Shown: piece after piece, positions 1 to 64,000 of the stretch
Layout of the letters: every line of letters begins with the position of its first letter
Position numbering within the stretch: position 1 is the first letter of the stretch
NCBI GenBank assembly: GCA_027533105.1
Contig: JAPZTW010000009.1
Location: 186,001 to 250,000 of the forward strand
Reading direction: 5' to 3'
Source of the DNA: Sphingomonadaceae bacterium
GTDB lineage: Bacteria; Pseudomonadota; Alphaproteobacteria; Sphingomonadales; Sphingomonadaceae
Length of the DNA stretch: 64,000 bases
Made by a program: the position numbers and the translations under genes
Notes under the pieces: model-generated
The model's input: only the letters and a program-made list of their open reading frames with translations
Told to the model about the DNA's origin: nothing
The model's database searches: none

Positions 1-2
1 AG

Positions 3-656
3 CTGCGCGTGGCGATCACCGGGGCAATCGCCGTGCTGGTCTGCGCCTGGCTGCCGGTCCAGGTTCCGCCCGCGCTGCTCTCGGTCCAGGGGGTGCTGGC
101 GATCTTTGGCGAGGTGCTGATCGGGCTGACGCTGGGCTTTGTCCTGCAATTGTGCTTCGCCGCGCCGGTGATCGCCGCCGAGCAGATCGGCGGGGCCATG
201 GGCCTGAGCCTCGCGACCGCGGTCGACCCGGTCAGCGGCGCCCAATCGCCCGCGCTGGGGCAATACTTCACCGTGCTGCTGACCCTGATCTTCCTGGGCC
301 TGGGCGGACACCTGCAATTCATCGCGCTGGTGATCGACAGCTATACCGCTTTTCCGCCGGGCCAGACCTGGCTGGGGCCGGAGCGGATCGAAACCGTGCT
401 GGGCTTTGGCGGGACGATGTTCACCGCCGCGCTGGCCATCGCCTTGCCGGTCACGCTGGTGCTGTTGCTGGTCCAGGTGCTGACCGGGGTAATCAGCCGT
501 TCCGCCCCGGCGCTCAACCTGTTCGCACTCGGCCTGCCGCTGGGCGTGCTGGCCGGCCTGGCCGCGCTGATCCTGGCCGTGCCGCTGCTGATCGAACAGT
601 TTGGCGACCTCTCTGCCCAGGGGCTTGAACAGGTCGGGAGCCTGCTGCGGCCATGA
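3..656 (+). CDS. fliR: Flagellar biosynthetic protein FliR (5' partial, runs off window start)
   Basis: Hydrophobic multi-TM protein with FliR-like segments (AAEQIGGAMGLSLATAVDP, FALGLPLGVLAGL); stop codon overlaps the flhB start; frame is open to the window edge. Confidence 0.88.
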   Translation: MRVAITGAIAVLVCAWLPVQVPPALLSVQGVLAIFGEVLIGLTLGFVLQLCFAAPVIAAEQIGGAMGLSLATAVDPVSGAQSPALGQYFTVLLTLIFLGLGGHLQFIALVIDSYTAFPPGQTWLGPERIETVLGFGGTMFTAALAIALPVTLVLLLVQVLTGVISRSAPALNLFALGLPLGVLAGLAALILAVPLLIEQFGDLSAQGLEQVGSLLRP

Positions 657-1798
657 GCGAGGAAGCCGGCGAAAAGAGCTTCGATCCAACCCCGAAGCGC
701 AAGCTTGATGCGGCCAAGAAGGGCGATGTCCTGCGCAGCCGCGAGCTGGGCACGGCGATTGCCGTGGTGCTGGGGGCGGCCTGGCTCAAGTTCGCCGGAC
801 CCTGGCTGCTCGGCGCGATGGAGGGCACGCTGCGCGCGGGCTTTGTCTGGGATCGCCGCGCGATTGAGGATTTCAACCCCGGATCGGCCATGTTGTCCGC
901 CCTGCTGGCCACACTGCCGCCGGTCCTCGCGCTGGCCGGACTGGTGCTGGTGCTGACCCTCGCCGGCACGCTGATGACGGGCGACGGGCGCTGGGTGGGC
1001 GCCAACATGCTGCCCAAGGGCAACCGGCTCGATCCGATCGCCGGGCTCAAGCGGATGTTCGGGGCAACCGGCTGGATCGAGGCGGGCAAGGGCCTGCTGA
1101 AGTTGGCCCTGCTGGGCGCCATCGCCTGGTACTGGGCGCTGGGCTGGCTCGACCAGCTGATGTCGCTCGGCCGCGGCGCGACCATCGGCCCGCAACTGGC
1201 GCTGGCCTGGCAGGCGATCACCGGCCTGCTCTTTGCCCTGTCGGCGGGCCTGGTCGTGATCGCGCTGATCGACTGGCCGGTGCAGTGGTGGCGGCGCAAC
1301 CAGCGGCTGAAGATGAGTGCGCAGGAACTGCGCGACGAGCACAAGGAAGCCGAAGGGTCGCCCGAAAAGAAGATGGCGATCCGCCAGAAGCAGCGCCAGC
1401 TGGCGATGGGCGGCGTGGCCAAGGCCATGCAGGAAGCACAGTTCGTGCTGACCAACCCCAGCCACTTCTCGGTGGCGATGGCCTATGATCCGGCCAAGGC
1501 GGCCGCCCCCATCGTGCTGGCCAAGGGCCGCGGCGAAAAGGCCCTGGCGATGCGCGAGCTGGCGGCCGAGCTGAACGTGCCGACGCTGGAGTACCCGGCC
1601 CTGGCCCGTTCGGTCTACTTCACCACGCGCGAACACCAGGTGATCCGCGAAGAGCTCTATGCTGCGGTCGCCGGGGTGCTGGCCTTCGTGCTGTCGCTGA
1701 GGCGCGGCGAGCGGGTGCAGCCGCCGCAGATCGAGGTGCCGCTGGCGCTGCGCTTCGACGCCGAAGGGCGGCCCGATCCGGCCGCCGCGCGGACTTAA
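653..1798 (+). CDS. flhB: Flagellar biosynthesis protein FlhB
   Basis: EKSFDPTPKRKLDAAKKGDVLRSREL N-terminus and the autocleavage region TNPSHFSVAMAYDP typical of FlhB/YscU; 4-bp overlap with fliR. Confidence 0.95.
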   Translation: MSEEAGEKSFDPTPKRKLDAAKKGDVLRSRELGTAIAVVLGAAWLKFAGPWLLGAMEGTLRAGFVWDRRAIEDFNPGSAMLSALLATLPPVLALAGLVLVLTLAGTLMTGDGRWVGANMLPKGNRLDPIAGLKRMFGATGWIEAGKGLLKLALLGAIAWYWALGWLDQLMSLGRGATIGPQLALAWQAITGLLFALSAGLVVIALIDWPVQWWRRNQRLKMSAQELRDEHKEAEGSPEKKMAIRQKQRQLAMGGVAKAMQEAQFVLTNPSHFSVAMAYDPAKAAAPIVLAKGRGEKALAMRELAAELNVPTLEYPALARSVYFTTREHQVIREELYAAVAGVLAFVLSLRRGERVQPPQIEVPLALRFDAEGRPDPAAART

Positions 1799-1828
1799 CC
1801 GGCGCCGCCCCCGACCGTTCTGGCAATC

Positions 1829-3244
1829 ATGACCACCACCTCGGCCACCCAGTCAATCGTCGCCGCGCTCGGCGGTGGCAGCGGGGTCGATTTCGCCGCG
1901 CTGGCCACCAACCTGGCCGAAGCGCAGTTCGCGGCGCGCAAGGACCGGGTCGCGAGCCGCAGCGAACTGGTCGAACGGCAGGTTTCCGCCGCCAGCCAGC
2001 TGCGCAGCCAGATCACCCAGCTGGCCACTTCGGTGGGAGACCGGGTCCGCAGCGGTGACATTTCCACCCAGCCGCAGATCGCCAATGGCGCGGTTGCCAC
2101 CGTCTCGCGCGGGGCGGCCAGCGGCAGCGGGACCTACAGCCTTGAAGTGACCGCACTGGCGCGCGGCCAGGTGCTGGCCTCGCCCACGCTGCCGGCGGGA
2201 ACCGCGCCGGGCTCCGGCACGCTGACGATCCGCTTCGGCACGCTTGACGGCACCTTTGCCGAGGATCCGGCCCGCACCCCGCTGGCGCTGACCATTGCGC
2301 CGGGCACCACGCTGGCGGGCATTGCCGGCCAGATCAACGCCGCCCGCGCCGGGATCAGCGCCTATGTCGCGCAAGGCCCAGGCGGCGCGCAGCTGGTGCT
2401 GAAAGGCAGCGAAGGCGCGCCAAACGGCTTCGTGGTCGAGGCCACCGAAGATCCGGCCCAGCCCGGCCTTGCCGCCCTGGCCTGGGCACCGGGCAGCGAT
2501 CCGGCGCGACTGACCGCCCGGGCCGCCGATGCGGCGTTCCGCCTCGATGGCGTGGCGCTGACAGCGCGGTCCAACACGATCGAGAATGTCGCCCCGGGCC
2601 TGTCGCTCCAGCTCACCGGCACCAATCCCGGCGCACCGACCACGATCCGCTTCAACCAGCCCAATACGGCGGTCAGCGGCTTCATGCAGGACTTTGCCTC
2701 CGCCCTGAACGAATTGGCCAGCAGCCTGGGCGAGCTGACCAATCCCCAGGGCGGCGACCTCGCCCGCGATCCCGGCGCGCGGGCACTGCGCCAGGCGCTG
2801 ACCGGGCTCGGCAGTACGGTGATCCTGCCCAATGCCGCGCCCGGTCAACCGCGAACGCTGGCCGAACTGGGGCTGGCGACCAATCGCGACGGCACCTTCC
2901 GGCTGGATGCGGGGCGGCTCGAAGCGGCGCTGAAGGCCGCGCCCGAAGGGGTGGCGGCGATGTTCACCACCGGCATTCACGGGGTCTATGCCACGCTTGA
3001 CCGGCTGGCCCGCAATGCCGGGGCCGTGGGCAATCCGGGATCGCTGGGCGGATCGGTGAGCCGCTACAATGCGCTCAAGACCCGCCTCAGCGAGGAAGCG
3101 ACCGAGCTGGCTGATGCCCAGGCCGCGCTGCGCGCGCAGCTGGCCAAGCGCTTTGCCGCCGCCGACAGCCGGGTGGGCGCCTCGCGCGGGACGCTGTCCT
3201 TCCTGCAGAACCAGATCGACGCGTGGAACGCGCAGCGGAACTGA
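1829..3244 (+). CDS. fliD: Flagellar hook-associated protein 2 / filament cap FliD
   Basis: N-terminal GSGVDFAALATNLAEAQFAARKDR and C-terminal coiled-coil typical of FliD; located between flhB and fliS. Confidence 0.88.
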   Translation: MTTTSATQSIVAALGGGSGVDFAALATNLAEAQFAARKDRVASRSELVERQVSAASQLRSQITQLATSVGDRVRSGDISTQPQIANGAVATVSRGAASGSGTYSLEVTALARGQVLASPTLPAGTAPGSGTLTIRFGTLDGTFAEDPARTPLALTIAPGTTLAGIAGQINAARAGISAYVAQGPGGAQLVLKGSEGAPNGFVVEATEDPAQPGLAALAWAPGSDPARLTARAADAAFRLDGVALTARSNTIENVAPGLSLQLTGTNPGAPTTIRFNQPNTAVSGFMQDFASALNELASSLGELTNPQGGDLARDPGARALRQALTGLGSTVILPNAAPGQPRTLAELGLATNRDGTFRLDAGRLEAALKAAPEGVAAMFTTGIHGVYATLDRLARNAGAVGNPGSLGGSVSRYNALKTRLSEEATELADAQAALRAQLAKRFAAADSRVGASRGTLSFLQNQIDAWNAQRN

Positions 3245-3621
3245 TGATGCTGGTCCAGCAAAGCCCGCATGACGCCTATCGCCGCGTCGATTTCGATGCC
3301 CGGGTGGCCAGTGCCCGGCCGGACCAGCTGGTCGCGCTGTGCTTTGAACAGTTCGACCTGGCGCTGGGCAGCGCCATCGCGGCCGACCGGCGCGGCGACA
3401 ATGCCCGGCGCAGTGCCAGCCTGACCCGGGCCCTGGCCGCGCTGGCCGCGCTGCAGCTGGGCGTGGACCGTGCAGCGGCGGGGGCGGATGCCCTGTTGCA
3501 GTTCTACGACGGCCTGCGGCGCAGCGTGCTGGGCAGTGTTCCCGCCTTCGATCCCGCCACCCTGGCGCGGGCGCGGCGCGATGCCCTGGACGTGGCCGAG
3601 GCGCTCGGCCTGCGGGAATAA
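3244..3621 (+). CDS. fliS: Flagellar export chaperone FliS
   Basis: Small protein: MMLVQQSPHDAYRRVDFDARVASARPDQLVALCFEQFDLALGSA; directly downstream of fliD. ORF-track start 3223 is upstream of the likely ATG. Confidence 0.8.
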   Translation: MMLVQQSPHDAYRRVDFDARVASARPDQLVALCFEQFDLALGSAIAADRRGDNARRSASLTRALAALAALQLGVDRAAAGADALLQFYDGLRRSVLGSVPAFDPATLARARRDALDVAEALGLRE

Positions 3622-3787
3622 GCCACCGTTTCGGAGCAATCGGCCCGGCCCGGAAATCCGCGCAGGTAGAACCCTAACCTCCGGAAATTCCCCTAGATTA
3701 ACCTTCGAAAGCGGCGCGAACCGGCCGCGCGGACCGGCCCACCACGCGGCATATCCCCTAGGCGTTAACCGCTAGGGAGCCACACGG

Positions 3788-4390
3788 ATGGAACGTCGCC
3801 GCAGCATCGCCGTAGTCGATAGCAACTTTCGCCGCCGGGCCGCGATGAGCCACTCGCTGGCGGGCAGCGGGATCCATGTCGAACCCTTCGAGACAATCGA
3901 CGAACTGGCTGCCAGCTGGCCGCGGACCGAGGCCATCCTGGTCGAGGACCGGCACGAAACGATCGAGGAACTGATCGGGCTGATGACCGAGAAGGGGCGC
4001 TGGCTGCCGTTGATCGGCTTTGCCGAGGAGCCATCGATTGACCGGATCGTGCGGGCGGTCCTGGCCGGGGCGGTCGATTACCTGCACTGGCCGTGCCAGC
4101 CCGCGCAGGTGCTGGGCGCCCTGATCGGGGCCGAAAGCGCCGGGCAATCGCTGGGGATGCTCAAGCTGCGTGAGGCCCAGGCGCGCAGCCGCGTGCGGTG
4201 CCTGACCCGGCGCGAGCGCGAGGTGCTGGCCGGGATAGCCGAGGGCAAGTCCAACCGGCTGATCGGCGAGCAGCTAGAAATCAGCCCGCGCACGGTCGAG
4301 ATTCACCGCGCCAACATGCTGACCAAGATGGGGGCAAAGCACACGTCCGAGGCGATCCGGATCGCCATCGAGGCCTCGCTGGTGAGTTGA
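3788..4390 (+). CDS. LuxR/FixJ-type transcriptional regulator with receiver-like N-terminus
   Basis: C-terminal GerE HTH (LTRREREVLAGIAEGKSNRLIGEQLEISPRTVEIHRANMLTKMGA); N-terminal receiver-like fold IAVVDSNFRRRAAM...AILVEDRHE. Confidence 0.85.
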   Translation: MERRRSIAVVDSNFRRRAAMSHSLAGSGIHVEPFETIDELAASWPRTEAILVEDRHETIEELIGLMTEKGRWLPLIGFAEEPSIDRIVRAVLAGAVDYLHWPCQPAQVLGALIGAESAGQSLGMLKLREAQARSRVRCLTRREREVLAGIAEGKSNRLIGEQLEISPRTVEIHRANMLTKMGAKHTSEAIRIAIEASLVS

Positions 4391-4424
4391 GCGCCGCCGC
4401 CGCGCGCGGCCGAGGCGGACGATA

Positions 4425-4465
4425 AAAAGGGGCCCCGGACTTGCGTCCGAGGCCCCCGGCGTCCC
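4425..4465 (-). terminator. Rho-independent terminator for the TonB-dependent receptor gene
   Basis: Hairpin GGGGCCcCGGAC-ttgc-GTCCGaGGCCCC; on the minus strand it is followed by CCTTTTTA. Confidence 0.8.
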
Positions 4466-4488
4466 TCCCAGGACTAAGGTGTTCGCGC

Positions 4489-7400
4489 TTAGAACTTGAT
4501 CCCGGCGGTGAGGCCGAAGCGACGCGGTTCGAGCGTGAAGATGTTGGTGTAGTTACCCGAGGACTGGTCGGTCACGTAGAGACCCGTGATCGCATCCTTG
4601 TCGAACAGGTTTTGCACCCAGACGCGGGCAAACCACTTCTTGTCGGGACCATCCAGCTGCAGCTGGGCATTGACCTGCGTGTAGCTGTCAATGCGGTTGA
4701 TGTTCCCGTTGAAGATGTTGCCGTAGGACTTGCCGGTGTAGATGAAGTCCGCACGCGGGGTCAGGGTCATGTCACCAACGGGGATGTCATACTGCACGCC
4801 CGCCGAGAACTTGTAGTCCGGCGCGCCGGGCAGCTTGTTGCCCTTGATGTTCACCGGGATACCCGACGAGTAGACGGTCACCCCGCCGAAGCCGGCCCCG
4901 ACGGTCGGTGCCAGCCCGGCCAGCGCCGCGCAGATGCTGAACGCGCCGGTCGAGTTGATGCCGCTGCCCGAGGGGAACGCGGTGGTCGGCTGCAGGTTGG
5001 CACCTGCGTTGCCGGTCACGGCACCCGAGTTGATCAGGGCGTTCACCTGGTTGACGAACCCGTTCACGCCGGTGGCGCTTCCGGTGTTCGAGGCCACGGC
5101 GCAGTTCGCACCGTTGGTGATGTCCTTGATGATCACGGCGTCGGCACGGCCCGCCCCGAAGTCACGCGGGTTGGAGAGGAACTTGTCCTCGCTCACCTTG
5201 GTGTTCAGGTAGCTGGCGTTCATGTTGATCGCCAGTTCGCGGGTGGGGCGGAAGATCGCTTCGGCTTCCAGACCCCAGACGTTGGCGCTGACGTTGTCGT
5301 TGACCGAGGTGCGGGCCACGATGCGCGACAGCTGCAGGTCGTTGTACTTGTAGTAGAACCCGGTGAGGTTCAGCTGGACATTGCCGAAGGTGTTCTTCGA
5401 ACCCACTTCGAAGGCCCAGACCGTTTCCGGACCAAAGCCTTCCGGAACCGCGAAGACCGGCGACAGCGGCGGGTTCACACCGCCCGACTTGTAGCCGCGC
5501 GAGACCGAGGCATAGACCAGGTTGTCCGGCGTGATCTGGTAATCCAGCACCGCACGACCCGTCCACTGGCTGAACTTCACGTTGCGGACCTGGAAGGGTT
5601 CGCAACCGCTGATGTTGGCCGAGGTCAGGATGCCCGAAGCGGTGGTGCTGTTGATCGTGCAGGCCGTGGCCGGATCGGCGTCATAGGGCTGAAGCCGCGA
5701 CGACGTCGGGGCACCGGTGACCGCCCAGCCGTAGAGATACGGCGAGGCGAACATGTCGGTCCCGCCGAACGGCACGAGGAAGTTGGCCAGGGTGGTGCGC
5801 GCCGTGATCGTCTTGTTGTCGTTGTTATAGCGCGCGCCGAGGGTCAGCTTCAGCTGGTCGTTGAACTTGAAGTAGGCTTCACCGAAGATCCCGTAGGTCT
5901 TGATGTCGAGCTGATCGCTGTTGTTGCGATAGAACGGCGTGCCAAGGAAGCCCGGCGGGGGCACCTGGGCACCCGGGATCGCCCCAACGCCAGCCCGGCC
6001 GAGCGCGTTGAAGGTGCCGAGCAGGCCGGTCAGGTAGTCGATGCCGAACGAGTTAACATAGTAGCTGTTCTCGCTCATCCCGCCCTTGCCGTAGATGCCG
6101 CCCAGCAGGAAGTTGAACATCCCGTCCCAGTCGGACGAGAGGATCATTTCCGCCGACCAGCTTTCGGTATCCTGGTTCGAACGGTCGAAGTCCTGCGGGG
6201 TCATCGAGCAGAGCCGCTGGCGGTTGGCACCATAGGCGCCCATTCCGCTCGGATCGGTGAGCGAGGTGCAGAGCACGCCGGTCGGTCCGTTCGGGATCAG
6301 GGCCGCCGCGATCGGCGCGAAGTAGGATGCCGGCAGACCCGGAATGCCGCCCGCAGCAGCAGCCGCGAGCGAGTTCAGGCCAGCCTGCATCCCGGCCCGG
6401 TTCTGGACCGAGTTGTTGTAGTCCTGCGACGAGTCGACCTTGGTCTGCTGCCAGTTGCCGCTGACCTTGACCTTCAGGCCATTGCCCAAATCCTGGTCGA
6501 TCGAGCCCTGAACAATCCATTCCTCGGCGAAATAGGTCGGCTTGTAGTCGGTGTTGACCACGCGCGGATCGGCCGGGTTGACGACACCGGCATAGGGATC
6601 CGGACCATAGAGGCTGCCCAGACCGAAGATGTTGGGAATGCCGTTGGCCGCGAGGAATTCACGCGAGGTGAGCACGCCCACGAACGAGGTGTTCGAGTTG
6701 GTCGTGCCATAGTCGCGCGTCGCATTGAGGCAGCCCAGCACGCCCGTGGGGTCGCGCTGGCACAGCTGCTTCTGGATGCGCATGCGGTTGTCTTTTTCGT
6801 GGAAGTACTGCGCCATCAGGTCGATGGTGGTCGACGTGCTGGGCTCGAACCGGATCGAGGCGCGCGCCCCCCACAGATCGCGGTCGTCGATCTTCGAATT
6901 GTCGAACAGGTTGGTCGTGTAGCCTTCGCGGTTCAGGTAGAAGCCGGCCAGGCGGACCGCCACGGTATCGCCGATCGGGGCATTGACCATGCCCTTCAGC
7001 TTGAAGCTGTTGTAATTGCCGTATTCGGCTTCGAAGTTGCCGGCCATGCCCGACAGGTCGGGCCGCGCGGTGCGGAAGTTGACCACGCCCGAGGTCGCGT
7101 TGCGGCCGAACAGGGTGCCCTGCGGACCACGCAGCACTTCGATCTGCGCCAGGTCATAGAACTCGCCTTCGAACAGGCGGGTCGCGTAGAGCGGCGCATC
7201 GTTCATGTGGATGGCGGTGGCGCTGTCGCAGGTCACGCCCACGCACAGGTCGCCGATGCCGCGGATCGTGAAGCTCGATCCGGTGAAGTTGCCCTTGGTA
7301 AAGGTGACGTTGGGCAGGGTGAGCTGCAGGTCGGAGGTGTTCTTGATCTGCTGCTTTTCGAGCGCTTCGGTGTTGAAGGCCGAAACGGCGATCGGCACGT

Positions 7401-7545
7401 CTTGCAGGCGCTGGTTCGAACGTTGCGCGGTCACGATGATGACGTTGGCGTCATCTTCCTCCGCCCCTTGTGCACTCTGTGCAAAGGCCGGAAACGCGAT
7501 TGCGCTGGCGCAGACGCCAGCAAGCAGGGTCAGCTTACCCCTCAT
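4489..7545 (-). CDS. TonB-dependent outer membrane receptor
   Basis: Signal peptide MRGKLTLLAGVCASAIAFPAFAQ, TonB-box-like NVIIVTAQRSNQRLQDVPIAVSAF, plug motif IEVLRGPQGTLFGRNATSGVVNF, C-terminal RRFGLTAGIKF. Start placed at CAT 7543-7545 instead of the ORF-track start. Confidence 0.95.
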   Translation of the reverse strand: MRGKLTLLAGVCASAIAFPAFAQSAQGAEEDDANVIIVTAQRSNQRLQDVPIAVSAFNTEALEKQQIKNTSDLQLTLPNVTFTKGNFTGSSFTIRGIGDLCVGVTCDSATAIHMNDAPLYATRLFEGEFYDLAQIEVLRGPQGTLFGRNATSGVVNFRTARPDLSGMAGNFEAEYGNYNSFKLKGMVNAPIGDTVAVRLAGFYLNREGYTTNLFDNSKIDDRDLWGARASIRFEPSTSTTIDLMAQYFHEKDNRMRIQKQLCQRDPTGVLGCLNATRDYGTTNSNTSFVGVLTSREFLAANGIPNIFGLGSLYGPDPYAGVVNPADPRVVNTDYKPTYFAEEWIVQGSIDQDLGNGLKVKVSGNWQQTKVDSSQDYNNSVQNRAGMQAGLNSLAAAAAGGIPGLPASYFAPIAAALIPNGPTGVLCTSLTDPSGMGAYGANRQRLCSMTPQDFDRSNQDTESWSAEMILSSDWDGMFNFLLGGIYGKGGMSENSYYVNSFGIDYLTGLLGTFNALGRAGVGAIPGAQVPPPGFLGTPFYRNNSDQLDIKTYGIFGEAYFKFNDQLKLTLGARYNNDNKTITARTTLANFLVPFGGTDMFASPYLYGWAVTGAPTSSRLQPYDADPATACTINSTTASGILTSANISGCEPFQVRNVKFSQWTGRAVLDYQITPDNLVYASVSRGYKSGGVNPPLSPVFAVPEGFGPETVWAFEVGSKNTFGNVQLNLTGFYYKYNDLQLSRIVARTSVNDNVSANVWGLEAEAIFRPTRELAINMNASYLNTKVSEDKFLSNPRDFGAGRADAVIIKDITNGANCAVASNTGSATGVNGFVNQVNALINSGAVTGNAGANLQPTTAFPSGSGINSTGAFSICAALAGLAPTVGAGFGGVTVYSSGIPVNIKGNKLPGAPDYKFSAGVQYDIPVGDMTLTPRADFIYTGKSYGNIFNGNINRIDSYTQVNAQLQLDGPDKKWFARVWVQNLFDKDAITGLYVTDQSSGNYTNIFTLEPRRFGLTAGIKF

Positions 7546-7775
7546 TAGCCCACTCTCCTCTTTTTGCCCGTCCCTTTTCCCGGGCGGTTGCACATGGGAA
7601 TAGATCACCGTCCGGGCCGCTTGACAACCGGTTTTAATCGAAAGGTTAGAACAGGCGAAAACCGTAGCGGAACTGCCACACCTGCGATTGCTGCGAAAAG
7701 CCGGGCCAGCGCGCAACAATCGTTGCAAGCGGTCTGATTTCGCGTAGCTTTCCTGCGAACAGGTGGGGATTCGCG

Positions 7776-9470
7776 ATGCACCAGGCCGCCGCGCCGGACC
7801 AACCGACGCGCTATCGGGCATTCATCAGTTACAGCCATTCTGACAGCAGTTTTGCCCGGTGGCTGCACCGATCGCTCGAACGCTTCGTGCTGCCTGCCAC
7901 AGGCGAAGCGGCGCGCCAGCGGCTGGCCCCGGTGTTCATCGACCGCGCCGAACTGCCCGCCGCGACCGACCTATCCGCGACCGTGCGCGAGGCCCTGGCC
8001 GGATCCGCCGCGCTGATCGTGGTGGCGAGCCCCGGCGCGCGGGCCAGTGCCTGGGTCGATCGCGAGATCGCGCTGTTCCGCGAACTCCATCCCGATCGTC
8101 CGATCCTGACCGCGCTGATCGCGGGCGAACCGGACGAGGCCTTTCCCCCGGCCCTGACCGGCAGCGGGGCGACCCGGATCGAGCCCCTGGCCGCCGATTT
8201 CCGCAAGCAGGCCGATGGGCGGCGGCTGGGCCTGCTCAAGATCGTGGCCGGGCTGACCGGCCAGCCGCTCGACCGGCTGGTCCAGCGCGATAGCCAGGCC
8301 CGCCAGCGGCGCGTGATGGCCGTCACGGCGGCGGCCCTGCTGCTCAGTCTAGTGCTGGGCAGTCTGCTGGTGCTGGCAATCCAGGCTCGCGCCGAGGCAG
8401 AGCGGCAACGCGCCAGCGCGGAAGGAATGGTCGAATTCATGCTGACGGACCTGCGCGAAAAGCTGAAGGGCGTGGGCCGACTCGACGTAATGGATGCCGT
8501 CAACGCCCGGGCCATGGCGCATTACGCCGCCCAGCCGCTCGATGGCCTGCCGCCCGCCAGCCTGACGCGCCGCGCGCGGCTGCTCCACGCCATGGGCGAG
8601 GATGCCGCCAGCCGCGGCCAGATGGCCGAGGCCAGCGCCCTTTATGGCGAGGCCAGCCGCACCACTGCCGCCGTCCTGGCCCGCCAGCCCGACGATCCGG
8701 ACGCGATCTTCGCCCATGCCCAGAGCGAGTTCTGGGTCGGCTCGGCGGCCTGGGTGCAGCGCGACCTGCCGCGTACCGAACGGCACTGGCGCGCTTACCT
8801 CACGCATGCCGAAGCCCTTGCCCGGCGCGAGCCCGGCAGCCTGCGCGCGCTGATGGAACAGGGCTATGCCCAGGGCAACATGTGCGAACTGGTCAACCGC
8901 CAGACCGGGCGCCCCACCGAGGCATTGCCCTGGTGCGAGCGGTCCACGGCCTTCATGCGGCAGGCGGCGGCCCGCGCCGATGCGACCGCCCAGAACCGGC
9001 TGGACCTGGCCAACCGGATCGGCTGGCAGGCCGACGTGCTGGGCAAGGCCGGACGGATCGCGGCGGCCCTGGCGCTGCGGGCCGAGGAAGCCGCGATCAT
9101 CGCCCGGCTGCTGGCTGCCGATCCCGCCAATCGCGACCTGGCCGAGCGGCGGCTCTGGCCCGAAGTCGGCGCCGGACAGCTCGAACTGGCCGCCGGGCGG
9201 CCCGGGGCGGCGCTGGCGCGAATGCAGCGCTGCCTGTCGGACTATGCCCGGCTGGCGGCCGACCGGCCCGACGATCGCGGGCTGACCGTGCAGCAGTTCC
9301 GCGCCGCCTGGGTCGCCGCCCGCGCGGCCCGCGCGGCGCGGTCGGACCAGGCCCCGGCGCTGGTTCGCCAGGCCGAAGCATTCCATGCCCTGTTGCGCCG
9401 CTCCTATTCGTCAGCGGAGATGGCGCGGTTCGATACGATGCTGGCACAATTGCAAGAGGGAGACCGATGA
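7776..9470 (+). CDS. TIR domain - transmembrane segment - TPR-like protein
   Basis: TIR: RYRAFISYSHSDSSFARWLHRSLERF..FIDRAELPAATDLSATVREALAGSAALIVVASPGARASAWVDREIALF; TM VMAVTAAALLLSLVLGSLLVLAI followed by a coiled-coil and TPR-like helical region. Confidence 0.88.
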   Translation: MHQAAAPDQPTRYRAFISYSHSDSSFARWLHRSLERFVLPATGEAARQRLAPVFIDRAELPAATDLSATVREALAGSAALIVVASPGARASAWVDREIALFRELHPDRPILTALIAGEPDEAFPPALTGSGATRIEPLAADFRKQADGRRLGLLKIVAGLTGQPLDRLVQRDSQARQRRVMAVTAAALLLSLVLGSLLVLAIQARAEAERQRASAEGMVEFMLTDLREKLKGVGRLDVMDAVNARAMAHYAAQPLDGLPPASLTRRARLLHAMGEDAASRGQMAEASALYGEASRTTAAVLARQPDDPDAIFAHAQSEFWVGSAAWVQRDLPRTERHWRAYLTHAEALARREPGSLRALMEQGYAQGNMCELVNRQTGRPTEALPWCERSTAFMRQAAARADATAQNRLDLANRIGWQADVLGKAGRIAAALALRAEEAAIIARLLAADPANRDLAERRLWPEVGAGQLELAAGRPGAALARMQRCLSDYARLAADRPDDRGLTVQQFRAAWVAARAARAARSDQAPALVRQAEAFHALLRRSYSSAEMARFDTMLAQLQEGDR

Positions 9471-10306
9471 TGAGCGATTCCGGAACCGAAACCGGCCTGT
9501 CCCGGCGCAGCGCACTGACCGCCGCCGGTGTTGGCCTGATCCTGGCCGCCTGCGACAAGGCTGGCCCCGATGGGGACAAGAACGCGGCTAAGGCTCTTGG
9601 GACGGCTCTTGGCAGGCCAGAGCCTTATGGCTTTGACCCGCACTCGGCCGAGCAGGAAAAGACGGTGCGCGAGGCGCTCGGGCTGAGCGCGTTCAAGCCC
9701 GATTTCATCACCCTCGTGCGGGTCTATTCGGATGGTGCCTGGCAATTCGGGGCCAATCACGCGGCAATCGCGGCGGCGGCCGATCCGGTCGCCCAGGCCA
9801 TCGCGATCCTCGCCAAGACCGTCCGCCCCGGCAATGGTCGGCGCAAGTTCCGCGATTTCGGTCCGGATTCGAACGCCAATGACAAGGAAAACTTCCACAA
9901 GCGCGCCAAGGTCGAGCCGCTCGGCCAGGTCGATTTCGACGATTTCGAATCCTTCGGCTTCGGCAGCCGCCACGAGATCTTCGTGCATTACGATTCGCCT
10001 CGCGTGACCTTGCAGGAGGGGAACCTGATCTCGTTCTCGCCCTACCTCAATGACGGCAAGCCGGCTGCCCCCAATGACAGCTTCTTCGTTCGCACGGTTG
10101 ACACCGGGGGCCGGTTGAAGGGACCGCTGATCGCGATCCGCAATTACTTTGCCAAGGTGGACACGGGCGGCAAGATCCTGCCCCGCGATGCCGCGGTCGA
10201 CAAGGCCACGCTGGCGCTCAACCTGCACTTCACCCTGCCGGGCAAGCTGCCGATGCCGATGATCCTCGACCCCACCACGGGCAACGGGATGGGCGGCGAG
10301 CCCTGA
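9467..10306 (+). CDS. Predicted exported lipoprotein of unknown family in the TIR operon
   Basis: Starts in ATGATGA overlap with the TIR gene stop; N-terminus MMSDSGTETGLSRRSALTAAGVGLILAACDK contains a twin-arginine-like SRR and a lipobox-like LAAC; the rest is not assignable to a family by eye. Confidence 0.75.
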   Translation: MMSDSGTETGLSRRSALTAAGVGLILAACDKAGPDGDKNAAKALGTALGRPEPYGFDPHSAEQEKTVREALGLSAFKPDFITLVRVYSDGAWQFGANHAAIAAAADPVAQAIAILAKTVRPGNGRRKFRDFGPDSNANDKENFHKRAKVEPLGQVDFDDFESFGFGSRHEIFVHYDSPRVTLQEGNLISFSPYLNDGKPAAPNDSFFVRTVDTGGRLKGPLIAIRNYFAKVDTGGKILPRDAAVDKATLALNLHFTLPGKLPMPMILDPTTGNGMGGEP

Positions 10307-10308
10307 CC

Positions 10309-11910
10309 GTGCCGCTGGCCGCATCGCTGCCGGTAATCGCCGCACTGGCCCGGTCTGGGGCGGTGCGGCGCGCGTGGGAACTGTTCGAGGCGGGCGGCTG
10401 GGCCGCGCGGACCGACGATCCCGCCGCGCTTTCGCTCATGGGCCGCCTGCTGAAGGACCGGGCACGGGCGGCCGCAGGTGCCGGGGAGCGGGCCGCGCTG
10501 TTCGGTGCCGCCGCCAGTGCCTATGCCGCCGCCCATGCCCTCGCCCCGGCACCCTACCGCGCGATCAACGCCGCCACGGCGCGGCTGCTGGCGGGCGATC
10601 CGGCGGGCGCCGCGCAGGGCGCACAAGCCGTGCTCGACCTGCTCGATGCCCCCACGCCGCCGGCCGATACGCCCTATTTCCTGGCCGCGACCCGGGCCGA
10701 AGCCCTGCTCCTGCTGGGCCAGCCGGATGCGGCCGGGGCTGCCATGCGCCTGGCGGTAGCCGCCGATCCGGACGGCTGGGAAGACCGCGCCGTGACCCTC
10801 GCCCAATTGCGCGAAATCTGCGTCGCGCTGGGCCAGGACTCGACCTGGCTGCACCCGTTCGTCCCGCCCACCAGCCTGCATTTCGCCGGACACATGGGCA
10901 TCGCCAGCGGCGGCGCGAGCGAGACAGCGCTGGTCGCCGCCATCGATGGCCTGCTGGCGCGCACTTACGTCGGCTTCGCCTGGGGGGCGCTGGCCGCCGG
11001 AACGGACATCGTGATTGCCGAACGCCTGTTCGCCGCCGGGGTCGAACTCCACGCCGTCCTCCCCTGCCCGCCCGAGGCCTTCGCCATGCAATCGGTCAGC
11101 CCGGCCGGGGCGGTCTGGCTGGCGCGCTATCACGCCGTGCTGGCACGCGTGGCATCGGTGCGGGTCGCGGGCTCCAGCCCGGCCGGGGTCCACGATCCGC
11201 TGGCCACGGCCCATGCCGGCCTGCTGGCGATCGGTGCGGCGCGGCTCAACGCCCGGCGGCTCGGCAGCTGCGCGGTGCAGCTGCTGATCGAGGACGAGGC
11301 GGGCGGCGGGCCCAATACCGCGCGCCAGGCCGCGCTCTGGTCCGCCGGAGCCGGGCCGCAGGAGCGGGTCCGGATCACGCGCGATGCCGCGGTGGAGCAA
11401 CTGTTCCCGCCCGAAGCGCCCGATCCCGCGCGGCGGCTGGTCTTGCATCTGGCCGTCCTGCTCGACCTCCCACGGGAGATCGCCGCTTCCACAGATCTTG
11501 CGCCCCTGCTCGATCCCGTTGCCTTGGCCATCGCCGCGGCGGATGTGCCGCCAGCGGCGGTCCGCGCCGGGCCCGGGCGCTGGGACATCACGCTTGAGGA
11601 TCAGGACCTGGCACTGGCCCTCGCCCGCCGCCTGACCGGGCTGACCGCACCGCGTCCGGCAATCGGCCTGCACCTCGCGATCGGACCGGTGCTGGTCGAT
11701 CCGGCCAGCGGCGCGCTGGTCGGCTATGGCGCCGAGGCCGGTCTGGCCGGCACCCTGGCCGCGATGGCCCCGGCGGGGACGGCGCTGGCTTCCGACGCGC
11801 TAGCTGTCGCGCTGGCCGCTGGCGGGGCGTCGACCGCCCGGACCGAATGCTATCATCCCGGCGAGGCCGAGACCGGCGGCGCGGTGCACCTGTTGCTGTT
11901 CGATCAGTAG
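10309..11910 (+). CDS. TPR-like protein with SLOG-type domain and degenerate class III cyclase-like C-terminus
   Basis: GTG start 2 nt after the previous stop. SLOG-like: LHFAGHMGIASGG..AAIDGLLARTYVGFAWGALAAGTDIVIAERLFAAGVELHAVLPCPPEAF. Cyclase-like: AIGLHLAIGPVLVDPASGALVGYGAEAGLAGTLAAMAPAGTALASDAL. Confidence 0.7.
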   Translation: MPLAASLPVIAALARSGAVRRAWELFEAGGWAARTDDPAALSLMGRLLKDRARAAAGAGERAALFGAAASAYAAAHALAPAPYRAINAATARLLAGDPAGAAQGAQAVLDLLDAPTPPADTPYFLAATRAEALLLLGQPDAAGAAMRLAVAADPDGWEDRAVTLAQLREICVALGQDSTWLHPFVPPTSLHFAGHMGIASGGASETALVAAIDGLLARTYVGFAWGALAAGTDIVIAERLFAAGVELHAVLPCPPEAFAMQSVSPAGAVWLARYHAVLARVASVRVAGSSPAGVHDPLATAHAGLLAIGAARLNARRLGSCAVQLLIEDEAGGGPNTARQAALWSAGAGPQERVRITRDAAVEQLFPPEAPDPARRLVLHLAVLLDLPREIAASTDLAPLLDPVALAIAAADVPPAAVRAGPGRWDITLEDQDLALALARRLTGLTAPRPAIGLHLAIGPVLVDPASGALVGYGAEAGLAGTLAAMAPAGTALASDALAVALAAGGASTARTECYHPGEAETGGAVHLLLFDQ

Positions 11911-12602
11911 ATCAGCTCGTCCAGCCGGTGCGGGGCGATCACCGCCAGCCCGCCATCGCCGCGCCGCAGGATCCCGCGCCGCTCCAGCTGCGAGACGGTG
12001 CGCGACACGGTCTCGCGGGTCGACTGGACCCGCTGGGCCAGTTCGGCCAGCACCGGCATCGGGCGGATCACCCCGTCATCGGCGCCAGCGGCAAGGCGGC
12101 GCAATTCGGCACAGATCCGGCCCGTCGCGCTGAGCAGCGAGGTTTCGACCATGCGCTGGCGCATCGCCGCCAGCCGGGTGCCCAGCTGGCGGGTGACCGC
12201 CACCGCCACGCAGGCATAGCTTTCCATCAGCCGCAGCACCGCCTCGCCCCCGTAATGCAGCGCGCGGCCATCGCGCAGCGCCTCGACCTGGGCGGGGCCC
12301 GCCCCGTCGCCCAGCCCGACGAGGCTGCCATAGAACTCACCCGGACCGACCAGATGCAGCACCAGCACCGCGCCATCCCGGCCATAGGCCACCTCGTGCG
12401 CCTGCCCGGCGGTCAGCAGCGAAGTCTCATCCCGGCCCGGCAGCGGATAAAGCAACTGCGCCCGGGCAAATTCGCTCCCGCGCCCCAGCGCCGCAATGGT
12501 CCGCGCCAGCCCCTCGCCACACCCGAAGGCCCGCGCGATCACCGCCAGTTCGCCGCTCTCGCCCTGCACCCGTCGCCCCCTCGCAACCCCACGTACACGC
12601 AC
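11904..12602 (-). CDS. Crp/Fnr family transcriptional regulator
   Basis: Cyclic-nucleotide-binding-like fold followed by the HTH VLAELAQRVQSTRETVSRTVSQLERRGILRRGDGGLAVI. GTG at 12602 (or 12569) is preferred because the ORF-track start lies inside the tRNA. Overlaps the upstream convergent CDS by 7 bp. Confidence 0.82.
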   Translation of the reverse strand: MRVRGVARGRRVQGESGELAVIARAFGCGEGLARTIAALGRGSEFARAQLLYPLPGRDETSLLTAGQAHEVAYGRDGAVLVLHLVGPGEFYGSLVGLGDGAGPAQVEALRDGRALHYGGEAVLRLMESYACVAVAVTRQLGTRLAAMRQRMVETSLLSATGRICAELRRLAAGADDGVIRPMPVLAELAQRVQSTRETVSRTVSQLERRGILRRGDGGLAVIAPHRLDELIY

Positions 12603-12605
12603 GCC

Positions 12606-12630
12606 AAAAGGCGCGAAAAATCGCGCCTTG
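12606..12630 (-). terminator. Terminator downstream of tRNA-Leu(CAG)
   Basis: Perfect stem AAGGCGCGA-loop-TCGCGCCTT; on the minus strand it is followed by TT. Confidence 0.65.
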
Positions 12631-12655
12631 GCAAGCCAGGTTATCAGGAAAATGG

Positions 12656-12739
12656 TGCCCAGAAGAGGACTCGAACCTCCACGCCGTTTCCAGCGCCGCC
12701 ACCTGAAGACGGTGCGTCTACCAATTCCGCCATCTGGGC
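12656..12739 (-). tRNA. tRNA-Leu (anticodon CAG)
   Basis: Minus strand GCCCAGATGGCGGAATTGGTAGACGCACCGTCTTCAGGTGGCGGCGCTGGAAACGGCGTGGAGGTTCGAGTCCTCTTCTGGGCA: long variable arm, TTCGAGTCC T-loop, 7-bp acceptor stem. Confidence 0.95.
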
Positions 12740-12955
12740 ACGGAGGCAACGGGACAAGACGCCTGCTGCCGGGTAGGAGCGCGCCACTAGCGGGGGGGAT
12801 GGTTGCTTGTCAACGACACAATTGGTCTTTTCGCGGCGCCATGCAAAAAAGCGGTCTGCCGGGGGTGCTGGCCGGTTGCCGAGCGGGGCGGCTTTATGCC
12901 AAGGGCGCAGGCGTGATGCCGCCCGCAGGGGCGCGTGAGAAGGAACGGAAAAGCA

Positions 12956-13921
12956 ATGGCGGGCAAGACGGTCGCGGCGCTGAACGGCAAGCTGGTGGTG
13001 CTGATGGGCGGCAGCGGGTTCCTGGGCACCCATGTGGCGCAGGAGCTGCTGGCGGCGGGAGCGCGGCTGCGGATCGCCAGTCGCAATCCGGAACGCGCCT
13101 TCAAGCTGAAGCCGCTGGCCAACCTGGGCCAGGTCCAGTTCGCCCGCTGCGACATGACCAGGCCGGAATCGCTGGCCCGCGTGGTGGCCGGGGCCGATGC
13201 CGTGGTGAACCTGGTCGGGGCTTTTGGCGGCGATCTGGATGCGGTGCAGGGCAGCGGCGTCGGCGCGCTGGCGGCAGCGGCGCGGACCGCGGGTGCCGCC
13301 GCCTTCGTGCACGTTTCGGCGATCGGCGCCAATGCCGAAGGCGAGACGGCCTATGCCACCAGCAAGGCGGCGGGCGAAGCGGCGGTGCTGACAGCCTTCC
13401 CCAAGGCGACGGTGCTGCGCCCCTCGGTGCTGTTCGGGCCGGACGACAAGTTCATCAACATGTTCGCGGGGCTGATCGCCGCCGCCCCGGTGCTGCCGGT
13501 GTTCGGTCCCGAAGCCCCGTTCCAGCCGCTGTTCGTCGACGATTGCGCCGCCGCGATCGCCGTGGCGCTTGCCGATCCGGCCAGCCACGGCGGCAAGACC
13601 TTCGAACTGGGCGGGCCGGAAGTGCTGACCATGCTGGAAATCAACCAGCGGATCGCCGCGGCGCAAGGCCGCAGCCCGCTGTTCCTGCCGCTGCCCGATG
13701 TCGCTTCGTCCGCTTTTGCCACGCTGACCGGCTGGCTGCCGCTCGCCCCGCTGAGCCGCGACCAGTGGAAGATGCTGAAGGCCGGCAACGTGGTTGCGCC
13801 CAAGGCCAAGGGCCTGAAGGCGCTGGGCATCGCGCCGCGTCCGCTGGGCCTGTTCCTTGACCGCTGGATGGTCCGCTTCCGCAAGCACGGACGCTTTGGC
13901 ACCAAGGCCAGTGCGGCTTAA
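12956..13921 (+). CDS. Complex I NDUFA9-like NAD(P)-binding protein (atypical SDR)
   Basis: KLVVLMGGSGFLGTHVAQELLAAGARLRIASRNPERAFKLKPLANLGQVQFARCDMTRPESLARVVAGADAVVNLVG; Rossmann GGxGFLG and family-like sequence throughout. Confidence 0.85.
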   Translation: MAGKTVAALNGKLVVLMGGSGFLGTHVAQELLAAGARLRIASRNPERAFKLKPLANLGQVQFARCDMTRPESLARVVAGADAVVNLVGAFGGDLDAVQGSGVGALAAAARTAGAAAFVHVSAIGANAEGETAYATSKAAGEAAVLTAFPKATVLRPSVLFGPDDKFINMFAGLIAAAPVLPVFGPEAPFQPLFVDDCAAAIAVALADPASHGGKTFELGGPEVLTMLEINQRIAAAQGRSPLFLPLPDVASSAFATLTGWLPLAPLSRDQWKMLKAGNVVAPKAKGLKALGIAPRPLGLFLDRWMVRFRKHGRFGTKASAA

Positions 13922-13959
13922 ATGCGTGGGCCGGTCATGCTGTTCGCCTGACCTCGCAC

Positions 13960-14038
13960 GGCACCGGCCCGCTCCCCCACCCGGCCACCCCAACATAGGT
14001 AGCCTATGGGTGGCCGGGTGGGGGAGCGGGCCGGTGCC
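13960..14038. repeat. Perfect 31-bp inverted repeat (17-nt loop)
   Basis: GGCACCGGCCCGCTCCCCCACCCGGCCACCC / GGGTGGCCGGGTGGGGGAGCGGGCCGGTGCC; the loop caacATAGGtagCCTAT itself contains a 5-bp dyad. Confidence 0.95.
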
Positions 14039-14073
14039 GCAAGCCCATGACGGAGGTCATGGGCGCACTGTCA

Positions 14074-14745
14074 TTACGCGTTCACGTCCGCATAGTGGCT
14101 GGGCGGCTGAATCACTTCCATCCGTTCCGACAGCAGCGGGCGGAAGCTGGGGCGGCTCTTGAACACGGCATACCAGGCGGCGGCCTGTTCGTGGCCCGAC
14201 CAGTCAAGCCCGCCCAGATAGTCGGCGACCGAGATCTGCGCGGCGGCGGCAAGGTCTGCCAGGCTCATCGTTGCGCCCGCCAGCCAGGGGCGGTGATCGA
14301 TCAGGTGGTCGATGTAATAGAGGTGCTCGTGCGCCAGCTTCATCGCCTCGCGCAGCACCCGCGAATCGGGTGACTGGCGATAGACCAGCCGCTTCTTCAT
14401 CCGCTCATGCAGCAGCGGGGCGGTGACATCGCCATAGAAGTTCTCGTCGAACAGGGCGACCAGGCGGCGGATTTCCGCGCGATTGGTGGCCGTGCCATTG
14501 ATCAGCGGCTGCTTGTCGACCGTTTCCTCGAAGTATTCGCAGATCGCCCGGCTATCGCACAGGGTGATGCCCTTGGCCGGATCGTGCAGCACCGGGGTGC
14601 GCCCGGCCGGGTTCAGCGCATAGAATTCATCGCGCCCTTCCCACGGGTTCTCGCGCCACAATTCGTAAGCCACGCCCTTTTCGCTCAGCAGCAGGCGGAC
14701 CTTGCGACTGAACGGGCAGAGGGGGAACTGGTAGAGTTGCCACAT
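14074..14745 (-). CDS. Glutathione S-transferase family protein, FzlA-like
   Basis: MWQLYQFPLCPFSRKVRLLLSEKGVAYELWRENPWEGRDEFYALNPAGRTPVL: GST N-terminal thioredoxin fold with the CPFSRKVR segment and PW motif resembling FzlA-type GSTs. Confidence 0.82.
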   Translation of the reverse strand: MWQLYQFPLCPFSRKVRLLLSEKGVAYELWRENPWEGRDEFYALNPAGRTPVLHDPAKGITLCDSRAICEYFEETVDKQPLINGTATNRAEIRRLVALFDENFYGDVTAPLLHERMKKRLVYRQSPDSRVLREAMKLAHEHLYYIDHLIDHRPWLAGATMSLADLAAAAQISVADYLGGLDWSGHEQAAAWYAVFKSRPSFRPLLSERMEVIQPPSHYADVNA

Positions 14746-14835
14746 GGCCGTTTCCCATGCCCAAGCACGGCCAGCGCGTCCACCCGCTGAGCGGGGTCGG
14801 CTGCGCAAAAAGCGGGGGAAAGCCGGACTGGCCGA

Positions 14836-15624
14836 TCAGGCGTGGACGGAGTGCGGGCCGTCCTCGCGCTGCACCGGACGGGCCGGTGCGCCACTGCGGG
14901 CCGCAACCTTGGCCTCGATCCCGCGCCACAGCCGCTCGAAGGCGCGATCGGCCTGCGAATCCGGGGCAAAGCTGGACAAGGGCGCGCGGCGCACCGCCAC
15001 CTGCTCGACATGGGTCGACATCGGGATCACCGGCCAGCCCCCGGCATCGCCGACGCGCAGGGCGCGGTGGACCGGACGGCTGCGGTTGTACATCGACAGC
15101 ACCGGCAGGATCGGAGCGTGGCGGTGGTGCAGGCGCAGCAGTTCTTCGCGCAGCTGGCCCAGCGCCCGCAGCGACAGCGGCGATGGCGGCAGCGGCACGA
15201 TGATCGCATCGGCGGCGGCCAGGGCCTGTTCGGTCACCGCCGTCAGCCCGGCCGGGCAATCGAGCACGATCCGGGGCCAGGTGCCGCGGAGCAGGCTGGC
15301 GACCTGTGGCAGGCGGCGGGGGCCCAGTCGGGCCAGGTGCAGCGGCAGCTGGCGCAGGCTCGGATCGGCCGGCAGCAGCGACAGGCCCGGATAACCGCTA
15401 TCGACAATCGCCTCGCGCGGGCGACCTTCCCGCTGGAAGATCGCGGCGGCGCGCTGGCGCTGTGGTGGGTCGATACCTAACAGGAACCCGGCCCCGCCCT
15501 GCGGATCAAGATCCCACAGCAGCGTTTGATGCCGCCCGGCCCGGGCCCAGCGCCAGGCCAGCTCGGTCGCCAGGGTGGTCTTGCCCACCCCGCCCTTGAT
15601 ACTGAAGACGGCGATTACCGCCAT
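14836..15624 (-). CDS. ParA-family ATPase
   Basis: MAVIAVFSIKGGVGKTTLATELAWRWARAG (deviant Walker A), WDLDPQGGAGFLLG, IVLDCPAGL. Confidence 0.92.
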   Translation of the reverse strand: MAVIAVFSIKGGVGKTTLATELAWRWARAGRHQTLLWDLDPQGGAGFLLGIDPPQRQRAAAIFQREGRPREAIVDSGYPGLSLLPADPSLRQLPLHLARLGPRRLPQVASLLRGTWPRIVLDCPAGLTAVTEQALAAADAIIVPLPPSPLSLRALGQLREELLRLHHRHAPILPVLSMYNRSRPVHRALRVGDAGGWPVIPMSTHVEQVAVRRAPLSSFAPDSQADRAFERLWRGIEAKVAARSGAPARPVQREDGPHSVHA

Positions 15625-15752
15625 TTACTGCGACCTCTGATCGACACCCTCCGACCCGGCTTTCACCGATTCGATGGCAAAAGCAACATGGCCGCTTTAC
15701 CCTGTCCGGATCGGGACAGTCGCAATTTCATTAGTTAACGGGCGTGCCGGGA

Positions 15753-17870
15753 TCAGACGTTGCCACGCACCAATACACTGAAGATCGGACCAATCTCGCG
15801 CGAGCGGGTTTCGGTGAAGGCAATCGGGCTGTTGTTGCGCCGCCCGGTCCAGACGGTGCGGGCAAATTCATTACGACCACCCAGCAGGTTGTTGACCGAG
15901 GCGCGCACCGTCAGGCCCAGCACGTCCTTGTGCTCCACGAACACGCCCATGAAGGTCGGGCCCTCATAGCTGCGGCCCACTTCGCCCAGCCGGACATAGT
16001 CGGTGAAGTGATTGTAATTGGCGATCACGCCATAGGCCAGCATGCTGCCGGGAATGTCATGGCGATAGCTGATCTCCAGCCCGCGGTCGCGGGTCCGGCT
16101 GATCGGACGGCTGAGCCCGGTCAGCGGATCGGTGACGCGCGATCCCTCCAGGAACAGCTTGAGATCGGCCTTGGCACCCTTGATTCCGAGCGGCGCCAGC
16201 TCGATCGTGCTGGCCCATTCCAGGCCATAGCGCCGCCCGCCGTCGAGGTTGCCGGGGCTCTCCCCGCTGGCCCCGACCGGAATGATGTCGACCAGGTCGG
16301 AAATCCGGTAATCGTAGAGCCGCAGCGTGGTGTTGCCCCACTTGCCGAGGCTGCGCTTGGCCTCCAGTTCCAGTTCCCAGCTTTGCGGCGGGACCAGTTC
16401 GGCGTTGCCAGCGTTGCTGTTGCCGTTTTCGAAGAACACCCGGGCCATGAAGTCGCCGAATTCCAGCTGGCCAACCCGGCGGCGCGCCTTGACCGAGATG
16501 TCCAGCCCCTCGTCCGCCGTCCAGGCTAGCGAGAGCGAGCCCTTGGGCCGCCAGAATTCGCGCCGCAGGCTGGCCGCGCCGCTCTGCGTCAGCCGCGAAA
16601 ACTCGCCGCCCGCCGTCAGTTGCAGCGCGAGGTTGCCGGTCAGCTTGCGCGAATAGCTGAGCACCGTTTCATAACGGTCTTCCTTCACCGCGCCGGTGCC
16701 CTGCGGGAACGGGACAGGCGTGAAATCCCCGCCCGGCGCAAGGGTGAACAGGCGGGCCGCGTTCTCCAGCTTGTTGAAAGCCGCCTCGGCCGAGAGCTGC
16801 CAATCGGCACCGCCCATCCGCCAGCCATATTCGGCCCGCGCGATCCGTTCCGATGAATCGGAATCCAGTTCGAAGCGGTCCCCGGTCGGCACGCTGCCAT
16901 CGGCATAGGTGAAGATCGACTGCGACGAGAACGGCTCGTGTTCGCCGCGGGCCAACCCGATCAGCTTCAGCGAGCCTGGCCCGAGCGGCAGCGTCAGATC
17001 GCCACCCAGCTCGTAATTGCGTTCGTTCTCGCGTTCGCGAATCGCCCGGTTGCGCGCCACGCCGCCCACCGGCAGGCGAACGTCGTCGATGGTCAGGCGA
17101 AAGTATTCCTGGGTGTAGCTGCCATTGAAATTGGCGGCGATGCCATTGGCCCCGGTGTACTTCAGCCCCAGCGAGACCTTGGGCGCATCGAAGTACGACA
17201 GGATGACATCGTCACGCCGTTCCAGCAGCGTGCCATCGGCGGCGCGGATCAGGCCTTCGCCCCCGGCCCCGCCCCGGTGCGACAGGTTCGACAAGCCCAG
17301 CGTATAGCCCACTTCGCCCAGCTTGCCGCTGAGCGAGGCCTCGAACCGGTTATGCAACGGCTTGGTGAACTTGGCGCGGGCTTCGAAACGATAGGCGAAG
17401 TTGCCCGAGATGCCGTCGTCCCTGACGATCACGTTGGCGACCTGACCCGCCAGGCCCGGCACGTCGAGCTTGGCCGCCTCGACCAGCTCGATCCGCTCGA
17501 CATTGCTGGCGGCGATCCGCCCCAGCTGGGAAAAGGTGCCCTCGCTCTTGCCGGTCAGGCGCTGGCCATTGACCAGGACATTGGCGGTGGCCTGGCCCAG
17601 GCCGCGCTGCCCGCCGTCGTCGCGCAGCACGAAGCCCGGGATCTGGGTGAGCATGTCGAGCGCGGTGCGCGGGCCGAACCGGGCGAAGAAGTCGGCGCGA
17701 TAGACCTGGGCACCTTCGCCGACGACAGGGGCAGCACCCTGCTCGCCAACAGCGGCAGCCTCGGTCTTGGCCTCGGCCTCAGCTTCTGCGGCCAGGGCCG
17801 GTGCGCTGGCCAAGGCGATCATTCCGGTTCCGGCCAGCAGCAGCGGCCGGAGGCAATGCCTGATCGGCAT
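15753..17870 (-). CDS. TonB-dependent receptor
   Basis: Signal peptide, plug region DMLTQIPGFVLRDDGGQRGLGQATANVLVNGQRLTGKSEG..SNVERIELVEAAKLDVPGLAGQVANVIVR; long beta-barrel. Start could also be at 17888. Confidence 0.85.
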   Translation of the reverse strand: MPIRHCLRPLLLAGTGMIALASAPALAAEAEAEAKTEAAAVGEQGAAPVVGEGAQVYRADFFARFGPRTALDMLTQIPGFVLRDDGGQRGLGQATANVLVNGQRLTGKSEGTFSQLGRIAASNVERIELVEAAKLDVPGLAGQVANVIVRDDGISGNFAYRFEARAKFTKPLHNRFEASLSGKLGEVGYTLGLSNLSHRGGAGGEGLIRAADGTLLERRDDVILSYFDAPKVSLGLKYTGANGIAANFNGSYTQEYFRLTIDDVRLPVGGVARNRAIRERENERNYELGGDLTLPLGPGSLKLIGLARGEHEPFSSQSIFTYADGSVPTGDRFELDSDSSERIARAEYGWRMGGADWQLSAEAAFNKLENAARLFTLAPGGDFTPVPFPQGTGAVKEDRYETVLSYSRKLTGNLALQLTAGGEFSRLTQSGAASLRREFWRPKGSLSLAWTADEGLDISVKARRRVGQLEFGDFMARVFFENGNSNAGNAELVPPQSWELELEAKRSLGKWGNTTLRLYDYRISDLVDIIPVGASGESPGNLDGGRRYGLEWASTIELAPLGIKGAKADLKLFLEGSRVTDPLTGLSRPISRTRDRGLEISYRHDIPGSMLAYGVIANYNHFTDYVRLGEVGRSYEGPTFMGVFVEHKDVLGLTVRASVNNLLGGRNEFARTVWTGRRNNSPIAFTETRSREIGPIFSVLVRGNV

Positions 17871-18002
17871 GGCAACTACCCATCCCAAAGTGTGTCTGGA
17901 GCGGTGCCTTAACGAGGCAATACGCTGCCAGGACAGGCCGCCTCGATCAGCGCGTCCGGAACAGCGATGAACAGCATGACGGGGTCGACCGATGGCCGAT
18001 GG

Positions 18003-18410
18003 TCACCGACCAATGACAGGCGGCACTGTAGCATCGAGCAGCGCAAGGCACTGGGTCTTGATGCCCCCGGCCCTGATGGCGAACGTGACAGCGGTGTCGG
18101 TTCGCTGCAGCTCGTTGGCCTCGGCCTGCATCAGCGCCTGGATTCCGGACCGATCCAGCCCGGCCCGGTCCATCACCTCGGCGGCAATCCGGACAAAGAA
18201 TTCGCGCCCGCGCTCGGCCAGTGGCGGCCAATCCGCCACATCGGACGCCTGGCGAGCCTGCTGCCCGGCCACCACCGAGAACAGGGCGGCACAGCGCACC
18301 GCGGTCTGCAGGCCGGGGTCCAGCGGCCGGGGCGATGGGCTGGGCTGGGCAACCAAAGGCGTGGCCAGCAGGGCGAGCGGGAACAACAGGGCTTTCATCG
18401 GACCGGTCAT
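18003..18410 (-). CDS. Hypothetical exported protein
   Basis: Signal-peptide-like MKALLFPLALLATPLVAQ; no family recognised. Confidence 0.6.
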   Translation of the reverse strand: MTGPMKALLFPLALLATPLVAQPSPSPRPLDPGLQTAVRCAALFSVVAGQQARQASDVADWPPLAERGREFFVRIAAEVMDRAGLDRSGIQALMQAEANELQRTDTAVTFAIRAGGIKTQCLALLDATVPPVIGR

Positions 18411-18437
18411 GGCAGGGACAAGCTGAACGCCAGCCGA

Positions 18438-19034
18438 TCAGCCCACCCAGGCGGCAACTTCGGCGGCCACGGCATTGGCCGCACGGTTGAGCGCCGGGGC
18501 GATCGCCTGCGGCTTGGCCGAAACGCCGGGGATCACGCTTTCGAAGCGGCGGGTGGCGATGGCGCCGCCCGGCCCGGTGCGGACGGCCTCGAACCGCACG
18601 ATCACCGACTGGCTGGCCGCATCATAACCCATGTCGAGCAGCCGCCCGCCCAGCTTGTGCGCGGCGGGGCCGGCTGCACCGGCATCGTCGAGCACCAGCC
18701 GCTTGCCCCCGGCACGCAGGGTTTCGGCGAGGAGGCCGCGGAACTGGCGGGCCGGTCGTTCGACCCAGGCGGCATCGGCGAGATAGGCGATGCTGGCGCT
18801 GTCGACCTGAACCGGCACCTTGAGCACGGCCAGCTTGCGGTCCACTTCCGGTTCCAGCACCAGCAGGGCATCGGCCAGCTGGCCGGTGCTGCCGGTACCG
18901 GCGGCCGGAACCTCGGCCGGGGTCAGGACGATCAGCGTGGCGGGCAGCTTGCCCCCGTCCAGCCCGCCCAGGCACCCGCCCAGCAGGAGCGCAAGGGGCA
19001 GCCCGGCCGCCCGCAGCAGGATCGCACGGCTCAT
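18438..19034 (-). CDS. ABC-type transport auxiliary lipoprotein (LinN/PqiC-like)
   Basis: Lipobox LPLALLLGGCLGG; last gene of an MCE/Mla-type cluster; overlaps the MCE gene by 4 bp. Confidence 0.8.
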   Translation of the reverse strand: MSRAILLRAAGLPLALLLGGCLGGLDGGKLPATLIVLTPAEVPAAGTGSTGQLADALLVLEPEVDRKLAVLKVPVQVDSASIAYLADAAWVERPARQFRGLLAETLRAGGKRLVLDDAGAAGPAAHKLGGRLLDMGYDAASQSVIVRFEAVRTGPGGAIATRRFESVIPGVSAKPQAIAPALNRAANAVAAEVAAWVG

Positions 19035-19969
19035 TGCTTGTACTCCGGCAGCTTGTTGCCCCCCAGCAGCGCGCCCGCGCCGCCGTCGTCGATCTTCTCG
19101 GTCAGGTCGCGCAGGGCCCGGCTGGTGGCGCGCAGGTCGCGGATCATCGCCTCGGCCTCGGGCAGGGTCTGGTCGTTGAGCCGCTGGGCCGCGGGCCGCG
19201 CGGCGGCGAGCGTCGCCTCCAGCTCCTTGGCCGCGCCTGAGGCGGACTTGAGCGTGGTACGCAGGTCCTTCGACAGGGCCTGGCCATCGGCGGAGAGGAA
19301 CTGGTCGGCCGAGCGGGCCACCTTCTCGAACTCGGTCAGGGTCAGCGTCGCCTGCTTGAGCGTGAGCTGCAGTTCGGCCAGGGTGCTTTGCAACTGCGGC
19401 GAGGCATCGGCGAGGCCCGCGCTGAACCGGTCGGTATTGGCGAGGATATTCTCCAGGCTTTTCAGGTTCTTGTCCGACAGCGCCAGGTTCAGGCGTTCCG
19501 AAACCGTGGCCAGCCGGTCGAGCAGGACCGGCGCGGTGTTGAGCAGTTCGCCCAGGCCGCCGCGCTTGGTCGGGATCACCGGCGCGCCTTCAGGACCCTT
19601 CTCGGTGATCGGCGGCGCGCCCTTGACCGCGCCTTCGAGCTGGATGTTCGATACGCCCGTAAAGCTGCCCTGGATCGTCGCCACGGTGCCCAGCAGGATC
19701 GGCACCTTCTCGTTCACCGCGATCCGCACGCGCACGAAGCTGGGATCCTTGCGCCACAGCTCGATGGTCTCGATCTGGCCGATCGGCACCCCGGAAAAGG
19801 TCACCTGTGCGCCTTCGGACAGGCCATCGACCGACTGCTTGAAGAAGATGTCGTAACTGGTCTGGCTGGTTTCGTTCCAGCGCGCGATCCACACGATGAA
19901 GGCGGCCAGCACCGCCAGCAGCCCGAGCGTGACCGCCCCTACCCAGACGTTGTTGGCTCTTGTTTCCAT
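19031..19969 (-). CDS. MCE (MlaD) family periplasmic lipid-binding protein (LinM-like)
   Basis: METRANNVWVGAVTLGLLAVLAAFIVWI..YDIFFKQSVDGLSEGAQVTFSGVPIGQIETIEL: N-terminal TM plus MCE domain. Confidence 0.9.
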   Translation of the reverse strand: METRANNVWVGAVTLGLLAVLAAFIVWIARWNETSQTSYDIFFKQSVDGLSEGAQVTFSGVPIGQIETIELWRKDPSFVRVRIAVNEKVPILLGTVATIQGSFTGVSNIQLEGAVKGAPPITEKGPEGAPVIPTKRGGLGELLNTAPVLLDRLATVSERLNLALSDKNLKSLENILANTDRFSAGLADASPQLQSTLAELQLTLKQATLTLTEFEKVARSADQFLSADGQALSKDLRTTLKSASGAAKELEATLAAARPAAQRLNDQTLPEAEAMIRDLRATSRALRDLTEKIDDGGAGALLGGNKLPEYKQ

Positions 19970-19978
19970 CCGGCGCCT

Positions 19979-20863
19979 CTAATCCCCCGCCTTGCGCGGC
20001 TTGTCCATCGCTTTGATCCGGTGCTGCGCCGCTTCGGCCGCCCGGCCGCGCGGGCCATTGAAGTATTCCTGGATCCACGGGTGATCGAGGGTGAGCAGGT
20101 TGGGGATCGTGTCGCAGGCGATCACCCGCCTGTCGGCGATCACCGCCACCCGGTCGCAGATTTCGTGCAGGGTATCGAGATCGTGGGTGATCAGGAACAC
20201 CGTCAGCCCCAGCGTATCCTGCAATTCCTTGGTCAGCGCATCGAAGGCCGCCGCGCCGATCGGGTCGAGCCCGGCGGTCGGCTCGTCCAGGAACAGCAGT
20301 TCGGGATCGAGCGCGAGGGCACGGGCCAGGCCCGCGCGCTTCTTCATGCCGCCCGAAAGCTCGGCCGGATACTTGTTCGCCGCCTCTTCCGGCAGGCCGG
20401 AGAGGACCACCTTGAACCGGGCGATCTCGCGCCGCAGCTCGTCCCCGATCTCGGGATAGAACTCGCGCAGCGGCACCTCGACGTTCTCGGCCACGGTCAG
20501 GGTGGAGAACAGCGCCCCGCCCTGGAACAGCACGCCCCAGCGGCTGCGGATGTCGATATCCTCATCCCCGCGCGCGGCGGTGATATCCTCGCCCAGCACG
20601 TGGATCGTGCCCGCGCTGGGCGGCTGGAGACCGATGATCGAGCGCATCAGCACCGACTTGCCGGTCCCCGATCCGCCCACCACGCCGATGATCTCGCCCC
20701 GCCGCACCTGCAGTGAAAGGCCTTCGTGGACGACCTGGTCGCCAAAGGCATTGCGAATGCCCTCGACCACGATCGGGAACTCGCCCCGGAAGGCGCCGGG
20801 TATGCGGCGGCGCGCGGCATCGGCCACGTCGTCGCGGATTTCGCCAAGCTCGTCCGGGCTCAT
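19979..20863 (-). CDS. ABC transporter ATP-binding protein, MlaF/LinL-like
   Basis: Walker A GGSGTGKSVLMR, signature LSGGMKKRAGLARALALDPELLFLDEPTAGLDP; ATG at 20863 overlaps the permease stop. Confidence 0.93.
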   Translation of the reverse strand: MSPDELGEIRDDVADAARRRIPGAFRGEFPIVVEGIRNAFGDQVVHEGLSLQVRRGEIIGVVGGSGTGKSVLMRSIIGLQPPSAGTIHVLGEDITAARGDEDIDIRSRWGVLFQGGALFSTLTVAENVEVPLREFYPEIGDELRREIARFKVVLSGLPEEAANKYPAELSGGMKKRAGLARALALDPELLFLDEPTAGLDPIGAAAFDALTKELQDTLGLTVFLITHDLDTLHEICDRVAVIADRRVIACDTIPNLLTLDHPWIQEYFNGPRGRAAEAAQHRIKAMDKPRKAGD

Positions 20864-21972
20864 CCCCACCCCACTTCGGTGAAGAACACCGCGAAGAAGG
20901 CATCGAGCACGATCACCATGAAGATCGCCTGGACCACCGCCATGGTGGTGCGCAGGCCCACTTCCTCGGCATTGGCCTTGACCTGCATGCCCTGGTAGCA
21001 GCCGGCCAGCGCGATGATCAGGCCGAAGAACGGCGCCTTGACCAGCCCCACCCAGACATCGTGCAGCGGCACCACTTCCTGGATCCGCAGCAGGAAGGTC
21101 ATGAAGGGAATGCCCAGGGTAAAGGCGGAAATGAAGGCCCCGCCGATCACCGCCAGCACGGCCGCGTAAAAGCCCAGCAGCGGCATCATCACCACGGCGG
21201 CCAGGATCCGCGGAATCACCAGCGCCTCGACCGGGGAGACGCCGATGGTCCGCATCGCGTCGATTTCCTCGGTCAGCTTCATCGTGCCGATCTGCGCGGC
21301 AAAGGACGAGCCCGACCGGCCCGCGACCATGATCGCGGTCATCAGCACACCCAGTTCGCGAAAGGCGATCCGGCCGGTCAGGTTGACGGTCAGCATCTCG
21401 GCCCCGAACTGCTCGAGCTGGATCGCGCCCTGCTGGGCGATGACGATGCCGACCAGGAAACTCATCAGCCCGATGATGCCCAGCGCGGAAATGCCGACCA
21501 GCTCGGCCTGCCGCACCACGGCGATCCAGCGCATCCGCGCCGGGCTGGTCATGATCCCCCACCAGGCCACCAGCACCGCGCCGAGGAAGCCGAGCAGCCG
21601 CACGGTGCCCCGGCTCCAGCCCGCAACGGTCCGGCCCACGCCATCGGCGATGCGCGGGACAAGCGGCAGGCGCAGCGCGCCGGTTTCGCCTTCACCCTTT
21701 GACTTGCTGACCGCCGCGATCAGCCGCCGGGCCTGGTCACTCGCGCCGACCAGCTCGGCTTCGTGATCGCGCACCACGCGCCACACCGTCCAGGCGCCGA
21801 CCGTATCGATTTCGGGGACGGCGGCGATATCCACCCGGTCAAGCGGAACGGCCAGTTCGCGCAGGGCCCGGTCAACCACCCCGATCGAGCTGACGGTCAT
21901 CGGCCCGGACAGGACCGCCACGGTCCGCCCGGCATCATCCTGTTCCAGGCTGAAATCTGCCCACACCCGCAT
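20860..21972 (-). CDS. MlaE/LinK-family ABC permease with N-terminal STAS-like region
   Basis: MlaE core [90 protein letters not shown] at 21972. Confidence 0.92.
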
Positions 21973-22081
21973 CCTGCCCTTCCTGCGGGAAAAAAGCGGC
22001 CCCGGCAAGGCAGGGCGGATAACCGGTACCCGCCTGCCGCGCCTTGCGCCGCTGCCGCCGCGCTGGCAAAGGCCGCGCAAG

Positions 22082-24766
22082 ATGGAAGAGACCATGACCG
22101 ACCAGACACTCGACAAGACTTTCGACCCCGCCGCGATCGAGGCGAAGTGGTATGCCCATTGGGAGGCAAACGGCCTGTTCCGCCCGGAACGGCCCGAAGC
22201 CCAGCCCTATACCATCGTCAATCCGCCGCCGAACGTGACGGGCAGCCTGCACATCGGCCACGCGCTGGACAACACGCTGCAGGACGTGATGATCCGGTAC
22301 GAGCGGCTGCGCGGCAAGGATGCGCTGTGGGTGGTGGGCATGGACCACGCCGGGATCGCCACGCAGATGGTGGTCGAACGCCAGTTGGAGATGCGGCAGG
22401 ACAAGCGCACCAATTACACCCGCGAACAGTTCGTCGAGAAGGTGTGGGAATGGAAGGCTGAAAGCGGCGGGGCGATCACCGGCCAGCTGCGGCGGCTGGG
22501 CTGTTCGATGGACTGGAGCCGCGAACAGTTCACCATGGACGAACACTTCACCCGGGCCGTGCTCAAGGTCTTCGTCGACCTTTACAACCAGGGCCTGATC
22601 TATCGCGACAAGCGGCTGGTGAACTGGGATCCCAAGCTCAAGACCGCGATTTCCGACCTTGAGGTGGAAACGAAGGAAGTGAAAGGCCACTTCTGGCGCT
22701 TCCGCTATCCCTTCGCCGATGGCTCCGGCCATGTCGAAGTCGCCACCACTCGCCCCGAAACCATGCTGGCCGACATGGCCGTGGCCGTGAACCCGGAGGA
22801 TGAACGCTACCAGGCGGTCATCGGCAAGGAGATCCTCCAGCCGATCACCGGCCGCCGGTTCAAGGTGGTGGCGGACGAGCACGCCGATCCCGCACTGGGT
22901 TCGGGCGTGGTCAAGATCACCCCGGGGCATGACTTCAACGACTTCGAAGTGGGCAAGCGCGCAGGCATCAAGCCGGCCGACATGCTCAACATGTTCGATG
23001 CCGAAGCCCGCGTGGTCCAGACCGCCGACGGGCTGGTACCGGAGGAATTCCTCGGCCTCGACCGCTTCGTTGCGCGCGAGCTGGTGGTGGCCCGCATGAA
23101 GGAACTCGGCTGCCTGATCCCGCATGTCACCAAGGACAAGGACGGCAACGAGAGCGAGGCCGACGCCGAACCGCGCGTGATCCAGCAGCCCTATGGCGAT
23201 CGCGGCGGCGTGCCGATCGAACCCTGGCTAACCGACCAGTGGTACGTCAACGCCGCCGAACTGGCCAAGCAGCCGATCGAGGCGGTGAAGACCGGCGAGA
23301 TCGAGATCGTTCCCAAGACCTGGGAAAAGACCTGGTTCAACTGGATGGAAAACATCCAGCCGTGGTGCGTCTCGCGCCAGCTGTGGTGGGGCCACCGGAT
23401 TCCGGCCTGGTACGATGCCGATGGCAATGTCTTCGTGGCCGAAACCGAAGCGGAAGCGGTCGCGCTGGCCGGCGGCAAGCCGCTCACGCGTGACGAGGAC
23501 GTCCTCGACACCTGGTTCTCATCGGCGCTCTGGCCCTTCGCCACACTCGGCTGGCCCGACCAGACCGAACTCCTGTCACGCCACTATCCCAACGACCTGC
23601 TGATCTCCGGCTTCGACATCCTGTTCTTCTGGGATGCCCGCATGGCGATGATGGGCTATTTCAACATGGGCCAGCGCCCGTGGAAGCAGCTCTACCTGCA
23701 CGGGCTGGTCCGCGCGCCGGACGGACAGAAGATGTCCAAGTCCAAGGGCAACGTGGTCGATCCACTGGGCCTGATCGACCAGTATGGTGCCGATGCGCTG
23801 CGCTTCTTCATGGCGGCGATGGAAAGCCAGGGCCGCGACATCAAGATGGATGAGAAGCGGGTCGAGGGTTATCGCAACTTCGCGACCAAGCTGTGGAACG
23901 CCGCGCGGTTCTGCCAGTCGAACGGGATCGGGGCCAGCAAGTCGCTCGCCGCCCCGACAGCGACTGCGGCGGTCAACAAGTGGATCATCGGCGAAGTGGT
24001 CGAAACCCTGGCCGAGCTCGACAAGGCCATGGCCGACCTGCGCTTCGATGCCGCGGCCAACGCGATCTACCACTTCGTCTGGGACCAGTTCTGCGATTGG
24101 TACATCGAACTGATCAAGGGATCGTTCGATGACGAGACCAAGGCCGTGGCCGGCTGGGTGCTCGACCAGATCCTGGTCATGCTGCACCCCTTCATGCCCT
24201 TCGTGACCGAGGAACTGTGGTCCAAGCTGGGGGATCGCGCCGATTACCCGCTGATCACCGCGCAGTGGCCGCAGCCGGGCGCGAGCGTCGATCCGGCGGC
24301 CAAGTCCGAAGTGGACTGGCTGATCGCGCTGATCGGCAACCTGCGGACCGCCAAGAACGAGCTGGGCATTGCGCCGGGCGCCAAGCTGGACGCCTTCCTG
24401 CCCGAGCCGAGCGCGCAGACCCGCGCGATCATCGAACGCAACCCGGCGGCAATCGAGCGGCTGGCGCGGCTCAACGGCATCCGTTTCGAACCGGCCCCGG
24501 CCGGGGCGGCGATGCAGGTGGGCGCGGGCGATGCCAACGTGATCATTCCGCTGGAAGGCGTGATCGACATCGCCGCCGAGAAGGCCCGCCTCGCCAAGGC
24601 GCTGGAAGTGTCGACCAAGGAAGCCAAGAGCCTCGAAGGCCGCCTCAACAACCCGGCCTTTGTCGAAAAGGCCAAGCCCGAAGCGGTCGAAAAGGCCCGC
24701 GCCGATCATGCCATGCACCAGGCCGAAGCCGAGCGGCTGGCCGCGGCACTGGCGCGGCTGGGGTAA
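22082..24766 (+). CDS. valS: Valine--tRNA ligase
   Basis: [21 protein letters not shown] (HIGH), [16 protein letters not shown] (KMSKS), C-terminal coiled-coil; true ATG may be 22094. Confidence 0.97.
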
Positions 24767-24778
24767 GCTCTCCTAACT

Positions 24779-24870
24779 GTCACCCCGGACTTGTTCCGGG
24801 GTCCCGCTTGCTTGATCTGGCGCGGCGCGCACAGCAGGACAGCGGGACCCCGGATCAAGTCCGGGGTGAC
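24779..24870. repeat. Composite palindromic intergenic repeat (REP/MITE-like)
   Basis: 30-bp terminal inverted repeats GTCACCCCGGACTTGTTCCGGGGTCCCGCT / AGCGGGACCCCGGATCAAGTCCGGGGTGAC (29/30 complementary) around a 32-nt spacer; each arm contains its own dyad. Confidence 0.92.
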
Positions 24871-25103
24871 GGGAAGTGGGACGATGGGCCAGATGCCGAT
24901 CTGGCGTGTCACCGCCCCACAGGTCGGGGGTACGTCCCCCTGTCCTACCCGCCGCCAAGCTGGCATAGACCGGAAGCCATGAACCCGATCCGTTTCCCTG
25001 CCGCCACAGCCCGTTTCACGGCCCGAATTGCCCGCGCGGTTTTTTTCGCCCTGAACAGTGGTCCATGTGGTCCACGCCCGGTCCGGGCACAGGCAAACGC
25101 GCC

Positions 25104-25847
25104 ATGCTGACGCTCGCCACCACCACGCCGGGGGAACCGGAAATCTTCGCCTCCTTGCAGGGCGAAGGCCCCTCGCTGGGGCGGCCGGTGGCCTTTGTGC
25201 GCCTGTCGCGCTGCAACCTCGCCTGCACCTGGTGCGACACGGCCTATACCTGGCGGTTCGAGGGCGACAATTCCCTCCCGTGGCGCCCGCACCGCGACGG
25301 GCTGGCCTTCGATCGCAAGGCCAACCAGATCACGCTGGACGAGACCGAGGTGGCCGCGCGGATCATGGCGCTGGGGCAGGACCGGCTGGTGATCACCGGG
25401 GGCGAACCGCTGCTCCAGGGGGCGGCGCTGGCGCGGATGGTGGCCTTGCTCGAGGGCATGACTGTCGAGATCGAAACCAACGGCACGGTCACGCCGCACC
25501 CGGCACTCGATCCGCTGGTCAGCCAGTACAACGTGAGTCCGAAACTGAAGCATTCCGGGAATCCCGTTGAATCCGCACAGATTCCCGAACGGCTCGCAGA
25601 GTGGGCCAGAAAACCTCAAGCGTGGTTTAAGTTTGTGGTGGCGACGCCCGACGATGTCGACGAGGTGCTGGCGCTGGTTTCGGCCCATGCGATTCCGCGC
25701 GAGCGCGTCTACCTGATGCCCGAAGGGACCGACAGCGAAACACTGCGCGGGCGCGAACGCTGGCTGGCCCCGCTGGCGCTGGAACACGGGCTGCGGCTGA
25801 CCGACCGGCTGCATATTCATCTCTACGGCGATACCCGCGGGACATGA
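25104..25847 (+). CDS. queE: 7-carboxy-7-deazaguanine synthase QueE
   Basis: Radical SAM CNLACTWCDT, EIFASLQGEGPSLGRPVAFVRLSRC, ITGGEPLLQ. Confidence 0.92.
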   Translation: MLTLATTTPGEPEIFASLQGEGPSLGRPVAFVRLSRCNLACTWCDTAYTWRFEGDNSLPWRPHRDGLAFDRKANQITLDETEVAARIMALGQDRLVITGGEPLLQGAALARMVALLEGMTVEIETNGTVTPHPALDPLVSQYNVSPKLKHSGNPVESAQIPERLAEWARKPQAWFKFVVATPDDVDEVLALVSAHAIPRERVYLMPEGTDSETLRGRERWLAPLALEHGLRLTDRLHIHLYGDTRGT

Positions 25848-27277
25848 GCGAAGCGCCCCCCGCAGCCGCCCCGCTGAAGGGCAATCTGACCGAGGGGCCG
25901 CTGACCCGCACGCTGCTGATCTTTGCCCTGCCGCAGCTGGTCGGCAACGTGCTGCAAAGCCTCAACGGCTCGATCAACGCGATCTGGGTTGGCCAGTTGC
26001 TGGGGGACGAGGCGCTGGCGGCAACCGCCAGCTCGAACATCCTGATGTTCCTGCTGTTCGCGCTGGTCTTCGGCTTTGGCATGGCCGCCACCGTGCGGAT
26101 CGCCCAGTCGTGGGGTGCCAACGATGTGCTCTCGGCCCGGCGCGCGCTGGCGGCGGCGCTCGGGCTGACCGGCCTGATCTCGCTGGTCCTGGCCACGGCG
26201 GGCATCCTGTTCGCCGATGTCGTGCTGGGTTGGCTGGCCACGCCCGGCGCGGCGCATGACCAGGCGCTGGCCTATCTGCGGGTGGTGTTCATCGCCAACC
26301 CGATCGCCACGCTGACGACCATGATCGCCATGGGCCTGGGCGGAGCGGGCGATGCCACCACCCCGCTGCGGTTCATGATCCTCGTCACTGTGCTCGATGT
26401 CTTGCTGAACCCGGTCCTGATCCTGGGCCTTGGCCCGGCCCCGGCGCTGGGCATTGCCGGATCGGCCTGGGCCACGGTGATCGCCACGACCATCGGCTTT
26501 GGCGCGATGCTGGTGTGGATCTATGCCAAGGACCTGCCGCTGCGGCTGCGCGGGGCCGAGCTGGCCTGGCTCCGCCCGCGCTGGGACGAGACGCGCTATC
26601 TGCTGTCGCGGGGGTTGCCGATGGGCGCGCAGATGCTGGTGATCTCGGGCGCGGGGGTGATCATGATCGGGCTGGTCAACCGCGAAGGCCTGGTCACGGC
26701 GGCGGCCTATGGCGCGCTGCTGCAGATCTGGAACTATATCGGCATGCCCGCCATGGCGATTGGCGGGGCGGTGAGCGCGATGGTAGCCCAGCATATCGGC
26801 GCGGCGCGCGAGGACCGGGTCGATGCGATCAGCCGCGCCGGATCGCTCGCCAACCTCGCCATGACCGGGGTGATGATTGCCGCCCTCGTCCCGTTCGACC
26901 GGCCGGTGCTGGAACTGTTCCTGGGCGCCGACAGCCCCTCGGTTGCGGCGGCGCTGCATATCCAGGACCTGGCGATCTGGACCTACCTGCCCTTCGGAGT
27001 AACGATCGTGCTGTTTGGCGCGCTGCGCGCCTATGGTGTCAATTACGCCCAGCTGATCGTGCTGTTCACCTCGATGTACGTGGTGCGGCTGGGGGCCTAT
27101 TACCTGCTCTACCCGCTGCTGGGCAGCGATGCGCTGTGGTATTCGTTCCTGCTGAGCTCGGTAACGTCGCTGGCGCTGACCTTGCTGGTCTATTTCCGGC
27201 TACCCTGGCGCAAACGGATGCTGGCCCGCATCGCCGCGGCGGCGGGCCGCGGCGCGCAGACAGGGGAGGCGGGCTAG
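25844..27277 (+). CDS. MATE family efflux transporter
   Basis: 12-TM-like protein; GPLTRTLLIFALPQLVGNVLQSLNGSINAIWVGQLLGDEALAATASSN; overlaps queE stop. Confidence 0.9.
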   Translation: MSEAPPAAAPLKGNLTEGPLTRTLLIFALPQLVGNVLQSLNGSINAIWVGQLLGDEALAATASSNILMFLLFALVFGFGMAATVRIAQSWGANDVLSARRALAAALGLTGLISLVLATAGILFADVVLGWLATPGAAHDQALAYLRVVFIANPIATLTTMIAMGLGGAGDATTPLRFMILVTVLDVLLNPVLILGLGPAPALGIAGSAWATVIATTIGFGAMLVWIYAKDLPLRLRGAELAWLRPRWDETRYLLSRGLPMGAQMLVISGAGVIMIGLVNREGLVTAAAYGALLQIWNYIGMPAMAIGGAVSAMVAQHIGAAREDRVDAISRAGSLANLAMTGVMIAALVPFDRPVLELFLGADSPSVAAALHIQDLAIWTYLPFGVTIVLFGALRAYGVNYAQLIVLFTSMYVVRLGAYYLLYPLLGSDALWYSFLLSSVTSLALTLLVYFRLPWRKRMLARIAAAAGRGAQTGEAG

Positions 27278-28965
27278 CGGCCCTGGGCGCGCCAGCGCTG
27301 GACGGTGCGCTGGACCATGTCCTCTTCGCCGCCCGAATCGCGCCACAGCTCGGTGATCGACGGGTCGGCGCTGGCCGGGCGTTTCATCTCTTCCAGCTCG
27401 TCGAACGAGACGCGGATCGGGATCGAGACACCCTCGCCGCAGATGATGCATTCGCGGTTGCGCAGGGCCGGGATCGAATCGAGGAAGCCGCGCGCCCCTT
27501 CGGGCATGGCCGCCTTGACGAAAGCCTGGTCGCGATCGTTGTTGAGGCGCATCGAGATGATCGTGCCGCACTGCGAGAGCACGCCTTCGGCGAGGTCCGA
27601 CGGGCGCTGGGTGATCAGGCCCAGCGAAACGCCGTACTTGCGGCCTTCCTTGGCGATGCGGCTGAGGATCCGGCCCACCGAGGAGCCATCGGCATTCTTC
27701 TCGTTGGGGACATAGCGGTGCGCTTCCTCGCAGATCAGCAGCACCGGCCGGGTCTTCTCGTCGCGGGCCCAGATCGCGAAGTCGAAGACCATGCGGCTGA
27801 GCACGGCCACCACGGTGGCGGTGATGTCCGAAGGGACGCCCGACACGTCGATGATCGAGATCGGCTTGCCGCGGCTGGGCAGGCGGAAGATCTTGGCGAT
27901 GAACTCGGCCATCGTATCGCCCACCAGCATGCCCGAGAACATGAACTGGAAGCGCGGATCGGCCTTGATCTCGTCGATCTTGTTCTTGATCCGCATGAAG
28001 GGCGCGGACGAGGTGGCCTTGTCCAGCTTGCCCATCTCCGTATTGATGAAGTTGGTCAGGTCCGACAGCAGATAGGGGATCGGACTGTCGACCGTGATCT
28101 TGCCCATGGTTTCGGCCAGGCGGTTCTTCTGCCGCGCGGCCAGCAGGCACTTGGCGAGGATGTCGGCATCCTCCTGCCGCTCGTTGCCCGAAGAGGTAAG
28201 GAACACTTCGCAGTGCTCCTCGAAGTTCATCAGCCAATAGGGCATGTTGAGGTTCGAAACGTCGAAAATCATCCCCGTGTTCTTGAACGCGGCGGAATAT
28301 TCGCCGTGCGGGTCGATCATCACGATGTGGCCCTCGGGCGCGGATTCGCAGATCCGGTGCAGGATCAGCGCGGCGCTGGTCGACTTGCCGGTACCGGTCG
28401 AGCCGAGCAGGGCGAAGTGCTTGCCCAGCATCGAATCGATGTAAAGGCCGGCGCGGATGTCCTTGGTCGGGAAGACCGTGCCGACCTGGATGCTGGAGCG
28501 GCCATCGCTGGCATAGATCTGGCGCAGGTCGTTGCTGGTGGCCGGATAGATCAGCGCACCGGGAATCGGATAACGGGTCACACCGCGGCGGAACGAGTGA
28601 ATCCGGCCGGTCAGCCGCTCTTCATCGCCTTCGCCCAGGAAGTCGATCTGGGCCATGATCCCGCCGGGGGTCTTGGCATCCTGACGCTGGGTGCGGACCG
28701 AGGCCAGCAGCCAGCTGCGCCCGACCCGGATCTTGATCTGGCTGCCGACCTGTCCGGCCAGGGCAACCGAGGGATCGCTGTCTTCCGCACATTCGTGGAG
28801 GCGCTGGAGATCGAGCGCGATGGCCGAGCCCGACCCGGCGATTTCCAGCACGACACCGATCGGTTCGCGCGCATTGTCGACGCGCGGCGCTTTGGCGGCA
28901 CTCGCCTCGGGCGCTTCATCCTGTACGCGTCCTGCCCCGAAACCGCTGTGATTCATGCTATCCAT
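27274..28965 (-). CDS. HerA-like ATPase (DUF87 family)
   Basis: GKHFALLGSTGTGKSTSAALILHRI, MIDPHGEYSAAF, LLICEEAHRYVPNE, SLGLITQRPSDLAEGVLSQCGTIISMRLNNDRDQ. Confidence 0.88.
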   Translation of the reverse strand: MDSMNHSGFGAGRVQDEAPEASAAKAPRVDNAREPIGVVLEIAGSGSAIALDLQRLHECAEDSDPSVALAGQVGSQIKIRVGRSWLLASVRTQRQDAKTPGGIMAQIDFLGEGDEERLTGRIHSFRRGVTRYPIPGALIYPATSNDLRQIYASDGRSSIQVGTVFPTKDIRAGLYIDSMLGKHFALLGSTGTGKSTSAALILHRICESAPEGHIVMIDPHGEYSAAFKNTGMIFDVSNLNMPYWLMNFEEHCEVFLTSSGNERQEDADILAKCLLAARQKNRLAETMGKITVDSPIPYLLSDLTNFINTEMGKLDKATSSAPFMRIKNKIDEIKADPRFQFMFSGMLVGDTMAEFIAKIFRLPSRGKPISIIDVSGVPSDITATVVAVLSRMVFDFAIWARDEKTRPVLLICEEAHRYVPNEKNADGSSVGRILSRIAKEGRKYGVSLGLITQRPSDLAEGVLSQCGTIISMRLNNDRDQAFVKAAMPEGARGFLDSIPALRNRECIICGEGVSIPIRVSFDELEEMKRPASADPSITELWRDSGGEEDMVQRTVQRWRAQGR

Positions 28966-29027
28966 GCCCGGTATGGTCCTCTGCCCGAATGGCAGGAGCA
29001 ACCTAGGGCGGTTCGGTTAAGATTGGC

Positions 29028-29780
29028 CTAAACCAGCGCGAAGAGACGTCCGGCCAGCACCCCCATGCCAACCGAGACCAGCACGGCCAGCAGGCCATAG
29101 AGGAAGCCGTGATCGTCGGCAAAGCGGGCCACGAGCCGTTCGAACCCGACCTTGCGCACCTCGACCCGGGCAATGGCCGAGGCCACCACCCGCCCGCGCG
29201 AGATGGCAAAGGTCTCGGCGGTATAGGTCCCGGTCTGGACGCTTGAAGGCAAGGCAATGCGGGCCTGGTACAGCACCTGTTCGCTGACCGTCACCCCGCG
29301 CGGGTCCTCCTTGAACAGCCCTTCGCGCACCCGCCGCTCGACCAGCCCCTCGGCAAAGCGGCGCTGCTCTTCCGGCTCGAAAGCGCCGATCGGGGAAAGC
29401 TGCAGCCAGGGCAGGCCCAGTTCATAGATCGCGGCGGTCTTGTCATCGACGATCCGGTCGATCGGCTTGGACGAGGCGACCGCGAAGAACGAGGGCGCCG
29501 AGCGGAATTCAACGCTCGCAGCGTTTACCCAGATGCCGGCAATGCGCTGCTTCTCGCGCAGGACAATGGCATTGGTGGGGCCTTTCAGTACCACCACAAT
29601 GTCATAGTCCTGCCCGGCGCGGCTGCCTTCGGGGGTCAGGATCGCGCCGAACAGCAGCAGTTCGGTACCGGTGAAGCCCTGCCGCACCAGGATCTCGTGC
29701 TGCGAAACCTCGGGCACCAGGATCGGATCGCGGGCACCGCCCAGCAGGAGCAGGCACAGGATGGCGAACAGCGCCCTCAT
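29028..29780 (-). CDS. TIGR02186-like membrane-anchored protein
   Basis: Signal peptide, VPEVSQHEILVRQGFTGTELLLFGAI..DYDIVVVLKGP, C-terminal TM; coupled to a TauE/SafE gene as expected for this family. Confidence 0.75.
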   Translation of the reverse strand: MRALFAILCLLLLGGARDPILVPEVSQHEILVRQGFTGTELLLFGAILTPEGSRAGQDYDIVVVLKGPTNAIVLREKQRIAGIWVNAASVEFRSAPSFFAVASSKPIDRIVDDKTAAIYELGLPWLQLSPIGAFEPEEQRRFAEGLVERRVREGLFKEDPRGVTVSEQVLYQARIALPSSVQTGTYTAETFAISRGRVVASAIARVEVRKVGFERLVARFADDHGFLYGLLAVLVSVGMGVLAGRLFALV

Positions 29781-30691
29781 AGCGGACTGTCCGTGTAGAT
29801 CTCGTCCGGCTGCCAGGCGAGCCCGATCAGCATCCGCAGCGCCACCAGCAGGACGATCGTGGCAAGGACGAAGCGTAGCCGTTCGGCCGGCAGCTTCTGC
29901 GCCAGCTGGCTGCCGACCTGGGCACCCGAAACCGAGCCGAGCAGCAGCAGCCCGGCCAGCACGATATCGACCGCCTTGGTGGTCAGCGCGTGCATCATCG
30001 TGGTCACCATGGTGACGAACAGGATCTGGAACAGCGAGGTACCGACCACCACGTTGGCGCTCATCCCGATGATGTAGAGCAGCGCCGGCACCAGCACGAA
30101 GCCGCCGCCGATCCCCATCAGCATGGTCAGGATGCCGGTCACGATCCCCAGCAGCAGCGGAGCCAGCGGCGAAATGTACAGGCCCGAGCGATAGAACCGC
30201 CAGCGCAGCGGCAGGTTGGCAACGATCGGGTGATGGCGGCGTTTGCGCGCCGGAACCGGCGCGCCGCCCTGCCGGGCGCGCAGGGCCTGCCAGCTTTCGC
30301 GCGCCATGATCGTGCCAATCGTACCGAGCAGGCCCACATAAAGCAGATTGATGACGATATCGATCTGGCCCCATTGCTGGAGCAGGCGGAACAGGATCGC
30401 GCCAATGCCGCTGCCAACCACCCCGCCAGCCACCAGCACGCCGCCCATCTGGTAATCGACCCCGCCGCGCCGGGCATGGGCAAAAACCCCGGAAATGCTG
30501 GCCCCGGTCACCTGGCTGGCCGCCGATGCGGCCGCGACCGTCGGGGGGATGCCATAGAAGATCATCAGCGGGGTGGTCAGGAAACCGCCACCCACCCCGA
30601 ACATGCCAGAGAGAATCCCCGTCAGCGCCCCCAGCGCGACGATCACCAGCCCGTTCACCGCAAGGTTGGCAATGGGAAGGTAGACATCCAT
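29777..30691 (-). CDS. Sulfite exporter TauE/SafE (TSUP) family protein
   Basis: GALTGILSGMFGVGGGFLTTPLMIFYGIPPTVAAA and internal repeat GILTMLMGIGGGFVLVPALLYIIGM. Confidence 0.9.
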   Translation of the reverse strand: MDVYLPIANLAVNGLVIVALGALTGILSGMFGVGGGFLTTPLMIFYGIPPTVAAASAASQVTGASISGVFAHARRGGVDYQMGGVLVAGGVVGSGIGAILFRLLQQWGQIDIVINLLYVGLLGTIGTIMARESWQALRARQGGAPVPARKRRHHPIVANLPLRWRFYRSGLYISPLAPLLLGIVTGILTMLMGIGGGFVLVPALLYIIGMSANVVVGTSLFQILFVTMVTTMMHALTTKAVDIVLAGLLLLGSVSGAQVGSQLAQKLPAERLRFVLATIVLLVALRMLIGLAWQPDEIYTDSPL

Positions 30692-30751
30692 CTCCCCGCC
30701 ATCGCTAGCCCAGCGAAGCGGCGGAAAAAAGGCGTGGCAGGCCGAAAGAGC

Positions 30752-31894
30752 CTAGAAACCTGCGGACAGCGTCAGCGCCGGTCCCGATTGCGGCCTTGCC
30801 TGGCCGGCGACCCGCAGCCGCCAGTCCGCCGCGAGCCGGGCCTGCCCGCCGCCAAGCGGGAAATCGAGCGTCGCGCTGGGCCCCAGGTCGAGCCGCCCCG
30901 CCCCGCGCTGCACCCCGCCCCAGGCTCCGCCCCCGGCGCGCAGCTCGGCCGGCCCCAGCCGCGCCAGGGCCCGGTCGATCCGCACCTGCCCATCAGCAAA
31001 GGGCGTGCCACCGCGTCCACCGACATAGCCGGCCTGGCCATAGGCTTCGCCCCGCAGCCCGGCCGGCAGCGCGAACCGGTCAAGCTCGGTTACCAGCATC
31101 ACCGCCGGGCGCAGTACGGCTGATCCGGCGATGTTCGTCACCCGCACCTCGCCCGAGAGGCTCACCGGCACTCGCGGCAGCGGGCGCAGGGCAAGGCCCA
31201 GCGCTGCCTCCTCGCCGCGTGGGGCCGCCGTGGCGGCAGTAGCCCGCAGGTACAGGGTGGGTCGCGTGCGGCTTGCCGGAGCCAGCCGATAGCGCACCAC
31301 TGCCCCCGCCTGGCTCGCACCATAGGCTGGCGGCGGCAGGCCGCACGCACCTGGGGCAAGACCGCCTTGACGCAACAGCAACCAGCCATCGACCGACCAG
31401 CGCCGCGCAGCTGCCGCCCGGTGAGACGTGGTCAACGTTGCCCCCCCGGACGGAGCGATCCCGGGCACACCAAGGTTCGCCCGCTCGCGCAGGAAGGATG
31501 GCACCGGCAATTGGGCCAGCCCCGCAATCCAGGCAATCTGATGCGCTCCGGCGAGGCGCGGGCCATCATCACCCTGCACCTGGACAGGACCACCCGGTTC
31601 AAACCCCGGCAGGGCGCGCGGTGCGACAGGCAGCGGCTCTGGCACCGCTTCCCGCGAATGCGGCGGAGGCAGGAGAGTCGGCCCGGGAACGGGCATGCGC
31701 GCTGCCGGTGCGGCCACTGCTGCCGGTGGGACCAAGGCGGGTTCCGGCGCGGCAGCGGCCATTACCACCACCGGAACGGACGGCCGGGCGAGGTCCTCCC
31801 ACAACAGCAGGCGCAGACCAGCCCAGCCGGCAAGGAGCAGTCCCAGCACGACCAGCGGCTGGCCGCGCCGCCCGGCTTGGGCCAGTCTCGTCAC
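30752..31894 (-). CDS. NfrA C-terminal-domain-like protein (compact)
   Basis: N-terminal TM, Pro-rich linker, then AVLRPAVMLVTELDRFALPAGLRGEAYGQAGYVGG..FADGQVRIDR..GGGAWGGVQRGAGRLDLGPSATLDFPL..LRVAGQARPQSGPALTLSAGF, resembling the NfrA C-terminal domain; GTG start overlaps the NfrB-like stop. Confidence 0.7.
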   Translation of the reverse strand: MTRLAQAGRRGQPLVVLGLLLAGWAGLRLLLWEDLARPSVPVVVMAAAAPEPALVPPAAVAAPAARMPVPGPTLLPPPHSREAVPEPLPVAPRALPGFEPGGPVQVQGDDGPRLAGAHQIAWIAGLAQLPVPSFLRERANLGVPGIAPSGGATLTTSHRAAAARRWSVDGWLLLRQGGLAPGACGLPPPAYGASQAGAVVRYRLAPASRTRPTLYLRATAATAAPRGEEAALGLALRPLPRVPVSLSGEVRVTNIAGSAVLRPAVMLVTELDRFALPAGLRGEAYGQAGYVGGRGGTPFADGQVRIDRALARLGPAELRAGGGAWGGVQRGAGRLDLGPSATLDFPLGGGQARLAADWRLRVAGQARPQSGPALTLSAGF

Positions 31895-33309
31895 ACCGCC
31901 GCTCCGGCCGGCTTCAGCAGGACGGGATGGACCTGATGGTCGGTCTTGTCCCAGATGATCGAGCCACCAGTCAGGCTGCGGACATAAGCCACCAGGGCGC
32001 GGCGTCCGGCCATGATCGCAACCACATTGGCGATCGGCATGCGCAGCAGCGATCGCAGCCCTTCGGCCCAGCCATATTCCCGACCGACGAACACCACCCG
32101 CAGCGCCGCGCGCCAGACCAGGCCCGTCAGGCCCAGCGCCAGCAACCCGCCCTCGACCGGCGAAAGCGGCACGACCGGTGCCCAGCCAGACAGGCGGGCG
32201 GTGAGCAGGACGGCATCGACCAGCAGCAGCAGGTAAGCCGCCGCCAGCACGAGCGCGGTTAAAGGTCCGCGCCGGTCGCGCAGCGCCATCCACAGTTCAA
32301 GCGGTCGGCCGGTCCACCCCAGCCGATCCCAGCCCTGAAAGGCAATGCCATGGATCCAGCGGGTCTTCTGACGAACGGCAGTCGCCAGCTGGTCAGGAAA
32401 GCAGCTGCGGGTGGCCACCAGCGCGCCTTCCGCATCGCGCAGCCGCAGGAACACCCCGCCGCGCCCGCGCTGCGAAAGGGCCAGGCCCATTTCGTAATCC
32501 TCGGTCAGGGCTTCGGGGGAGAAAGGTCCGGGCTGATGACGCCCTGCCTGATCCGCGGCGAGCGCCTCCACCGCTGCCCGCGCCAGTCCGCAGCCAACCC
32601 CGGCGGCGGGCAGCGATAGTCCCAGCGCGCTGCGCACCACCAGCGCCTTGGCATGGCTTTCGGTGAACTCGTCGGCATAGTGCCCGGCGACCCAGCGCCC
32701 GCGGCGCGGGATCACCGGATGGACCGGCAACTGGACGAAATCGACCGCATCGAGCGCCGCGTCGATCGCCGCCAGTGCGGCCGGGTGCACCATGTCCTCG
32801 GCATCGTGCAGCACCAGGCCCCGAAAGGCCCGGCCGCTGCGCCGTTCATCGATGCACAGCGCGGCATAGAGCCGGTTGAGGCAGTCGGCCTTGGTCGTCG
32901 GACCCGGCGAACCATGGATTACCAGCCGCAACCGCGGATCGCCGCTGGCCGCAGCGATCACCGCGCCGATTGTGGCCGGATCGTTGCGATAGCAGCCGAC
33001 ATAGAGCCGCAGCTCGGCTTGCGGCCATGTGCCCAGGATATGCGCAACCGTGGTTCCGATCACCGGAGCCTCGGCATAGGCCGGGATCAGCACGGCCATT
33101 GGTCCGGCCAGCGGCTGCGAGCCATAGCCCGCGGGCAGTTGCCCTGTTCGGGCCCGCCCGGTCAGGCGCAGCCAGAGCCAGGTGAGATCAATCGCCAGTT
33201 CGTCGGCCAGTCCGACAACAATCCAGAAGCCAGCAAACAGCAGCAGCTCGCGCTCGATTAGCAGCAGGCTGTGCAGCAACCAGCCCAGTTCGCCCGCCGG
33301 TCCAGCCAT
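31891..33309 (-). CDS. NfrB-like glycosyltransferase (family 2, membrane)
   Basis: MAVLIPAYAEAPVIGTTVAHIL..YVGCYRNDPATI..PGPTTKADCLNRLYAALC..FRGLVLHDAEDMVHP..TEDYEMGLALSQRG..QKTRWIHGIAFQGWDRLGW: close to NfrB motif order. Confidence 0.85.
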   Translation of the reverse strand: MAGPAGELGWLLHSLLLIERELLLFAGFWIVVGLADELAIDLTWLWLRLTGRARTGQLPAGYGSQPLAGPMAVLIPAYAEAPVIGTTVAHILGTWPQAELRLYVGCYRNDPATIGAVIAAASGDPRLRLVIHGSPGPTTKADCLNRLYAALCIDERRSGRAFRGLVLHDAEDMVHPAALAAIDAALDAVDFVQLPVHPVIPRRGRWVAGHYADEFTESHAKALVVRSALGLSLPAAGVGCGLARAAVEALAADQAGRHQPGPFSPEALTEDYEMGLALSQRGRGGVFLRLRDAEGALVATRSCFPDQLATAVRQKTRWIHGIAFQGWDRLGWTGRPLELWMALRDRRGPLTALVLAAAYLLLLVDAVLLTARLSGWAPVVPLSPVEGGLLALGLTGLVWRAALRVVFVGREYGWAEGLRSLLRMPIANVVAIMAGRRALVAYVRSLTGGSIIWDKTDHQVHPVLLKPAGAAV

Positions 33310-33422
33310 CCATTCAGCCTTTCCTCTGCCCTGCCGGCCCGGCAGCCATGATCAACCCGACCGAGATCGGTAAGTCTACGGATACTTGCAAGGCGCGGAA
33401 ATCTGGGGAAATGTACCGGGTC

Positions 33423-34601
33423 ATGAGCCAGTACCGCCACATCGCCTCGCGCCTCGCGCGCTCCCTGTCACGGCTGTTCGGCGGCGAAGCGGGTGCCGGC
33501 ATCCTGCTGATCATGGCCGCCGCGCTGGCCATGATTGCCGCCAACTCGCAGTTTTCAGGCGATTATCACGCCCTGCTCCATGCCCCGCTGCCGTGGACGC
33601 CAATCCCGAAGCTGGAAACCGCCCACCTGTGGATCAACGATGCGGTGATGGCGGTGTTCTTCTTCGTCGTCGGGCTGGAGATCAAGCGCGAGCTGATGGT
33701 GGGCGAACTGTCCACGCCGCAGCAGCGTCGCCTGCCTGTTTTCGCTGCCGCCGGTGGCATGGCCGTGCCGGCGCTGATCTTCCTGGCGGTGGTCTGGGAC
33801 AATGCGGAACTGGTCCGGGGCTGGGCCATTCCCGCGGCGACCGACATCGCCTTTGCCGTGGGCGTGCTGGCCCTGTTGGGCAAGCGCGCCCCGCCATCGC
33901 TGCGCCTGTTCCTGCTGACCGTGGCGATTGTCGACGATCTGGGGGCGGTCGCGATCATCGCCCTGTTCTATACCGCCCAGCTCAAGCTGGGCTGGCTGGC
34001 GGCCGGGGTCGGCGCGCTGTTCGTGATGGTCCTGCTCAACCGGATGAAGGTGCACAGCGGCTGGGCCTATGTGCCGCTGATCGTGATCGCCTGGTACTGC
34101 ATCCTGCATTCGGGGGTCCATGCGACCGTAGCGGGCGTACTCGCGGCCTTCACCATCCCGCTGAAGCTTGAGGGGCATGGTGATAGCCTGCTCCTGCGTA
34201 TGGAGCACGCCTTGGTGCCGTGGAGTGCCTATCTGGTGGTACCGGTGTTCGGCTTTGCCAATGCCGGAGTAGAGCTTGGCGGCGGCGCGCTGACCGCACC
34301 GCTGACGCTGGGTATCGCCCTGGGCCTGGCGCTGGGCAAGCCGATCGGCATCTACGGCGCGATCCTGCTCGCCGAACGCACCGGCTTCGCCCGTCGTCCC
34401 GAAGGGGCCAATGGCCAGCAGGTCCTGGGCATGGCCATGCTCTGCGGTATCGGCTTTACCATGAGCCTGTTCATCGGCGCGCTGGCCTTCCCCGGCAATG
34501 CCGAGCTGATCGACGAGGCCAAGCTGGGCGTGTTGTGCGGATCGCTCGTCTCGGCTCTGGCCGGCTTTGCCATGCTGCGGTTTGCCCCGCAGCGCGGCTA
34601 G
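33423..34601 (+). CDS. nhaA: Na+/H+ antiporter NhaA
   Basis: INDAVMAVFFFVVGLEIKRELMVGELS, AIPAATDIAFAVGVLALLGKRAPPSLRLFLLTVAIVDDLGAVAIIALFYT. Confidence 0.96.
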   Translation: MSQYRHIASRLARSLSRLFGGEAGAGILLIMAAALAMIAANSQFSGDYHALLHAPLPWTPIPKLETAHLWINDAVMAVFFFVVGLEIKRELMVGELSTPQQRRLPVFAAAGGMAVPALIFLAVVWDNAELVRGWAIPAATDIAFAVGVLALLGKRAPPSLRLFLLTVAIVDDLGAVAIIALFYTAQLKLGWLAAGVGALFVMVLLNRMKVHSGWAYVPLIVIAWYCILHSGVHATVAGVLAAFTIPLKLEGHGDSLLLRMEHALVPWSAYLVVPVFGFANAGVELGGGALTAPLTLGIALGLALGKPIGIYGAILLAERTGFARRPEGANGQQVLGMAMLCGIGFTMSLFIGALAFPGNAELIDEAKLGVLCGSLVSALAGFAMLRFAPQRG

Positions 34602-34604
34602 GCC

Positions 34605-35039
34605 CTACCAGCTGCCGACATTGGGCATCGAAGCCCAGGGCTCCTGCGGCGGCAGGTGCCCATCCTGGAGCAGTTCGACCGAAATGCCATCGGGCGTCTT
34701 GACGAAGGCCATGTGGCCATCGCGCGGCGGGCGATGGATCGTGTGCCCAGCATCAAGCAGCGCCTGACAGGTGGCGTAGATATTCTCCACCCGATAGGCG
34801 AGATGCCCAAAATTGCGCCCGCCGGTATAGACCTCGCCCTCACCGTTCTCGGGCGGCCAGTTGTAGGTCAGTTCGACCTCGGCCAGCCCTTCCTGTCCAG
34901 GCGCTGCCAGGAAGATCAGCGTGAAGCGCCCTTGCTCGCTGTCGAACCGGCGCACCTCCTTCAGCCCGATCAGCTCGAAGAAGGCCACCGTGGCGGCGGG
35001 GTCGGTGACGCGGATCATGGTGTGCAGGTACTTGGTCAC
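34605..35039 (-). CDS. gloA: Lactoylglutathione lyase (glyoxalase I)
   Basis: MTKYLHTMIRVTDPAATVAFFELIGLKEVRR..YNWPPENGEGEVYTGGRNFGHLAYRVENIYATCQ. Confidence 0.88.
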   Translation of the reverse strand: MTKYLHTMIRVTDPAATVAFFELIGLKEVRRFDSEQGRFTLIFLAAPGQEGLAEVELTYNWPPENGEGEVYTGGRNFGHLAYRVENIYATCQALLDAGHTIHRPPRDGHMAFVKTPDGISVELLQDGHLPPQEPWASMPNVGSW

Positions 35040-35136
35040 GCTAGCTCCAGAAACGGTTCGTCGTACATAAGAAACAGTTCATCGTGCAGAAAGCCAGACA
35101 AGGATAGGTTGATCGCCTGCCACCGGGAGACTGCCG

Positions 35137-35892
35137 ATGTCCGACCTTACCGCCGAAACCCCCGCTTCCGCCAGCCGTTTCTGGCGCGATCCCGCCAACC
35201 AGCGCTGGCTGGCCAGTGCCGCGGTCCTGGCGATTGGCCTGGTGGCCGGGGGCTACCTGCTCGGCAACGGCCTGGTCCGCGCCCGCGATGCGGACCGTTC
35301 GGTCACCGTGCGGGGCCTGGCCGAACGCGATGTCACCGCCGATCTGGCCACCTGGACGATCGCCTATTCGGCTACGGCCGGAGACCTGGCCACGGCCCAG
35401 GCCAGCGTCGACCGGGATTCGGCCAGCATCCGCGCCTTCTTCCGCGAGCTGGGTTTTCCGGCCGACGACCTGCAACCCACCGGTGCGAATGTCAGCCAGT
35501 TCAGCGACAATGGCGTGCAGCGCTTCACCGTGCGCCAGCGGATGAGCCTGCGCACCACCGATATCAAGCGCGCCCAGGCCGCCGTCCGGCGCCAGTTCGA
35601 GCTGGTCCGGCGCGGGGTGGTGCTGGAAGAGGGTTCGGGCATGGCCTTCACCTTTACCCGGCTCAACGCGATCAAGCCGGCGATGGTCGCCGCCGCGACC
35701 AAGGATGCCCGCGCTTCGGCCGAACAGTTCGCCAAGGACAGCGGGACCAGCGTGGGCGAAATCAAGAGCGCCACCCAGGGCTATTTCGAAGTTACCGCCC
35801 GCGACGGGGATTCGGGCGCTGGCTGGGGCGTGTCGGACACGCCCTACAAGAAGGTCCGCGTGGTAACGACGGTGGACTTCTACCTGCGTTAG
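35137..35892 (+). CDS. SIMPL (DUF541) domain protein
   Basis: RDADRSVTVRGLAERDVTADLATWTIAYSATAGDLATAQ; N-terminal TM. Confidence 0.85.
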   Translation: MSDLTAETPASASRFWRDPANQRWLASAAVLAIGLVAGGYLLGNGLVRARDADRSVTVRGLAERDVTADLATWTIAYSATAGDLATAQASVDRDSASIRAFFRELGFPADDLQPTGANVSQFSDNGVQRFTVRQRMSLRTTDIKRAQAAVRRQFELVRRGVVLEEGSGMAFTFTRLNAIKPAMVAAATKDARASAEQFAKDSGTSVGEIKSATQGYFEVTARDGDSGAGWGVSDTPYKKVRVVTTVDFYLR

Positions 35893-35917
35893 CCACGACG
35901 GATCGCGGAAAAGACAA

Positions 35918-35955
35918 AGCGGCCTGCCCCGAGCGCATAGGACAGGCCGCCCTGC
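35918..35955 (-). terminator. Rho-independent terminator of the porin gene
   Basis: Stem GCGGCCTGtCC..GGgCAGGCCGC followed on the minus strand by TTTGTCTTTT. Confidence 0.7.
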
Positions 35956-35972
35956 TCACCCCGTGGGGTTAC

Positions 35973-36728
35973 TCAGAAGGAGTACTTCAGCGTCCCGACC
36001 ACGGTATCGTTCGAGAAACCGTCGATCGAACGGCCATCGACGCCGATGTAGGAGACGCCGATCGACAGGCCCTTGTACAGCGTGGCGCTGGCCGAGAGGC
36101 TGTAGTCCCAGCCGCCGCCGGTGCCAGCCAGGGTCAGCAGCTTGGGCGAAAGCGCGCCGTCGGTGTAGCCGGCATGGGCCGTGACCGTCACCGGGGTATC
36201 CGGGATCGCCAGCGACCAGTCGGTGTAGAGATAGACGTTGTCATCACCGCCGAGCGAATCCTGCTTCCAGGCATAGTTGATGCCGAACTTGGCGCTGGCC
36301 GGACCGATCGCGGCGGTCAGCGAGGCATAGGGTTCGAACACGTTGCCATCGCCGAAGCTGCCGGCCGGATAGACGTAATAGAGCAGGCCGACATCGGCGG
36401 TCAGACCGCTGCTGATCTTGCCGGTCCAGCCCGCATAGATATCGACTTCGGTCGAGCCGTAGATGTCGAGCGGATCCTGCTCGAGGCTGGAGGCCCAGGT
36501 GCCGGCATAAAGGCCGCTCGAGTGGTTGACCTGGATCGAGCCCTGCACGGCGAAATCCCCGCCCGACAGCGACAGGCCGCGGAAGCGGTAGTCAGTGACG
36601 AGGGCAACGTTGCCGGTGACAGTGATGTCCGAGGGCGGATCGGTTTCCTCGGCAAAGGCCGGGGTAGCTGCCAGCGCGGAGCCAGCGATAAGAGTCGCAG
36701 CAACGAGGCTGCGGACGGACGTGAGCAT
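35973..36728 (-). CDS. TorF family putative porin (Gcw_chp type)
   Basis: Signal peptide; ITVTGNVALVTDYRFRGLSLSGGDFAVQGSIQVNHSSGLYAGTWASS typical of this family; C-terminal F. Confidence 0.85.
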   Translation of the reverse strand: MLTSVRSLVAATLIAGSALAATPAFAEETDPPSDITVTGNVALVTDYRFRGLSLSGGDFAVQGSIQVNHSSGLYAGTWASSLEQDPLDIYGSTEVDIYAGWTGKISSGLTADVGLLYYVYPAGSFGDGNVFEPYASLTAAIGPASAKFGINYAWKQDSLGGDDNVYLYTDWSLAIPDTPVTVTAHAGYTDGALSPKLLTLAGTGGGWDYSLSASATLYKGLSIGVSYIGVDGRSIDGFSNDTVVGTLKYSF

Positions 36729-36957
36729 GGCAATCTTCCTGTACGATTGTTGGTGCTTCGTCCCACCTGCGTCCGGTCCTTGCCACTCGTTACGGCAGCA
36801 TTCGCACCGGACGAGTCGGACTTGGCATAGTTTTGTTGCAGCGCACAAGAAGGAGGCGTGCAAAAATTACGCTTGGTGGGCGACTGTGCCTTTTCGGTAA
36901 CGGTCGGCCGCGCCGCATTGTCGCTGGCGCTGCCGCTGGCTATAAGCGAATATTCCG

Positions 36958-37752
36958 ATGCTTTCCCGCCTGCGCCAGCTTTTCCGGGCCGCCGAGCCCG
37001 CCAACACCGCCACGCTGCCTGCGGGACAGCGGGCCTATGCCGTGGGTGACATCCATGGGCGGGCCGATCTCTTCGCCGCATTGATCGCCGCGATCGACGC
37101 GGACGATGCCGCGCGCGGCCCGGCCGCGACCACGGTGATCCTGCTGGGCGACCTGATCGATCGCGGGCCCGACAGCGCCGGCGTCATCCGCCTCGCCCGC
37201 GAATGGCAGGCCCGGCGACCGGTCCGCATCCTGACCGGCAATCACGAGGAGATGTTCCTCGATGCACTCGAGAAGCCGGAAGTGATGCGCCACTTCCTGC
37301 GCTTTGGCGGGCGCGAAACGCTGCTCAGCTATCCGATCGATCCGCTGGAATACACGCGGGCCGAACTGGACGAGGTGATCACCCTGGCGCGGCGCGCGAT
37401 CCCGCCCGAGGACATTGCTTTCGTCAGAAGCTTCGAAGACCAGGTCTTGCTGGGCGATTACCTGTTCGTCCACGCCGGCATCCGGCCGGGCGTGCCGCTG
37501 GACGACCAGCGGCAGAGCGACCTGCGTTGGATTCGCGAACCGTTCCTCGACCATCCGGAAAGCTTCGGCCCGGTGGTGATCCACGGTCACACGATCACCG
37601 AGCAGGCCGAAATTCGGACTAACCGGATCGGCATCGATACCGGGGCCTATCGCAGCGGCAGGTTGACCGCGCTCGGCCTGGAAAGCACAGAGCGCTGGCT
37701 GATCGGCGCAATCGAACAGGAGGGCGCGGTTCGCGTCGTCGAAGGGGTTTAG
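36958..37752 (+). CDS. Metallophosphoesterase / serine-threonine phosphatase-like (PrpA/ApaH-type)
   Basis: YAVGDIHGRADLF, LLGDLIDRGPDSAGV, LTGNHEEM, FVHAGIRPG. Confidence 0.9.
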   Translation: MLSRLRQLFRAAEPANTATLPAGQRAYAVGDIHGRADLFAALIAAIDADDAARGPAATTVILLGDLIDRGPDSAGVIRLAREWQARRPVRILTGNHEEMFLDALEKPEVMRHFLRFGGRETLLSYPIDPLEYTRAELDEVITLARRAIPPEDIAFVRSFEDQVLLGDYLFVHAGIRPGVPLDDQRQSDLRWIREPFLDHPESFGPVVIHGHTITEQAEIRTNRIGIDTGAYRSGRLTALGLESTERWLIGAIEQEGAVRVVEGV

Positions 37753-37756
37753 ACAG

Positions 37757-39067
37757 ATGAAGATCGCAATGGTTGGCTCGGGCTACGTCGGGCTGGTTTC
37801 CGGTGCCTGTTTTGCCGACTTCGGGCACGAAGTGGTCTGCATCGACAAGGATCCGGCCAAGATCGACAGCCTGAAGGCCGGGATCATGCCGATCTACGAA
37901 CCAGGCCTGGCCGAACTGGTGGCGGGCAACGTCAAGGCCGGGCGCCTGTCGTTCACGACCGACCTGGCCCAGGGCATCGCCGGTGCCAGCGCAATCTTCA
38001 TCGCGGTAGGCACCCCCAGCCGCCGCGGCGATGGCCACGCCGACCTGTCCTTCGTCTATGCCGTCGCCGAGGAAATCGGCCAGAACCTGAAGAACGACGC
38101 GGTCATCGTCACCAAGTCGACCGTCCCGGTCGGGACCGGTGACGAGGTTGAGCGGATCCTGAGGGATAGTGGTCTCGCCGTGCGCTTTGCCGTCGCCTCC
38201 AACCCCGAATTCCTGCGCGAAGGCGCGGCGATCGGCGATTTCAAACGCCCGGATCGGATCGTGGTCGGCACCGAGGATGACTGGGCCCAGCAAGTGATGG
38301 GCGAGGTCTATCGCCCGCTGTTCCTCAACCAAGCGCCGATCCTGTTCACCAGCCGCCGCTCGTCCGAACTGATCAAGTATGCCGCCAATGCCTTCCTCGC
38401 GGTGAAGATCACCTTCATCAACGAGATGGCCGACCTGTGCGAAAAGGTTGGCGCCGATGTGCAGGACGTGGCCCGCGGGATCGGCATGGACAACCGCATC
38501 GGGTCCAAGTTCCTGCATGCCGGGCCGGGTTATGGCGGCTCGTGCTTCCCCAAGGACACCCTGGCCCTGCTCAAGACCGCCGAGGATTACGAGGCCCCGA
38601 CCCGGATCGTCGAAGCCGTGGTCAAGGTCAACGACAGCCGCAAGCGGGCGATGGGCCGCAAGGTGATCGAAGCGCTTGGCGGCATGGACGCGGCGCGCGG
38701 CAAGAAGGTTGCCATGCTGGGCCTGACCTTCAAGCCCAATACCGATGACATGCGCGACAGCCCCTCGATCGCGATTGCCATGGCGCTGGCCGATGCCGGG
38801 GTGCAGGTCTCGGCCTATGATCCCGAGGGGATGGAGCTGGCCAAGCCGCTGATGCCCGAAGTAACGATGTGCGCCAATGCCTATGCCGCGATCGAAGGGG
38901 CTGATGCGACCGTGATCGTCACCGAATGGGACGCCTTCCGCGCGCTTGATCTTGATCGGATCAAGCAGATCGCCAAGACCCCGGTGCTGGTCGACCTGCG
39001 CAATGTCTACGACCCGGCCGAAGTCCGGGCCAAGGGTTTTGCCTATTCCAGCGTTGGCCGGGTGTAA
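37757..39067 (+). CDS. ugd: UDP-glucose 6-dehydrogenase
   Basis: MKIAMVGSGYVGLVSGACFADFGHEVVCIDKD; HAGPGYGGSCFPKDTLALL catalytic Cys; LGLTFKPNTDDMRDSPS. Confidence 0.95.
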   Translation: MKIAMVGSGYVGLVSGACFADFGHEVVCIDKDPAKIDSLKAGIMPIYEPGLAELVAGNVKAGRLSFTTDLAQGIAGASAIFIAVGTPSRRGDGHADLSFVYAVAEEIGQNLKNDAVIVTKSTVPVGTGDEVERILRDSGLAVRFAVASNPEFLREGAAIGDFKRPDRIVVGTEDDWAQQVMGEVYRPLFLNQAPILFTSRRSSELIKYAANAFLAVKITFINEMADLCEKVGADVQDVARGIGMDNRIGSKFLHAGPGYGGSCFPKDTLALLKTAEDYEAPTRIVEAVVKVNDSRKRAMGRKVIEALGGMDAARGKKVAMLGLTFKPNTDDMRDSPSIAIAMALADAGVQVSAYDPEGMELAKPLMPEVTMCANAYAAIEGADATVIVTEWDAFRALDLDRIKQIAKTPVLVDLRNVYDPAEVRAKGFAYSSVGRV

Positions 39068-39069
39068 CT

Positions 39070-39490
<421 letters not shown>

Positions 39491-39497
<7 letters not shown>

Positions 39498-40192
39498 GTC
39501 TTTCCGCTGTCGCGATCCAACAACAAAGAAAACAGGATCGCGGAACACTCCCCGTCCACCACTCCATCGATGATGTGCGGCCGCCAGCGCCGCTGAAAGG
39601 CGCGCACGGCGGCGGCGGGATCGGAGATGTCATAGCCGAAGCGTTCGAGCGCCAGAAAGAATGCCCCATCATTCTCGAACGGGCTGGGCATCGAAACACG
39701 CGGGGTCTTGAGTGCAAGCCGGTGCGCGGCAAGCAGATCCCAGTCGAACAGTTCGCCCGGATCCTCCTTGCGCGCCGGGGCGACATCGGAATGGCCAACG
39801 ACATTGGCACGCGGCACGTCCCAGCGCTGGACGATCTCGGCCAGCAGCGGCAGCAGGGCTTCCATCTGGGCATCGGGGAACGGGCGATAGCCGAATTCGT
39901 GCCCGGGATTGACCAGCTCGATCCCGACGCTGGCCGAATTGACATCGGTGATCCCGCGCCAATAGCTCTTGCCGGCATGCCAGGCGCGGCGATCCTCGCG
40001 CACCAGGCGGTGGACGGTACCGTCTTCCTCGATCAGGTAATGGGCTGAAACCTGCGCCGCCTCGTCGCACAGGCGGGCCAGCGCTTCCTCGGCGGTCTGC
40101 ATGCCAGTGTAATGCAGCACCACCATCGAGACCGGCAATTGCCGCTCGTTCCAGTTGGGCGACGGGCTTTCAAAGTCGATCAGCTCGTCCAT
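39491..40192 (-). CDS. N-acetylmuramoyl-L-alanine amidase (Amidase_2, AmpD-like)
   Basis: MVVLHYTGMQTAEEALARLCD..VSAHYLIEEDGTVHRLVREDRRAWHAGKSYW..SVGIELVNPG..VVGHSDVAPARKEDPGELFDW. Confidence 0.92.
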
Positions 40193-40219
40193 TTCCCCTC
40201 CGCAGCCGGCTCTGACCCA

Positions 40220-40861
40220 TCAGGCTCCGGGCAGCACCGCGCCCAGTACCAGCGCATCCTCGGTAAGCGCGAATTGCAGGCCGCCGCCCTGACGCGCCGC
40301 AATCTGATACAACATGAAGGCCGGGGCATTGCGGCTGGTGAGGCCGTCCTCGCCCAACACCCCTTCCAGCGCCGCGCCGATCGCCTGGTCAAAAGCGATC
40401 CGCGGCCCGGCGGCGCGCACCACGATCTCGCTGGCCCCGCCCCGGCTCTCCGCACCGATATCCAGTGTGCCCCCGCGCACCAGGGCTTCCATGCCGAGCA
40501 AGGCAAAGTTCAGCAGCACCTTGACCGCCGGCTTGGGCATTGTTGCCACGCCCAGCGCCCAGTTGACGCTGACCCGCGCATTGTTCCCGGCGAGCGCATC
40601 GACCAGCGCGCGCGGTTCCTCGACGGCGACCATGTCGCCAAAGCCACCCGCCGCACCAAAGGCCAGGCGGAAGAACTTGAGCTTGTCGGCGCTGATCTTC
40701 GCGCTCTGCTCCAGCAGTTCGAAGCAGCGCTTGCGCATTTCCGGATCCTTCTCCTCGGCCAGCAGTTCAAGGCCATTGGAGAGCGCACCGACCGGGCTCA
40801 GCATGTCGTGGCAAAGCCGCGAGGCAAGCAGGCTGGCAAGGTCAAGCGTGTAATCGGTCAT
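40220..40861 (-). CDS. chpT: Histidine phosphotransferase ChpT
   Basis: LDLASLLASRLCHDMLSPVGALSNGLELLAEE (phosphohistidine helix) plus degenerate HATPase-like C-terminus. Confidence 0.88.
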   Translation of the reverse strand: MTDYTLDLASLLASRLCHDMLSPVGALSNGLELLAEEKDPEMRKRCFELLEQSAKISADKLKFFRLAFGAAGGFGDMVAVEEPRALVDALAGNNARVSVNWALGVATMPKPAVKVLLNFALLGMEALVRGGTLDIGAESRGGASEIVVRAAGPRIAFDQAIGAALEGVLGEDGLTSRNAPAFMLYQIAARQGGGLQFALTEDALVLGAVLPGA

Positions 40862-41030
40862 GTAATGCGGATCCCGAGTTTCCTTCCCCATATCGCGGCA
40901 GGAGTCGCAGGGGAAGCGCCAGATCGAACCAATCGGGTGGCCACGATGAACCGGTCCGAAAAAGGCGATCCGGCTTTCACGCTTGCTTTACCGTGATGCT
41001 TCAGACTTCGGGCCGAAAGGAGCTTGCGGA

Positions 41031-41372
41031 ATGGGTTGGATTCTGGGGCAACTGATCGAAGCCGGCGATGCGGGCGAACGCCGCAGCGAACCGCGCATGC
41101 GGCTGGGGCTGGAGCTTGACATGCCCTCCGGCTCACGCGGACTGGTGCGGGTGCTCGACCTTTCGCCATCGGGCATGATGATCCATTGCGAACATCCGTT
41201 CGAACCCGGCGACCGCATGCTGGTCGAACTGCCCGAGGCCGGGACGATCGAAGCGCGGGTCATCTGGAAGCGGATGACGCTGCTGGGCTGCGAGTTCGGC
41301 GAGCCCTTGTCACGCGCTGCCCTGGCCGCGATGCAATTGCGCGCCCCGCCCGCGGCGGCAATTACCGGCTGA
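41031..41372 (+). CDS. PilZ domain protein
   Basis: ERRSEPRMRLGLELDM..VRVLDLSPSGMMIHCEHPFEPGDRMLVELPEAGTIEARVIWKRMTLLGCEF. Confidence 0.78.
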   Translation: MGWILGQLIEAGDAGERRSEPRMRLGLELDMPSGSRGLVRVLDLSPSGMMIHCEHPFEPGDRMLVELPEAGTIEARVIWKRMTLLGCEFGEPLSRAALAAMQLRAPPAAAITG

Positions 41373-41775
41373 CCGACGAAACGCTGGCGACAAATTCGAC
41401 GGACTGGGCGGCGAAGCCTTGCGGCAGATCGCGCCACCAGCCGATTTCGTCCCCGGCCACGATCGCCCAGACCCGGCCATCCCCGCTCGCGCTGGCCTGA
41501 TCGGTCGGCGAGGGCGCGGCCTGGCCCGCCGGGTGCGAATGGTAATAGCCCAGCACCTGCGGCCCGCCGCCGCGCGCGGCCCGATGGGCGGCAATCAGCG
41601 CGGCCGGATCGATCTCGAAATGGCGGGCCGGATCGGGGTGCACATTGGCGCAGGGCAGCGCCCGTTCGATCAGCCGGCCGCGCCCCAGCAGCAGGCCGCA
41701 GCACTCAAGCGGGTGCGCCCGTGTCGCTTCTTCGCGCAGTGTGGCAATCGCGCCACTTGTCACCGCCAAGTCCAT
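41362..41775 (-). CDS. JAMM/MPN+ metallopeptidase (M67 family, stand-alone)
   Basis: HPLECCGLLLG and YYHSHPAGQAAPSPTDQA match the JAMM motif; start at CAT 41773-41775. Confidence 0.87.
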   Translation of the reverse strand: MDLAVTSGAIATLREEATRAHPLECCGLLLGRGRLIERALPCANVHPDPARHFEIDPAALIAAHRAARGGGPQVLGYYHSHPAGQAAPSPTDQASASGDGRVWAIVAGDEIGWWRDLPQGFAAQSVEFVASVSSVSR

Positions 41776-41791
41776 CCCCAACTGGATAGCG

Positions 41792-42739
41792 ATGAACGGG
41801 GGAGATTCCATCATTTCCGGCACCCTGCCCGGCGGCGAGCGGCTCGACAAGGCCCTGGCCGAAGCCAGTGGCCTGTCGCGCGAGCGGGTCAAGGCGCTGC
41901 TCGGCGAAGGCCGCGTCGCCCTGTCCGGCCGGGTGGTGAGCCAGGCGAGCCTCAAACCCGGCCCCGGCACCTCCTTCGCGATAACCGTTCCTGCCGCCGC
42001 GCCCGCCACGGCCGCTGCGCAGGATATCCCGCTCTCCATCGTTTTCGAGGACGAGCACCTGATCGTGGTCGACAAGCCGGCCGGGCTGGTGGTCCATCCT
42101 GCCGCCGGCAACCTCGACGGCACTCTGGTCAACGCCCTGCTGCATCATTGCCGGGGGCAGCTTTCGGGGATAGGCGGCGTGGCGCGGCCGGGGATCGTCC
42201 ACCGGATCGACAAGGACACTTCCGGGCTGCTCGTGGTCGCCAAGACCGACGCCGCGCACGAAGGGCTGGCCCGGCAATTTGCCGATCACTCGATCCACCG
42301 CGCTTATCGCGCCGTGGTCGCCGGAACCCCGGTGCCGCCCAGCGGCACGGTCCGCGGCAACATCGGGCGCTCAGCAACCAACCGCAAGAAAATGGCGCTG
42401 GTTCCCGAAGGCCACGGCAAGCATGCCGTGACGCATTTCAAGACCATCGAAAGCTTCGTTTCCGCCAGTCTGATCGAATGCCGGCTCGAAACCGGCCGCA
42501 CCCATCAGGTGCGCGTTCACATGGCATCAATCGGCCATCCGCTATTGGGCGATCCTGTCTATGGACGCACACCGCAGCGGCTTCGCCCGATTCTCACCCA
42601 GCTTCACTTCGCCCGGCAAGCTCTGCACGCTGCAGAGTTGGGCTTCATCCATCCCGTCACGGGGGTGGCGCAAAGCTTCGCTTCTGCGCTGCCTGCCGAC
42701 ATGGCGGGGCTGTTGGTCGAATTGAGGAATGCAAGCTGA
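41792..42739 (+). CDS. RluA/RluD-family 23S rRNA pseudouridine synthase
   Basis: S4-like N-terminus; GIVHRIDKDTSGLLVVAKTDAAHEGLARQF; ECRLETGRTHQVRVHMASIGHPLLGDPVYG. Confidence 0.93.
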   Translation: MNGGDSIISGTLPGGERLDKALAEASGLSRERVKALLGEGRVALSGRVVSQASLKPGPGTSFAITVPAAAPATAAAQDIPLSIVFEDEHLIVVDKPAGLVVHPAAGNLDGTLVNALLHHCRGQLSGIGGVARPGIVHRIDKDTSGLLVVAKTDAAHEGLARQFADHSIHRAYRAVVAGTPVPPSGTVRGNIGRSATNRKKMALVPEGHGKHAVTHFKTIESFVSASLIECRLETGRTHQVRVHMASIGHPLLGDPVYGRTPQRLRPILTQLHFARQALHAAELGFIHPVTGVAQSFASALPADMAGLLVELRNAS

Positions 42740-42838
42740 GCGATCAGTGTAACTAGAAAGTCTGTGTGGCTGCCACCACGAAGATGCCTCTAAAGGGTCT
42801 TTTAACGGCAAGCCGACAATGAAAGGACGGTTAGTCGA

Positions 42839-43759
42839 ATGTCCGAGAAGAAGCGCAACCTGCCCGCGAACGGCGGCTCGACCATGCCCAGCCTGGGCGC
42901 GGAACAGAGCCTCAACCGCTATCTGACCGAGATCAAGAAGTTCCCGGTGCTGACGGCGGAGCAGGAATACATGCTCGCCAAGCGTTATCAGGAACACCAG
43001 GATCCCGAAGCCGCCAAGCAACTGGTCACCAGCCACCTGCGGCTCGTGGCCAAGATCGCCATGGGCTATCGCGGCTATGGCCTGCCGGTGTCGGAACTGA
43101 TTGCCGAGGGCAACATCGGGCTGATGCAGGGCGTCAAGAAGTTCGAACCCGATCGCGGCTTCCGCCTGGCCACCTATGCCATGTGGTGGATCAAGGCGAG
43201 CATGCAGGAATTCATCCTGCGCAGCTGGTCGCTGGTCAAGATGGGCACCACCGCCGCGCAGAAGAAGCTGTTTTTCAACCTGCGCCGGATGAAGAAGAAC
43301 CTCGACGCCTACGAGGATTCGGATCTCCACCCCGATCAGGTCAAGGCCATCGCCACAAAGCTGGGCGTGTCAGAGACCGAAGTGGTCAACATGAACCGCC
43401 GGATGATGATGGGCGGCGATGCTTCGCTGAACGTCTCGTTCAACGAGGAAGGCGAAGGCCAGTGGCAGGACATGCTGCAGGACGATACGCCGCTGCAGGA
43501 CGAGATGGTGGCCGATGCCGAAGAGGCAACGATGCGCCACGCCCTGCTGACCGAAGCACTGGGCAGCCTCAACGAGCGTGAGCGCCATATCCTGACCCAG
43601 CGCCGCCTGATTGACGATCCGCAGACGCTGGAGGAGCTGAGCCAGGAATACCAGGTCAGCCGCGAACGCGTCCGCCAGATCGAGGTGCGCGCCTTCGAAA
43701 AGCTCCAGAAGGCCATGCTGCGCATCGCCGGTGAGCGGCGACTGCTGACGGCAGCCTAA
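42839..43759 (+). CDS. rpoH: RNA polymerase sigma-32 factor
   Basis: LVTSHLRLVAKIAMGYRGYGLPVSELIAEGNIGLMQGVKKFEPDRGFRLATYAMWWIKASMQEFILRSWSLVKMGTTAAQKKLFFNLRR (RpoH box). Confidence 0.96.
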   Translation: MSEKKRNLPANGGSTMPSLGAEQSLNRYLTEIKKFPVLTAEQEYMLAKRYQEHQDPEAAKQLVTSHLRLVAKIAMGYRGYGLPVSELIAEGNIGLMQGVKKFEPDRGFRLATYAMWWIKASMQEFILRSWSLVKMGTTAAQKKLFFNLRRMKKNLDAYEDSDLHPDQVKAIATKLGVSETEVVNMNRRMMMGGDASLNVSFNEEGEGQWQDMLQDDTPLQDEMVADAEEATMRHALLTEALGSLNERERHILTQRRLIDDPQTLEELSQEYQVSRERVRQIEVRAFEKLQKAMLRIAGERRLLTAA

Positions 43760-44811
43760 TTGTTGCGGTGCGCCCGGCGCCAGGCGCCGGGCGCAACCCC
43801 TTCGCGGCGCTTGAATGCGCGCGAGAAGGCCGAAACGTCGGAATAACCCAGCAGGTAGGCAATCTCGTTCAGCGAGGCCCGCCCCTGTTCGAGGTAACCC
43901 CGGGCAAACCGGTGGCGCAGATCGGCGAGCAGGTCTTCAAAGGTGGTCCCTTCGGCCCGCAGCGCACGGTAGAGTCCCTGGCCGCTCAGTCCCAGTTGCC
44001 GCGCCACAGCTTCGGCGGTTACAGTGCCGGTGTGCAGCACTGGCAGGATGGCGCGCTCAACCTGTCCGGCTATCGACTGCGCTGCATCAAGCTCTGCCAG
44101 CAGACTGTCGGCATGGGCGCAGAACAGCGCAAAGGCATAACGCGGATAGAGCGCGATGCGGTGGGTCTGCCAGGCCTCGCTGACGCGCATGGCATTGCGC
44201 CCGGCGCCAAATCGCACCGGCACGCCCAGCGCGCGGGCCAGTTCCGCACCCTGGCCATGATCCTGGTGCGTCACTTCGGCCAGACTGGCATAGGGCGTGT
44301 CGCCGAACTGGCGGGTGCCCACGACCATGCGCACGAAGGTCGATTCGGTCAGCTCGGGAAAGGGTGGGTCATCGATCCGGCGATCGGTCAGCCACAGGCC
44401 ATCGGCCTCGCGGGTCAGCACGAACCGCGCCGGGCCGGCAACGGTAATATCGGTCACCAGCCGCCCGAACCGGTTGAGCTGATCCAGCGCATCGCGCATC
44501 GTCTCTGACGCATAGCCCAGCAGCCCGACGATCGAGAGATCGGCGAAGTTCGTGGCCTCAGCAAAGTGGATGGCCAGCGCAGGATCGTCGCATTGCCGGG
44601 CCGCGAGGCGGAGCATCACCGCATAGCGATCAAGCGGCACCCGCCGGTTGATCTCCTCGGTACGGCCATCAAGCCCCACTGCCTTGAGCAGGGCGGCCCG
44701 GTCCGCGCCGCGGTCGGCGGCAAAGTCGATCAGCCCCAATGCCATGCTGGCGACGACCGATTGACGGGGAACCATGCCGGGAGCTGTCAAAGGGTTGTCG
44801 GCCAGGGTCAT
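43756..44811 (-). CDS. AraC family transcriptional regulator (arabinose-binding-domain type)
   Basis: C-terminal AraC HTH LNEIAYLLGYSDVSAFSRAFKRREGVAPGAWRR; OruR/ArgR-like N-terminus; ATG at 44811 preferred over the ORF-track TTG. Confidence 0.9.
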   Translation of the reverse strand: MTLADNPLTAPGMVPRQSVVASMALGLIDFAADRGADRAALLKAVGLDGRTEEINRRVPLDRYAVMLRLAARQCDDPALAIHFAEATNFADLSIVGLLGYASETMRDALDQLNRFGRLVTDITVAGPARFVLTREADGLWLTDRRIDDPPFPELTESTFVRMVVGTRQFGDTPYASLAEVTHQDHGQGAELARALGVPVRFGAGRNAMRVSEAWQTHRIALYPRYAFALFCAHADSLLAELDAAQSIAGQVERAILPVLHTGTVTAEAVARQLGLSGQGLYRALRAEGTTFEDLLADLRHRFARGYLEQGRASLNEIAYLLGYSDVSAFSRAFKRREGVAPGAWRRAHRNN

Positions 44812-44875
44812 TTTCGAATGCTGTATTATCAAGATAATACGCGCCGGGCAATCCCGCCAATCGAGTGCAACAACA

Positions 44876-45721
44876 ATGGCTTCCGCCGCTGAGAAACATC
44901 CAGCCTACAATCCCTCGGCCACCCCTTCGCCCAAGGCACGCGCCCGCCGCCAGCTCGACCTTGCGGTGCGTGGCTGGTTTGCCGCCACGGTGCTGGGCCA
45001 GGGGCTGTTCATCGCCTTCATCCTCCTGTTCTATTACACCAGCGTCTTCAGCGGGGATTACGCGGCCTGGAACGCCAAGCCCATGATCACCGGCTATGTG
45101 GAAGGTGACGCCACCGGCAACCACCAGTTCGCGCTGCATGTGCTGGCCGCCGCGATCATAACCTCGTGTGGATTGTTGCAGCTGGTGCCGCAGGTCCGCG
45201 CCCGTTGGCCCATGCTCCATCGCTGGAGCGGACGGCTGTTCCTGGCCATGGCGCTGATCCTTTCATTCGGCGGGCTGTGGCTGGTCTGGGTGCGGGGCAG
45301 CTACATGACCATTCCGGGCGCGATTGCCATCTCGATGGATGGGCTGCTGATCCTCTGGTTCGGCACGATGGCCTGGATCACCGCGCGCCAGCGCAGTTTC
45401 GCGGCGCACCGCCGGTGGGCTCTGCGCACCTTCATAGTCGCCAGCGGGGTCTGGTTCATGCGCCTTGGCTATATCGTCTGGGGCGTAATGACCGGCGGCG
45501 CGGGGATCGAGCGGGGCCTTTCGGGTCCGTTCGACCTGGTCTGGGCCTTTGCGACCCACCTGCTGCCATTGGCCGTGCTGGAGCTATACCTGCGGGCCGA
45601 ACGGGGCTCTCCCCAGGCGCAGCGGGCCATGGCGGGCGGGCTCTGGCTGGCCGCTGTGCTGATCTTCGGCGGCAGCCTTGGCGCGTGGTTCTTCATGTGG
45701 TGGCCGGCAATCATGGCCTGA
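44876..45721 (+). CDS. DUF2306-like membrane protein
   Basis: Multi-TM; HVLAAAIITSCGLLQLVPQVRARWPMLHRWSGRLFL, AHRRWALRTFIVASGVWFMRLG. Confidence 0.75.
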   Translation: MASAAEKHPAYNPSATPSPKARARRQLDLAVRGWFAATVLGQGLFIAFILLFYYTSVFSGDYAAWNAKPMITGYVEGDATGNHQFALHVLAAAIITSCGLLQLVPQVRARWPMLHRWSGRLFLAMALILSFGGLWLVWVRGSYMTIPGAIAISMDGLLILWFGTMAWITARQRSFAAHRRWALRTFIVASGVWFMRLGYIVWGVMTGGAGIERGLSGPFDLVWAFATHLLPLAVLELYLRAERGSPQAQRAMAGGLWLAAVLIFGGSLGAWFFMWWPAIMA

Positions 45722-45787
45722 GCGCGAACCCGCGGCTACGCGAGTGGTGCAGGGCCGCTTTACCTGCACCACACAGCTTCGCTACAC

Positions 45788-46522
45788 ATGGCGGCGATGC
45801 TCAAGTTTCTCTCGCCCGCGCGTCCCGCCGGCCAGCATGGTCTGGCTTACAAGATCGGCTGGTGGATTAGCCGCCTGATCGTCTGGTTCGTCTTGCTGAG
45901 CGTGGGGATCACCGTGCTCTACAAGTTCGTGCCTGTCCCGATCACGATCACGATGATCGCCGATCCGAATGGCTTCACCAAGGACTGGACCCCGCTCAGC
46001 CGGATCGATCGCAACATGGTGGCCGCCGTGATTGCCGGGGAGGATGCCAAGTTCTGCACCCACCAGGGCTTTGACGCGGATGCGATCGAGCAGGCGATCG
46101 CGCGCAATGCGCGGGGCGGGAAGCTGCGGGGCGGCTCCACGATAAGCCAGCAGACGGCCAAGAACGTGTTCCTGTGGCAGGGCTGGGGCTGGGATCGCTA
46201 TGTCCGCAAGGGGCTTGAGGCCTGGTTCACCTTCCTGATCGAGCACATCTGGGGCAAGCGCCGGATCATGGAGGTCTACCTCAACGTCGCGGAAACCGGG
46301 ATCGGCACCTATGGTGTCGAGGCTGGCGCTCAACGCTATTACAAGAAGAGCGCCGCCCGCCTGACCCGGGTCGAAGCGGCCCGCATTGCCGCTGCCCTGC
46401 CCAGCCCCAAAAAGCGCGCTGTCACCGGGGCCAAGGGTTTCACCCGCCGCCACGGCAACGCAATTGCCGCGCGCAGCGGCGTGGTCCGCAACGAAGCGCT
46501 TGACGCCTGCGTCTATCGGTAA
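45788..46522 (+). CDS. mtgA: Monofunctional biosynthetic peptidoglycan transglycosylase
   Basis: AVIAGEDAKFCTHQGFDADAIEQAI..GGSTISQQTAKNVFLW..KRRIMEVYLNVAETGIGTYGVEAGAQRYYKKSAARLTRVEAARIAAALPSP. Confidence 0.95.
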   Translation: MAAMLKFLSPARPAGQHGLAYKIGWWISRLIVWFVLLSVGITVLYKFVPVPITITMIADPNGFTKDWTPLSRIDRNMVAAVIAGEDAKFCTHQGFDADAIEQAIARNARGGKLRGGSTISQQTAKNVFLWQGWGWDRYVRKGLEAWFTFLIEHIWGKRRIMEVYLNVAETGIGTYGVEAGAQRYYKKSAARLTRVEAARIAAALPSPKKRAVTGAKGFTRRHGNAIAARSGVVRNEALDACVYR

Positions 46523-46549
46523 GCCGCCCAAGGCGCTTTGGTGGCAAAA

Positions 46550-46580
46550 AGAAAGGGGCGCCGCGGCGCCCCTTTCCCTT
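46550..46580. terminator. Bidirectional terminator between mtgA and the TonB receptor gene
   Basis: AAAGGGGCGCCGCGGCGCCCCTTT perfect dyad flanked by A-rich/T-rich sequence between convergent genes. Confidence 0.78.
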
Positions 46581-46604
46581 GTCTGGTTGTTCTGACCGGA
46601 TCGA

Positions 46605-49280
46605 TCAGAACTTGAACACCACCGTGCCGCTGATCGTGCGCGGCGCGCCGATCTGGACGAAGCTGGGGTTGCCATAGGAAGCAACGCCGGTGCCACGGTT
46701 GAAGCTGCCCAGCTGGCTCAGGTTCCCGCCGAAGCCGCCAACGTAGAAGCTGTTGGTCAGGTTGTAGACGTTGAGCTGCAGGTAGGTCTTGTCGTTCAGC
46801 CCCAGGAACTCGAGGTTCACGCGGGCGTCGAGATTGACCAGCCAGTAGGCGGCAGCGGTTGCCGCGTAGACCTGGGTCGGCGCAGCCGGAGCGACCGGCG
46901 TGGTGCAGACCACCGGGGTGCCGGTGCAGGCCTTGGCGCCCAGCGGCACGAACGAACCAGTGAAGGTGGCTTCGTTGGTGTCGTAGATGTAACGCTCACC
47001 CGTGCGCTTGGCGGTGATCCCGATGTCGACCGGGCCCAGCGTACCGCGGATGGTGCCGCCCCAGCTGTACTTGGGCGAACCGGCTTCGCGCTTGCCAGCG
47101 GTCGGCGCATAAATCGGAGTGCCATCGGCGTTTTCGCCGATCAGCAGGTTGTCCTTGATCTCGGACTTCATGACCGAACCGAAGACGTAGAAGGTCAGCG
47201 CGTCGACCGGCTGGAAGGCGATCGAGCCATCGACCCCGTACTTCTTCACGTTGCCCAGGTTACGGAACACGTTGACGTCCAGATCCGGATCATAGGCGCT
47301 GGCGGTACGGTTCTGGAACTGGTTGTAGTAACCCGAGATCTGCGCCTGGACCTTGCCCGAGCGCATGCGCAGGCCAAGATCGAAGTTGTCGGTGGTTTCT
47401 GGCTGCGGACGGGTCTGCGCAGTGGTCGGCGCAAAGAAGAACGAGTTATAAAGGTTGTCCGTCCCCGGAACCGACAGACCCTGCGAGAAGTTGCCGAAGA
47501 CCGAAAGGTCGTCGGTCAGCTTGTAGGTGAAGCCGATGTTGGGCAGGATCTTGTTGTAATCGAAGATGCGCTGCTGCGGGCCCTGGATGGTCGGGTTCAG
47601 CGTGGCGTACTGCGTCACGAGTGCCGCGTTGCCGCCGAAGCATTCCACGAAGCCGCCAGCCGAGCTGGTGAAGCAGTTCTGGTTCAGGTTACGACGGAAG
47701 AACGGTGCACGGACGCCTGCGGTAACAACCAGGCCACCATCCATGAACTCACCGCGGTATTCGGCCGAGACCTGGTGGAGGATGGCGTAGGACAGGCGGT
47801 CACGCTTCTGCAGGATCGCGCCGGTCGAGTCCTTTTCAGGGATGTTGACCGAGAACACGTCCAGCGGTTCGCCGTTCACGCCCTGAAGGCTCACTTCACC
47901 GGTCTGGCGGTGACGCGCACGGTCATAGGTGTAGGTCAGACGGACAGTGTTGGTGTCGTCCAGTTCCCAGCGCAGGCCGGTGATTACGCCGATGCGGTGA
48001 GTCTGAGTCTGGCTGGGAGCCAGCACGGTGACCTGGTCCAGAGCATCGCCGTCGCCGTTGACGTCACGCCCAAAGTATGGACGCCCCGCAAGGTAACCCG
48101 TCACGCAGGTGTTCGTCGCGCTGGTCGGCGTGGTGCGGCAGGCTGAGGTGCTGGCGGTGCCGCCGGCCGGGTTGATGTCGCGCAGGCCTTCTTCGCCGGT
48201 CACGGTACCACCACCGTTGGCCTTCACGTACTGATAGCTGGGATCAACCGTGAGGACGAGGTTATCGGCCAGGGTGAAGCGCGAGCTCAGGCGCAGGTTG
48301 CCGGTGTTCGACGGGTTGTAGCGCCGGTCAAACTCGGTGCCGCAGGTGCTGGCCGTGTTGGCCACGCCGTTGACGCCCGGAGCCACGGTGCAGGGGAAGT
48401 TGATGGTGTACTTGCGCTCGTCGGCATTGGCCGGGAAGCGGTTGCCCGAACCCGAACCAACGACGCGCCCTGCATCGAGGCGCAGCGGCAGCGAGCCGAA
48501 GAAGTTGTTGCGGTTCTGGTTGTAGTGGCCGGACAGCGAGATGAAGTCATCACCCGAAAGCGGCTGGTACACGCGGAAGTTGTACTGCTGCTTGTTGACC
48601 TTGCCGTAATTGTTGAACGGGTTGTCGTTCGTGGCGCGGCTGGCCGAGACAAAGGCGCGCAGGCCGCTGGCGTTGAGGTCGCCGGTCTCGATCTTCACGA
48701 AACCGCGCATGAAGTCGTACTCACCGGCCGAGAGCGACATCATCACGCCGAAATCGCGGTCCGGGCGCTTGGTGCGCAGGTTGACCGTGCCGCCGACAGC
48801 CGAAGCGGTCGGGCTGTCAACGTCGGTCGTGCCGAGGTTGACGTTGACCTGCTCGATCAGTTCGGGATCGATCTGCTGGTTCGAATAGATCGCGTAGTTG
48901 CCCGAATCGTTCAGCTGGATGCCGTCGAAGGTCAGGCTGATGCGGTCGGCAGAGAAGCCGCGGATGTTGAGCGTGCCGCCCGACGAACCGTAGGCATCGT
49001 TGTTCTGGAAGCTGACGCCCGGGATCTGGTTGATCGTGTCGAGGATCGTCTGGCCCGGGTTCTGGCGCTCGATGTTCTCCGAGGTCAGGACGGCCTTGGC
49101 CTTCGAGGTATCGGGAGCCGAAACCCCGCCAACCTGCTGCACCCCGGTGCGGGTGCCGGTGACGATGATTTCCTTGTCGAACTCGATCGAGCCGGTCGAC
49201 TGGGCGAACGCAGGCGCGCTCAGCGCGGCAACGCCGATGGCGAGGCTGCTGGCGGCAGTGGTCAGAACGTTGAGACGCAT
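46605..49280 (-). CDS. TonB-dependent outer membrane receptor
   Basis: Signal peptide MRLNVLTTAASSLAIGVAALSAPAFAQ; EIIVTGTRTGVQQVGGVSAPDTSKAKAVLTSENIERQNPGQTILDTINQIPGVSFQNNDAYGSSGGTLNIRGFSADRISLTFDGIQLND. Confidence 0.95.
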   Translation of the reverse strand: MRLNVLTTAASSLAIGVAALSAPAFAQSTGSIEFDKEIIVTGTRTGVQQVGGVSAPDTSKAKAVLTSENIERQNPGQTILDTINQIPGVSFQNNDAYGSSGGTLNIRGFSADRISLTFDGIQLNDSGNYAIYSNQQIDPELIEQVNVNLGTTDVDSPTASAVGGTVNLRTKRPDRDFGVMMSLSAGEYDFMRGFVKIETGDLNASGLRAFVSASRATNDNPFNNYGKVNKQQYNFRVYQPLSGDDFISLSGHYNQNRNNFFGSLPLRLDAGRVVGSGSGNRFPANADERKYTINFPCTVAPGVNGVANTASTCGTEFDRRYNPSNTGNLRLSSRFTLADNLVLTVDPSYQYVKANGGGTVTGEEGLRDINPAGGTASTSACRTTPTSATNTCVTGYLAGRPYFGRDVNGDGDALDQVTVLAPSQTQTHRIGVITGLRWELDDTNTVRLTYTYDRARHRQTGEVSLQGVNGEPLDVFSVNIPEKDSTGAILQKRDRLSYAILHQVSAEYRGEFMDGGLVVTAGVRAPFFRRNLNQNCFTSSAGGFVECFGGNAALVTQYATLNPTIQGPQQRIFDYNKILPNIGFTYKLTDDLSVFGNFSQGLSVPGTDNLYNSFFFAPTTAQTRPQPETTDNFDLGLRMRSGKVQAQISGYYNQFQNRTASAYDPDLDVNVFRNLGNVKKYGVDGSIAFQPVDALTFYVFGSVMKSEIKDNLLIGENADGTPIYAPTAGKREAGSPKYSWGGTIRGTLGPVDIGITAKRTGERYIYDTNEATFTGSFVPLGAKACTGTPVVCTTPVAPAAPTQVYAATAAAYWLVNLDARVNLEFLGLNDKTYLQLNVYNLTNSFYVGGFGGNLSQLGSFNRGTGVASYGNPSFVQIGAPRTISGTVVFKF

Positions 49281-49612
49281 GGCGAGGGCTTTCCCTGTTG
49301 TGGCGAAACTTGCGAAAACACACGAATTGGCCGCCGGACGAATCGCCCGTGGCGCTGGCTGCGCACGCTAATAGCGGGGCAGCGCGACGCACTAAACAGC
49401 CCTGTGTGACAAGGCTGTGACTAGTCCGGCCGGGTTTTTCGGCCCCGCATCCGGTTATGAAATATTATTACGACATGTTCTGGAGATTGGGAACAATCAT
49501 GCCCCGATCGCACTGATTCCGCCCTTCCCGCAGATCATTTGCTTCGAAGTACCGGTTCGATTCTTGCTGCACTGCGGCAAATGTGCAACGCTTCATCCTG
49601 GAAGGGAACCAA

Positions 49613-50599
49613 ATGGGCGCGCAGCATCACGGACATCACCATGGCCATCATCGACACCATGGCCACACTCACTCAGGGGCCGGAGCAAGTCACCACCATG
49701 ATCACCTGACCGGGGGCAAGCCGGTCGCCGGCTCGGGCCGGGCCTTTGCCGTGGCGGTGGGACTGAACGTCGCCTTCGTGACTGCCGAGGTTGCCGCCGG
49801 CCTGTGGAGCGGCTCTATGGCCTTGCTGGCCGATGCCGGGCACAACCTGTCGGATGTGCTGGCCCTGCTGCTGGCCTGGGCAGCCAGCATCCTGGCCGCG
49901 CGGCCGGCCCGCGATGGCTATACCTATGGCTTCAAGAGCTCCTCGATCCTTGCCGCGATTGCCAACGCGGCACTGCTATGGGTCGCGCTTGGCGCGATCC
50001 TGGTCGAAACGATCCGGCGGTTCTTCTACCCCGAACCGGTCCAGGGCGGGGTGATGATGGCGGTGGCTGCCATGGGTATCGCGATCAATGGCATCTCTGC
50101 CGCGCTCTTTGCCCGGGGCAGCAAACAGGACCTGAACCTGCGCGCTGCCTTCCTCCACCTGCTGGCCGATGCGGCGGTTTCAGCCGGGGTGGTCGTGGCC
50201 GGTGCAGCGATCTGGCTGACCGGGGAAAGCCTGATCGATCCTGCAACCAGCCTGCTCATCACACTGGCGATCGGCTGGGGCAGCTGGGGCCTGCTGCGCG
50301 ATGCGATGCGCCTGGGGCTGCTGGCCGTGCCGCGCGGGATCGACGCGGCGGCGGTGCGGGTCTGGCTGGCCGAACGTCCGGGTGTCAGCTCGGTCCACGA
50401 TCTGCACATCTGGCCGATGAGCACCACCGAAACCGCGCTGACGGTCCATCTCGAAATGCCCGGGGGTCATCCCGGCGATCCGGTCCTGCATGGCCTCGCC
50501 GAAGAGCTTGCCAGCCGCTTCGGGATCGATCATGCCACGATCCAGATCGAACTGGGGTCGCAACGCTGCCGCTTTGCTGGCGGGCCGAAGCACCTCTGA
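49613..50599 (+). CDS. Cation diffusion facilitator family transporter (His-rich, Zn/Co-type)
   Basis: N-terminus MGAQHHGHHHGHHRHHGHTHSGAGASHHHDH; ALLADAGHNLSDVLALLLAW; VHDLHIWPMSTTETALTVHL. Confidence 0.93.
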   Translation: MGAQHHGHHHGHHRHHGHTHSGAGASHHHDHLTGGKPVAGSGRAFAVAVGLNVAFVTAEVAAGLWSGSMALLADAGHNLSDVLALLLAWAASILAARPARDGYTYGFKSSSILAAIANAALLWVALGAILVETIRRFFYPEPVQGGVMMAVAAMGIAINGISAALFARGSKQDLNLRAAFLHLLADAAVSAGVVVAGAAIWLTGESLIDPATSLLITLAIGWGSWGLLRDAMRLGLLAVPRGIDAAAVRVWLAERPGVSSVHDLHIWPMSTTETALTVHLEMPGGHPGDPVLHGLAEELASRFGIDHATIQIELGSQRCRFAGGPKHL

Positions 50600-50615
50600 A
50601 ACAAAGGAACTAGCG

Positions 50616-51107
50616 ATGCGTCTTACTCCCTGGCTTGGCGGGATCGTGGCCGTGGCACTGGCTTCGGCCGCCGCCGCACAAGAGGATCCCAAGGCGCTGT
50701 TCCAGGCGCGCTACGATGCCTTCCGCGGCGCCATGGCCGCACAGGACCAGGCGGCGGTGAGCGCGATCCTCGCGCCGGGCTACACCATGACCGATATCCA
50801 GGGCGAAGTGCGCGATGCCTCGGCCGTCGCCACGATGATGCAGCGCATGCCGGGTGGCATTGGCCGCAATGCGGTAACGACCGTGCTGGAAGCCACTGTT
50901 ACCGGCGATACCGCTGCCGTGAAGCAGCAACTGGCCGCCAAGACCACCCGCCCCGGCCCGGATGGCAACGACATGGCGCTGGAGTTCGAGGTGGTTTCCA
51001 ACGACACCTGGGTCAAGCGCGGCGAAGTCTGGCTGCTGAAGTCGAGCGTGCAGAAGGACCTGACCGTCAAGCGCGACGGCGAGGTCTTCTTCAAGCAGTC
51101 AAACTAG
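50616..51107 (+). CDS. Exported DUF4440/SnoaL-like (NTF2-fold) protein
   Basis: Signal peptide; LFQARYDAFRGAMAAQDQAAVSAILAPGYTMTDIQGEVRDA..TWVKRGEVWLLKSSVQKDLTVKRDG. Confidence 0.6.
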   Translation: MRLTPWLGGIVAVALASAAAAQEDPKALFQARYDAFRGAMAAQDQAAVSAILAPGYTMTDIQGEVRDASAVATMMQRMPGGIGRNAVTTVLEATVTGDTAAVKQQLAAKTTRPGPDGNDMALEFEVVSNDTWVKRGEVWLLKSSVQKDLTVKRDGEVFFKQSN

Positions 51108-51145
51108 CGACGCAGCCCGGCAGGACCTGTGCCGGACAGGCGGCT

Positions 51146-52402
51146 TCAGGCCGCCTGTTCCTTGGCCTTGAGTACGCGGACCGGCTCCTTGCGGCCGTCG
51201 ACGACATCCTTGTCCACCACCACTTCGGCGATCTCGTTCTCGCTGGGGATGTCGAACATGGTGTCGAGCAGCAGCCCCTCGACAATCGAGCGCAGACCGC
51301 GCGCGCCGGTCTTGCGCTCGATGGCGCGCTTGGCGATTGCTTCCAGCGCCTCGTCTGTGAAGGTCAGGGTCACGTCTTCCAGCTCAAACAGCTTGGAATA
51401 CTGCTTGATGAGCGCATTCTTGGGCTCGCGCAGGATCTTGACCAGCGCCTCCACATCGAGGTCTTCCAGCGTCGCGATCACCGGCAGTCGGCCGACGAAT
51501 TCGGGGATCAGGCCGAACTTCAGCAGATCTTCGGGTTCCGCCTTCTGCAGCAGTTCGCCCACCTTGCGCTTGTCCGGATCGGCCACATGCGCACCGAAAC
51601 CGATCGAGCGCTTTTGCAGGCGGTCGGCGATGATCTTTTCGAGGCCCGCGAAGGCCCCGCCGCAGATGAACAGAATGTTCGTGGTATCGACCTGCAGGAA
51701 CTCCTGCTGCGGATGCTTGCGCCCGCCCTGCGGCGGCACCGAAGCCGTGGTGCCTTCCATCAGCTTGAGCAGCGCCTGCTGCACACCTTCGCCCGAGACA
51801 TCGCGCGTGATCGAAGGGTTCTCGGCCTTGCGGCTGATCTTGTCGATCTCGTCGATATAGACGATCCCGTGCTGCGCCTTCTCGACGTTGTAGTCGCTGG
51901 CCTGGAGCAGCTTGAGGATGATGTTTTCCACGTCCTCGCCCACGTAACCGGCTTCGGTCAGCGTGGTGGCATCGGCCATGGTGAAGGGCACGTCAAAGGT
52001 CTTGGCCAGGGTCTGGGCCAGCAGGGTCTTGCCCGAACCGGTCGGGCCAACCAGCAGGATGTTCGACTTCTGCAGTTCGACATCGCCGCCCTTGCCGCTG
52101 TGCTTCAACCGCTTGTAGTGGTTGTGCACCGCCACCGAAAGCACGCGCTTGGCGCGGTCCTGGCCGATCACATAGTCGTTCAGCGTCTCGAAGATATCCT
52201 TCGGGCTGGGGACGCCGCCATCCTTCTTGCCGGCGATCCCGGCCTTGGTTTCCTCGCGGATGATGTCGTTGCACAGCTCGACGCATTCATCGCAGATGAA
52301 CACGGTGGGGCCGGCAATGAGCTTGCGCACCTCGTGCTGCGACTTCCCGCAGAAGCTGCAGTAGAGAGTGCTCTTGGCGTCCGATCCGCTCAGTTTGGTC
52401 AT
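51146..52402 (-). CDS. clpX: ATP-dependent Clp protease ATP-binding subunit ClpX
   Basis: Zn-finger [78 protein letters not shown] at 52402. Confidence 0.97.
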
Positions 52403-52539
52403 GCTTTCGTCCAATAACCCCGCAAACGCTGGGGATTCGCCGGGACTGTAACCCGGCTGCAACAATATTCAAACCTGCCACATCGCACAGGGCACCTTGC
52501 CCGGGGCTGAAGCGGCAGGGTTAGCAAGGCCTTTGCACC

Positions 52540-53226
52540 TTACTCCGGCGCGCCACCAGACCCGCTGGCATCGGCGTCCGTCGCCGGACGGCTTTCAAAG
52601 ACCTTGTCGACCAGGCCAAAGGCCAGCGCCTCATCAGCTTCGAGCCAGGTGTCACGATCGACCGCCTTCTCGATCTCCTCGACCGTCTTGCCGGTATACT
52701 TGGCATAGTGCGCGTTCATGCGCTGACGCAGACGCAGAATCTCGCGGGCCTGGATTTCGATGTCGCTGGCCATGCCGCGCGCGCCGCCCGACGGCTGGTG
52801 GATCATCACGCGGGCGTTCGGCAGGGCAATGCGCATGCCGGGTTCCCCCGCCGCCAGCAGGAAGCTGCCCATCGAGCAGGCCTGGCCGATGCACACAGTG
52901 GACACCCTCGGGCGAATATATTGCATGGTATCGTGGATCGCGAGGCCGGCCGTCACCACGCCGCCCGGCGAATTGATGTACATCGAGATATCCTTGCTGG
53001 GATTCTCGCTTTCCAGGAACAGCAGCTGGGCCACGATCACCGAGGCCATGTGATCCTCGACTTCGCCGGTCACGAAGATGATCCGTTCGCGCAGCAGGCG
53101 CGAATAGATATCGAAGCTGCGTTCACCGCGGCTGGATTGCTCGACCACGACCGGGATCAGCGCGCCGGTGATGGGATCTCGGGTAAACTTGCCCTGGGCG
53201 CCGGGCTGATTGAACAGGTCGAGCAT
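52540..53226 (-). CDS. clpP: ATP-dependent Clp protease proteolytic subunit
   Basis: [84 protein letters not shown]. Confidence 0.97.
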
Positions 53227-53346
53227 GGGATTCCTCTTGCGGTTGGTCCACCTATGTCGGCGCAGCCGTCGCGATGTTCAAGGGCGTTAACCGTTGATGT
53301 TTGATCGGCACCGTTCATAAGAGCGCGCAATTGCCTAGCCGGAGAC

Positions 53347-54855
53347 TTGCCCATGCCTCGCTTGTTGCCCTCGCTGTTGTCGCTCTCGCTGGCCCTGGCC
53401 GCCACGCCGGCCCTGGCTGAGGCAAAGCCGGCGAGCCCGGCAGACCGGGCGGACGAGGCACGCGCGCAGCTGAAGGCGATCGCCCGCCTCGACGATGCGC
53501 CAGGTGGCCCGCAGATCAACGCCGTGATCGTGTTCAATCCCGCCGCCGCGAAAGAGGCTGAACGCCTTGCCGGCACTGGCCCGCTCGACGGGCGCACGGT
53601 GCTGGTCAAGGATAATGTCGAAACCCGCGAATGGCCGACCACGGCCGGATCGCTCGCGCTCAAGGACAATCGGACCGGACGCGATGCGCCGCTGATCGCC
53701 CGGATGCGCGCGGCCGGCGGCGTGGTGCTGGGCAAGACGAACCTCAGCGAATGGGCCAACATCCGCCATTCCGACAGCACGTCGGGCTGGAGCGCCGTTG
53801 GCGGATTGACCAGGAACCCCCATGCGCTCGATCGCAATGCCTGCGGCTCCTCATCGGGCAGCGGCGCGGCGATTGCCGCGGGCATGGCCTGGGCGGCCAT
53901 CGGGACGGAAACCGACGGGTCGATCACCTGTCCGGCGGCGATCAATGGCATTGTCGGCTTCAAGCCCACTGTCGGCCTGGTCAGCCGCACCCATGTGGTG
54001 CCAATCAGCGCCAGCCAGGATACCGCCGGACCGATGACCAGGACCGTGGCCGATGCTGCCCTGCTGCTCGGCGCGATTGCGGGCAGCGACCCGGCCGACG
54101 CGGCGACGGCCGAGGCCGATGCCCGCAAGGTCGATTACACCCGCGGCCTGGCAACGGCCTCGCTCAAGGGGGTGCGGATCGGCGTGCTGCGCAGCGCGGT
54201 TGGCAATCACGAAGGCGTGAAGCGCGTCTTCGCGGCCGCCCTTGCCGACCTCAAGGCTGCGGGTGCCGAACTGGTGGAGATCGAGTTCCAGCCCGATGCG
54301 ACCATGTACCGCGATGAAGGTTTTGTCCTGCGCTATGAGCTGCGCCGCGATCTCAACGCCTATCTCGCCACCCTGCCCGGCCAGGGCCTGCCGAAGTCGC
54401 TGGGCGAGGTGATCGCCTTCAACCAGGCCAATGCCGACACCGAACTGCGCTGGTTCGGCCAGGATATCTTCACTGCTGCCAACCAGCTGACCGACGAGGC
54501 CGCCCACGCCAAGGCACGGGCCAACTCGCTGCGCCTCGCCGGGAAAGAGGGGATCGACAAGCTGCTGGCCGACAATCGCGTCAGCCTGCTGGTGGCCCCG
54601 ACCGCCGGGCCGGCCTGGACCACCGACCTGATCAGCGGCGACCGCTTCCTGAACATCGGCATGGGCAGCCTGTCGGCGATTGCCGGCTATCCGCACCTGA
54701 CCGTGCCGATGGGGGCCGTCGAAGGCCTGCCGGTTGGCCTCTCGCTGATGGGGGCAAAGTGGCAGGACGAGGCGGTGCTCCAGGCCGGCGCGGCCTATGA
54801 ACGCGCCCGCACCGCCACCCTCCCCCAGCCGCGCTTCAGGCGCTGGGGCGAGTAG
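53347..54855 (+). CDS. Exported amidase (amidase signature family)
   Basis: Signal peptide; LVKDNVETREWPTTAGSLALKDN, NACGSSSGSGAAIAAGMAWAAIGTETDGSITCPAAINGIVGFKPTVGLVSR (amidase signature). Confidence 0.93.
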   Translation: MPMPRLLPSLLSLSLALAATPALAEAKPASPADRADEARAQLKAIARLDDAPGGPQINAVIVFNPAAAKEAERLAGTGPLDGRTVLVKDNVETREWPTTAGSLALKDNRTGRDAPLIARMRAAGGVVLGKTNLSEWANIRHSDSTSGWSAVGGLTRNPHALDRNACGSSSGSGAAIAAGMAWAAIGTETDGSITCPAAINGIVGFKPTVGLVSRTHVVPISASQDTAGPMTRTVADAALLLGAIAGSDPADAATAEADARKVDYTRGLATASLKGVRIGVLRSAVGNHEGVKRVFAAALADLKAAGAELVEIEFQPDATMYRDEGFVLRYELRRDLNAYLATLPGQGLPKSLGEVIAFNQANADTELRWFGQDIFTAANQLTDEAAHAKARANSLRLAGKEGIDKLLADNRVSLLVAPTAGPAWTTDLISGDRFLNIGMGSLSAIAGYPHLTVPMGAVEGLPVGLSLMGAKWQDEAVLQAGAAYERARTATLPQPRFRRWGE

Positions 54856-54909
54856 CCCGTTCGCAGCCCTCCGTATCGGCCATGCCAAACCATTGCGTAG
54901 CCTTACCAA

Positions 54910-55515
54910 TTGAGGCAGATACAGGATGTGAAACACAAACGGTCAGAGGCAACACGGGCGCGGATCATAGCCGCTTCGCGTCAGCTCTTTCTTGAGAATG
55001 GCTTTGACGCGACCTCGGTTGCGGAAATCTGTCGCCTCTCTGGCGTATCCAACGGCGCGCTGTTTCATCAGTTTCCGGTCAAGGAAGACATTGCCTGGGC
55101 GGTCTATCACGAAGTGCGCGTGGAGTTCTGGGACCGGGTGGTCGGGGCCATGGTGGCCTCGGAAGATCCGCTGGAGGGGATTGAGGCCGCAGTCCGGGCC
55201 GCGCTGGACTTCCAGCGGGACGAGCCTGGCGGGGCCGCGTTCATGTTCGACGTGTCGGGTTCGAAGTGGATCGAACGCTATGCCCACCTGTCACAGCCAA
55301 TGTATGCGGCGATTGCTGCGCGCGGCCGCGCCTGGTCGATGCCGCATGTCGCCGCCGGACGGCTGCCGCAGGTCCTGCCGGACGTGTTCATCGCCCTGGC
55401 CTCGGGCGCCCCGCAATGGATCGCCCGGATGAGCCGGATCGGCATGACCGGAGCCAGTTTCGACATGATCGCCGAGGAACTGCCCCGCTATGTCAGGCGG
55501 GCCTTCGCGCCCTGA
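54910..55515 (+). CDS. TetR family transcriptional regulator
   Basis: RSEATRARIIAASRQLFLENGFDATSVAEICRLSGVSNGALFHQFPVKEDIAWAVYHE; TTG start at 54910 or GTG at 54928. Confidence 0.9.
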   Translation: MRQIQDVKHKRSEATRARIIAASRQLFLENGFDATSVAEICRLSGVSNGALFHQFPVKEDIAWAVYHEVRVEFWDRVVGAMVASEDPLEGIEAAVRAALDFQRDEPGGAAFMFDVSGSKWIERYAHLSQPMYAAIAARGRAWSMPHVAAGRLPQVLPDVFIALASGAPQWIARMSRIGMTGASFDMIAEELPRYVRRAFAP

Positions 55516-55565
55516 AGCACTTCGCAGATAGCAAACAGGCCAATAACAAACGGGGCCCATAGCAA

Positions 55566-55600
55566 ACGGGGCGGTCGCCGGTGTGGCGCCGCCCCGCTGC
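55566..55600 (-). terminator. Likely terminator of the trigger factor gene
   Basis: Minus strand CGGGGCGGCGCC...GGCGACCGCCCCG followed by TTTG. Confidence 0.5.
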
Positions 55601-55619
55601 GTTCCGGATTGATCCGGGA

Positions 55620-57146
55620 TTACTTCTTGGCCGCGGCCTTCTTGGCAGCCGGCTTCTTTTCAGCCTTTTCAGCCTTCGGCGCGGCTTCCGCCTTCGCCGG
55701 CTTTTCGGCCTTGGCCTTGGCAGCCTTGGCGGGCTTTTCCTCCGCGGCGGCTTCTTCCTTCTTGGCGGCCTTCTTGGCCGGAGCCTTCTTGGCCGGCTTT
55801 TCGGCCGGAGCGGCGGTTTCTTCAGCCTCAATCGCCGCCTGCAGTTCCTCGCGGGTCACCGTCCGTTCGGTCACAGCAGCCTTGTCGAACAGGAAGTCGA
55901 CGACCTTGTCCTCGAACAGGGGCGCGCGCAGCTGGGCCGCAGCGAGCGGGTCCTGGCTGATGAACTCGGCAAAGCGCTGGCGATCTTCCGGGCGATACTG
56001 CTGCGCGGCCTGGGCCACCAGCATCTGCATTTCCTGGCCCGAGACCTCGACGCCATTCGCCTGGCCGATTTCCGACAGCAACAGGCCCAGGCGGACGCGG
56101 CGCACGGCGATCGTGCGATAGTCTTCCTTCTCGGCCTCGATCTCGGCCATGGCGGCAGCGGGATCGGGTTCATTCTGGGCTTCCTGCTGGAGCTGGGCCC
56201 AGATCTGGTTGAATTCAGCCTCAACCATGCTCGGCGGCACGTCGAAATCATGGCCGGCAGCCAGCTGATCGAGCAGCGCGCGCTTCATCTGGGTGCGGGT
56301 CAGCCCGGCCAGTTCCTGTTCGATCTGGCCGCGCAGCAGGCCCTTGAGCTGGTCCAGGCTTTCCAGGCCCAGGTTCTTGGCGAAATCATCGTCGATCTTG
56401 GTGTCGCCCGGCACCTTCACAGCCTTCACGGTCACATCGAAGGTGGCGACCTTGCCCTTCAGGTTCTCGGCCGGATAGTCTTCCGGGAAGGTGACGGTGA
56501 TGGTCTTTTCATCGCCAACCTTCACGCCAACGAGCTGTTCCTCGAACCCGGGGATGAAGCGGCCCGAACCGATTTCCAGCGCGGCATCTTCGGCCTTGCC
56601 ACCGTCGAACTCGACCCCATCGAGCTTGCCGACGAAATCGATGATCAGCTGATCGCCGGTTTCGGCCTTCTTGCCCTTCTTGGCATCGCTGAAGCTCTTG
56701 GCGCCAGAGGCGAGGCGGGCGACCTGCTCGTCCACTTCAGCTTCGGCCACTTCGACCACCAGCTTTTCCAGCGTCAGTCCCTCGAACGAGGGAACGGCAA
56801 TGGTCGGCAGGACTTCGACCGAAACGGCCAGTTCGGCGTCCTTGCCTTCGTCATAGCCTTCGCCCAGCGCGACCTGCGGCTGCATGGCGGGACGCAGCTG
56901 GTGCTTGGCCAGCAGCGTGTCCATCGCTTCGCGCACGGCGGTGTTGAGCGCTTCCTGGTGCAGGGCCGGGCCGTGCAACTTCTTGACCAGATTGGCCGGC
57001 ACCTTGCCGGGGCGGAAGCCGGGCATGCGCACCTGGGGGGCAATCTTGGCCACTTCGCCTTCGATCCGCGCGGCAATGTCCTTGGCCGGGATCGTCACCG
57101 TGTAGGCGCGCTTCAAACCTTCGTTGCTGGTCTCGACAATCTGCAT
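55620..57146 (-). CDS. tig: Trigger factor with Lys/Ala-rich C-terminal tail
   Basis: MQIVETSNEGLKRAYTVTIPAKDIAARIEGEVAKIAPQVRMPGFRPGKVPANLVKK; PPIase region; C-terminal AKKAPAKKAAKKEEAAAEEKPAKAAKAKAEKPAK...; ATG at 57146. Confidence 0.95.
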   Translation of the reverse strand: MQIVETSNEGLKRAYTVTIPAKDIAARIEGEVAKIAPQVRMPGFRPGKVPANLVKKLHGPALHQEALNTAVREAMDTLLAKHQLRPAMQPQVALGEGYDEGKDAELAVSVEVLPTIAVPSFEGLTLEKLVVEVAEAEVDEQVARLASGAKSFSDAKKGKKAETGDQLIIDFVGKLDGVEFDGGKAEDAALEIGSGRFIPGFEEQLVGVKVGDEKTITVTFPEDYPAENLKGKVATFDVTVKAVKVPGDTKIDDDFAKNLGLESLDQLKGLLRGQIEQELAGLTRTQMKRALLDQLAAGHDFDVPPSMVEAEFNQIWAQLQQEAQNEPDPAAAMAEIEAEKEDYRTIAVRRVRLGLLLSEIGQANGVEVSGQEMQMLVAQAAQQYRPEDRQRFAEFISQDPLAAAQLRAPLFEDKVVDFLFDKAAVTERTVTREELQAAIEAEETAAPAEKPAKKAPAKKAAKKEEAAAEEKPAKAAKAKAEKPAKAEAAPKAEKAEKKPAAKKAAAKK

Positions 57147-57219
57147 GACAATGGAAGCCTTCTCACTCAAACCGGCTATCGGCACATCGGCTGCCGGGGC
57201 TGACGCTGGGCGGGATTGG

Positions 57220-57301
57220 TGCGGGCGAAGGGACTCGAACCCCCACATCTTGCGATACTGGTACCTAAAACCAGCGCGTCTACCAATTCCGCCACGCCCG
57301 C
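57220..57301 (-). tRNA. tRNA-Leu (anticodon TAG)
   Basis: Minus strand GCGGGCGTGGCGGAATTGGTAGACGCGCTGGTTTTAGGTACCAGTATCGCAAGATGTGGGGGTTCGAGTCCCTTCGCCCGCA. Confidence 0.95.
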
Positions 57302-57378
57302 TTGCCGACGAAGCCGATCCAGGATCGCCTGAATCAAGCGGTGGCCCTTAGTGGCCCCCGCGCCAAAGGGCAAGCGCG

Positions 57379-59277
57379 CTAGCCGCCGAAAAAGCCAAGC
57401 AGGCGCGCCATCAGGCCTGCTTGGGCCGTCGCGGGCTTCGCCGCGGCCACCGGCACCGGGCAATCGAGGCACAGCGCCTGGGCGCCGCGCGCCTCGAACA
57501 GGCGGGCCAGATCGTTCAGCACCCGGTCGATTCCCGCCTGCTGCCGGGCCGCGACCAGGCCGGTCAGGTCCATCCCAGCCGCCGGCGCATCGGCATCTTC
57601 ATTGCCGCGCAACTGCTCGATCAGCGAGGCATAGGGATCCTCGTCCTGACCATAGAACGCGGGGTGCCACTCATCGCCCAGCTTGGCGCGCTGCGCGGCA
57701 TCGGCCAGCGCCTCGTTGAGGCCGCCGAACGCGTCGACCAGCCCCTTCTGCCGCGCGGTGCCGCCATCCCAGGCGCGCCCTTCGGCAAAGGTCTCAACCT
57801 CGGCCGGGCTGCGCTTGCGCGATTGCGCGACCAGGCCAACGAAACGGCCATAGTTCTGCTCGATATTGGCCTGGATCATCGCCTTCACTTCCGGCGTCAG
57901 CCCGGTGAGTAGGTCAGGCTGGCCCGACAGCGGGGTGGAGCGAACCCCATCCGCCTTCACGCCATAATCGGCCAGAGCGCGCTCGAACGTGGGGATCATG
58001 GCAAAGATGCCGATCGAGCCGGTGATCGTGCCGGGTTCGGCAAAGATCCGGTCAGCCGGGGTCGACACCCAATAGCCGCCGCTTGCCGCCAGGTTGGCCA
58101 TCGAGACCACCACCGGACGCGCGCCACTCTCCTTGGTGCCGGCCTTGAAGCGATTGAGCGCGGTGCGGATTTCCTCCGATCCCATCACCGAACCGCCGGG
58201 CGAATCGACCCGCAGCACCAGAGCCTTGGCGCCATCGGCATTGGCCTGGTCGATCAGCTTGGCAATGCGGGTGCCACCGGCCGTGCCGGGGCCCGCCTTG
58301 CCGTCAACGATCTCGCCCGCGACGTTGACGACGGCAATCGCCGCCCCATCGGCATCTTCAGGGTGCGCTGCCAGCAGGGCAGCCGGCTTGGTGTGGGCAA
58401 AGCCCAACGGCGAATCGTCGAGCGGATCGGGGCCGACCAGCGCCCGCAGGCGGGCATGGAAATCGGCCTGGGTCCCCAGCTTGTCGACGAGGCCGGCGGC
58501 CAGCGCGGCCTTGGCCGCGTCACCCTGGCTCGCCTTGAGCCAGCCCACCGGATCGTTCGTGACGCGGGCCAGATCGGCTTTCGGGCGGGCAGCCTTCACG
58601 TGCGCCTGCCAGTCTTCCCAGATTGCCGAGACCAGCGCGCCACGCGCCTCCTTCGAGGCGGGCGAGGCCTGGCTCTGGACATAGGGTTCAACGAAATCCT
58701 TGTAGGTGCCGACCTTGAAGACGTGCGGGGTCACCTTGAAGCGGGCCAGCGCCTCGCCATAGTAGAGCCGCATCCCGCCCGGCCCCATCACGAAGGCCCC
58801 GCCCAGCGGATCGACCCAGACCTCGCTGGCATGGGCCGCCAGCAGCAGGCCATCGTCGGCATAGGCATGGGCAAAGGCCACCACCGGCTTGTTCGCCTTG
58901 CGGACCTTGTCGATCGCCGCACCGACATCCTGCAAGGTCACCTGCCCGCCGCCCATGAAGCGCGACAGATCAAGCGCGACCGCCTTGATCCGCTCGTCCT
59001 CGGCCGCCGCCTCCAGCGTGCGGATCACGTCCCGCGCGCGGTGCTCCTTGACCGGCGCATCGCCCGCCATGAGCAGCTCGAACGGATCGACCTTGGCCGG
59101 TTCCTCGACCACGGTGCCGTCCAGCTTCAGCAAAAGCGCCCCGTCGCGCACCTGGCCGGGCGAAGGCCGCGCTGTCAGCGCCGCGTACAGCGCGATGAAG
59201 AACAGCAGCATGAACAACAGCACCAGGCCATCCTTGATGCCGACCAGCAGGGCCCAGACTTTGCGCGCGAAGATCAT
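57379..59277 (-). CDS. sppA: Signal peptide peptidase SppA, 67K type
   Basis: [72 protein letters not shown]-terminal TM; tandem S49 domains. Confidence 0.93.
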
Positions 59278-59416
59278 CCAGCGGATTCCCGTGATTATAC
59301 CCAGTCCGGCGATAGGAACATCGCCCGGCAAAAGCGAGTCCGCCTTCGATCAAGGGGTGACAGCAACCGTCCAGCGCTTGCCACCTTGCCGCAAGGCAGC
59401 TAGGGGACTGGCTTCA

Positions 59417-60409
59417 ATGACATCGCCAGAACCAACCGCCGCGGGCCGCTATCCAGCCGGTTCCGCCGCCTTCCCGCACCGCGACCTGACGGGGCTGGCC
59501 GGCCTTGCCCCGTGGGAGATCCTGTTCCTGCTCGATGAGGCGGAGCAATGGGTCGATCTGAACCGCCAGCCGCACAAGCGGGATGACCGGCTGGCTGGGC
59601 TGACGATCATCAACGCCTTCTTCGAGAACAGCACCCGCACGCTGCTGTCGTTCGAGATCGCGGGCAAACGGCTGGGGGCCGACGTGGTCAACATGCACGC
59701 CGCCCAATCGAGCGTGAAGAAGGGCGAAACGCTGATCGACACGGCAATGACGCTGAACGCGATGCGCGCCGATGCGATCGTGATCCGCCATGCCAGTTCG
59801 GGCGCGGTGCGGCTGATCGCCGACAAGGTGGACTGCCCGGTCCTCAACGCCGGGGACGGCCAGCACGAACACCCCACACAAGGGCTGCTCGACGCCCTGA
59901 CCATCCGCCGCGCGAAGGGCGACTTCGGCAAGCTCACCGTCACGATCTGCGGCGACATCCTGCACAGCCGGGTCGCGCGATCGAACATCCACTGCCTGAC
60001 CACGCTGGGCGCGGACGTTCGCGTCTGCGCTCCGCCCGCGCTGATGCCGGTCGGGATCGAGGCGATGAAGGTTACCCCGTTTCACGATTTCGACGCCGCG
60101 CTGGACGGCGCTGATGTGGTCATGATGCTGCGGCTGCAGCAGGAACGGATGAGCGGTCAATTCATCCCCTCCCCGCGCGAATACCGCCACCTCTATGGTC
60201 TGACGCTGGAACGGCTGGGCAAGGCCAAGCCCGATGCCCTGGTGATGCATCCCGGCCCGATGAACCGTGGGATCGAAATCGACAGCACCGTGGCTGACCT
60301 CGCCGGGCGCTCGGCCATCACCACCCAGGTCGAAATGGGCGTGGCGATCCGCATGGCCTGCCTCGACGTACTGACCCGCCGGGCGCGCGGTGTGGAGGGC
60401 TGGGCATGA
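59417..60409 (+). CDS. pyrB: Aspartate carbamoyltransferase catalytic subunit
   Basis: [74 protein letters not shown]. Confidence 0.96.
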
Positions 60410-61638
60410 GCACCCCCTCTCCCATCACCATTACCAATGGCCGCCTTGTCCTGCCGCACGGGGAGCCTGCGAAGGGCGCGCTGCGCTGTGTCGATGGCAA
60501 GATCACCGCGATCGGCGATGTCGTCCCCCAGGATGGCGACCGGGTGATCGACGCCCGGGGCGCGCTTATTGCGCCCGGCCTGGTCGACCTGGGCGTCTTC
60601 GCGATCGACAAGCCGGCCTTCCATTTCGGCGGGATCACCCGCGCCGCGCTGATGCCCGACCAGGGCGTAGTGCTCGACAAGCCATCGGCGGTGCGCTTTG
60701 CCGCGCAATCGGGCAAGCCAGACCTGTGGGTCCACCCGCTGGCCGCCGCCACGAAAGGGCTGGATGGCGCGGACCTCGCCGAACTGGCGCTGATGCGCGA
60801 TGCGGGCGCGCGGGCCGTGGCCACCGGGCGGCGCTGGATTGCCGACAGCGGCACGATGCACCGCCTGCTGTCCTATTGCGCCATGCTGGGGCTGGTGGTT
60901 GTCAGCCATGCCGAGGACGCCGGTCTGACTGGCGCTGCCGTGGCGACCGCTGGCGAAATGGCAACGCGGCTGGGCCTGCCCTCCGCCCCGGCCGAGGCCG
61001 AGGCGCTGGCCGTGGCGCGCGATATTGCCCTGGCCGAACTGACCGGCGCCCGCTTGCATTTCCGCCAGGTGACGACCGGCAAGGCGCTTGACCTGATCCG
61101 CGCCGCCAAGGCCCGCGGGGTGGCGGTAACCGCCGGGGTCACACCCGCTCATGCCCTGCTGTCCGATGTGGCGATTGGCGATTTCCGGACCTTTACCCGC
61201 CTGTCTCCGCCGCTGCGCGCCGAGGCTGACCGGCAAGCCGTGCTGGCAGCGCTAGCCGACGGGACGATCGACGTGATCGCATCGGGCCATGATCCGCGTG
61301 GGCCAGAGGACAAGCGCCTGCCCTTTGCCGATGCCGAGCCGGGAATGGCCGGGGCCGAGACGCTGTTGCCGCTAACGCTGGGGCTGGTCCGCGATGGCCT
61401 GATCGACACGGCGCGCGCCTTTGCCCTGCTGGCTGCCAATCCCGCAGCCCTGCTGGGCGTAAACGCCGGGGTGCTGGCGGTCGGCACGGAAGCCGACATT
61501 GCCCTGATCGACCCGGACAAGCCGTGGGTGGTCGATTCGGACAAGATGGCGGCCACTGCCGGCAATACGCCCTTCGACAAGCAGGGCGTTCAGGGCCGCG
61601 CCCTGGCCCTGTTCAAGGGCGGCGCACAGGTCGCCTGA
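60406..61638 (+). CDS. Dihydroorotase-like protein, probably catalytically inactive (PyrC'-type)
   Basis: Amidohydrolase fold ending [63 protein letters not shown] overlap with pyrB; metal-site motifs altered (see findings). Confidence 0.88.
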
Positions 61639-61703
61639 CGGCAAAGGCCCTGCTCCGCCAATGGCGCAGCAGGGCCCCTCGATTTCCGAATTGCCGCTCG
61701 CGC

Positions 61704-63167
61704 TTAGCGCTTGCGGGCCATTGCCGGTCCGGCCACGCCCGCCTTGGGCGCAGCAGGCTTGGGAGCCGCCGCCTTGGCCTGGGCCAGCATCGGCGCATTG
61801 GCCGCGCGGGTGCCGGGCACGCCCGTGCTGGTGGCATAGGCAAAGCAGGCCATGCCGCGCGCCTTGACCGTGCCGCACAGGCTGCGCGCGCCCTGGCTGC
61901 CGTTGAGGCCAGCCGCGGCGACGCGGTAATAGGTCTTGCCACGCACCTGAGCCTTGGTGATCGTCATCCGGTACTTGCGCAGTTCCGGATTCTTCGCGGT
62001 GTAGATGCCCCAGGCGCGGCGGGCGCCCTGCTCCGTGAAGAAGCTCGCCAGCTGGACGCGGTGCGTATCGGCGGCGACCGGCTGGCCGGCATGGGTCGAA
62101 GAAGCGGCCGGAGCAGCGGCCACCCGCAGGCGGGCCGGCGCTGCCGCGCGGGACTGGCGGACCGGCAGCGGCTGGACCACCGGGACCGAAACGAAGTTCT
62201 GGACGAAGCGCGGCGCGCTGGCCGACGGCGCCACGGGCGCAGCCTCAACCGGGGCAGCGGCAACGACCGCGACCGGTTCGACCGGCTTGGCCCCAACCGG
62301 AGCATAGCTGGCCAGCGCAGCGGCCGGCTCTGCCGCAGGCAGTTCGGCAACCGGCTGGACCGGCGTAGCCGCAGCAACCTGCGGAACGTCGCGAACCGCG
62401 GCGGACTCGACCGCCAGCTGTTCGGCAGCCGGGCTGGCGTTCAGCGCCAGCCGGGTCGGCTGGCCCGGATCGCTGCGCAGCGGAGCCTTGATCAGCCCGG
62501 CCACGCGGACCTGAAAGTCTTCAGGACGGGCCTGGGCCGCCCATTCGCTGATCCGGGCGTCCATCTGATCGGCCGGAACGTCCTGGCTCATCATGATCCG
62601 CGCTTCGCGCCAGCGGCCATCGAGCGCATAGGAATAGGCCAGGTTCTGGCGCAGCTTCGGCGTGTTTTCGCCGCCGCGCAGGGCATCGGCCAGGATCGCG
62701 CTGCCGCGGGCCGGCTCACCGGCCAGCGCCAGGGCCAGGCCCAGGTCAGCCACCGGGATCGCATCGCGCCAATCATCGAGGATCGCCACCGCATCGCGGT
62801 TACGACCCGCGCCGACATAGGCCAGCGACAGGCCCAGCGCGGTCCGCGAACTGGTATCGCCCAGCTTCATGGCATCGTCGAAAGTGGTTGCGGCCGAGGC
62901 GAAGCGCCCCGCCTTTAGATAGGCATGAGCCAGCAGCGCCCGATAGGCCGGTTCGCGCGGGCTGGCCGCCACGACCGATTCGGCCAGGCTGATCGCCTTG
63001 TCGACCTGTCCCTTGGCCAGAGCGGCCTGGGCGGCAGCGGCGGTCTTGTCGGGAGTCGGCCGGGCGACGACCTGGTCGGAAAAACCCGATCCGGCCACGA
63101 TTGCCAGCGCAATTGCCCCGGTCAGGCCCAGCGAGAGAAGCTTGGTGCGGTTGGTCTTGGCGGTCAT
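61704..63167 (-). CDS. TPR and SPOR-domain exported protein
   Basis: Signal anchor/peptide, TPR-like repeats KAISLAESVVAASPREPAYRALLAHAYLKAGRFASAATTFDDAMKLG, Ala/Pro-rich linker, C-terminal SPOR-like HRVQLASFFTEQGARRAWGIYTAKNPELRKYRMTITKAQVRGKTYYRVAAAGL. Confidence 0.82.
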   Translation of the reverse strand: MTAKTNRTKLLSLGLTGAIALAIVAGSGFSDQVVARPTPDKTAAAAQAALAKGQVDKAISLAESVVAASPREPAYRALLAHAYLKAGRFASAATTFDDAMKLGDTSSRTALGLSLAYVGAGRNRDAVAILDDWRDAIPVADLGLALALAGEPARGSAILADALRGGENTPKLRQNLAYSYALDGRWREARIMMSQDVPADQMDARISEWAAQARPEDFQVRVAGLIKAPLRSDPGQPTRLALNASPAAEQLAVESAAVRDVPQVAAATPVQPVAELPAAEPAAALASYAPVGAKPVEPVAVVAAAPVEAAPVAPSASAPRFVQNFVSVPVVQPLPVRQSRAAAPARLRVAAAPAASSTHAGQPVAADTHRVQLASFFTEQGARRAWGIYTAKNPELRKYRMTITKAQVRGKTYYRVAAAGLNGSQGARSLCGTVKARGMACFAYATSTGVPGTRAANAPMLAQAKAAAPKPAAPKAGVAGPAMARKR

Positions 63168-63186
63168 CGGGAATCTCCCCTTTTCG

Positions 63187-63825
63187 CTAAAGCTGGCTGT
63201 CGGCCCGCGCGAGCTGCGCGGCGAGATCGTTTACGTCCGGCAATTCATCGAGCAGGCGATCGAGTGCTTCGGTAACCAGCTGCTGCGCGCTGCGGTTGCG
63301 GATGGCGCATGCGAGGCGCAGCTTGAGGTGACGATCGGCATCGACCCGCAGGGTGAAGGCCGCACGGCGTCCGCTGGCCAGGGCCGAGCGCCGCTTGGTC
63401 CCCGAGCGCTCGGCGGCAACGGCCAGCGGCTTGGCCTTGGCCTGAGGCTGGGGCTGTGTCTGGGGCTGGGGGCGAACCTTTTCGCGCACGATCGCCGCGA
63501 CTTCGGCCTGCTGGCGAACCACCTCAGGCACCTCGGCCGCAGCAGGCACCGCCGCTTCCGGCGTAATCGGCACGACCTGAGCCACGGGCAGAGCTGCCGG
63601 TTCGGCGCCATGCAGCTGATGGTGGACCGCGTCGGGCGCGACGGGATCGTGATCCTCGCCCATATCGTTCCAGCCGAGATCGTCCGACCAGCTCATGTCC
63701 TGGATCTGGCGGGCCAGCGCATCGGGCGCGACTGCACCCAGTTGCGGACGCATCGCCGGACGGGCCGCACCCTTGCGGGCAAGCAGCGACGGCGAAAGCG
63801 AGGCCAGAGGTTTTGCTTCGGTCAT
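63187..63825 (-). CDS. Hypothetical protein with C-terminal ribbon-helix-helix-like segment
   Basis: Low-complexity Pro/Gln/Ala N-terminal half, C-terminal RAAFTLRVDADRHLKLRLACAIRNRSAQQLVTEALDRLLDELP; ATG at 63825. Confidence 0.65.
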   Translation of the reverse strand: MTEAKPLASLSPSLLARKGAARPAMRPQLGAVAPDALARQIQDMSWSDDLGWNDMGEDHDPVAPDAVHHQLHGAEPAALPVAQVVPITPEAAVPAAAEVPEVVRQQAEVAAIVREKVRPQPQTQPQPQAKAKPLAVAAERSGTKRRSALASGRRAAFTLRVDADRHLKLRLACAIRNRSAQQLVTEALDRLLDELPDVNDLAAQLARADSQL

Positions 63826-63845
63826 ATGCCCCCCGCTCCCAGTCC

Positions 63846-64000
63846 TCAGGAACCGGCCACGCGGCGGCCGAAGCCACCGGCGGGACGTCCGGCGCCGGGC
63901 AGCATCGAAACCGTGCTGGGCGCTGCGAAGACAGTGCGGCGGAAGTTCTTTTCGAGCCGGTCGGAGATATAGCTCCACAGCGCGACCACTTCCTGGGACG
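63846..64000 (-). CDS. 3' end of an unidentified CDS (runs off window end)
   Basis: Open frame translating ...SQEVVALWSYISDRLEKNFRRTVFAAPSTVSMLPGAGRPAGGFGRRVAGS*; no internal stop in 150 nt. Confidence 0.5.
   Translation of the reverse strand, partial: SQEVVALWSYISDRLEKNFRRTVFAAPSTVSMLPGAGRPAGGFGRRVAGS

What the first reader, a model, noticed from the sequence alone, without database searches (positions are those of the whole stretch)
7776..11910. TIR + lipoprotein + SLOG/pseudo-cyclase operon: candidate uncharacterised NAD-derived nucleotide signalling or defence system
Seen: three genes in tight succession (ATGATGA overlap at 9467-9470; GTG start 2 nt after the stop at 10306). Gene 1 is TIR-TM-TPR. 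Gene 2 is a predicted exported lipoprotein with no recognisable family. Gene 3 has a SLOG-type Rossmann segment (FAGHMG..GALAAGTDIVIAERLFAAGVELHAVLP). Known: in Thoeris, TIR protein ThsB makes a cyclic ADPR isomer that is sensed by the SLOG domain of ThsA. SLOG and TIR domains recur in nucleotide-centric conflict systems. Inference: this operon reuses the TIR-to-SLOG logic, with an envelope component and no SIR2 effector, so it could be an envelope-stress or phage-triggered NAD signalling system. It could also be a housekeeping signalling module, since TIR-TM-TPR proteins are not rare in sphingomonads.
Basis: partly seen in the sequence, partly recalled or inferred. Interest (0 to 1): 0.82.

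Follow-up and report, generated by a model that had tools for sequence, protein, structure and literature searches.

The report
Four-gene TIR–pseudocyclase–Crp signalling module
Next to a membrane-anchored TIR enzyme, this bacterium carries a fast-changing small gene, a nucleotide-sensor protein built on a dead adenylyl cyclase, and a back-to-back Crp/Fnr regulator; this set recurs in many related bacteria and looks like an untested NAD-based signalling or anti-invader switch.

Summary
The operon is real: TIR-TM-TPR (7776-9470), gene 2 (9467-10306) and gene 3 (10309-11910). It recurs in Sphingomonadales and Caulobacterales. Gene 3 is TPR-S + DprA/YpsA-like SLOG + class III cyclase fold (AF2 pLDDT 95). 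Its cyclase residues are lost. This loss maps to one fully supported split in the family tree (144/145 tips), on the side where Crp linkage is usual (100 of 110 pseudo-cyclases, 0 of 17 intact cyclases). Gene 2 is a cryptic, hypervariable relative of Pfam pNTSase1 ('predicted novel nucleotide synthetase'). Its export/lipobox signal is unique to this genome among 92 homologues, so 'lipoprotein' is not a property of the system. The TIR catalytic Glu is invariant. There is no defence-island enrichment and no SIR2, so it is not Thoeris. Best reading: a threshold-type NAD-derived nucleotide signalling module of the TPR-S class, with transcriptional output. Whether it fights phage is open. New variant of a known, computationally predicted kind.

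The parts
7776..9470 (+). Gene 1: TIR-TM-TPR protein, 564 aa; TIR domain aa 16-132, single TM aa 184-202, TPR-like C-terminal part; catalytic-type Glu97
   Evidence: Pfam TIR_2/ThsB_TIR; S18, Y19, D56, S91, W93, E97 invariant in 34/34
7821..8171 (+). TIR domain (aa 16-132)
8325..8381 (+). Transmembrane segment (aa 184-202)
   Evidence: Kyte-Doolittle 2.52
9467..10306 (+). Gene 2: hypervariable middle protein, divergent pNTSase1-like (279 aa from the first ATG)
   Evidence: position, C-terminal DP..N motif, homology chain
9500..9553 (+). Lineage-specific Tat/lipobox-like segment SRRSALTAAGVGLILAAC in gene 2
   Evidence: in an insertion absent from L102, L103, L118; only N-terminal hydrophobic stretch among 92 middle proteins
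10268..10273 (+). Invariant Asp268-Pro269 of the middle-protein family
10309..11910 (+). Gene 3: TPR-S + SLOG + pseudo-cyclase, 533 aa
   Evidence: Pfam TPR-S; AF2 pLDDT 94.9
10327..10860 (+). TPR-S helical repeat region of gene 3 (aa 7-184)
10864..11379 (+). SLOG (DprA/YpsA-like Rossmann) domain of gene 3 (aa 186-357)
   Evidence: Foldseek: phage DprA-like TMt 0.79, YpsA-related SLOG TMt 0.52-0.54; invariant residues at the ends of beta 1-3
11419..11901 (+). Class III cyclase homology domain of gene 3, catalytic residues lost (aa 371-531)
   Evidence: PDB profile hits 3mr7, Ma1120; Foldseek 1ybt TMt 0.70; residue tally
11904..12569 (-). Fourth component: convergent Crp/Fnr-family regulator (GTG start 12569 or 12542; the longer ORF to 12749 runs through the tRNA)
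   Evidence: HTH_Crp_2 3.5e-10, cNMP_binding 26.6 bits against cut-off 27.5; adjacent to gene 3 in 73/80 loci; starts and stop

Best explanation
A four-gene signalling module of the TPR-S class. SHOWN: conserved gene set (TIR-TM-TPR, hypervariable pNTSase1-like protein, TPR-S/SLOG/pseudo-cyclase, convergent Crp/Fnr), TIR catalytic residue, SLOG fold, loss of cyclase catalytic residues, similar divergence patterns of TIR, gene 3 and Crp. INFERRED: the membrane-anchored TIR cleaves NAD(P)+ to an ADP-ribose-type messenger when triggered. Gene 2, the fast-evolving part, supplies trigger recognition or tunes TIR (it may itself make or modify a nucleotide). The messenger is read by the SLOG and TPR-S parts of gene 3, whose dead cyclase domain serves as a dimerising or allosteric platform. 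The output goes at least partly through the Crp/Fnr regulator, giving a thresholded stress or anti-invader response.
For: TIR-middle-gene 3 order in about 60 of 80 named loci; Crp adjacent in 73/80. All 10 pNTSase1 matches in 201 family genomes lie between the TIR and gene 3. TIR/gene 3/Crp identity matrices correlate (rho 0.68-0.72), while gene 2 is far more divergent: mean identity 0.20 against 0.41-0.45. E97 invariant in 34/34. SLOG and cyclase folds from a pLDDT 94.9 model; SLOG invariant residues sit at the C-terminal ends of beta 1-3, the usual nucleotide-binding edge. Cyclase motifs intact in 17 gene 3s with 0 adjacent Crp; lost in 110, of which 100 have adjacent Crp; one bipartition with support 1.0 separates the two states. 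The metazoan ASK signalosome components are traced to bacterial conflict systems (PMC8195603); 31/59 gene 3 relatives match the ASK-type MAP3K TRAFs-binding model.
Against: No ligand, NADase activity or phenotype was tested. Neighbours are metabolic genes, 1 of 42 with a PADLOC hit. Upstream TonB-receptor synteny in 13 loci argues for vertical inheritance rather than a mobile defence gene. Crp could be a neighbour with its own job; no clear conserved Crp/FNR box was found upstream of the TIR. The gene 2 fold is unresolved (pLDDT 43), and its tie to pNTSase1 rests on a chain whose last link is marginal (L064: 24.6 bits against a 25-bit cut-off; 25.7 bits with neighbouring stretches). The distance correlations do not separate shared vertical descent from functional coupling.
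Confidence: 0.5

Rival explanations
1. Abortive anti-phage system: TIR is the killing effector (NAD+ depletion at the membrane), gene 2 the hypervariable phage sensor, gene 3 a messenger-gated regulator, Crp only sets expression.
For: Hypervariable gene between conserved ones; patchy presence, 76/301 family genomes; TIR remnant in G257/L042; TIR matches ThsB_TIR and the PADLOC SAVED-TIR model.
Confidence: 0.3
2. Housekeeping envelope or metabolic stress signalling: the TPR part of gene 1, inferred to be periplasmic, senses envelope state and the TIR/SLOG/Crp chain adjusts transcription, unrelated to phage.
For: Crp/Fnr output; chromosomal, vertical setting beside TonB receptors and metabolic genes; no match in phages and one in plasmids.
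Against: Absent from most family genomes; fast evolution of gene 2 is unusual for housekeeping; TIR and pNTSase1/TPR-S parts are otherwise linked to conflict systems (recalled literature).
Confidence: 0.3
3. Gene 2 is a genuine nucleotide synthetase that makes the messenger, and the TIR is the effector gated by gene 3.
For: Pfam name pNTSase1, best 5.2e-26 in relatives; exclusive linkage to the operon.
Against: Only Asp-Pro is invariant across 42 members, little for a catalytic site; lengths and sequences vary greatly; the window copy carries an export-like signal, which would remove it from NTPs.
Confidence: 0.15
4. Chance neighbours without a common function.
For: Gene 2 itself has no pairwise hit in 300 relatives.
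Against: Conserved order and distance-matrix correlation in many genera and two orders.
Confidence: 0.01

Closest known systems
TPR-S / pNTSase1 predicted NAD-signalling conflict systems (Pfam PF20308, PF20301; Burroughs & Aravind 2020, paper not held, recalled)
   Same: TPR-S sensor, TIR enzyme and pNTSase1-like protein in one operon
   Different: Here with a SLOG domain plus a dead cyclase domain and a convergent Crp/Fnr gene; gene 2 too divergent for the Pfam model. I could not check whether the 2020 paper shows this exact arrangement
Thoeris (ThsB TIR + ThsA SIR2-SLOG)
   Same: TIR and SLOG in one operon; possible NAD-derived messenger
   Different: No SIR2 effector; TIR is membrane-anchored with TPRs; extra gene 2, pseudo-cyclase and Crp
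Class III adenylyl/guanylyl cyclases (Rv1900c CHD 1ybt, Ma1120)
   Same: Fold of the gene 3 C-terminus
   Different: Both metal-binding Asp and the Asn/Arg transition-state pair absent in the window protein; metal motifs absent in 90/91 TIR-linked relatives
DprA/YpsA-type SLOG proteins
   Same: Fold and glycine-rich phosphate-loop region
   Different: Embedded between TPR-S and CHD; no DNA-processing context
Crp/Fnr regulators
   Same: HTH_Crp_2 and a borderline cNMP_binding domain
   Different: Fixed convergent, often tail-overlapping position beside a pseudo-cyclase

Membership tests
Thoeris | TIR protein (ThsB) | tested here: met
   ThsB_TIR 33.1 bits against cut-off 21.2
Thoeris | ThsA with an effector domain (SIR2) fused to SLOG | tested here: not met
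   No SIR2 in gene 3; no PADLOC Thoeris hit; NCBIfam ThcB4 22.8 bits against 220
Thoeris | Anti-phage activity through a cADPR isomer | not testable with these tools
   needs biochemistry and phage assays
TPR-S signalling class | TPR-S domain | tested here: met
   33.7 bits against cut-off 27.6; 58/59 relatives
TPR-S signalling class | Linked enzyme making an NAD-derived signal (TIR/SLOG/DrHyd) | tested here: met
   adjacent TIR with invariant Glu97; activity itself untested
pNTSase1 | Match to PF20301 over cut-off | tested here: inconclusive
   window gene 2: no hit; 27/42 middle proteins hit at E<=0.1; linked via L102/L103 and L064; hhalign 61% over the C-terminal 30 residues
SLOG superfamily | SLOG Rossmann fold with phosphate-loop region | tested here: met
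   Foldseek DprA-like TMt 0.79; conserved G194, G226-G231, D233, E238, P252 at strand ends
Class III nucleotidyl cyclase | Two metal Asp and Asn/Arg | tested here: not met
   A382, P422, A477, G481 at these profile positions in the window; 90/91 TIR-upstream gene 3s lack the metal motifs
Bacterial lipoprotein (gene 2) | N-terminal signal with lipobox Cys | tested here: inconclusive
   sequence fits (LAAC, aa 26-29), but unique among 92 homologues; no dedicated signal-peptide predictor on hand
Defence-island gene | Enriched next to known defence genes | tested here: not met
   1 of 42 nearest neighbours hits PADLOC

The most novel reading that the evidence does not exclude
A one-time signal swap: a TPR-S/SLOG adenylyl cyclase lost catalysis once, at the branch where a Crp/Fnr regulator became its fixed convergent partner, and its clade then repeatedly paired with a TIR and a hypervariable gene 2. 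An NAD-derived nucleotide would thus reach a Crp-family transcription factor through a pseudo-cyclase receptor, a route not described for TIR systems as far as I know.
Probability: 0.3. Interest if true: 0.8.

Novelty: new variant of a known kind. Interest (0 to 1): 0.58.

Why it matters
It turns a loose prediction (TPR-S proteins read NAD-derived signals) into a compact, genetically tractable four-gene module, found in Caulobacter relatives and many sphingomonads, where messenger, receptor and transcriptional output can each be tested. It also gives a natural experiment: apparently active cyclases on one side of a single tree split, pseudo-cyclases with Crp on the other.

Tried and rejected
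Pairwise searches with gene 2 found nothing and suggested an orphan; synteny showed otherwise. AF2 of gene 2 failed (pLDDT 43), so no fold is claimed. Small-database iterative profiles recruited 77 of 92 middle proteins, but against 11,404 ORFs the iteration stopped at 5, so only the chain via L064 is used; 6 reversed-query hits below 1e-3 also warn against the loose version. The single-linkage grouping of middle proteins is not used as proof for the same reason. tRNA-Leu as an integration site: not conserved. Crp/FNR box upstream of the TIR: not above shuffles for the FNR-type box; CRP-type 10/59 with 2 mismatches against about 6% in shuffles, not pursued. The enriched 7-mers there may belong to the divergent TonB promoter. 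Positive-inside rule for TIR topology: not informative (16/34). Plasmids and phages: one and no match for gene 3. The key 2020 paper is not held; literature searches found no description of this gene set.
Full report
Check of the observation. The three ORFs, the ATGATGA overlap and the GTG two bases after the gene 2 stop are as described. Third-position G+C is high in all three genes (0.82-0.85). Gene 1 matches TIR_2 and ThsB_TIR over cut-off, gene 3 matches TPR-S over cut-off, gene 2 matches nothing directly.

Conservation. In 301 genomes of the family, gene 3 occurs in 76 and gene 1 in 82, while gene 2 by pairwise search is found only in the window's genome. Coordinates show that TIR and gene 3 are usually separated by 500-950 nt. 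That gap holds a reading frame of 145-300 aa in nearly all same-strand TIR-first loci. A scan of GTDB genomes gave 80 named loci (Novosphingobium, Sphingomonas, Croceicoccus, Caulobacter, Asticcacaulis, Brevundimonas and others); 61 carry a TIR match directly upstream of gene 3, one of them (L106) only a remnant. The class-wide search finds gene 3 in 23 of 377 genomes, mostly with intact cyclase motifs.

Gene 2. The middle proteins share a C-terminal motif (hFNhhh...IDPDxxNPP); only Asp-Pro is invariant in 42 members. Twenty-seven of 42 match Pfam PF20301 pNTSase1, 'predicted novel nucleotide synthetase' (E up to 0.1, best 5.2e-26), and all ten pNTSase1 matches in 201 family genomes lie exactly between TIR and gene 3. 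The window protein is about 48% identical to those of L102, L103 and L118. These match L064 (E about 1e-10; window 5e-7), which matches pNTSase1 marginally (24.6 bits against 25; 25.7 with neighbouring stretches). hhalign of the window group against the core group gives 61% over the last 30 residues. So gene 2 is best called a divergent pNTSase1-like protein, with moderate confidence. Its SRRSALTAAGVGLILAAC segment lies in an N-terminal extension that the three closest relatives lack, and it is the only N-terminal hydrophobic stretch among 92 middle proteins. The envelope component is therefore a peculiarity of this genome, if functional at all. The AF2 model of gene 2 is unusable (pLDDT 43).

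Gene 3. AF2 gives pLDDT 94.9. Foldseek against viral models finds phage DprA-like (TMt 0.79) and YpsA-related SLOG proteins; against the PDB it finds class III cyclases such as 1ybt (TMt 0.70) and TPR proteins. Profile search independently finds cyclases at 371-507. SLOG invariant residues (G194, G226-G231, D233, P252) sit at the ends of strands 1-3, where SLOG domains bind nucleotides (established knowledge of the fold). The cyclase metal Asp and Asn/Arg positions are A, P, A, G in the window. Thirty-one of 59 relatives match the MAP3K TRAFs-binding model of ASK kinases, consistent with the statement that ASK signalosome components originate in bacterial conflict systems (PMC8195603).

The missed fourth gene. 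A Crp/Fnr gene (HTH_Crp_2 3.5e-10) converges on gene 3 and overlaps it by 7 nt in the window. It is adjacent in 73 of 80 loci: 56 of 61 with a TIR match upstream and 17 of 19 without. Of 17 gene 3s with intact cyclase motifs none has an adjacent Crp, against 100 of 110 without them; 90 of 91 with an upstream TIR are pseudo-cyclases. On a tree of the TPR-S and SLOG region only, one bipartition with support 1.0 separates intact from lost cyclase in 144 of 145 tips; TIR linkage changes about nine times. These classes use simple motif patterns, Crp was sought with one query only, and the tree is midpoint-rooted, so the direction of change (active to dead) is inferred.

Joint inheritance. In 49 complete four-gene loci mean pairwise identity is 0.45 (TIR), 0.41 (gene 3), 0.41 (Crp) but 0.20 (gene 2). 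Identity matrices correlate at 0.68-0.72 among TIR, gene 3 and Crp, and at 0.28-0.43 with gene 2; 0 of 500 permutations reached any of these. Common descent alone could produce such correlations. Gene 2 is the diversifying part.

Mechanism. The TIR keeps its catalytic Glu in 34 of 34, so NAD(P)+ cleavage is likely. A single TM segment in the window protein places the TPR part opposite the TIR, probably in the periplasm (inference; the charge rule was uninformative). SLOG and TPR-S are the likely readers of the product. With cyclase activity gone and a Crp/Fnr gene in fixed position, a transcriptional output is the simplest reading, but contact between gene 3 and Crp is not shown.

Defence or housekeeping. 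For defence: patchy presence, hypervariable gene 2, TIR decay in L042/G257, domain company. Against: metabolic neighbours, 1 of 42 with a PADLOC hit, TonB-receptor synteny in 13 loci, absence from phages and near absence from plasmids. I leave this open.

Novelty. TPR-S and pNTSase1 are named Pfam families whose source (Burroughs & Aravind 2020, recalled, not held) predicts NAD-signal sensing, so the kind is known. The pseudo-cyclase/Crp arrangement, its single origin and the cryptic gene 2 appear new, with the caveat that the source paper could not be read.

Noticed in passing
window 11904-12569 (-): Convergent Crp/Fnr regulator conserved beside gene 3; outside the given coordinates and taken into the finding.
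   Followed up: yes
window 4489-7545 (-): TonB-dependent receptor divergent from the operon; homologues sit upstream in 13 related loci, with a LuxR-type gene (3788-4390 in the window) beyond in 6.
   Followed up: partly
window 12653-12739 (-): tRNA-Leu(CAG) next to the Crp gene, also in L118 (9314-9400) but not generally; the longest Crp ORF reads through it, so automated starts may be wrong.
   Followed up: yes
L042:6882-7109 (same locus as L106): TIR gene reduced to a 75-aa remnant and gene 2 missing while gene 3 and Crp persist.
   Followed up: partly
L124, L128, L132 (Croceicoccus): Different order: gene 3, convergent Crp, then a longer TIR-TPR protein followed by a roughly 136-aa protein with a gene-2-like 'NKWEFAS' segment.
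   Followed up: partly
L126, L127, L131, L132, L148, L162, L179: Gene 3 without an upstream TIR is preceded by a small exported protein (looks UrcA-like by eye; the one tested had no Pfam hit).
   Followed up: no
L111, L120, L147, L164, L165, L174: Alternative gene 2 type ending in GG(I/P)H(P/W) in the same operon position; may be an exchangeable cassette.
   Followed up: partly
L174:2984-3868 (-): CD-NTase-like gene (CBASS type by motif; the single PADLOC hit among neighbours) next to the operon.
   Followed up: no
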